Shown here: one piece after another, positions 1 to 29,182 of the stretch
Position numbering within the stretch: the first letter of the stretch is position 1
Layout of the letters: each line of letters opens with the position of its first letter
From: a virus
DNA length: 29,182 nt
Strand: one strand, 5' to 3'
Virus record (IMG/VR): IMGVR_UViG_3300025099_000094
Span: 1 to 29,182 of that record
Notes under the pieces: generated by a model
Seen by the model: only the letters and a program-made list of their open reading frames with translations
Told to the model about the DNA's origin: nothing
Database searches by the model: none
Translations under genes and position numbers: made by a program

Positions 1-29
1 ATACATATTATTATGATTAGTTTTTTCAT
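1..29 (-). CDS. Start of a gene cut by the window edge (hydrophobic N-terminus)
   Basis: The first nine codons read M-K-K-L-I-I-I-I-C. The ATG (29-27) overlaps the TGA stop (28-26) of the preceding lipoprotein gene in an ATGA arrangement, which is typical of translationally coupled phage genes. A basic start followed by a hydrophobic run suggests a membrane anchor or secretion signal. The Cys at residue 9 follows Ile and lies very early, so it is not a convincing lipobox. The rest lies outside the window. Its position just after a lipoprotein at the end of the structural operon would suit a lysis/spanin or cell-surface gene, but that is only inference. Confidence 0.45.
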
Positions 30-574
30 TCTTTTATTTTAATTGTTATATCGTGTGGCGCATATTCATTACCACCAAAATATGGGTACAAATAATACCT
101 TCTTATTAATCCCCAATTACCTTCAGGTCTTCTACGTACAAGTGTAGTATCGTTATCTATTACTATTACATAATAAAATGTTTTTATATCAATACTAGCA
201 TTATAAATTACATCTGTATCTATAGTTCTTATTGTTGCAGCGCTATGTCTACCTTCTTCATGTCTTAACCAGCAAAGCTCTAACTCACCATCTATATATC
301 TCCAACCAAGGCGTATTGAATACTTTTGATGCCTAACGCCAAAATCACTCATACCGTATATTTTGTTTACATCATGTTGGTTTTCTGCTATTTCAGTTTC
401 GTATATAGCAGATTCATCTAGCATAAACTTAAATTCTATTTTAGAATTTACCGGGTGGTTTATAAAACTACCTGAACTATGCTCACCAGCTGGTATTGTA
501 TAAACTCTAAAGCCAAGATCATCAACTTCTTTTGTACATGAAATTAATAAAAGAAGTATCAGAAGTTTTTTCAT
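26..574 (-). CDS. Short phage-encoded lipoprotein, probable beta-rich fold
   Basis: This 182-aa protein begins with a compact lipoprotein signal: MKK, a Leu/Ile core, then LLIS-C with Cys13 as the expected lipidated residue. The residues after Cys (T-K-E-V-D-D) are acid-rich, as in surface-export signals of Bacteroidota lipoproteins, and this hints at the host. The body is rich in aromatic and beta-forming residues and ends in a segment containing YPYFGGN...APHDITI. I associate that ending with jelly-roll/lectin-like secreted proteins of Bacteroidota, with low certainty. The gene starts one nt after the giant protein stops (TAA-A-ATG) and overlaps the next gene. Possible roles are superinfection exclusion, lysis or surface modification; no catalytic motif is evident. 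The lipoprotein call is firm and the function is unknown. Confidence 0.8.
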   Translation of the reverse strand: MKKLLILLLLISCTKEVDDLGFRVYTIPAGEHSSGSFINHPVNSKIEFKFMLDESAIYETEIAENQHDVNKIYGMSDFGVRHQKYSIRLGWRYIDGELELCWLRHEEGRHSAATIRTIDTDVIYNASIDIKTFYYVIVIDNDTTLVRRRPEGNWGLIRRYYLYPYFGGNEYAPHDITIKIKE

Positions 575-575
575 T

Positions 576-3500
576 TTACCGCAATATTTTTCTTTTTCTT
601 TTTTTCTTTGATTTTAAAGCTTCTATCTTTTCGTTTTTAATATTGAGATTGTACTGACTCCAACCTAAAAACATTAAAGTTCTTTCCCAAGCCGCATGCT
701 CGTTGTTAAGTGCCTGCCTTACATTTTGAGTTTTATTATATAACCTGTTAAGAGGTAAATTAGTAAAACCTTCTACATAGTTAGTTGCCGCCGACCATTG
801 TGGATTGTCAATATCAAAATTATTCATTTGAGCCATTACTTTTTTATTGTAATTTAAAGTTTTTTCAGCGTTTACAATTTTTCTAGCTTTAATGCCTAAT
901 ACAGGTGAAAAGTTTAAAGCCTCAACTAAAACAGCACTTTCATCTGGATTATAATTAACATCTCTTTGTCTAGCGTATGCAATAGCCGTGTTTTTTAAAG
1001 TAGAAAGAATTGCACCAAACATACCAGTTCCTCTTAAAACAGAGTCAATACTACCGTTTATTAACCTTTCGCGTTTCTTCAAAAACAAATTGTTAACATC
1101 TTCCTCGTCGTCATCAAACATCATTGCAAACATAGCTGTTTGTAAAGTATAGAATATTAAGTTTTGTATTGCAAGGTAATAAGTAATTCTAGCAGCGTTA
1201 GAAATATCACTTTGCATTTGTGTAGTATTAGGTTTTGTTATTCTTCTATTTTTAATATCTAAAAACGCTTTTTTAGCCAACCTGTTGAACTGCGAAGTTA
1301 CGTTCTGAAAGTTTAATATAACTTTACCAATAATAGATGCTTGTTGTTTAGAAACCATATCAGGTCTTGCAGACTGTTGCGTTGACTGTGTTATGTCTTG
1401 AAAGTCTGTAAATGCTTTTGCCTCAGCTTCTTTTTTACTTAAACCTTGGCTTAAGTAAGTATTAATTCTATTTCTATAATATGTAGCGCCACCAGTTGCG
1501 ATTGCAATATTATCACCAATTTGTGTAGGTAAAAAACCTAATTCTAGCAACTTAGATATTAAAAATCTGTGAGGATTTTTAGATTTACGCATCTCAGCAG
1601 CAAGCTCAGCGCCGTTAACATCAGTCATGATACCACCCCTTCTTTGTTTTAACATATCAGAGTTAAATATAAAACCCCAATCGTCCCAATATTGTTTTTG
1701 GTTAGCAAAAGCTTTTGCAGCCGCGTACACATTATTATCGGCAAAGTTAATATAGTTTACTATAGACATTTGTTGTAGCAAAGAAGACCTTACGTTAAAA
1801 AACATGACAGACCCAACAGATCCGTTAACCCAGTTCATAAGCCTATTAACCATACCACTTTGACCAGTAGGTTTGTTTCTACCAGTTTTAATTCTATAAA
1901 GCATGTCTTCTAAAGCCTCTCTCATGCCTTTGCCGTAACCAGCTTCTATTTTATTTAAATTTTCTGTAGAAAATATTGCGTCAGCATTTTTAATAAACTC
2001 TTGAAAAAACTGAGCTCTACCAATTCTACCCGTAGCATCGTCTAAATCCATACGTATATCACCACTATCCCAGCCATCTGTAGGGTCAACATACTTTTCT
2101 TGTTTTGATATAGTATTTATAGCTTCTGCATAGCTTTTTAAGTTTAGATCAGAATTAACTAGCTCGACTAAAGCTTTTTGATCTGTTTCACTTAATCCTG
2201 GTATATCATACCCATGTTTATCCCACAAATACACTCTTACAGCGTCTTGATACACAAAGTCACCATCAGGAGTTTTTTGATTAAGCATTTTTTTAACATT
2301 AGACATTTGCTTGTTTAAGTTTTTATAATCAGTTGCTACTGATTGCCTAGCTGTATCATACTCTCTGTTAGCTCTGTTTAAAGGTCTAATTAAAGCTTCT
2401 TCAAAAAAGTCTCTGTGTTTATTGCCCAAAACTCCTTTACCCATAAAGTTATACAATAAACCTACAAAGTCTTCGTGTGATGGCGGTATAAATAATCTAA
2501 ACTTACCTTTACCAGCGCCACGTTTTCTAGCCTTTATAAAACCAAATCTTTTTTTAGCGTCGATACCAGAAACATCTTCTAATATTTGATTAAACTTTTC
2601 GCTTAAACCTTCGCTAAAGTTTATTTTAGCTTGTACAACTTTTGATTTTATATCTAATTGCTCTAACACGTTTTTAACTGCTTTGACATTTGGCAGAGCA
2701 TCATCTACAAAGTACATGTCGTTATAACCTTCTGCAAATTTATTTAACATCCAAAGAGCTTTTGCTTCACCAGTACTATTACCTAGACCAGTTATGTTTT
2801 CTAAAGGTATATTTATACCTTCACTTTTTAAGTACTCGTGTATTGCTTGTTGGCTTTCAGGTGCTCTTGCAGTTAATATAAATACGTTTTCAGGACCAAA
2901 CTTTTTTATTTGGTTTTTCATTTTTTGCATTAATGGTCCTGGTTTTCCATCAGTAACTTTATTAAAATCTGTAAAGTCCATTTTCCAGCCTTGTTGTAAA
3001 AGTTCGTCGCCAACAAAAGGCCATTTGTCAGAAGCTATACGTTTTGTTTCGCCATCTTTTGTTGCTATAACGTAGTTTTGACTTACACCTACTGTTTCAT
3101 CAAAATCAAAAGCACTCATACCTCTTGCCTTTGTGTTTTTATTATAACCTCTTGCGTTTGTAGTTGCTTCAGAAAAAAGCTCTCTTTGTTGTATTTGAGT
3201 GTCTAAAGCTTTGTTAGCCCCTTTGTTGTTTACATTAAACATTTCTGCAAAAGTTGTTTTACCGTCTAAACCTACTATTGAGTTAGGGTCAATACCAACA
3301 CCATCTGCGTTAAAAACTATTTCGTTAAAGTATCTTTCCCACCAACTGTTATCAAGAACACTCCAATCATCTGGCATACGCTTTTGTAAACTATACCCTC
3401 TAGCTGTTCTTGCTTTAGTCAGCTTCTTGTCCATAGCTTTGTCTAAAACTATTAACTTGTAGTTTTTAATAACAAGATCATAAGCAACCTCAAAAGAATC

Positions 3501-6500
3501 AACACGTTCATCTAATATGCTATTCATTAAGTATAAATAAGCGGCTGTAGCAGGCATAGCATGTTCAAATTCTATTTTATCACCTGTTATTTTTAAAGAG
3601 TAACCAGCTATTTGAGCGCCAAGCCTTTGCCAAGATTTTTTATCGTTTGCAGTAAGTTTTAAATAACTACCTACAGCTCTAACAGTTTCGCCAGTTTCAT
3701 CTTGAGTTATAGCAGTGTTAAAACGCTCCCACATAACTCTGTGTATTAAAGCTATGTCTTTGTTCCACTTGTTTATTCTTTTTGTGTCTGCAAGTTTTGT
3801 TCTAAAAGTTTTCTTAGTACCAAATATTGTTCCGTAATTTTTAACAATATCCCAGTTTGCTTTTTGTACTACTTTGCCTTTTTCGTTTTTAATTTCAACT
3901 GGTTTACCAAACACGCTGTCATCAGTGTTTTGAGCAAGTGTTCTAACGTCGTTTCTAAACTTGTTATAAGCTTCAGCAGCTTCTTTGCTATAGTCAGGAT
4001 TTCTAGTACCGTCCTTTTTAAACTCACTCATACTAACACCGTAGTTTTTGTTACTACCAGTAAACACATCAATACCGTCTTTTATCCAAAACTCTTTTGG
4101 CATATGTGGAAATAAATGAACAGGCATTGATTCTAAAAATTGTTTTCTACCAGCGTCAGTTTTTAAATTATAAGTTTTACCTTGACCTCTAGCTTGTAGA
4201 ACATTGTCTATACCTTTTTCTTCTAGCTCAAGAGTGTTTTTTACCATTAAGCCATCAACTTCTGTAAACGCCTCACTAAAAGCAGCTTTGCCCTGTGCGG
4301 TTGTAATATTTGCTATTTCTTGCGCTTTTATTTTTTCACCTCCACGTCGAGCTAACGGAGGAAAAGCATCTAGTTTTCTTTGAGCGCCAGCCAGTGTTAC
4401 ACCTATTGACAAAGCTTTTGCATTACTTTTTAAAAATTGACCAATATCTCTATTATACACGTTTGGCTCGTTTTTAGGTGTTATACCTAAATCTTTTTTA
4501 AACTTTTCAACAGTGTCAGGCGTAGGATTTCTAAACTGTGGTTTTAATATTTTAACAGATGTTTGGGTTGATAAGCCTAAGCTTCTACCGCCTGGTGAAG
4601 TTTCAGCGTCTTTTTTAGTAGCACGATCTGCACTAGTAGCCTTTGGATCTGTATAGTCCTCGTAAAAATAATCCATTACTAAACCTTTTAGACCAATAGC
4701 CCTACCATATATTTCCCTTGATACATCTATGTTTTCACCAATTTTATTTATATCAGCTGTTTTTCTAGTAACATTTAGCAGTGGTAAAGTTTTTATAAAC
4801 TTACTAGCGTTTTCGCCAGCGTTAAAAACTCTTTGTATGCTTTGAGCTTCAGCAGGTATAGGCATACCTTCTTTGTATTTTGTAACTAAAGATAAGTTAG
4901 CGCCACCTTTCATAATTTTATCAGCAGCTATATCAAATATAATCTCACCAACTTGACCAGCGTTGTTGTCAATTACCTCTTTAAAGCTATCACCTTCTTT
5001 TACTTTTATTTTAGATTTTATATTATCAGACTTTGTAGATACAATACTAAAGTCATCAAACATATCTATTTTTTGTACAAAAGTTTCTTGTGTGTTTGAA
5101 GTGTCGTTTACGTCACCGGCAACGTCTTTTATATTTGAATCATCAAGCTTAACGCTGTCACGAATACTTAGTATTTTAGCCTCTTCGTATATAGTATCAT
5201 CTTTAGGTGCTATATTTGCAGTTACAAATGTAGAAAACTTACCTTTTCCAGGTACATATCTTTTTATAAGACCAGGTAAGTAAACAGACAAAGCAGACAC
5301 AACGTTTTTTCTAGGTATATCACCAACTCTATCATCAAATCTCATAGCAGTTAGAGCTAATAAATTATATTGAGCTAGTAATTCCGCGTAATCTTTTCTA
5401 TACTGAGGATTATCTTTAAAATTAGGAAGTTTACTAAGTTTTTTAATTTGTCTTATTAACTTCTCAGGTGTTCTTTGTGTATCTTCAGAAAACACTGCGT
5501 CACCTTCAGGTGTTGTACCAGCAACTATTAAGTTGTTTTCTCTTACGCCTTTTCTAAAACTAGCAATGTAAGCGCTTATGTCTGCAGCATTATTAAACTT
5601 AAAATACATAGGCTGTTTACCATTATGATACTTGTTAATAGCTTCATTAAGTAAAAGCTTTAGTGAAACAATAAAACTAGTGTTTTCTTTTACTAAACCA
5701 GCATCTTGAAGCTCTGCTAATATAGGCGTTAGCTCTGCTAAGTATGTTTTATCACCTTTGCTTTTGTAAACATTTAACCTGTTTAATATTCTATTGTATG
5801 CTTGCTTGTCTTCAACTTGCTCTAACAAAAGCTCTATGTCTTTAGTTAATTCTTCGTTTAAACCACGAGTTTCAATATCTTCAAATAATTTTATTCTAGC
5901 GTCGTTTAGATGCGTTAGTTCGTGAAACACAGCAAAAGCCATAGTAGATTTGTCATAGCTAGTAGGCGCGTTAATTATATTGTTTACTACATTTTGTTCA
6001 ACAACAATTATATCGTTACCAAAATAACTAGCGTTAGCCCTTCTGTCTCTAAAACCAGCCATGTATTTTTCTATTTGTTCTTGCGATGCACCTTTTTCTT
6101 TCAACAAAGCTTCTGCATCTTCAAAAGTTTCTGCTTTTAACACGCTACCTTCTAAGCCTAAAACCATTGATAAACTTTCGTAAAATTTACCAAAGAAAAA
6201 ATAATCTTCTGCTTTAATGTTTTTAGTATCTACATTAATTCTTTCTGCAAGATCATTAAATTTTTCTTTTTGATCTTTACTAGGCTTGTCTCTTAAGCTA
6301 GTTATCTCTTGATCAATATCGTCAATTTGCTGTTGTATAATTTTTACATCATTAGCAATGGTCTGGTTGTATTTTTGACCAGATTGAGCCGCTCCTATTT
6401 GTTGTGCTTTTTTTCTTAGATCACGTTTTTTTCTTTGAGCTTCAAACAGTGCGAATATATCTTGGTTGTCCATGTTAGAAACATCAGCAAAAACAGCAGC

Positions 6501-8801
6501 ATCTTGAACTTGAGCTTCTCTTAAAATTCTCATCAGCTCACTTTCTAAATAAACTTCTAAATCTGTTTTTTCAATATTAGGACCTTTGTACAAAGTTTGT
6601 AGTTGAGCAGATATTTCTGCAAACTCTTTAGTTCTTTTTTGATTTGCATTTATCTCTTGTCTTGTAGATATATCACTTCTAACTGAGTTTACTACGTTAC
6701 CAGCAACAGAAGGTCCTTGAATAGCCATTGTAGAAAACAGAACGTTCATATTAAAGTCAGCATCAATGCCTTCAATTAAAGATTTGTTTTCGCCTAACAC
6801 GCCGTAGTCAACTAAGTTATGCCCTACTTGAGTAAAAGCCTCTTCAATATATTCTATACCTGTGTTGTAACCAAATCCACCAGCGCCTTTTAAAGCGTTA
6901 CCTATAGTAACACCAGCCACATCACTTTTACTTAACAAAGCTAGTTTTTGCACGTAACTCATTGTACCAAATTTCTCTGCATAAGCAGCAATACCACCGT
7001 ACATAATAGAACTAAAAGCTTTTTGAAGCTCTGTATAGTTTAATTGATTTTGAGCAAGTTCTATTTGTTTTAAAATAGATATTCTTTCGTCTACAGTAGT
7101 TGCTTTTGTTAACTCACTATTGTAAAAGTTTATATTTTCTTGTGCGTTTTTTTGGCTTATTTCCATTTCAGAAAGCTTAGAACCACCTTCTAATCCAAAA
7201 AATAATCTAGTAAGATACTTTGTTGCTGGGGCCACAACAGCTTTACCACCAAGCTTTATAACACCACCGTATGTAAGCGCAGATCCAATGCTAAATATAT
7301 TATTTGCAAACAACTGGTTTGCTGCATCGCCAAAATTAGCGCCTGGCCCAGAGAATTTTACATCTTCCCATTTTATATTTAAAGGTCTTGCAGCCTCTGT
7401 GTGTTTGTTTAAGCTTTCTTGATAATCTATAACATCGTTATGTATGTTTCCAAAAAGCTCTATATCTAAATCTTCTTTAAGCCCAGCAAAATTTGTACCG
7501 TAGTTAAATAAAAACTCAGGTATTTCTTCTAAATAATCACCAGCTTTAATAGCTAAACCAGCCATATCAACCAAACCTTTTTCTATAGATAACAAAGCAC
7601 CACCACTAAAAGTATAATCAAGTGCAAATGCTTGTGCTAAAAATTGAGAGTCATCTAGCTTGGAAGTTGTTTCTAAAAAGTTTTGCGAAGTTAAATCTAT
7701 TGACTCTGCAACTAGCCTTTGATTTGAAAGAGCAGTTCTATACTCAGTCATTATGTTTTCATAAGAACCATAAAGCTCTAAAGCTTTAGACTTGTCCTCA
7801 GCAGAAGAATTTGCATTTATATTTAAATCTGTTATTTGATTAACTAAATTTTCTACATCAGGCACGTATTGCTCAACAACAGTTTTATTAAACTCGTCAC
7901 TTGTTGTTTTATAATTGTTTCTAAGCGTGATTATTTCATCTCTTTTAAAACTTAGATAATTTTGCAAAACAGTGTTTGACTTTCCTTGTCCTTTGTATAT
8001 TTGAGTTTTAAGCTCAAACTTTTCTTTATCTTCTGTAGACCTACCATACATAGGTGTGCCTCTTTTTTTCATAGGCTCACTAGGGTCTGCAAAATCACTA
8101 GGGTATAGTATTTTTCTATCTTCAGTTAAAGCGTTTTTATATTCATCTATCCACAAAACACCTGTTTTAGGGTTTACTGCGGCAGGATCAATGTCATCAT
8201 ATACGCCTTCATCAAGATCTGCAGCAGCTACTTTTCTTATTTCATTATTATCAATTCCTGCAATATATAATTGTACTTTTTTCTTTTGTTCTTGTTTTAT
8301 AGCGTCTTGAAGCATAGAGTTGCTTACCAAGTTTAAATCAAAATTACCTGTTTCTTGGTAGTTCTTATAGCTTTCGTATTTAGGTATATCAGGACCAATG
8401 TAAGACTGTGAAGTAAAGGGTGTTTGAGTTACTTCAGAAAAATAGTTTTTAATGTCAGTATCTAGACTGTTTTCATACTTGTCTTTGTCTTTTCTAAAAT
8501 CAAACAAAGGAGTACCAGCCATTTTTTGACTACTCTTTTTTCTTTTCATGCCTGACAAGTCAAAATATTTATCTGCTAAATTTTTACTTACTTCAGAACT
8601 GTTTTTATTTATACTATTTTTAATTGTATAAGCGCTAGCAGTTGCCTCTTCAGGTGTTTTTGGTTTGTATATAATTTTTGGTTCTACTTTTTTTATTCCA
8701 AACTCTTCAATATATTTAGGTACACTCAAATTAGATTTTTGAGCAGCCTCAATTACTTTTTGTTCTTCATAAATATCGTTTCCAAACTTATACTGCGGCA
8801 T
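576..8801 (-). CDS. Giant polyvalent virion/ejection protein with HExxH, HAD and membrane segments
   Basis: This 2741-aa protein, counted from ATG 8801, is the last member of the internal-virion-protein block, the place T7 gp16 occupies. I chose this start because it follows the upstream stop by one nt and begins MPQYKFGNDIYEEQ, a typical opening. An in-frame ATG at 8852 would add 17 atypical residues inside the previous gene. Visible parts, in order: a Lys-rich N-terminal region; Gly/Ala amphipathic segments near 400, 500-530 and 610-645; a coiled coil around 820-870; a zinc-peptidase-like HELTH at 960-964; a sigma-factor-like stretch near 1150-1200 (YVPGKGKFSTFV); a HAD phosphatase-like domain with D1899/D1901, T1977, K2014 and D2033/D2034; a hydrophobic helix around 2540-2561 followed by DDDEED; and a very basic C-terminus. 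It is probably packaged and ejected with DNA. I did not find a DxDGD polymerase motif, so a virion RNA polymerase is not supported. Confidence 0.85.
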   Translation of the reverse strand: MPQYKFGNDIYEEQKVIEAAQKSNLSVPKYIEEFGIKKVEPKIIYKPKTPEEATASAYTIKNSINKNSSEVSKNLADKYFDLSGMKRKKSSQKMAGTPLFDFRKDKDKYENSLDTDIKNYFSEVTQTPFTSQSYIGPDIPKYESYKNYQETGNFDLNLVSNSMLQDAIKQEQKKKVQLYIAGIDNNEIRKVAAADLDEGVYDDIDPAAVNPKTGVLWIDEYKNALTEDRKILYPSDFADPSEPMKKRGTPMYGRSTEDKEKFELKTQIYKGQGKSNTVLQNYLSFKRDEIITLRNNYKTTSDEFNKTVVEQYVPDVENLVNQITDLNINANSSAEDKSKALELYGSYENIMTEYRTALSNQRLVAESIDLTSQNFLETTSKLDDSQFLAQAFALDYTFSGGALLSIEKGLVDMAGLAIKAGDYLEEIPEFLFNYGTNFAGLKEDLDIELFGNIHNDVIDYQESLNKHTEAARPLNIKWEDVKFSGPGANFGDAANQLFANNIFSIGSALTYGGVIKLGGKAVVAPATKYLTRLFFGLEGGSKLSEMEISQKNAQENINFYNSELTKATTVDERISILKQIELAQNQLNYTELQKAFSSIMYGGIAAYAEKFGTMSYVQKLALLSKSDVAGVTIGNALKGAGGFGYNTGIEYIEEAFTQVGHNLVDYGVLGENKSLIEGIDADFNMNVLFSTMAIQGPSVAGNVVNSVRSDISTRQEINANQKRTKEFAEISAQLQTLYKGPNIEKTDLEVYLESELMRILREAQVQDAAVFADVSNMDNQDIFALFEAQRKKRDLRKKAQQIGAAQSGQKYNQTIANDVKIIQQQIDDIDQEITSLRDKPSKDQKEKFNDLAERINVDTKNIKAEDYFFFGKFYESLSMVLGLEGSVLKAETFEDAEALLKEKGASQEQIEKYMAGFRDRRANASYFGNDIIVVEQNVVNNIINAPTSYDKSTMAFAVFHELTHLNDARIKLFEDIETRGLNEELTKDIELLLEQVEDKQAYNRILNRLNVYKSKGDKTYLAELTPILAELQDAGLVKENTSFIVSLKLLLNEAINKYHNGKQPMYFKFNNAADISAYIASFRKGVRENNLIVAGTTPEGDAVFSEDTQRTPEKLIRQIKKLSKLPNFKDNPQYRKDYAELLAQYNLLALTAMRFDDRVGDIPRKNVVSALSVYLPGLIKRYVPGKGKFSTFVTANIAPKDDTIYEEAKILSIRDSVKLDDSNIKDVAGDVNDTSNTQETFVQKIDMFDDFSIVSTKSDNIKSKIKVKEGDSFKEVIDNNAGQVGEIIFDIAADKIMKGGANLSLVTKYKEGMPIPAEAQSIQRVFNAGENASKFIKTLPLLNVTRKTADINKIGENIDVSREIYGRAIGLKGLVMDYFYEDYTDPKATSADRATKKDAETSPGGRSLGLSTQTSVKILKPQFRNPTPDTVEKFKKDLGITPKNEPNVYNRDIGQFLKSNAKALSIGVTLAGAQRKLDAFPPLARRGGEKIKAQEIANITTAQGKAAFSEAFTEVDGLMVKNTLELEEKGIDNVLQARGQGKTYNLKTDAGRKQFLESMPVHLFPHMPKEFWIKDGIDVFTGSNKNYGVSMSEFKKDGTRNPDYSKEAAEAYNKFRNDVRTLAQNTDDSVFGKPVEIKNEKGKVVQKANWDIVKNYGTIFGTKKTFRTKLADTKRINKWNKDIALIHRVMWERFNTAITQDETGETVRAVGSYLKLTANDKKSWQRLGAQIAGYSLKITGDKIEFEHAMPATAAYLYLMNSILDERVDSFEVAYDLVIKNYKLIVLDKAMDKKLTKARTARGYSLQKRMPDDWSVLDNSWWERYFNEIVFNADGVGIDPNSIVGLDGKTTFAEMFNVNNKGANKALDTQIQQRELFSEATTNARGYNKNTKARGMSAFDFDETVGVSQNYVIATKDGETKRIASDKWPFVGDELLQQGWKMDFTDFNKVTDGKPGPLMQKMKNQIKKFGPENVFILTARAPESQQAIHEYLKSEGINIPLENITGLGNSTGEAKALWMLNKFAEGYNDMYFVDDALPNVKAVKNVLEQLDIKSKVVQAKINFSEGLSEKFNQILEDVSGIDAKKRFGFIKARKRGAGKGKFRLFIPPSHEDFVGLLYNFMGKGVLGNKHRDFFEEALIRPLNRANREYDTARQSVATDYKNLNKQMSNVKKMLNQKTPDGDFVYQDAVRVYLWDKHGYDIPGLSETDQKALVELVNSDLNLKSYAEAINTISKQEKYVDPTDGWDSGDIRMDLDDATGRIGRAQFFQEFIKNADAIFSTENLNKIEAGYGKGMREALEDMLYRIKTGRNKPTGQSGMVNRLMNWVNGSVGSVMFFNVRSSLLQQMSIVNYINFADNNVYAAAKAFANQKQYWDDWGFIFNSDMLKQRRGGIMTDVNGAELAAEMRKSKNPHRFLISKLLELGFLPTQIGDNIAIATGGATYYRNRINTYLSQGLSKKEAEAKAFTDFQDITQSTQQSARPDMVSKQQASIIGKVILNFQNVTSQFNRLAKKAFLDIKNRRITKPNTTQMQSDISNAARITYYLAIQNLIFYTLQTAMFAMMFDDDEEDVNNLFLKKRERLINGSIDSVLRGTGMFGAILSTLKNTAIAYARQRDVNYNPDESAVLVEALNFSPVLGIKARKIVNAEKTLNYNKKVMAQMNNFDIDNPQWSAATNYVEGFTNLPLNRLYNKTQNVRQALNNEHAAWERTLMFLGWSQYNLNIKNEKIEALKSKKKRKRKILR

Positions 8802-8802
8802 A

Positions 8803-10131
8803 TTATTCTTCTTTTTTCTTTTTAACTGGCAACTCGTTATTCTCAAAAGCATCTACTATTTGCTTGTTATTTCCAAGTCTATATTTTAAAGCGTCATTAC
8901 TTCCGTCTTTGTAATTATAGTTTTGTCCTTCAGCACCAGTTACAGGCTCAAATTCTCCATTAGCATCCCAAACCCATTGATTGTTTAAGAACTTAAACCT
9001 AGTACCATCTACAGTGAAAGTTGTGTAATCTTTAATACCTTCAACTATTTTAGGTATTTGTTTTGGTTTTAAATAAACAGCAGTGTTGTCTGTTCCTGTC
9101 CAATCTAGCTTTACACTACCACCTTCGCCTTCTTCACCTTCCGTGTTTAAGTGTTTATCTTCAACAATATCAAAAAGCCAGCTTTTTAAATCAGTTTCTA
9201 ATTCTGAAGCGTTGTTAAAGCTGTAAGCATCAGCAAGTAAGTTTTCTTTTATTTGTTCTAACGTAGAAGGGTCTTTATCTGGATTTAACCTTACAAGCTC
9301 TTCGTTGTTAAGTTTTAATATAAGTTTTGACTGGCTTTGCGTATAAGAACCTAAGTCACCATATGAAAAGTCATAAGCAAAACTACGTACATCATCTAAG
9401 CTATTTGCTTTTAATTTATCAATTATAGAATTAATTTCTGTTTTAACAGAGTTTTCATCAAAAGGCTCGTTGTTTTTAGCAGACTTTTCACCGTATTTTT
9501 CAACTATAGATAAAAAATTATCAGAAGACTTAACCAAGTCTTTACTTTTACCTTTATAGCCAAGTAAAATATCATCAATGTTAATATTTTTTTCTAACTC
9601 ATCGTCATAAAAATATATACCATCATTTGTGAAAGTTATACTTTCATTCAAAGTACCAGTTTGTGAGTTTGTTACAATATCAAGAAGTCTGTTGTTAGCC
9701 TCGCTACCAATACCAGCAGAAACATTAGTAAATAAATTACCATTTAAAACATCATTTTGAATTTGTTCCCACTTGATTAAACCTGCTTTATTTTTTTCTA
9801 AAACAGTTTTTATGTTGTTAATTGTTTTTACTGCGTTTTTATATTTTTTAGTAAAAGCAGGGCTTTTTGCAATGATTTGGTTAGCATTAAAATACTCTTG
9901 CTTAGCACTTGTAATAAAGTCTAAGTTATAATCACCATACTTACCTTCAAAAACTTCAGAAGGTACTGATTGAAAAGCTTTTTGCCCTTGCGCCATTATC
10001 TCATGAGCTATAGCCTTTTTAGTACTAATGTACTGACCTATAGCACCTATACCTTTCATTATACCACTATAATCAAAAGGCTTTGGCCCTAGCTGCGCTG
10101 CTGCTCTTATTAAATTTTGATCTGCTCCCAT
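8803..10131 (-). CDS. Probable internal/ejection virion protein (442 aa)
   Basis: No family is recognised from sequence. The 442-aa product is mostly helical and polar, with a Gly/Ile-rich stretch near residues 20-35 (GIMKGIGAIGQYI), many Lys/Asn residues, an acidic Gly-rich linker around residue 340 (EGEEGEGG) and a Lys/Glu tail. It lies between the Gln/Ala-rich 217-aa protein and the giant protein, matching the middle position of the T7 gp14-gp15-gp16 internal core. On position alone I infer a structural protein that is packaged inside the capsid and ejected. The stop codon is one nt before the giant gene's ATG, which suggests coupled translation. There is no catalytic motif, signal peptide or convincing membrane helix. 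Confidence 0.75.
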   Translation of the reverse strand: MGADQNLIRAAAQLGPKPFDYSGIMKGIGAIGQYISTKKAIAHEIMAQGQKAFQSVPSEVFEGKYGDYNLDFITSAKQEYFNANQIIAKSPAFTKKYKNAVKTINNIKTVLEKNKAGLIKWEQIQNDVLNGNLFTNVSAGIGSEANNRLLDIVTNSQTGTLNESITFTNDGIYFYDDELEKNINIDDILLGYKGKSKDLVKSSDNFLSIVEKYGEKSAKNNEPFDENSVKTEINSIIDKLKANSLDDVRSFAYDFSYGDLGSYTQSQSKLILKLNNEELVRLNPDKDPSTLEQIKENLLADAYSFNNASELETDLKSWLFDIVEDKHLNTEGEEGEGGSVKLDWTGTDNTAVYLKPKQIPKIVEGIKDYTTFTVDGTRFKFLNNQWVWDANGEFEPVTGAEGQNYNYKDGSNDALKYRLGNNKQIVDAFENNELPVKKKKEE

Positions 10132-10147
10132 GTTTTAATTTTTATTA

Positions 10148-10801
10148 TTATCCTCCTAAATTTCCACTAGCTGCAGTACCTGCTGCACCTACAACAGCAC
10201 CAACAATATTACCCCACATTGCTTTGTTAGCAGCTATAGCATCTTGCGCATTACCTACCATTTGCATTGACATACCAAGCTTTGTAGATTCTCTGTCAAA
10301 TTCCATACCTTGTACAAGAGCTGCACCTTGTTGTTGCTGTGCCATGCCTTGACGCTCCATTGTTTGTAGCCTTGAAGCTTCTCTAGCTTGTAACATTCTG
10401 TTTTGTGATTCTTGTTGACCTATAGATGCTGAAGCTTGTTGTGCTGCTAAAGCACCTTGGTTAGATAAAGCTTGTATGTTACCAGCGTTAAAACCACCAG
10501 CACTTTGTAAAGAGCTTAATATATTAGCTTGGCTTTGTTGAGCTTGTTGTCTTTGAAACTGTGCTTGCTGTTGGTTAACTGTTAGATCTTCCATAGTGTT
10601 TTCCATACCAGCATATATGTTTTGCTTGTAAGGATTTTTAAAAGCAAAATTAGAATACTCTTGCATTTGCTTTTTATAGTCAGCTTCTGCTCTTTTTAAA
10701 TCTCTTCTTAATCTTTTACCACCAAATAAATTACCAAGAAACTTTGTTGGAGAGCTTTTTTTATTCCTATACACTTGTTTTTTAATTAAACCTACTGCCA
10801 T
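10148..10801 (-). CDS. Gln/Ala-rich internal virion protein, T7 gp14-like by position
   Basis: This 217-aa protein has a basic N-terminus (residues 1-45, including KRLRRDLKRAE), a long Gln/Ala helix-forming centre (about 75-165, rich in QQAQ and AAQQASA) and a C-terminal Gly/Ala hydrophobic segment (about 193-215) able to insert in a membrane. This layout resembles small internal proteins of podoviruses that form the trans-envelope channel at infection, and T7 gp14 is similar in length. I recall the QGALAAQQASASIGQQ pattern from other marine phage structural clusters. It opens the internal-protein block, with a 41-nt AT-rich gap before it and a 16-nt gap after. Assignment rests on composition and position, not on a conserved catalytic feature. 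Confidence 0.7.
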   Translation of the reverse strand: MAVGLIKKQVYRNKKSSPTKFLGNLFGGKRLRRDLKRAEADYKKQMQEYSNFAFKNPYKQNIYAGMENTMEDLTVNQQQAQFQRQQAQQSQANILSSLQSAGGFNAGNIQALSNQGALAAQQASASIGQQESQNRMLQAREASRLQTMERQGMAQQQQGAALVQGMEFDRESTKLGMSMQMVGNAQDAIAANKAMWGNIVGAVVGAAGTAASGNLGG

Positions 10802-10842
10802 ATTTTTATTCTTTATTTATTTATAATTACACTTTTTACGTG

Positions 10843-11214
10843 TTATTTACTACTTTGAGTTATTTCAGATCCAACTGAAAATAATTCTATTTTTTTATTT
10901 GAATTGTTTACAAATTCTAGCTCTGCGTAATAGCCTTTTAAACCCGCAGAGTTTACAGCTTTATTTTTAGAAAACATTATAAAAGTATCTGTAGTTATAT
11001 TTTGTGGTATAACACCGTATATTAAATCAACAGTTACTTGTGGTTTTAAATATTGATCGCTTAGCTCTGTTACAGGACCTAGCTTTTCAAAAGCATTGTC
11101 GTCTGTAGACGCTGTTTTATAGCCACCAACTTCAGGCGTAGGAACATACCATATGATATCACCTACTTGTAAAGAAGAATTTAAATCTTGATCAAAAGTT
11201 AATTTTGCTTTCAT
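10843..11214 (-). CDS. Small conserved virion-cluster protein (123 aa)
   Basis: The 123-aa product is predicted to be mainly beta, with no signal peptide or membrane helix. Its second half has a segment, KGYYAELEFVNNS followed by ELFSVGSE, that I recall from small structural-cluster proteins of uncultured marine phages. No function has been assigned to those that I can name. It starts one nt after the stop of the 431-aa virion gene and precedes the internal-protein block, so it is probably a virion component or an assembly partner of the neighbouring beta-rich protein. An alternative is a tail-fibre accessory or chaperone. Confidence is high that it is a gene and low for its role. Confidence 0.7.
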   Translation of the reverse strand: MKAKLTFDQDLNSSLQVGDIIWYVPTPEVGGYKTASTDDNAFEKLGPVTELSDQYLKPQVTVDLIYGVIPQNITTDTFIMFSKNKAVNSAGLKGYYAELEFVNNSNKKIELFSVGSEITQSSK

Positions 11215-11215
11215 A

Positions 11216-12511
11216 TTATCCTACTGTTAAAATGTTATCTAATTCTAGTGTTAAAGTTATATCGTCTTTACCATACTTTTCAATTTCTATGTCTGCAGTT
11301 ATAGTTGCAGATCTACTGCTACCAGTGAAAGTCACTGTTTGTAAATTTTCTATTGTTTGGTTAGAACTAACTGTTACAAAGTCATCGGTGGTAAGACCAT
11401 CTATGTGTGGAGTTCCTACCACACCTATACCAGACATTATAGTAGTGTCAGCAACTTTTACACCAGCAGTGCTTACAACTTTTATAGTTTGAGTGTCACT
11501 AGCCGCAACGTCAAGAGTTGTTGTAACAGGAGCTATTGTTAGGTTAAAGTTTTTAACAGTAAACATGGTGTTGTTAAAATCTCTAGAGCCACCATTACCA
11601 AAACCTTTAAATGTTATTGTTCTGTCTACAGCTTGAGATGTAGTGTCTTCACTTAAAGTTATAGTACCACCTTTTGAATCAGTGATAGATTGAATACCAT
11701 CAACAAGATCTATATCTTTTGGTATTGTGTAAACAGCTTTTGTTGCAACAGACTTGTTTTCATCTTTGTAACCTAGCTTAATGTCTGTTATAGTAGAGTT
11801 AGCAGCTATACCAGTTCCACTAACAGCCATACCCAAAGAAAGACCTGACACATCTTTTAGTTCTAAAATTTTACCAGATCCAACTGAAAAAGTATCTTTT
11901 GTTGTGGTGAAGTAAAAATCATTTATAACAGGCTGTCTTGCTATAATAAACTGACTACTTCCTAAAGTAACAGTTTTAGAAAAAGATATAGGTTGTGCAA
12001 ATTTTTTATTTGTTACAGATGTGCTTGGACCACTAGAAACATGGTCGGTAGCAGGTGGGTTAGCTGTGTATGTGCCAGAGCTACCAGTAGAAGCAACAGC
12101 AAAAGTAACTCTTGTGTCAGCAAACTGAGTTATTTCAGCAGCATGATAAACAGCGTTTAAAGAAAGGTTTTCATCAAACTCTGTTTTTAAATATGTTTCT
12201 GCTTGCAAAACCACAGTGTATTTATCATCATTAGCAGCGGGAAAATCTATAACACCATTGTAAACACCGCTATTACCTATTGTTTTTGTACTAAGCCTAA
12301 CTGGTGTTGAAGAAAAACTACCAGCAGGAGTTACAATACCTTCTTCTTCGCTAATAACAGTATTTTCTGGAAAATTGTAAAAATTACCAGCATTATTAAC
12401 AATTAACATACTAAAGGCAGATCTAGGCTCGCCCTTAACAGTGTAAGCTCTAAAATCACCACTACCTTTTATAGGTGAAGAGTCTATAGTAAATGAAGTT
12501 ATTTTTTTCAT
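11216..12511 (-). CDS. Beta-rich virion surface or fibre-like protein with repeated modules
   Basis: This 431-aa protein is Thr/Ser/Val/Gly-rich and almost entirely beta by composition, as in phage fibre, head-decoration or adhesin proteins. At residues 223-240 it has a module, GLSLGMAVSGTGIAANS, and a more diverged version around 350-390 (VKVADTTIMSGIGVVG, ending SSNQTI). The same module occurs in the 505-aa connector gene. Gene spacing is one nt on either side (TAG-T-ATG upstream), so it is co-translated with the 1585-aa tail protein and the 123-aa protein. No catalytic residues or enzymatic domain are visible. I infer an exposed virion component; receptor binding or stabilising decoration are both possible. 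Confidence 0.7.
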   Translation of the reverse strand: MKKITSFTIDSSPIKGSGDFRAYTVKGEPRSAFSMLIVNNAGNFYNFPENTVISEEEGIVTPAGSFSSTPVRLSTKTIGNSGVYNGVIDFPAANDDKYTVVLQAETYLKTEFDENLSLNAVYHAAEITQFADTRVTFAVASTGSSGTYTANPPATDHVSSGPSTSVTNKKFAQPISFSKTVTLGSSQFIIARQPVINDFYFTTTKDTFSVGSGKILELKDVSGLSLGMAVSGTGIAANSTITDIKLGYKDENKSVATKAVYTIPKDIDLVDGIQSITDSKGGTITLSEDTTSQAVDRTITFKGFGNGGSRDFNNTMFTVKNFNLTIAPVTTTLDVAASDTQTIKVVSTAGVKVADTTIMSGIGVVGTPHIDGLTTDDFVTVSSNQTIENLQTVTFTGSSRSATITADIEIEKYGKDDITLTLELDNILTVG

Positions 12512-12512
12512 A

Positions 12513-15500
12513 CTAGTTTGTTATTTCTATTTTTGAAGGTCTACCTATGCCTTGAAAAGAAAAGCTTGAAGCATCAATTTCTTCTTTAGCACTTATAGTA
12601 TCTCCTTTTAAATTGTTAAACCACTTGCTTTCTTTTTTAATAAACTCTGGTATAAAACCAGTTTCTGTATCTGTAGTTAGTTTTTCTAACTTCCAACCAT
12701 CTTTTTGTGATAAATTGTAATAATTAGAGTCATTTAAATCTGCAATTACATTAGACTGCGATCCTTCGTAGTTAACCGTTTTAAAGGATTTAACATCACT
12801 AGGTGCATCGTTTAATATTGTATTAACTTTTGATTCATACTGTGTGCCATAAAAATTATTCCAGGTTACTTCAGAGTTAAAGCTAGTAACTACATCATCA
12901 TGGTGTTTGTACAAATCTCCATTTTTAAATGTGTAGTAAAAATTAGTAACACTAACACCTTGCTCTTGCACAAAAGATTTAAAACTAGACCAACCTTTTA
13001 CTTTTTCATCATAAGAAACTGTAGTAAACTCTAAAGATAAGTTATACTCGTTTTTCTTTTGATCGTAACTACCAATTAGATTTTGTTGGTTTTTTAGTTG
13101 ATCTTTAAAATACTTAGACATACCATACTCAGATATAGGTGTTATACCATCTCTTGACAGTCTTAGTACTTTACCTCTATTTTTATCTGTAAAATATGCT
13201 CTATAACTTTCTTTAGCAAAAGACTCTGGGTTTGTTGATATACCATAATCACCAACAAAAGGTATTGTTTGGCCTAAAACGTTTTGAGTAGCTATTAACT
13301 GAGGATTGCCATCAGCATTAAATACAGCATCTTTATTTGCTAAAACTTTAATTACCTTGTCTTCACAAAAAGTTATTAAATCAGTATTTCTACTAAATAG
13401 TTTTTGTATGCTACCGTAAGTAGGGTTTATATCTTTAGTTATTTTTTCTGCAGCAATAAATTGATTTAAATTATTTATTCCAGAAGTAGAGTTATATATA
13501 CCTGAATATATTAATCCATTTTTTTTATTTTCTTCTTCATAAACAAAATCAATAGTTGAAGAAGCTATAGCACCTTTGTCTATAATTACTTGGTTAAAAT
13601 CATCTCTTAATCTATTAGACTCAACGCCGTTGCCAAAAGAATAGCAATTAAACCAATCAAGCTCTTGTGTTGTGCCATGTAACGATATATCATAACAACT
13701 ACTAGCTTCGTAGTATATGTCTAAGTCTACATTTTCTTTAGGCTCTGTTTCCCATATAGCAGGGTTAGAACTAACTAGTTGATCATCTTCATTTTCATTA
13801 GGCTCTAAAAACTGTATTGCAGAAGGAGTATCGTTGTCAGCACCGTTTGTTGTATCTAAATAATTTGAATACGCTGTACCACTACTATTAACAAAATTAG
13901 AGTTTGTAAGCGGGTCAGCTGATTCGTAAATAGGGTTATTGCTAGCGTCTAAGTCAGGTTCAGCCTCCCAAAGTGCAAAAGGTATTATGTACGTTACTCT
14001 TCTATTAACAGATTCAGAAAACTCGTCCCAAACTGCCTCTAAAGATTGGTAAGCACCACTGTTTGTTAAAGTATTTATAGTACCTGAACTAGGTATGTAA
14101 AAATTATTGCCTTGAGAATTACTTACTGCACTCAAGTAAGTTTCAAAAGCATTTTTAACTTGAGCAAAACTTCTATAATTATATCTTTTTTCTTTAACAA
14201 CATCTCCGTTAATAATATATTTTGATTTTTCAGTATCTCCAACAAATCTAAAAAGTTTGTTTTTTGATAAATTTCTAGTTACATCAACTTGGTCAGCATG
14301 TTCTTGGTTTATAGAAGATCCTACAGCAAAAAGCTTTGCTCTTTGTAAAGATTCTACATTTACAGAAGCGTTTGAAACGCTATACGTGTTGTTAGTGTTA
14401 TTAATAGCGCTACCAAAATCTAAAGCGTGGTTTTCAAATTTTTCTTCAGCGTTTGGTAGTATTTGAGAAAAAGAAAGCTCCATGTACCACTGGTCATCAA
14501 CTCCATTTGGTGCACCACCTGGAACTTTGTAAATCCCCTTGCCATAGCCAGAGCCAAACCCATAGTTTGTTTCCCAAGTACCAAACAGCTTAGTCACAGT
14601 GTCATTAAGTTTATTAGACTCTGGATGTTTACCAGCATATCTTACTTGGTCAATAAACCACTCACTACTATTAGTACCATTATTAAATTGCAAACAATTG
14701 TTAACCCAATCACCTCTTGTATCAGAAGCTCCGTTACCTGGAGAGGAAACAGTACCATTTGTTCCTGATGGTAAAAGACTATTAGTATAATCTGCGTAAG
14801 TGTCTGACAAATAAAAAGCATCTACATAGGCTGTTGCAATAAAGTTATTAGGATCTAGCCTACTTTTTAAAACATATTTCTCAGTTAAAGAGTCGTTAAA
14901 TATTTTAACAAAAAACTTTCCATCAAATTCAGGTTGTTCTTTTACAACATCTTTGTAAATTTTTAACGATAAATTGTTGTTAAGGTCTGATGGTAAAAAA
15001 GTTGTTGCATTTGCAAAATCAGTATATATCCAACTTTCTTTATCTTTAATTTTTTCAACAAGACTTACGTTGTAATAAGGTGCTGCAAATTCTATACTAG
15101 CTATTTCATAAAAATCAGATAATATACTTTCAGAACTGTCTTTAAAAACAATACTTAAAGTTTCTGTTAAGTTGTCAATACTAGGTCCTCCGTCTGCTTT
15201 AAAAGTAGCTTCATGTATTTGAAACTCTTTAGAGCCAATTTGTGGCGTGTCACCACTAAACAAAAGCTCTATATCTCCAGTACCATTAGACTCTGTGATA
15301 AGTATGTTATTTGACTTTACTTCTACAGGTGCTTCGTTTTCTATAGCAATAATTTTATACTTCAAATTTTGACTAACTTGCTCGTCTTCGTCAATTTTCT
15401 TTTTTAATATTAAAAATGTTTCTTCATCTACTTTGTTTCTTTCAGAAGAAGGAAAAGCCATCCATATATTGCCATCTTTAGCTTTGTAAACTCTATCCAT

Positions 15501-17270
15501 AGCTAAGTTGTAATACTCGTTTGATGTTTCTTTTACATACATTTTATATGAATCTGCCCAGCTAGGCGCAGCTGTAATTGCTGTAAACTGTATAGAGTTA
15601 GAATTTTCTGCTTGATCTTTAGGTATTTTAAAAGAACTTCTTGAGCTGCTAAAAACCGGTGATTGCCTACCATATTTATCTAAGTAAACAATACCTAGTT
15701 GGTAATTTCTTAAAGACTTTAAAGATTTTTCTGGTTGTTTAGCCACTGGAGTAAAACCTGATCTTGTTACAAATGAAGCATCTACTAAAGGTTTTTCATT
15801 TAGGTTGTAGTTTTGAGTGTAGTTACCGTAAACAATTCTATTGCCAGTTATTTCTTGCGCTAAAGCTTTTTTAGGGACGTTGTCAAAAGGTCTTAAAAGC
15901 TGATTTGATGGTAGTGCAGAATAAATAGTATCTGATGTAACGTCGTAGTAATTTACGATCCAATTATTTTCGTAAGTAGTTGTAGTACCTACATTATTGT
16001 TTATTGTAATTACAGGTACGTCTTTGAAGTCATTGTATTTTATTTTTTCTACAAGATATACGTTTGGTGAATTTGATTCTTTATATAATAAATCAATTTG
16101 AACAACATCTTCTAATATATCAGCTTCTACAAAGTTTTTTAATCTTAAGCTCTTTAACTTGTTTTCCATACCTAAGTTATAAGCTTTTTTTGTTTCGTAA
16201 TCAAATGTGTTTGGGAAAAAAGCAACTTCAGAAAAAGGTGCAAAAGTAGAATATTCACCATCTTGGTACTTGTACCTGTAGCTAAACCTTGCAAATTGCT
16301 TTTCAAAAAAATCTATTGTATTTTGTTTTTTATAAACAAACCAATCAATAGCTGAGTAGTCAGTAAAGCCTTCTTTTATTTCAACAAATTCAACATGGTA
16401 AGTTCCTGGCGCAAAAACTCCAGAGCCTGGAACGTTTAAAGATGTACCGCTAACATCTGCGATAACTCTTATTCTAACTTCAAATAATTCTGGTAAATCA
16501 TTGATATCTGTTTGACCAGTGTTTCTTAAAAAAAGCAATTCATCACCAGCTTGAAAATTATTTTGACCTGTAAAATTAAAAAATCCATTTAAAAATGCAG
16601 TGTCATTTAAAACATAATTACCCCCAGCAGCGTTATCAAACAGTGCAAAACCACCACTTCGTGCAAACTCAGCAGTAGTTTTAACATCTAGGTTAACTTC
16701 TAATTCTAACTTGTTTTTTGGGGATTTTTTTATAACAGTAATGTGCTCTTCTCTAATATCTATGTTAGAGTACGTGCCAATATCTCTTTGTGAAACAATT
16801 AATTTTGTATGTGTGTTTTCATCTATAGTACCATCAATACATAAGTCAATGTTTATTTTTTTAGGTTCGCTAGCGTTGTCTGTCCAAAACAAAAGGTTGT
16901 CAATCATATTGATACCTGTTATTAATCTTTTAGGATCAAACTTTAAAACGTTTTTGTTTATATCAACCACAACTGGAGTTACTGTACTGCTTTTATAACG
17001 TAGTATCATGTCTTTGTCTACATTAGATATAAACCAATAAAGACCATTTTCTTTTTCATTACCATAAACACCAACGCAAACAGAATTAGCAGGTACAATG
17101 CTAGACAGCTTGGTATTGCTTAATATGTTTTCTAAAGCACCAACATCAGAATCTTCAGAAGTAGACACTTGTATATTCTCAGCATGTCTATACTGACCTT
17201 TAGGTAATAGTCTTTCGTCCAGGTCTTTATTCATTTTACCTGCCGAAAAATTTTGCTTAATTTCAGCCAT
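12513..17270 (-). CDS. Large tail stabilization/hub-like structural protein (1585 aa)
   Basis: The N-terminus, FSAGKMNKDLDERLLPKGQY followed by an NIQVSTSEDSDVG segment, matches what I remember of crAss-like and marine podovirus proteins annotated as P22 gp10-type tail stabilization proteins. Near residues 1345-1390 it carries another conserved stretch, RGKVLRLSRDGITPISEYG. The rest is beta-rich, with many Asn/Tyr/Asp-bearing repeats suggesting propeller or stacked beta domains. It is much longer than P22 gp10 (about 470 aa), so extra domains, perhaps fibre-docking, must occupy the middle. It is followed by the beta-rich 431-aa protein and preceded by two connector-like proteins. It most likely forms the tail nozzle or hub below the portal. 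There is no enzymatic motif that I can see. Confidence 0.75.
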   Translation of the reverse strand: MAEIKQNFSAGKMNKDLDERLLPKGQYRHAENIQVSTSEDSDVGALENILSNTKLSSIVPANSVCVGVYGNEKENGLYWFISNVDKDMILRYKSSTVTPVVVDINKNVLKFDPKRLITGINMIDNLLFWTDNASEPKKINIDLCIDGTIDENTHTKLIVSQRDIGTYSNIDIREEHITVIKKSPKNKLELEVNLDVKTTAEFARSGGFALFDNAAGGNYVLNDTAFLNGFFNFTGQNNFQAGDELLFLRNTGQTDINDLPELFEVRIRVIADVSGTSLNVPGSGVFAPGTYHVEFVEIKEGFTDYSAIDWFVYKKQNTIDFFEKQFARFSYRYKYQDGEYSTFAPFSEVAFFPNTFDYETKKAYNLGMENKLKSLRLKNFVEADILEDVVQIDLLYKESNSPNVYLVEKIKYNDFKDVPVITINNNVGTTTTYENNWIVNYYDVTSDTIYSALPSNQLLRPFDNVPKKALAQEITGNRIVYGNYTQNYNLNEKPLVDASFVTRSGFTPVAKQPEKSLKSLRNYQLGIVYLDKYGRQSPVFSSSRSSFKIPKDQAENSNSIQFTAITAAPSWADSYKMYVKETSNEYYNLAMDRVYKAKDGNIWMAFPSSERNKVDEETFLILKKKIDEDEQVSQNLKYKIIAIENEAPVEVKSNNILITESNGTGDIELLFSGDTPQIGSKEFQIHEATFKADGGPSIDNLTETLSIVFKDSSESILSDFYEIASIEFAAPYYNVSLVEKIKDKESWIYTDFANATTFLPSDLNNNLSLKIYKDVVKEQPEFDGKFFVKIFNDSLTEKYVLKSRLDPNNFIATAYVDAFYLSDTYADYTNSLLPSGTNGTVSSPGNGASDTRGDWVNNCLQFNNGTNSSEWFIDQVRYAGKHPESNKLNDTVTKLFGTWETNYGFGSGYGKGIYKVPGGAPNGVDDQWYMELSFSQILPNAEEKFENHALDFGSAINNTNNTYSVSNASVNVESLQRAKLFAVGSSINQEHADQVDVTRNLSKNKLFRFVGDTEKSKYIINGDVVKEKRYNYRSFAQVKNAFETYLSAVSNSQGNNFYIPSSGTINTLTNSGAYQSLEAVWDEFSESVNRRVTYIIPFALWEAEPDLDASNNPIYESADPLTNSNFVNSSGTAYSNYLDTTNGADNDTPSAIQFLEPNENEDDQLVSSNPAIWETEPKENVDLDIYYEASSCYDISLHGTTQELDWFNCYSFGNGVESNRLRDDFNQVIIDKGAIASSTIDFVYEEENKKNGLIYSGIYNSTSGINNLNQFIAAEKITKDINPTYGSIQKLFSRNTDLITFCEDKVIKVLANKDAVFNADGNPQLIATQNVLGQTIPFVGDYGISTNPESFAKESYRAYFTDKNRGKVLRLSRDGITPISEYGMSKYFKDQLKNQQNLIGSYDQKKNEYNLSLEFTTVSYDEKVKGWSSFKSFVQEQGVSVTNFYYTFKNGDLYKHHDDVVTSFNSEVTWNNFYGTQYESKVNTILNDAPSDVKSFKTVNYEGSQSNVIADLNDSNYYNLSQKDGWKLEKLTTDTETGFIPEFIKKESKWFNNLKGDTISAKEEIDASSFSFQGIGRPSKIEITN

Positions 17271-17273
17271 GTA

Positions 17274-18791
17274 TTAGTGTTTTATTTGTTTAGATTTACC
17301 TCTAAGTATTTGAGTTAGTTCTTCTAATTTTAAATTTGATAACCTTAATTTTGCTTGCCTTATAGCGGCAAACCGATCTTTTTTAAATCTTCGCACAATA
17401 TATTCTTGCACGTTAGCTCTTGTAGATAATATAGCGTATGCTATACACATATACATTGCTTGCTCAGCAAACTTATGTACTTTCATTTCAGAGTCAGTAC
17501 CAAGGCTATCACTTAAATAATCTATAACTACAGTTTTGCCAGAAGCAGTAGAACTAAAATGAACAAGGCCAGTATTGTCGTCTATATAATAAGAACCATT
17601 ATCTTGTGCATGTTGAGGATCAATACCGTATCTTTGGCCTTCTGCCACAAACCTAGTGTCATCTTCATAGTCGTCAGTTACAGTCGTTGATGTGTGTGCT
17701 CTGTATTTGTTCCAAGAGTTAGACTCTGTATTTAAATCTACAAATATTAGCTCTGTACCGTAAATATTAACATTTGTAACAACTAAAGGTTTACCAGGAT
17801 TTATTGCTGGTTGGTTTGCAGAGTCTTTTAACTTCCACTTTTGATACGGCGGGTTTGTTATATGAACTGCTAAACCTGGAAATGTTTCTGCTATAGTAAT
17901 ACCGTCAATAGCTGTTACTGTTGTATTATCAGGTATACCAGGCCCAAACACACTCATACCAACTTCTATACCACCTGGATCAGTAAAAAGATATATAATC
18001 ATACCGTCGTTAGTAGCATTACCACCTTGATCAACATTAGCACCGTAATTAACGCTTTGTAAATTACTTGTTGAAACACCACTGATAACTTTAGTAACAC
18101 CTTCTATAGCATATCTAACTTCTTTTTTAAACTGAGGTAAAGGTATTTTAGAAACAAAATCATTGTCAGAAGCTATTTGATTTCCAAATGAATCATAAGT
18201 TCTTGTTATACCGTACTCCATATACTTACCAAAGTATTGTTTTTCTGCAGATGGCATTTCAATAAAAGCACCGTCAACTAAAGTAACGTCTGGTATGTTT
18301 ACTTGCCAAGTGTTAGTTTCAAACTTTATATCACCATTAGTAGCTTGTTGATAAGATATAGGGTTTGATGTTTTAGATGTAGGATATAGTCTGTGTTTTA
18401 TACCAGCGCTATCAACTCTAGATATAGCTGTATAGTGTACATAATCTTGTGGTAAAGGCAAAGTTAAAGAAGGTGGAACTTCTAGCTCAAAAGACTTTAC
18501 AGATTTTAAAGTATCAAAACTTAACTCAGCTAAAGCGCGTTGCGCGTGAAAACCAATATCAGTTCTACTTACTTTACTTATAATCTTACCCTCACCAACA
18601 TAAGCAACTATAAATGAGTTTATAATATCTTCTAGCGAAGTAAACTGATAATTACCATAATTAGCATTACCTGTTCGTTGAACACCATCAGGACCATCAT
18701 AGTATATTTTTGAATCTAATCCAAGATCAATTAAACTACCTTCAGCGGTAACTTCGTCTTGTTTTTGTATAAAACCGTCTAATAATCCCAT
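17274..18791 (-). CDS. Probable head-tail connector/ring protein (505 aa)
   Basis: The 505-aa product has an N-terminal half with a conserved-looking segment (about 85-130, including FHAQRALAELSFDTLK and VPPSLTLPLPQDY) typical of the ring proteins beneath the portal in crAss-like and marine podoviruses. Around residues 270-300 it has an inserted beta module with GMSVFGPGIPDNTTVTAI, shared with the 431-aa virion gene. The C-terminus is helical and basic (FKKDRFAAIRQAKLRL). It lies between the 225-aa connector candidate and the 1585-aa tail protein, separated by 3 nt on each side. Role is inferred from position and remembered similarity; T7 gp12- or P22 gp4-type functions are the broad analogues. 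Confidence 0.65.
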   Translation of the reverse strand: MGLLDGFIQKQDEVTAEGSLIDLGLDSKIYYDGPDGVQRTGNANYGNYQFTSLEDIINSFIVAYVGEGKIISKVSRTDIGFHAQRALAELSFDTLKSVKSFELEVPPSLTLPLPQDYVHYTAISRVDSAGIKHRLYPTSKTSNPISYQQATNGDIKFETNTWQVNIPDVTLVDGAFIEMPSAEKQYFGKYMEYGITRTYDSFGNQIASDNDFVSKIPLPQFKKEVRYAIEGVTKVISGVSTSNLQSVNYGANVDQGGNATNDGMIIYLFTDPGGIEVGMSVFGPGIPDNTTVTAIDGITIAETFPGLAVHITNPPYQKWKLKDSANQPAINPGKPLVVTNVNIYGTELIFVDLNTESNSWNKYRAHTSTTVTDDYEDDTRFVAEGQRYGIDPQHAQDNGSYYIDDNTGLVHFSSTASGKTVVIDYLSDSLGTDSEMKVHKFAEQAMYMCIAYAILSTRANVQEYIVRRFKKDRFAAIRQAKLRLSNLKLEELTQILRGKSKQIKH

Positions 18792-18794
18792 ATG

Positions 18795-19472
18795 TTATGA
18801 TTTTTCTTGTTGAATATTCTTACTATCTTCTGCTGTTGCTGCTTGGTAAAGTATAGAATCTTTAGTAGATATACCTGCAAGTTGCAATATTTTTATAATT
18901 AAGTTGTTTTCTTCTGAAGGATGCAATTGAAAGTTTAAAGACTGCGTAGCGTCGTACAAAGCATTATCATTAATGACATTGTAACCCCAATTTGCTTTTC
19001 TAGGTTTTCTTATGTAATGGCATTGCACGTTGTTAGTAAACGTAGGGTAAACTCTAAAACCTTGTGGCGTGTCAACATATACAGCTCTTTTTAATGTTGG
19101 CTTTGCTAAAGGCGATAATTTAATTGCCAAATATTCTTTATGTGTAACTTGTTCTATTTCACCATAACCAGTTTCTAAACTACCTACTCTATATAGCTCT
19201 TGTGGTTTTTGATAATAAGGTGATTGATAAAACAATAGTTTTATGTTTTTAAATATAGCTATTTTTTCTTCTAATAAAGTTAACATATCAGCATACTCTG
19301 TATTGTTACCAGGAACTCTATTAAATTGATTTATATCATAAAAATATTGCTCAAATATATCCATCTGAGCTTGATCTGCAAACAAGTTGAACTCTTGTGG
19401 AGTTACATATCCTCTTTGCTCTTTGTTAGCTATTGCTAATACTTTTTGATATACTGTGTCTATATTTACCAT
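18795..19472 (-). CDS. Probable head-completion/tail tube adaptor (225 aa)
   Basis: This 225-aa protein opens with MVNIDTVYQKVLAIANKEQR and a segment GYVTPQEFNLFADQAQMDIF. I recall this pattern from a widespread family of small adaptor/ring proteins encoded just after the capsid gene in marine and crAss-like phages. It is largely helical in the N-terminal half, with beta content later, and its length suits a T7 gp11-like or P22 gp4-like adaptor. It is the first gene after the GC-rich element at 19484-19520 and is followed 3 nt later by the 505-aa ring protein. The ATG is preceded by an A-rich leader with no Shine-Dalgarno sequence. The AGGAG in the upstream palindrome lies too far away to act as one. 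Confidence 0.65.
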   Translation of the reverse strand: MVNIDTVYQKVLAIANKEQRGYVTPQEFNLFADQAQMDIFEQYFYDINQFNRVPGNNTEYADMLTLLEEKIAIFKNIKLLFYQSPYYQKPQELYRVGSLETGYGEIEQVTHKEYLAIKLSPLAKPTLKRAVYVDTPQGFRVYPTFTNNVQCHYIRKPRKANWGYNVINDNALYDATQSLNFQLHPSEENNLIIKILQLAGISTKDSILYQAATAEDSKNIQQEKS

Positions 19473-19483
19473 ATTTTTTTATT

Positions 19484-19520
19484 GTAGTTTGCGATCGCCC
19501 CGTAGAGCGACCGCTCCTAC
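19484..19520 (-). repeat. GC-rich palindromic element with GCGATCGC
   Basis: In an otherwise AT-rich genome the 55-nt gap between two genes holds a GC-rich block bounded by GTAG and CTAC. On the minus strand it contains a stem-loop, GTAGGAGC-GGTC-GCTCTAC (one bulged G), at 19520-19502, then the perfect 8-nt palindrome GCGATCGC at 19491-19498. There is no U-tract directly after the stem, so it is not a standard terminator. It resembles REP-like extragenic palindromes, and the octamer is identical to the cyanobacterial HIP1 core. It could be an mRNA processing or stability element, or a small mobile repeat. Confidence 0.6.
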
Positions 19521-19527
19521 AGTTTGA

Positions 19528-20346
19528 TTAATTTAATCGTTTTTCTATATTTGAATATATTTCCATACCTTCATCAGTTTTAAACCAATGTGCTAAAGCA
19601 GTGTATGGGTGTTCATCAAAAGGAACTACCATTATAGGTCTATCATTTGATCCCCATAAAAAGTTTCTTTGATCTGAGCTTAGTTTAATAATACCAAGCT
19701 CTGTTGCTTTAATACCAAAATTTCTAAGTTGAACATTGTCATCTGCAGCTAACTCTAAGAATAAAACAGGATTATTTCTAGCAAACACTAGTAAATCTCT
19801 TTTAAGTTCCTTAGAACTCATCCTAGACACTTCAGAGCCTTTTTCTACACGTAATATAGCCTCTGCTAATTCAATGTCCATGTCTCTAGCTATAACTATC
19901 GCGTCAGCTTCTAGCTCTAAAATTTCTATTTGATCTGCAGCTTCTTGAGCAGGTTTGTATTCGTAAAACAACTTATCTCTATGGGGGTGGTACAAAGATA
20001 ACAATTTTTGTAAAACAACTTTGTTCTTTGGAACGTGTAAATTACCATCTCTAAATATAATATGAGAAAGTCTTTGATCTCCTTTCATTTCATCAACAAA
20101 AGGTGTAGTTTGATTTTCACAATATTTTAATTCTCTTTCATAACCTTTTTCTTCGTCAAAAAAATAAATATTTGAAGATCTCATAGAATAAGAAACAGGT
20201 TTTTTACCGCTTTTCAAAAGATAAAGCCTATCTTTTATTTCCCATTTTTGTTTTTTAGGTTCAGCTTTTTTAGGTTTTGGTGTTTCAACTACTGGAGTTT
20301 CAACAACAGGTACCTCTACCTCTTGTGTTTTTTGTTTTTTTGCCAT
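19528..20346 (-). CDS. Conserved structural-cluster protein of unknown function (272 aa)
   Basis: The first 35 residues are a disordered Lys/Pro/Glu/Val arm (PVVETPVVETPKPKK), followed by a folded region that opens WEIKDRLYLLKSG and contains FFDEEKGYERELKYCENQT and VVLQKLLSLYHP. I recall this signature from uncharacterised proteins next to capsid genes in marine phages, but not an assigned function. The C-terminal half is helical. It lies between the capsid terminator and the GC-rich palindromic element, so it may be transcribed at a different level from either neighbour. The leader is nearly identical to that of the 397-aa scaffold-like gene. Possible roles are a capsid accessory, a cargo protein or a vertex factor. 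Confidence 0.7.
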   Translation of the reverse strand: MAKKQKTQEVEVPVVETPVVETPKPKKAEPKKQKWEIKDRLYLLKSGKKPVSYSMRSSNIYFFDEEKGYERELKYCENQTTPFVDEMKGDQRLSHIIFRDGNLHVPKNKVVLQKLLSLYHPHRDKLFYEYKPAQEAADQIEILELEADAIVIARDMDIELAEAILRVEKGSEVSRMSSKELKRDLLVFARNNPVLFLELAADDNVQLRNFGIKATELGIIKLSSDQRNFLWGSNDRPIMVVPFDEHPYTALAHWFKTDEGMEIYSNIEKRLN

Positions 20347-20361
20347 AATATAATATATAAT
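20347..20361 (-). promoter_or_regulatory. AT-only leader shared with the scaffold-like gene
   Basis: The minus-strand bases directly before ATG 20346 are exclusively A and T, and together with the start codon and next codons give TATTATATTATGGCAAAAAA. The same 20 bases occur at the start of the 397-aa gene. No Shine-Dalgarno sequence is present. It may be an unstructured A/T-rich initiation region of the type used by Bacteroidota, or part of a promoter; the sequence alone does not decide. Confidence 0.35.
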
Positions 20362-20400
20362 AAAATTAATAAATAAAAGTACCGAGGCCGAAGCCCCGGT
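20362..20400 (-). terminator. Intrinsic terminator or attenuator after the capsid gene
   Basis: Beginning 20 nt after the capsid stop codon, the minus strand reads ACCGGGGC-TTCG-GCCTCGGT at 20400-20381. This is a fully paired 8-bp stem (seven Watson-Crick pairs and one G-U) closed by a UUCG tetraloop, and it is followed by TACTTTTATTTATTAATTTT. This is a textbook rho-independent terminator. Its location just after the most highly needed protein suggests that it limits read-through into connector and tail genes, or stabilises the 3' end of the capsid mRNA. Confidence 0.85.
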
Positions 20401-20419
20401 TCTTTAGTATAAACAGTGC

Positions 20420-21901
20420 TTATTTCATTATCATGAAATTGTTAGCACCTTGAGTAATTAAACATCTTTCAGTTAGCATGTGTATTTGCATTGCATCTAA
20501 AGCTGTAGTTGCAGCACCAACAGAACCAGTAACCCAAGACTTCATTCTTCGGTCATCAGTTTGTGAAGCTCTGTAACGTACGTGTAAGAAAGGTCTTTTC
20601 ATACTTTGTCCAACAGTTTGATCGTAAACTGAAGAAGTACCAGCAGGAATCATAACTCCTCTAACAGCGTTTGCAGTGTTAGCGTCATTAATACTACCTC
20701 TTGTAGCTTTGTCATTTAAGTATCTGAAATCAGACTTGTAGAAGTCATAAGAACCTCTTCTAAAACCAGTGAAACCTAAATTTAATGCCATATCTTCAGA
20801 GTTATTGAATACACCATATGATGTACCACCAGCACCGTAAGAATTCATTGAAGCTAACATATCGTCCATAGCTAAGCTAGTAGATCTGTTAACAAACATC
20901 ATGTATTCTTCAATAGCACCTTGCTTGTCAAACTCAGCTAAGATAGCGTCAAACTCAGCTAAATCAGTAGCAGCGTTAACACCAGTAACACCAGAAGTAG
21001 TATTACCTCTTGATTCGATAGCTGCAAATAAACCTTCAGTACCAAAAGCTGCACCAGCACCACTAATTAAAGTATCAGCATCACCAGCAGTATCACCATT
21101 AACACTTTCAAGCATAGACATTTCAATGTAGTCAGCAAAACGAGCTCTTGTGTCAGATTCAGCTTTTAAATACCATAAGTAACCTGATTGACCACCTTCA
21201 GTAGATATTTCTACCCAACCAATTCTAGAAGCGTCAGATCCTGAAACTTCGTAGTAATCTTTCATAATAATTGGCTTGTTTTTAAAAGACTTAAAGCTTG
21301 GCTCATTAGAACCTCTTCTGTCTGTATCAGCCGCAGCAGCACTGTGATAATTAGTACCTTTACCAAATTCAGAACCATAAACTAATATAGTAGTAGTTTG
21401 GTTAGTGTTTAAAGCAGTGATAGTAGAATTGTCATAAGTAGCTACAGTAATATCATCTGTACTAACAGCTGTAACAAGACATTTAGTAACAGCATTAGCA
21501 TCAGCTAATATAACAGTGTCATTAACTCTAATACCGTGTCTAACTTCTCCAGTGTGTCCATTAGAAATACCAGAGTTATCAGAATCAGCACCATCAATAT
21601 CAGCTTGAACTAAAAATGATGTGCCGTCAGTCATTTTACCTTTGTAAGAAAGGTGTAATCTACCTTGCTCAGACCAAACCACTTGATCAGCGGTCATAGC
21701 CTCTTCAGCCCCAACTTGATTTAAGAATCCTGAAATAGTTCTCGGTCCGAAAACTTCAGCTTCTTTTTCCATTAGGTCTGGTACATATTGTTGAGCCCAA
21801 CCTTCATTTGCGGTTGCAGCTAAATCTAGATAATTTGAACTTAGTGTTTGTTGCACTGAAGCAGGTACACTATTCAAACTACCTCCAGGAGTAATTGCCA
21901 T
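20420..21901 (-). CDS. Major capsid protein (HK97-like, crAss-like type)
   Basis: This 493-aa protein follows the scaffold-like gene and precedes a strong terminator, the usual place and regulation of a podovirus capsid gene. The N-terminus (NSVPASVQQTLSSNYLDLA, then WAQQYVPDLMEKEAEVFGPR) and C-terminus (PFLHVRYRASQTDDRRMKSW, then LTERCLITQGANNF) resemble crAss-like capsid proteins that I recall, which have the HK97 fold. Residues about 90-180 form a beta-rich Thr/Asp/Val stretch (GIRVNDTVIL, TAVSTDDITVATYD), probably an inserted surface domain. Its codon use looks smoother and less AT-skewed than its neighbours', as expected for high expression, though this is an impression and not measured. 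The leader is A-rich with no Shine-Dalgarno sequence. Confidence 0.85.
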   Translation of the reverse strand: MAITPGGSLNSVPASVQQTLSSNYLDLAATANEGWAQQYVPDLMEKEAEVFGPRTISGFLNQVGAEEAMTADQVVWSEQGRLHLSYKGKMTDGTSFLVQADIDGADSDNSGISNGHTGEVRHGIRVNDTVILADANAVTKCLVTAVSTDDITVATYDNSTITALNTNQTTTILVYGSEFGKGTNYHSAAAADTDRRGSNEPSFKSFKNKPIIMKDYYEVSGSDASRIGWVEISTEGGQSGYLWYLKAESDTRARFADYIEMSMLESVNGDTAGDADTLISGAGAAFGTEGLFAAIESRGNTTSGVTGVNAATDLAEFDAILAEFDKQGAIEEYMMFVNRSTSLAMDDMLASMNSYGAGGTSYGVFNNSEDMALNLGFTGFRRGSYDFYKSDFRYLNDKATRGSINDANTANAVRGVMIPAGTSSVYDQTVGQSMKRPFLHVRYRASQTDDRRMKSWVTGSVGAATTALDAMQIHMLTERCLITQGANNFMIMK

Positions 21902-21926
21902 AATTTTGTAATTTTAAATTTGTTAT

Positions 21927-23120
21927 TTATTTATTTTTAATTTTAAACTTAAAAGTTGGAGAAGTATCATCGTTAAGCACTCTTACTTTAGGACCACTTG
22001 TGTTATCGTTAGAAAATGATTGCCTAGGATCCATACTTACGTTTTTAGCCTTAGCAACACTATCTTTCATAGCATCAGCTTTTCCTTGTTCATAAAAGTG
22101 ATTAGCAATAGCGTCGGGATTCATTGCTGTAAATAAAGATTTATGATAACCTTTGGCATCTGACATTTCATTATTTTCATTCAAGAACTTCTTGACAAAA
22201 TTATTAATATCACCTTGGGTTTCTTTAACCTCATTAGCATTTTTCACATTAAACCTATATCTCTTATCTCCGACGTTGTATTCAAAACCTTTGAATTTAT
22301 CGTTAAAAACTTCTTTAGTTTTTAATTTAAAAGTATTAGTTTGTTTTTCCGCTATTTTTTGAGTTTCTTCCGACTCTTTGTTGTATCTATTAAAAAAGTT
22401 TACAGCTTTTTGTTGCTCAGCAGTTAATCTACTTCCAGCTTTAACTTCTTCATAGTATTTAGACTTTTGCCCGTCTAAGTGGCTTTTAGCGTTGGCAACT
22501 TGCTCTTTTAACGCTATTTTTTTCTTTTTTATATCTCTTTCTTCATCAATTTCTTCATCATATGAAAATGAGTCTTCCATTAAAAAACTAATTTCATCAT
22601 CTGTCAAGTGAGATTTTGTTTGTTTATAGTACTCTCTAAGTACTGTCATATCATCGTAGCTAGAGTAATCTTGATTAAGTCTTACGTAATCTTCTAAAGT
22701 ACCGCCAGTGTCTTCCATAAAATCTACAACTTTTTGTAAATTCTCAGGTAAAGCTTTGCCAGTTTCTGCAGATTCTAACATAGCTTCTTGAGCTTGTTCA
22801 GCTAAATCTTCTACTTTCTCTTTAACTTCTTCTTCAGTAACTTCTTCTAATACTGGAGTTTCTTGTGTTTCAGCTTCCGATTGTATTTCTTCTTGTTTTT
22901 CTGTGGTGTCGGCATCCTCAACGAGCTCAACCACTCTGTCGTTGTCAGCGTTATCTTCTGCAACTTTTTCTGTAACTTCATCTTCTTTTGGTGTTGGTGG
23001 TTTACTTAAATCTACTTTGATGACATTGTCATCTTCTTGTTTTGTTTGTTTAAGATCAACTTTTGTTACGCTATCTTCAGTAGCCTTTTCTACTACTTCT
23101 TTTGTTTTCTTTTTTGCCAT
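21927..23120 (-). CDS. Capsid scaffold-like protein
   Basis: The 397-aa product has the hallmarks of a scaffolding protein. It has a Lys-rich start, a long acidic Glu/Asp/Val disordered region (about 30-125), then charged helices and probable coiled coil (about 190-230, including DIKKKKIALKEQVA). It ends with a small basic C-terminus (FKFKIKNK, last eight residues) of the sort that contacts the capsid protein in other scaffolds. It lies between portal and major capsid genes, the classical podovirus position (compare T7 gp9). No protease motif is visible in it. The family is not recognised by sequence, so the call depends on composition and position. Confidence 0.75.
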   Translation of the reverse strand: MAKKKTKEVVEKATEDSVTKVDLKQTKQEDDNVIKVDLSKPPTPKEDEVTEKVAEDNADNDRVVELVEDADTTEKQEEIQSEAETQETPVLEEVTEEEVKEKVEDLAEQAQEAMLESAETGKALPENLQKVVDFMEDTGGTLEDYVRLNQDYSSYDDMTVLREYYKQTKSHLTDDEISFLMEDSFSYDEEIDEERDIKKKKIALKEQVANAKSHLDGQKSKYYEEVKAGSRLTAEQQKAVNFFNRYNKESEETQKIAEKQTNTFKLKTKEVFNDKFKGFEYNVGDKRYRFNVKNANEVKETQGDINNFVKKFLNENNEMSDAKGYHKSLFTAMNPDAIANHFYEQGKADAMKDSVAKAKNVSMDPRQSFSNDNTSGPKVRVLNDDTSPTFKFKIKNK

Positions 23121-23148
23121 AATATAATATAATAATAATTAATAATTG
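23121..23148 (-). promoter_or_regulatory. AT-rich leader of the scaffold-like gene
   Basis: The 28-nt gap between the portal stop and ATG 23120 is nearly pure A/T on the minus strand. Its last part, with the first codons, is the same 20-mer (TATTATATTATGGCAAAAAA) found at the 272-aa gene. No purine-rich Shine-Dalgarno sequence is present. Its function in initiation or transcription is inferred only from the repetition. Confidence 0.35.
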
Positions 23149-25557
23149 TTACCTAGGACCAAATGCGCCTAAATCAAATCCGCCTCCTATATTATCATTA
23201 CCTGCTGATTCAAAGTTTTTAGGTGCTTTTTGATTATTTCTTTGGTCTATAAGCTCACTTTGTTGTGATGCTTGTATTCTAGTCCTTTCGTCTTTACGAT
23301 CTTCTTTTTGTTTTTCTTTTGAACTAATGTTTTCAGTTTCCATTTGCTTTAACTGCATGTTCATTTGAAACTCTAATTCCATTAATTGTTTTTTGTATTC
23401 AACTTCTTGAGCTTGCTTCTGTGCGTCAAGCTGGGCTTTCATTTGTTCTAACTGCATATCTGTTTGAACCATAGCTTGAGCTTTTTGTACTTCAAGCTCT
23501 GCAGACGCTTGCTGTGCTTGTATGTTAGCTTGTGACTGTGCTTGTATGTTTTGCTGTGCAACTGCTTGATCTCTTTCTTCTTTTTTCTTTCTACGTATTT
23601 TTAATATTTGATTTGCAAGCTTTACGTTTTTAATCTCTCTAACATCAATAGCATCTTCAAGGTCTATAGTTTGTTGCTGCAGTGCCATTTGTATATTATT
23701 TTCAAGCATTGCTTTTTCTTCATCATCAGGCATTAGCTCTATAAATATACCAAAGTCATATAGGTGTAAGTTTTTCATTTCTTCTAACGTACCAACATTA
23801 TGACTACCTATTTGCTGTATGAAAGCATCTGCAGTTGGTGAGTATTCTAATATATCAGAAACTCTAAGTGATAAGCATTGAGCTACTTCTGAAGTTAAGA
23901 ATAAACCAGATTGTAGTATATGTCTTGTTGCTGTATTACTATTTGCTGCAGCTAACTTCTGAACCCCAACCAAAGCGTTTTTATCAGGTGTTGCAGCATC
24001 TCTAGCTTCATTTAACCCGGTCACATCTCTTATCATTTGTAAATAATAATTGTATGTACCAATTAAACTTTGCATTTTCTGTCCACCAGAACCTGACTGT
24101 ATTTCTTGAATAGGTACTTTGCCAGGGTTCATTTCACCATCAGAAGTAAATGATCTACCAATAACAGAACCTGTTTGGAAGAACATATTTAAAGCTTCTT
24201 GTGGATTATAGTTTGTACCATTACCTAAATCTATTTCAGCTAAACCATCAGCATCTAAATAAACACCATCTGGAACTAAACGTGATAACACTTGTTGTAG
24301 CTTTAAATGTGTAAGCTGTATCATATCAGCAAAACCAGTGATACGTTGTACTAAAGATTCAATACGACCCTTGTACATGCGTGGTGCTACGATGCTATAG
24401 TTCATTTTAACCTTAGTAAAATCACTTTTAGGTCTCATCATATTTCTAGCCATTTCCCACTTTAACATCTTGTCTGTACCTAAAATAATAGCACCATCGT
24501 ACAAACACTCTATAGATCTTTGTAGTTTACCAAAGTTATCAGCATCTTCTGGTGGGTTAAAGCTATCATCTTTTGCTAGTATTTTATCCGCACCACTACC
24601 AGTTTCTTTTACTTTGTAAACTTCGTTCATGTATGTTTTATAATTAAAATATAAAACTTGAACTTTGTTATTATCTTCATCACTATAACTATAACCTTGA
24701 TTGTAATTTGTTTTGTTATAGTTTTTGTTTTTTACTATATCTTCTAGCTCAGAGTGGTTTAAATGTGGAAATTGTTTTACAAGCTCGTTTATTGGTATAG
24801 ACTTTACTTCACCAACATAGTATATATCATCAAAATACGGCGACTCAGTGTAAGAGTAAACTAAGTCAACAGGGTCAACATAATCTACAACAACACCTTC
24901 AGACGTGTTAAAACTTGTTTTAACAGCACCAATACCTAAAACTGTTAAATCATAATAAAATCTTTTCTTTATTAACTCGTAATCATTACCCTCTAACAAA
25001 GTGTTTATAGCTTGCTCTTCTGCTATTTCAACAGCCTGCTTATATGTTAACTGCATGTGTAAGTCTAGTTCTTCTTTAGACTCTGGTAATTGACTCTTGT
25101 CATTTTCATATAAATCAACACCAAAAGCATTATTAACATAATCGTTTAGTTCTTGAGTCTGCATGTCTCTTATTATAGAGTTCATGTATTCAGTTCGTTG
25201 ATCTACACCGTAAGGATCTTGTGAATAAGCTTTTATATCGTAAGTTCTCTCTGCAATACCATTTACTACTATATCTACAAATTTAGGTATAATAGGTACT
25301 GGTTTCCAGTCTAAATTAAGATAAGATAAATCACCGTTGATAGATAACTCATCTTTGTATTTTTGTATTGATTGCTCACCTCTAGCATACAGCCTTAAGT
25401 TATGAAAATTATTATGATTAGTTTTATGTCTATTAGTACCTCTATCAGTATGAAACCACTCAGCTTCAATAGCCTTAGCTACTTTCAAACCATAATCATA
25501 GCTCATTTTTTCCAGGTCACTAACGACTTGAGAAGGAAAATAACTTTTTACAATCAT
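23149..25557 (-). CDS. Portal protein with long Gln-rich coiled-coil tail
   Basis: This 802-aa protein directly follows the large terminase and has the portal-like motif WKPVPIIPKFVDIVVNGIAE (about residues 83-102), which I recall from crAss-like portals. A dodecameric portal forms the DNA gate at one capsid vertex. The central region contains helical crown and wing-like stretches (VVVDYVDPVDLVYSYTESPY; MIQLTHLKLQQVLSRLVPDG). The C-terminal part (about 655-770) is a long Gln/Glu/Lys/Ala coiled coil resembling the alpha-helical barrel of P22 gp1. It ends with a Gly-rich tail, GGGFDLGAFGPR. The start is ATG 25557, two nt after the terminase stop. Length is within the range of large podovirus portals. 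Confidence 0.85.
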   Translation of the reverse strand: MIVKSYFPSQVVSDLEKMSYDYGLKVAKAIEAEWFHTDRGTNRHKTNHNNFHNLRLYARGEQSIQKYKDELSINGDLSYLNLDWKPVPIIPKFVDIVVNGIAERTYDIKAYSQDPYGVDQRTEYMNSIIRDMQTQELNDYVNNAFGVDLYENDKSQLPESKEELDLHMQLTYKQAVEIAEEQAINTLLEGNDYELIKKRFYYDLTVLGIGAVKTSFNTSEGVVVDYVDPVDLVYSYTESPYFDDIYYVGEVKSIPINELVKQFPHLNHSELEDIVKNKNYNKTNYNQGYSYSDEDNNKVQVLYFNYKTYMNEVYKVKETGSGADKILAKDDSFNPPEDADNFGKLQRSIECLYDGAIILGTDKMLKWEMARNMMRPKSDFTKVKMNYSIVAPRMYKGRIESLVQRITGFADMIQLTHLKLQQVLSRLVPDGVYLDADGLAEIDLGNGTNYNPQEALNMFFQTGSVIGRSFTSDGEMNPGKVPIQEIQSGSGGQKMQSLIGTYNYYLQMIRDVTGLNEARDAATPDKNALVGVQKLAAANSNTATRHILQSGLFLTSEVAQCLSLRVSDILEYSPTADAFIQQIGSHNVGTLEEMKNLHLYDFGIFIELMPDDEEKAMLENNIQMALQQQTIDLEDAIDVREIKNVKLANQILKIRRKKKEERDQAVAQQNIQAQSQANIQAQQASAELEVQKAQAMVQTDMQLEQMKAQLDAQKQAQEVEYKKQLMELEFQMNMQLKQMETENISSKEKQKEDRKDERTRIQASQQSELIDQRNNQKAPKNFESAGNDNIGGGFDLGAFGPR

Positions 25558-25559
25558 AT

Positions 25560-27773
25560 TTATTTTTTAATTAATTTAGATGTATTACCCGTATTTGTGT
25601 ACTTAGCAATACTTATGTTTAGTTTAGGTTTTTCTACCTTTGCATTTGGTCTATATAAATGTCTGTTATTAGCCATTATAGCAAGTCCAGAACTTATTGA
25701 CGCATCATGCTTTGTTCTTTTGTTTATGTCAAACTTAGCCCAGTCATTTAGTAATTCATTAAAATAACAACTACCAAATTGACCTTCAGAGTTCATACCC
25801 ACGTGATCTTGTATATACATTTCAATTGCAGCAGCATGAGCTTGTTTTATATCTTCACTAGAGTTTGGTATGCCACCTATTTCTTTTTCAGCTGTAGATA
25901 ATTTATTCCATATTTTATCTGGCCTGTTCATGCTAAAACCTCTGTAACCACGTCTTCGTAAATAATACAATAGACGAGGTTTATTGTTCTCTGCAAGTAT
26001 AGGCATCCCGTAAAATACTAACGCCATTAGAACGTCTTCAAAGAACATCTCTGCGGTTTGCGGTCTTGCTAAGTACTCTAAGAAAAACTGATTAGCAGGT
26101 GCATCTTCCATACTAAACTTAGTCAAACCGTGCAAAGCACCTTTAGAACCTTTACCATCTACTGTTCCTGATATATCGTAACTATCACAACCAAAAGCGC
26201 CCATGTGTTCGTTACCTGGGTATCTAACACCATTTTTAATTACAACTTTGTTTTGTATATTTGTTGGTGGTACCCAACTTACTTTAAATCTACCTTTAGG
26301 GTCTGGGTAAAATATCACTGTTGAATCCTTAACACCATTAACCCATTGAAAATTACCCTTAGTAACACCTAATGTTCTAGACATTTCTTCGTTGTAATCT
26401 ATTTGCTCGTATAATTTAACTAAGTTAAATATACTGTTTTTTGTTTCATCTCTAAACGCATGCTCAGTAGTTCTTGGAAACTGTCTGTAAAATTCATTTA
26501 GTGCGTCTTGATCGTTTTTTAAACCGTCAGCTTCATTCTGCCAACTGTCTATAACGCCTATGTCTATTAATTCCCCATGTGGATCGTAGGCTTCATGATC
26601 CGGAGTATTGAAGACTGGGCTTCCGTACTCATCAATAAATCCTTCGTAGTTCCACTCCATTGGGATAAAAAGAGAATATAAGCCAGACGCTGTCTGTCCA
26701 TTTCTGTTTCTTTTAGTAACGTCTGATGCTCCATATAATTTTTTAAAGTTTTCCCCACCTTTGTCTAATGCATTAGATGTTGAGCCCATCATACATTTAC
26801 CTATAATTCTACTACCTAATCGTAAACATGTTTTTGTAACTCTCCAGTTATTTAATATATTATCGGGTCTTTCCCACTTACCACTTTCATCGTGTACTAA
26901 AAGCTTTAATTTTTCACCGTCATAGCTATTGTCACCTGTATTCTTCCAGTCTATAGTTGTATCTAACCCTTCTAAATCTTCTAGCTTTTCGTTTGTTGTA
27001 ATCTTCTTTCTAGTGAACTTAGAAGCTGGAACTCTATATGCAAGCTCGGATTTTGGCCTATCCATACCGTCTTGAATAGGACTAAAAAAGAAAGGATAAT
27101 TAATCGATATAGGTACAACTTTGTCAGTAAACATTTTCTTAGCATCAGCTCCTGTTTTAGATAATATACCAAACCTTGCATCACTTGATATTGTAGCTTG
27201 GTTAACTGTTTCAGCTGATGACATAAAAGAAAAACCAGATCGTCTGTTTTTAAGGTAGCACATACCATAACATCTTTTATCTGCTTTACATGCTTCCCAG
27301 AATATATAGAATAATCTATTAGCTTCTCTGAAGTCTGGTGCACCTACGTCAATTTTACTCCATTGCAAGTACATGTAGTGCGTACCAGTTATATATGTTG
27401 CTTTACCGTTGTTGTTAAACCAAAAACCTTCGTCTCTACGTTTAAACTCTTCGTCTATATAATCAAACCAGTCAGCTTTCTTTTCTTCAGGATAACTACG
27501 CCAGTCAAATATGTTTTTAAGTCTACCTAATTCTTTCGGGTATTCAAACTGTTTCCACTTTTTTTCCTCGTTGCTATACACACTACGCTCTTTAGGTAAT
27601 GCTATCTGAAAGTTTTGTATCTCGTATATCTCACCTATCTCACCAGTCTTAGATATAACTACAATGTCGTGTTCTTTATTATACCCATACTTCCACTTCT
27701 TACCTTTGTTAAGACGACTTATAGTAGTCTTTTTTATAGGTTCTACTATTTGTAGTAAATTTTGCTCGTACAT
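25560..27773 (-). CDS. terL: Terminase large subunit (packaging ATPase/nuclease)
   Basis: The 737-aa product is the DNA-packaging motor. An N-terminal ATPase half contains KNRRSGFSF at 175-183 in the Walker A position (deviant, without GK[ST]), the Walker B acidic pair D295-E296 in LLVHDES, and a coupling motif GSTSN shortly after. The C-terminal half fits an RNase H-fold nuclease, with D530 (and D533) in GCDSYDISG, E579 in FFEDVL and D690 in KHDASISSG as candidate metal ligands. The length exceeds that of typical terminases (about 500-600 aa), with extra sequence at the N-terminus. The ATG overlaps the upstream stop as TAATG, and the portal gene follows after 2 nt. Confidence is high from motif order and context. 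Confidence 0.9.
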   Translation of the reverse strand: MYEQNLLQIVEPIKKTTISRLNKGKKWKYGYNKEHDIVVISKTGEIGEIYEIQNFQIALPKERSVYSNEEKKWKQFEYPKELGRLKNIFDWRSYPEEKKADWFDYIDEEFKRRDEGFWFNNNGKATYITGTHYMYLQWSKIDVGAPDFREANRLFYIFWEACKADKRCYGMCYLKNRRSGFSFMSSAETVNQATISSDARFGILSKTGADAKKMFTDKVVPISINYPFFFSPIQDGMDRPKSELAYRVPASKFTRKKITTNEKLEDLEGLDTTIDWKNTGDNSYDGEKLKLLVHDESGKWERPDNILNNWRVTKTCLRLGSRIIGKCMMGSTSNALDKGGENFKKLYGASDVTKRNRNGQTASGLYSLFIPMEWNYEGFIDEYGSPVFNTPDHEAYDPHGELIDIGVIDSWQNEADGLKNDQDALNEFYRQFPRTTEHAFRDETKNSIFNLVKLYEQIDYNEEMSRTLGVTKGNFQWVNGVKDSTVIFYPDPKGRFKVSWVPPTNIQNKVVIKNGVRYPGNEHMGAFGCDSYDISGTVDGKGSKGALHGLTKFSMEDAPANQFFLEYLARPQTAEMFFEDVLMALVFYGMPILAENNKPRLLYYLRRRGYRGFSMNRPDKIWNKLSTAEKEIGGIPNSSEDIKQAHAAAIEMYIQDHVGMNSEGQFGSCYFNELLNDWAKFDINKRTKHDASISSGLAIMANNRHLYRPNAKVEKPKLNISIAKYTNTGNTSKLIKK

Positions 27774-28045
27774 TACTTAGATCTACCCTCTGCAAAACCT
27801 TTAAATACTTTAACCTCGGTTTTAGTTTCTTTACCTTCTAGTATGTTCTCTTCCTCTTGTATTCTATTCAGTATTTCAAAAGCATCAAATATAGCTAGTT
27901 TTTTTGTTGCTGCAGCATTTTTTAATCTGTCAGCAGATATATCATCGTCAGAATCTACAATAGCTTCTTTAGCAACTTTAATCAGTTCTTCAACTGCCTT
28001 ATGCCCAGCTTGGATTATATTCTTCTTCGTCTCCTTGATATTCAT
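27773..28045 (-). CDS. Small helical protein, candidate terminase small subunit
   Basis: This 90-aa, almost wholly helical and charged protein (DDDISADRLKNAAATKKLAI, then FDAFEILNRIQEEEN) lies directly upstream of the large terminase and is joined to it by a TAATG overlap. That is the usual place for the small, DNA-recognising subunit, which is often short and helical. No helix-turn-helix can be called with confidence. Its start overlaps the preceding gene by 47 nt, more than elsewhere in the window, but no later ATG is available. An alternative is an unrelated packaging accessory. Confidence 0.55.
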   Translation of the reverse strand: MNIKETKKNIIQAGHKAVEELIKVAKEAIVDSDDDISADRLKNAAATKKLAIFDAFEILNRIQEEENILEGKETKTEVKVFKGFAEGRSK

Positions 28046-28577
28046 ATTTGATTGTAATAAAATTTGATAGTAGTCTATATAGTTTCTGGCCGTCTATAAT
28101 AAACTCATATTCTGAGCTTGGCCTAAAACCTATTAAATCACCTTTGTTAACTGTACCATCTGTATGTTTGACAATACCAACTAAAGGCTTTTCTTTATCT
28201 ACACTTAGTTTGTCTGTAGATTTTACTGGCGCTACAAAACAATATCCTTTCTGCGCTTGCCACTCGGTATCTTTGTATAAGAATATTTGATCTGGTTGTA
28301 CTAGGTATGTTTCCTCATCAATATAACTTCTACTGTTCTTTTCTATACCGTGCTGATTATGCCATCTTCTAAATACATTGTGGTGTACTACAACCTTATC
28401 ACCAACTTTTATATCTGTATCACCAACCGTAGGTATTGCTTTTACTATAGCTTCTCTACTAACGTACTGGTGGTTGAATATTTCTGTATTAACTATCAGT
28501 TCTTTACCTTCTATATCTTTTGTATTGTTGTATCTTGATTTTACTGGTGTTACAACAAAGTTGTAAACAGACTTCAT
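27999..28577 (-). CDS. GroES-like co-chaperonin candidate with two barrel-like halves
   Basis: This 192-aa protein has two similar beta-barrel-like segments. The first half (to about 115) contains GDTDIKVGDKVVVHH and later EETYLVQPDQIFLYK. These match the layout of GroES (a 'VKVGDxV' strand, then a terminal strand ending in a 'DILA'-like segment), with a loop between them. The second half has GYCFVAPVKS, NKGDLIGFRPSSEYEF and LYRLLSNFITIKY, a comparable pattern. T4 gp31 and similar phage proteins replace GroES in folding capsid protein, and this gene lies in the packaging/capsid operon. It is joined to the upstream gene by TAATG. The chaperonin assignment is my inference from pattern and context, not proven by catalytic residues. 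Confidence 0.55.
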   Translation of the reverse strand: MKSVYNFVVTPVKSRYNNTKDIEGKELIVNTEIFNHQYVSREAIVKAIPTVGDTDIKVGDKVVVHHNVFRRWHNQHGIEKNSRSYIDEETYLVQPDQIFLYKDTEWQAQKGYCFVAPVKSTDKLSVDKEKPLVGIVKHTDGTVNKGDLIGFRPSSEYEFIIDGQKLYRLLSNFITIKYEYQGDEEEYNPSWA

Positions 28578-28798
28578 TAATACTGTAAGTTATATTCTAC
28601 AGATACAGCCATATTTTTGTTAAAGTCTTTCCAAGGTAAAACATCTTTACCTTTTCTAATATATACGCTGTACTTATCGTCTTCTTCTAAGATGTCACAT
28701 ATAGTATGACCACCATACACTTCTTGCCCAACGGCATAGTGCATGGCGTCATTCTTATAATCTTTACCGATACTAATCTTCCGTATTAGCTTCGACAT
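28577..28798 (-). CDS. Small conserved-type protein, function unknown (73 aa)
   Basis: The 73-aa product (MSKLIRKISIGKDYKNDAMH; then GHTICDILEEDDKYSVYIRK) looks like a single small beta domain with no membrane segment. I recall similarly patterned small proteins in uncultured marine phages, without assigned function. Its stop overlaps the next ATG (TAATG) and its start overlaps the preceding gene by 26 nt, so it belongs to the same co-translated set. Overlapping genes on both sides and sensible amino acid composition support its being real. Confidence 0.65.
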   Translation of the reverse strand: MSKLIRKISIGKDYKNDAMHYAVGQEVYGGHTICDILEEDDKYSVYIRKGKDVLPWKDFNKNMAVSVEYNLQY

Positions 28799-29036
28799 CT
28801 TCTCTTTCGCTTATAGTACCGTCTTGTATATTAACATTTACTTTACCATATTCTTTTTCAAGCTCAGCTTGGAAATCCATAAGGTCTTTTCTCATTAATG
28901 TTAAGTCGTGAAGTACTGCGTGTTTTTGAGTTTCGATCTGTCCAACTCTAGTAGTTGCACCGTTCATAGCTCCTACAATTTCTTGTAGTTTTTTTAGTTG
29001 TTCGTCAGTTACTTTTAAGTCTTCTGTTTTTGCCAT
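28773..29036 (-). CDS. Small coiled-coil protein (87 aa)
   Basis: The 87-aa product is helical, with heptad-like hydrophobic spacing over residues 10-65 (VTDEQLKKLQEIVGAMNGAT; HAVLHDLTLMRKDLMDFQAE), then a short ordered end with GKVNVNIQDGTI and an acidic tail. It is probably a small oligomer. I recall this family from marine phage packaging-side operons without a known function. The start follows a run of TTAAA repeats and there is no Shine-Dalgarno sequence. Confidence 0.65.
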   Translation of the reverse strand: MAKTEDLKVTDEQLKKLQEIVGAMNGATTRVGQIETQKHAVLHDLTLMRKDLMDFQAELEKEYGKVNVNIQDGTISEREDVEANTED

Positions 29037-29062
29037 TTTATTTAATTTAATTTAATTTAATT
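29037..29062. repeat. Pentanucleotide TTTAA tandem repeat in the gap before the 87-aa gene
   Basis: Four exact copies of TTTAA occupy 29041-29060, extended by partial copies on both sides, filling the whole gap between the truncated upstream gene and ATG 29036. On the coding strand the leader is therefore (TTAAA)n. This may be a low-structure A/T initiation region, or slippage-prone sequence whose length varies between genomes. Confidence 0.8.
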
Positions 29063-29182
29063 TTATAGAGATACTTTAAGCGCCTCTATGTTCGCTTTTT
29101 GTTCTGCAGTTAATGCTGCTACAAATTCACTGTGTTGCATCTTTAAAGCTAAGTGTCTTTCGTTTCTAGCTAAAGTTGCTTT
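29063..29182 (-). CDS. 3' end of an upstream gene cut by the window edge
   Basis: The minus-strand frame is open from the window edge to TAA at 29065-29063 and encodes 39 residues, beginning KATLARNERHLALKMQ, continuing HSEFVAALTAEQKANIEALK and ending VSL. The peptide is helical and of normal composition. It ends just before the TTTAA repeats, as expected for a real gene in this packed operon. An internal Met does not give a sensible separate start. It resembles the C-terminus of a small helical phage protein; the function is unknown because most of it is missing. Confidence 0.6.
   Translation of the reverse strand, partial: KATLARNERHLALKMQHSEFVAALTAEQKANIEALKVSL

Follow-up and report, generated by a model that had tools for sequence, protein, structure and literature searches.

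A phage-encoded lipoprotein with a predicted polysaccharide-lyase fold and a putative Bacteroidota surface-export signal

Introduction

Most known lipoproteins that act in superinfection exclusion are encoded by enteric phages or by phages of Gram-positive bacteria. The available excerpts of two published descriptions cover the closest examples, namely Llp of phage T5 (PMC9586334) and Ltp of phage TP-J34 (PMC3952083), both of which are phage-encoded lipoproteins of the infected cell's envelope. The lipoprotein described here resembles them in this respect. It differs from Llp, which is periplasmic and jams FhuA (PMC9586334, same excerpt), and from Ltp, which belongs to a Streptococcus phage (PMC3952083, same excerpt).

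A second point of comparison is the MucG type of Capnocytophaga surface lipoprotein. According to the excerpt of PMC5080379, MucG carries the signal KKEVEEE, the optimal export signal is C-X-K-(D/E)2-X, and KKEVEE after the lipidated cysteine puts a reporter on the Capnocytophaga surface, which KKEVE does poorly. The phage protein has a closely similar xKEVDD after its cysteine; MucG, however, is a bacterial mucinase, and display of the phage lipoprotein is a prediction from its sequence.

The third comparison is with two solved polysaccharide lyases, the alginate lyase Aly36B of family PL36 (6KCW) and vAL-1 of family PL14 from a Chlorella virus (3GNE), with which the phage lipoprotein shares a predicted jelly-roll fold and the motif order K ... 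SxR ... FGG. It differs from both in being ~60 residues shorter than the solved chains, in lacking a significant sequence match to them and in having both tyrosines of the proposed site replaced. Among the papers listed on phage exclusion lipoproteins in connection with Flavobacterium or with polysaccharide lyases, and on lipoproteins of marine Bacteroidetes phages, none describes such a protein in its title or abstract opening.

Here we present sequence comparisons and structure models that place this lipoprotein, as a phage-adapted and putatively surface-tagged form, in an unnamed lipoprotein family that occurs mainly in Bacteroidota and has a predicted polysaccharide-lyase fold.

Results

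The lipoprotein gene and its setting

The window is the whole virus record that was analysed, 29,182 bases in length, and the long ORFs of its late block lie on the minus strand. The lipoprotein gene and its neighbors are placed as follows.

26–574, minus strand: 182-aa lipoprotein gene (ATG at 574–572, TGA at 28–26), supported by viral relatives and purifying selection.
536–574, minus strand: signal peptide and lipobox L-I-S-C, with Cys13 at 538–536, read from the sequence.
1–29, minus strand: first nine codons of gene 2 (MKKLIIIIC), joined by an ATGA overlap, with the remainder beyond the record end.
576–8852, minus strand: giant ORF of 2758 aa upstream of the lipoprotein gene, its stop one base from the lipoprotein ATG.

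Translation of the ORF at 574..26 (minus strand) begins with MKKLLILLLLISC, followed directly by TKEVDD, and places Cys13 at the end of the lipobox LISC; this cysteine is invariant in 34/34 aligned phage copies. A preliminary description of the locus had reported a lipoprotein with Cys13 and an ATGA-coupled second gene starting M-K-K-L-I-I-I-I. Both are confirmed, with the TGA stop of the lipoprotein overlapping the ATG of gene 2 in an ATGA at window positions 26–29. A scan of viral contigs found 52 loci with lipoprotein relatives at 74–98% identity, a count in which one copy appears twice, its two halves on a single contig being listed as L050 and L052; these halves flank a gap of about ten bases, and the copy may be broken. 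Over the mature part, dN/dS relative to the window ranged from 0.02 to 0.18 in 33/33 comparisons, which indicates purifying selection, and the 52 loci together with these low ratios rule out a chance ORF.

The window and five further contigs (L002, L005, L007, L012 and L042) end at the same base, 28 bases past the last sense codon of the lipoprotein, and other contigs run through this point. The common end may be an assembly break arising from the presence or absence of the lipoprotein beside gene 2. The giant ORF has no Pfam match above a family cut-off; it encodes HELTH at 5910–5924 and DFDET at 3093–3107 (minus strand), which we take to be a HExxH metallopeptidase-like motif and a HAD-like DxDxT motif, respectively.

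An unnamed lipoprotein family and its predicted fold

The lipoprotein matches no family in Pfam (E up to 1) or NCBIfam, no PDB sequence aligns to it below E 0.4, and PADLOC (E up to 0.01) returned 0 families for it and for four downstream proteins of its relatives. A scan of one genome per species yielded 180 relatives, of which 80, mostly from Bacteroidota as judged by record title, were kept. L059, on a phage-like contig, is 81% identical to the window's lipoprotein; the rest, mostly from Cytophagales and Chitinophagales, are 31–41% identical (32–42% for the 58 aligned genome copies). They form an unnamed family, with members in Dyadobacter, Pontibacter, Rufibacter, Hymenobacter and Chitinophagaceae, that shares the domain of the phage protein and, for the most part, its lipobox layout. 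We found no conserved bacterial operon around these genes: the commonest neighbor that is not a paralogue occurs in 18/80 loci, and neighbors look clade-specific. Phage and genome copies share an invariant set of residues (Y58, D68, N70, K71, S86, R88, G90, W91, P164, F166–G168 and P173), which includes most of one short motif.

71–85, minus strand: P-Y-F-G-G motif, residues 164–168, with P164, F166, G167 and G168 invariant.

Of 50,697 phage records searched by tblastn, three hold distant relatives: Pseudanabaena phage Pan5, Leptolyngbya phage Lbo-JY46 and a 636-kb phage that encodes two. A signal peptide is missing from three of the four copies, and surface display is therefore not a rule across the whole family.

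To model the structure, an alignment of 74 sequences (16 phage copies and 58 of the 80 genome loci) was used as input. The resulting model (pLDDT 90.9, pTM 0.84) is a globular beta-sandwich of the jelly-roll type with no long helix past the signal peptide. Comparison of this predicted model by VIA-align ranked PL36 Aly36B first (Z 13.8, r.m.s.d. 2.8, 162 residues aligned) and PL14 vAL-1 second (Z 12.8, r.m.s.d. 2.5, 156 aligned), followed by PL7 and PL14 enzymes; Foldseek placed PL7 alginate lyases first. The lipoprotein is thus predicted to fold as a beta-jelly-roll of the polysaccharide-lyase kind, a shared fold that alone shows no function.

A conserved putative surface-export signal

Immediately past the lipobox cysteine lies a short acidic stretch.

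518–535, minus strand: residues 14–19, TKEVDD, predicted Bacteroidota lipoprotein export signal, from conservation and comparison with the excerpt of PMC5080379.

Within the 34 aligned phage copies, K15, D18 and D19 are present in 34/34 and E16 in 31/34. Counting the cysteine as +1, all 62 viral copies that cover the signal have K at +3 and D-D at +6/+7, and the residue after the lysine is E in 56, D in three and N, S or I in one each. The viral consensus from the cysteine on is C-x-K-E-x-D-D, some copies (for example, L024) read CKKEVDD, and the signal peptide ahead of the cysteine is variable. Genome copies of the family differ, with C-x-K-[DE] in only 4 of the 69 that have a lipobox-like cysteine. 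The phage signal agrees with that of MucG, and it has just the first acidic residue of the optimal C-X-K-(D/E)2. These features bear out the earlier remark that the acidic residues past the cysteine resemble a Bacteroidota surface-export signal, and the lipoprotein is likely displayed on the surface of the infected cell, as judged from its sequence.

Replaced tyrosines at the presumed lyase site

The conserved PL36 center consists of Lys143, Arg169, Tyr185 and Tyr187 in the excerpt of PMC8286568. We compared motif order between the lipoprotein family and a PL36/PL14 profile, built from homologues fetched via Pfam PF21294, which finds 6KCW at E 2.9e-133. The PL36/PL14 profile reads GGK ... R-x-M-W ... 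PYxY ... FRGG, and the unnamed family reads NK71 ... SxR88xxW ... Y103xY105 ... FGG, which gives the following counterparts in the window.

362–364, minus strand: Lys71, invariant, proposed counterpart of the PL36 catalytic lysine, mapped by motif order and not by coordinates.
311–313, minus strand: Arg88 in S-x-R-L-x-W-R, invariant; an S-x-R-L-M-W-like motif occurs in PL36/PL14.
260–268, minus strand: Leu103-Arg104-His105, Tyr-x-Tyr in 55/58 genome copies, from alignment rows and viral loci.

Proof from sequence of kinship to PL36/PL14 was sought and failed. No Pfam family, among which PF21294 represents PL14/PL36, matches the lipoprotein at E up to 1. Comparison of the two profiles by hhalign gave a probability of 56% over 30 columns, a weak result that lends no support, and the HMM scores of Aly36B and AkAly30 fall within the range of 500 shuffles each. 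Because of these shuffle-level scores and the weak profile–profile comparison, the assignment of K71, R88 and positions 103 and 105 follows motif order, and the pseudo-lyase reading that we infer from it is conditional on that assignment.

K71 and R88 are invariant in 74/74 alignment rows (16 phage, 58 genome). Positions 103 and 105 separate the phage copies from the genome copies of the family, which have Y,Y in 55/58 and F,H in 3/58. Among the viral loci, 63 copies cover these positions and three do not, with six of the loci being second matches on contigs already counted; 59 of the 63 have L/H and four have L/R (L139, L143, L147 and L213). L/H also occupies 34/34 rows of a narrower alignment, which left out duplicates, truncated copies and any copy that lacks an ATG start or has an altered DLGFR motif. 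The distant phage copies have Tyr103 in 4/4 and Tyr105 in 3/4.

These residues bear on whether the lipoprotein is an active surface depolymerase that cuts host capsule or exopolysaccharide with K71, R88 and perhaps H105, thereby freeing progeny or removing receptors. Such an enzyme would account for the lyase fold, for the invariance of K71 and R88 and for the strong purifying selection, and a histidine at 105 is also found in the three F,H genome copies and in one distant phage copy. However, both tyrosines of the PL36-like set are replaced in 63/63 viral copies, with arginine at 105 in four, and no PL family profile matches the lipoprotein. An active depolymerase is therefore unlikely, although it deserves serious consideration. 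Since the tyrosine pair is replaced in every readable viral copy of this clade, the phage protein may bind without cleaving, and we think that binding or masking of a glycan is likelier than its cleavage.

Gene 2 and the downstream cassette

In six complete copies adjoining the lipoprotein, gene 2 encodes an exported protein of 348–362 aa. Its model (pLDDT 74.6) has 12 long strands and matches the outer-membrane barrels Tsx (Z 11.8), EstA (11.1), KdgM (11.0) and NanC (10.8), and the product of gene 2 in these relatives is accordingly predicted to be an exported 12-strand outer-membrane barrel. This agrees with the preliminary description, which had called the gene envelope-directed. The model singles out no specific porin family, as Tsx, autotransporter and KdgM/NanC barrels tie within ~1 Z. 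Among 48 aligned homologues, a lipobox-like C-x-P-K-x-C-C start is present in 28 and absent from 20, and the terminal motif Y-[DE]-[FV]-K-x-G-x-N-Y-x-x-[FRL] closes 46 of them.

The lipoprotein gene and gene 2 are not always paired. Following the lipoprotein in the 52 loci is gene 2 or its start in 16, another gene in 31 and a contig end in five. From these, 24 loci were selected for a visibly coupled start; the coupling is by ATGA in 24/24, and the coupled gene is gene 2 in 16 (only the first codons in eight) and one for another exported protein in eight. A search with gene 2 found at least 80 viral loci, where the upstream gene is an ORF of >1000 aa in 55, the lipoprotein in seven, another gene in 14 and cut off or not found in four; among the 80 loci listed, 12 hold the lipoprotein somewhere.

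A role in nutrient capture, with a host-type glycan-binding lipoprotein and the barrel as an oligosaccharide porin feeding the infected cell, would draw on the lyase fold and on the proximity of the barrel model to the KdgM/NanC acidic-sugar porins (Z ~11). We consider it improbable, given that Tsx and autotransporter barrels score the same, that the barrel pLDDT is only 74.6 and that the genes are not always together.

Relatives also carry a thermonuclease gene (PF00565) further downstream. In many of them gene 2 is followed by a ~92-aa protein that has a single hydrophobic segment and probably a coiled coil (L034:9621–9896 and L049:9928–10206); its only Rz-like match is very weak (phrog_739, E 0.18). 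An exported thioredoxin-like protein (L034:9896–10216; PF00085 over cut-off) belongs to the same cassette as an Omp28-like protein (L049:10665–11624), which scores below curated cut-offs. A T9SS type A sorting domain scores over cut-off in large exported proteins at L015:8546–10687, L049:11629–13917 and L167:5248–7560; as a rule for such proteins it was rejected, with 3/11 tested carrying it. The papers listed on phages and T9SS included none on phage-encoded T9SS cargo, by title and abstract opening. A Bacteroidota host fits the T9SS sorting domain, the lipoprotein export signal and the large terminase subunit (TerL; see below), and the host of these phages is probably a marine member of Bacteroidota.

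The cassette also bears on lysis, in which the lipoprotein and gene 2 would disrupt the outer membrane in spanin-like fashion. L049 encodes an M15 endolysin ~6.5 kb downstream and L034 has a similar ORF at ~5 kb, the ~92-aa protein with its hydrophobic segment and likely coiled coil comes one or two genes after gene 2, and the distant relative Pan5_24, from a cyanophage, sits between a membrane protein gene and a peptidoglycan endopeptidase gene, directly upstream of and overlapping the latter, a position that would also fit lysis. Set against these are the globular beta-sandwich modelled for the 182-aa lipoprotein, in which no long helix follows the signal peptide, the predicted barrel of gene 2 and the frequent separation of the pair. 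We rejected the spanin pair, one of the options raised in the preliminary description, on the same predicted models, in which gene 2 encodes a barrel and not an inner-membrane coiled-coil partner. A lysis role has a very low probability in our estimate.

Several layouts, several phage backbones

The 52 viral loci fall into several layouts, and profiles were run on one locus per type to check the gene families. A giant ORF like that of the window lies upstream of the lipoprotein in 20/52; 11/52 have a convergent operon of one kind downstream and, where complete, a different ORF of ~1460 aa upstream; gp32/UvsX-like ORFs are downstream in 4/52; and a DUF932-like ORF is downstream in 5/52. In the other 12, the lipoprotein follows a small exported thioredoxin-like gene (three), precedes another exported protein (five) or is in a different or cut setting (four). 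The profile-checked loci gave gp32 and UvsX in L022, RIIA, RIIB, an exonuclease and a resolvase in L030 and DUF932 in L038. Beside the RIIA/RIIB homologues of L030 is a spore-photoproduct-lyase-like gene (PF20903; L030:11869–12729).

Jelly-roll domains are common in tail proteins, and placement after a giant, presumably structural, ORF in 20/52 loci would suit a virion component encoded last in the structural operon, such as a decoration that is lipidated or binds glycans, but we give this reading little credence, since the signal peptide and lipobox would remove the protein from the cytoplasm, where virions assemble, other layouts put the gene at the end of a convergent operon or beside the gp32/UvsX replication genes (a position that speaks against a lysis role as well), and no PHROG virion family matches. 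The preliminary description had named a match to a known virion tail component as evidence against its reading; the best PHROG match (E 0.035) is to a family of unknown function, with none to a tail or virion family. Spanin and virion roles are both unlikely.

TerL was compared across these layouts. That of the window is 45% identical to its counterpart in Flavobacterium 'elemo' phages and 64% identical to that of an uncultured spring phage (MW202828). It occurs at 78–97% identity in 10/10 tested records with the giant-ORF, after-thioredoxin and before-exported-protein layouts and was not found in 9/10 records with other layouts, the tenth (L048) having a 25% relative. TerL is in two adjacent frames in G157 and G163 (the records of L034 and L037), perhaps owing to an intron, an insertion or a sequencing error. 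UvsX of L022 was found only in the four gp32-type records of 18. The RII-type loci have no ORF besides the lipoprotein in common with the other types compared, and the gp32-type and DUF932-type loci share a lipoprotein-adjacent gene at 51–70% and may be one lineage. The lipoprotein gene thus recurs, at 73–98% identity, in at least three phage backbones, perhaps more; because virus records are fragments, a missing TerL or UvsX is no proof of a different backbone.

A tree of 96 rows places the 34 phage copies together in a single clade (100/100), whose stem is long and whose internal branches are short. Copies next to the giant ORF require at least two changes on the starred branches of the tree. 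L034 and L035, together with L036 and L037, which have the window-type TerL, group with four RII-type copies (100/88), and gp32-type copies fall inside the 19-copy set that holds the window (99/97). At least two layout changes on the tree point to gene exchange. The gene also shifts place within the window's own phage type, where the gene ahead of it in L139, L140, L143 and L147 is not the giant ORF but a small exported one of the thioredoxin-like type. As seen in these sequences, the lipoprotein has the pattern of an accessory gene exchanged among phages.

Discussion

We tentatively favor, at a little under an even chance, an accessory surface protein that binds or trims a host glycan on the infected cell and possibly excludes superinfection. 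Under this explanation, the lipoprotein would be an accessory 'moron' protein of phages probably infecting Bacteroidota. It would be exported and lipidated at Cys13, and the K-E-V-D-D signal would then flip it to the outside of the outer membrane, where the displayed jelly-roll, of predicted polysaccharide-lyase fold, could contact an acidic glycan on the infected cell's surface. In phages like the window's, it would be co-translated with an outer-membrane barrel or a different exported protein. The likely benefit would be that the infected cell, or its debris, stops adsorbing or admitting phage, whether by superinfection exclusion or by preventing re-adsorption. The gene, its lipobox, the conservation of its export signal, its predicted fold, its family and its spread were computed, and glycan contact, loss of catalysis and exclusion are what we infer from them.

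A broader form of this explanation is less likely than not. Lineages of Bacteroidota phages may exchange a catalytically altered lectin of lyase fold, shown on the cell by the host's own lipoprotein route, which together with the barrel and secreted proteins (some with T9SS domains) would make up a module for remodelling the cell surface and thereby preventing superinfection or re-adsorption.

If the favored explanation is true, phages would be exploiting the surface-display route of Bacteroidota to modify the glycans that coat infected cells. An unnamed lipoprotein family present in many Bacteroidota genomes would also gain a role that can be tested.

Follow-up and report, generated by a model that had tools for sequence, protein, structure and literature searches.

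The giant gene that closes the structural operon of this viral record most likely encodes a polyvalent protein of a Bacteroidota-type podovirus, one that holds the position of T7 gp16 and would be ejected from the virion (probability about 0.75). We favour this reading because of the gene order, the MS/MS annotation of phage phi40:1 and a zincin match to elemo gp21, and because of the structural matches of the C-terminal module in BFVD, the N-terminal lysins of relatives, the basic tail and the invariant HAD and zincin residues. Beyond the original prediction, which had described a single virion-type chain with peptidase-, HAD- and membrane-type parts, we observe that the protein consists of interchangeable parts, that its HAD domain and C-terminal module form the common core, and that the HAD domain hosts nested domains in relatives.

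The window, a viral record of 29,182 bases, carries a podovirus head, tail and internal-protein operon on its minus strand. In transcription order, this strand holds a GroES-like gene, the large terminase, the portal and a probable scaffold. A major capsid-type protein comes next, then several structural proteins of the virion and four more proteins, and the giant ORF is last. The features needed for the gene-order argument are these:

576-8801, minus strand: ORF that encodes the giant protein (2741 aa, then the stop codon), without internal stop
8803-10131, minus strand: variable protein of 442 aa at the T7 gp15 and phi40:1 gp100 position (placed by gene order; a homologue lies upstream in 7 loci)
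10148-10801, minus strand: Gln-rich protein of 217 aa at the T7 gp14 position, homologue of phi40:1 gp099 (upstream in 78 loci)
12513-17270, minus strand: large structural protein of the virion, homologous to phi40:1 gp097 (phrog_14478, E 1.9e-151; 35-39% identity)

The single chain at 576-8801 is confirmed, and the predicted length of about twice that of T7 gp16 (1318 aa) measures 2.08x. From another in-frame ATG, at 8852, the protein would reach 2758 aa, but 8801 is the more probable start, since it lies 1 base past the upstream gene's stop and the first Met of L001-L003 falls at the same point (MPQY/MPEY/MPTY). The terminase is nearest to that of MW202828 (64%) and is also near those of phages of Flavobacterium, Cellulophaga, Tenacibaculum and Maribacter, and the best reading of the source is a podovirus of Bacteroidota-type, marine-type bacteria. 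The GroES-like gene (27999-28577, minus strand) lies two genes upstream of the terminase; such a gene is near the terminase also in phi46:3 and the elemo phages. Behind the giant gene follows an ORF of 182 aa (26-574, minus strand) that begins MKKLLILLLLISC, a lipoprotein-like signal, and is without a family match. Searched as a whole, the giant protein gave no convincing family in Pfam, PHROGs or NCBIfam scans, nor a tblastn match among phage records.

Its placement at the end of an internal-protein block, as originally predicted, holds across the relatives: in 86 of 86 testable loci a same-strand ORF ends no more than 300 bp upstream of the giant gene, and homologues of the 217-aa protein and of a 123-aa protein of the virion block lie upstream in 78 and 69 loci, respectively, and never elsewhere. 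In phi40:1 (KC821612), gp097 to gp101 are annotated with 'experimental MS/MS proteomics', the last giant protein included. The correspondence of slots is sound because both gp097 and gp099 are homologous to proteins of the window (12513-17270 and 10148-10801); for the MS-detected gp099, hhalign gives 72%, E 3e-5. Between gp101 itself and the giant protein we detected no homology, and the main text of the phi38:1 proteomics paper does not mention gp101. Elemo gp21 is annotated as a structural protein. The MS/MS-detected slot protein of phi40:1 and the structural likeness of the C-terminal module to large polyvalent proteins, described below, both support the idea of a polyvalent virion-type protein.

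How widespread is this protein? Used alone as query, it found 13 contigs. A profile of the HAD domain and C terminus matched at least 511 viral contigs, of which the best 80 were kept, and the same core occurs in ten contigs from genome bins. L099-L108, where the core sits on contigs assigned to bins of Maricaulis, Woesearchaeota, Aliivibrio and others, are probably phage contigs in wrong bins. Among the 101 proteins compared, nearly all contain the HAD domain and the C-terminal module, a frequency that is partly by construction as the set was retrieved with this core. The remaining pieces, each searched with its own profile, occur in 9-31 of the 101. Three of them are these:

6462-8801, minus strand: helical, clade-specific N-terminal region, residues 1-780 (HMM pieces in 9-16 of 101 proteins)
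4122-5084, minus strand: module b, residues 1240-1560 (in 20-22 of 101 proteins)
3282-4124, minus strand: module c, residues 1560-1840, with a conserved EH (in 20-31 of 101 proteins)

No recognised lysin was found in the N-terminal region of the giant protein; four relatives (L064, L067, L060, L059) carry lysozyme, GH108 or SLT domains at this end (residues 15-150), the GH108 match in one of the four being just under the cut-off. Module b is swapped with or without the sigma-like module, and module c is predicted well as an alpha/beta fold (pLDDT mostly 80-93). The HAD domain shares 88-98% identity with that of L002 over residues 1880-2040 and 75-95% with those of L006 and L007 over 1920-2040, whereas for the C-terminal module the identity is mostly 70-100% with L005 and L011 and about 50-70% with L002. 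The junction of the HAD/C-terminal exchange lies at about 2040-2080, and N-terminal to the HAD domain L005 has nothing detectable in common with the giant protein. The differing identities and the divergence of L005 therefore demonstrate, at the sequence level, an exchange of cassettes that includes the HAD domain itself.

The HAD claim of the original prediction is borne out:

2577-3149, minus strand: HAD-superfamily phosphatase domain, labelled PNKP-like, residues 1885-2075 (DUF2608, VIA-align)
3093-3107, minus strand: HAD motif I, DFDET, residues 1899-1903 (sequence, conservation)
2871-2873, minus strand: HAD motif II, T1977 (invariant in 86 sequences)
2760-2762, minus strand: HAD motif III, K2014 (invariant in 86 sequences)
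2700-2705, minus strand: HAD motif IV, D2033-D2034 (invariant in 86 sequences)

All four motifs (DxDxT, T/S, K, DD) are conserved: D1899, T1977, K2014, D2033 and D2034 are invariant in the 86 sequences, and D1901 and T1903 are kept in at least 90%. The isolated domain scores 25.5 bits against Pfam DUF2608 (cut-off 22.6), which we take to be a HAD-type family. In VIA-align, the top three matches are Pnkp1 (Z 9.4) and the T4 PNKP phosphatase (Z 9.0 and 8.9), followed by Legionella Lem4 (Z 8.5) and Ceg4 (Z 7.2), and nearly all of the best 50 rows on this region are HAD proteins. A Rossmannoid HAD fold at 1885-2075 is thus supported by the model. The label 'PNKP-like' is a lead, because the Z values of PNKP and Lem4 differ by less than 1, yet it gains from the relatives that nest a P-loop kinase in their HAD domain. 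This kinase, of AAA_33/zeta type, lies between HAD motifs I and II in L009 (residues 2451-2780), L069 (1855-2184), L102 (1106-1438) and L106 (552-884), and is equally close to zeta toxin and to polynucleotide kinase. At the same insertion point, L032 has an ART-PolyVal-like domain (residues about 1646-1830; sub-threshold, E 0.0016). In L060, a second DFDET at residue 257, near the N terminus, is perhaps a duplicated HAD domain.

The predicted peptidase has its own conserved signature:

5502-6134, minus strand: predicted zincin metallopeptidase, residues 890-1100 (invariant motif residues; profile match to elemo gp21)
5910-5924, minus strand: zinc-binding motif HELTH (HExxH), residues 960-964
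5733-5735, minus strand: E1023, predicted third zinc ligand (E in 92 of 92)

HExxH is present in 92 of 95 full-length relatives, 790-1505 residues (median 958) ahead of the HAD motif, compared with 0.85% of shuffled proteins, so that the motif noted in the original prediction is real. H960, E961, H964 and E1023 are invariant in these 92; the Glu ligand follows HExxH by 51-89 residues in all of them, and in control alignments with shuffled flanks unanchored columns were at most 83% conserved. An HExxH with a later Glu ligand is the gluzincin-type arrangement. The other three relatives (L030, L054, L073) have HDxxH at the corresponding place, and their metallopeptidases are possibly inactive or altered. 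In the model of the segment, a helix, two short strands, the HExxH helix and the Glu helix follow in that order with high pLDDT. The zincin profile finds elemo gp21 (residues 1518-1660; 93% probability, E 3e-7) and the giant protein of MW202828 (2478-2586; 61%, E 8e-5). To judge from these sequences, the giant protein very probably contains a zincin, which is probably active. The MW202828 protein (L014, 741-12320, minus strand) is 3859 aa long, occupies the same slot and has two HEFGH motifs (1615, 2500); its annotation as 'reticulocyte binding/rhoptry protein' is surely spurious.

Next to the zincin lies the segment that had been called sigma-like:

5157-5504, minus strand: sigma region 2-like module, residues 1100-1215, to 1219 in alignments (VIA-align, hhalign)

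This segment, GDIPRKNVVSALSVYLPGLIKRYVPGKGKFSTFVTANI, recurs in 15 of the 101 proteins compared, and 12 diverse copies keep GDIpRxNvvS...Y...I..Y.p.KgkFST. VIA-align returns SigH (Z 7.4), SigmaA domain 2 (Z 6.9) and SigB (Z 6.7), with unrelated helical rows scoring equally. Against eight bacterial sigma factors, hhalign gives P 0.006, collinear with KGKFSTFV, compared with P 0.056 or worse for 15 other regions of the giant protein. The match to sigma domain 2 is weak but consistent, and we consider a sigma region 2-like fold at 1100-1219 reasonably probable; nothing hints at promoter recognition by this module.

Searches of the separate pieces, as proposed in the original prediction, bore it out in part. 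Among the Pfam families, DUF2608 matched the isolated HAD domain, but Sigma70_r2 (PF04542) was found in 0 of 14 records at E<=10, MPTase-PolyVal (PF18818) was unmatched at E<=10 in the record, the virus records searched and the elemo and MW202828 records, and PNK3P (PF08645) was unmatched in the record and in every virus record searched. Of the enzymatic folds expected at the motif positions, the fold search found the HAD fold but listed no zincin: for the model of the N-terminal, zincin and sigma-like parts, Foldseek returned mostly long-helix matches, which filled the list. Profile searches with the HAD/C-terminal, zincin and sigma-like alignments against PDB sequences gave chance matches only.

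The chain ends in a large helical module:

579-2576, minus strand: conserved all-helical C-terminal module, residues 2076-2741 (in 94-100 of 101 proteins)
1119-1175, minus strand: borderline hydrophobic helix, about residues 2543-2561 (KD peak 1.26)
1098-1115, minus strand: acidic patch DDDEED, residues 2563-2568 (sequence, alignment)
579-614, minus strand: basic C-terminal tail KSKKKRKRKILR (net charge of last 25 aa)

Of the predicted membrane helix with acidic patch, the helix and DDDEED are present, but the hydropathy peak of 1.26 is only borderline (family median 1.34; at least 1.6 in 8 of 89 proteins). A C-terminal transmembrane helix is weakly indicated by the sequence, and we left it out as evidence because of this borderline hydropathy. 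The basic tail is a general property, with a net charge of at least +4 in the last 25 aa in 86 of 89 proteins versus 11% in the background. In BFVD, the module has 71 matches at E<=0.001. Near homologues head the list; dozens of large phage proteins follow that share 9-14% identity with it (E 1e-13 to 1e-5), and several of these bear the name large polyvalent or ART-PolyVal. The alignments span more than 1000 columns with poor rmsd and therefore denote a related arrangement, not a superposable fold, and the HAD domain or module c may account for some of the match. With this reading, the C-terminal module appears to resemble phage polyvalent proteins in predicted structure. By sequence, tblastn of the module against phage records gave nothing below E 5e-3, and HMM and hhalign comparisons of the core and C-terminal modules with phi40:1 gp101, elemo gp21 and T7 gp16 gave no homology. 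A 21-column match of these modules in MW202828 (P 0.005) was taken as chance. LPD38 (PF18857) was unmatched in the record; a single relative gave a hit (E 0.0017, 12.5 bits), which was rejected, being sub-threshold and, by converted coordinates, far from the C terminus.

From these observations we infer packaging, ejection, and every catalytic activity and target. The giant protein would be packaged near the portal alongside the products of the genes just upstream and, at infection, would be threaded out partly unfolded ahead of the DNA. For T7, ejection with partial unfolding has been described, and for crAss001 it has been proposed (PMC8954989, PMC10172136); by analogy it may apply here. The helical C-terminal module and its basic tail could have a role in packaging, in an envelope-crossing channel, or in both, and the cassettes N-terminal to it would enter the cell and refold. 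The zincin might cleave a host protein, or its own chain so as to set domains free; the HAD domain would remove phosphate groups, its nearest likeness being the phosphatase half of polynucleotide kinase-phosphatase; and the sigma-like module might dock on host RNA polymerase.

But does a packaged protein of this kind act on the host at all? It could be mainly a structural protein of the ejection channel, its HAD domain and zincin serving assembly by autoprocessing. Such a role would fit the gp16-like position, the fact that the HAD domain and C-terminal module are the most conserved parts and always linked, and P1 DdrB, which is cleaved prior to packaging, with autoprocessing before or during packaging proposed (PMC5512222). 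However, the catalytic residues are kept amid diverging sequence, and the kinase, ART-like and lysin cassettes of relatives are without an obvious assembly role, which makes a mainly structural protein unlikely in our view. We find it very improbable that the gene encodes a non-virion early or late protein merely located at the end of a structural operon: the lack of detectable homology to gp101 would agree with this, but the phi40:1 slot protein is annotated as virion-found, the gene order is conserved, the C-terminal module resembles polyvalent proteins and relatives carry N-terminal lysins. An ejected polyvalent protein remains our preferred reading, even though its C-terminal module lacks homology to gp101, elemo gp21 and T7 gp16, the whole protein falls into no convincing family, no clear transmembrane helix is apparent and the fold lists contain no zincin.

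The role of the HAD domain within an ejected polyvalent protein is more finely balanced. It may not be a nucleic-acid end-repair enzyme but a phosphatase of generic type, acting on nucleotides or small molecules, or one that acts on proteins, like the Legionella HAD effectors Lem4 and Ceg4. The Z value of Lem4 is less than 1 away from those of the PNKPs, Ceg4 still reaches Z 7.2, PNK3P is unmatched, and the nested kinase is as near to zeta toxin as to polynucleotide kinase; on the other hand, the top three structural matches are PNKPs, and at least three relatives nest the AAA_33/zeta-type kinase. We give this alternative slightly less than an even chance. A more specific scenario, in which the HAD domain is a virion-delivered end-repair phosphatase that comes in with the genome and, prior to phage gene expression, mends tRNA or DNA termini cut by host defence nucleases, and in which the sigma-like module seizes host RNA polymerase upon entry, is a speculative proposition that we hold to be rather unlikely; the nested kinase-phosphatases of relatives would belong to the same scenario.

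What emerges is a plan common to a family that is widespread (at least 511 viral contigs): a fixed HAD domain and C-terminal module bear protease, sigma-like, lysin, kinase and ART-like cassettes, with the HAD domain doubling as an insertion site. Should the HAD domain be PNKP-like, virion-delivered anti-defence RNA repair becomes directly testable. The C-terminal module, structurally common to other polyvalent proteins, may be a packaging or ejection address, which, if true, would be useful for all polyvalent proteins.

Finally, we would place the giant protein among known systems. As with T7 gp16, its gene is the largest of a three-gene internal-protein block and comes last, past the genes in the gp14 and gp15 positions, and the protein is largely helical. 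T7 gp16 has its transglycosylase in residues 1-156 and requires its positively charged last residues (PMC8954989); the basic C terminus recurs here, and some relatives of the giant protein have an N-terminal peptidoglycan hydrolase. The giant protein differs from gp16 in being twice as long, in lacking sequence homology, clear transmembrane helices and a recognised lysin, and in adding zincin, HAD and sigma-like parts.

With gp101 of the flavophage isolates phi40:1 and phi38:1 and with elemo gp21, it shares the operon slot and homologous neighbours, and with elemo gp21 also the zincin. It differs from both in the HAD domain and C-terminal module, where no homology is detectable, and gp101 is without HExxH. 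In T4 polynucleotide kinase-phosphatase, kinase and phosphatase stand in tandem. Its HAD half is among the closest solved folds (Z about 9), and some relatives of the giant protein likewise pair HAD with a P-loop kinase; in these relatives, however, the kinase is nested past HAD motif I, and it is absent in the giant protein. The N4 virion RNA polymerase is similarly a giant virion-delivered protein with a zincin (PMC5512222), whereas in the giant protein we recognised a sigma-like segment at most and no RNA polymerase domain.

In organisation, the giant protein is like the phage polyvalent proteins, for which zincins are already known (PMC5512222). As in these, several unrelated enzyme-like domains share one chain in a late-gene context: the HAD fold with DUF2608 and the HExxH...E signature predict two disparate activities, and the gene lies among late virion genes. 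Further likenesses are the zincin with HExxH and a later Glu, the ART-like and other cassettes of relatives, and the helical C-terminal module with its polyvalent-type predicted structure. The differences are that Pfam MPTase-PolyVal and LPD38 are unmatched in the giant protein and that its C-terminal module is constantly paired with a HAD phosphatase. Neither HAD as a domain nor sigma appears in the main text of PMC5512222; relative to that text, what is new here is that a HAD domain forms the constant core and takes up nested insertions, and that a sigma-like module is present.
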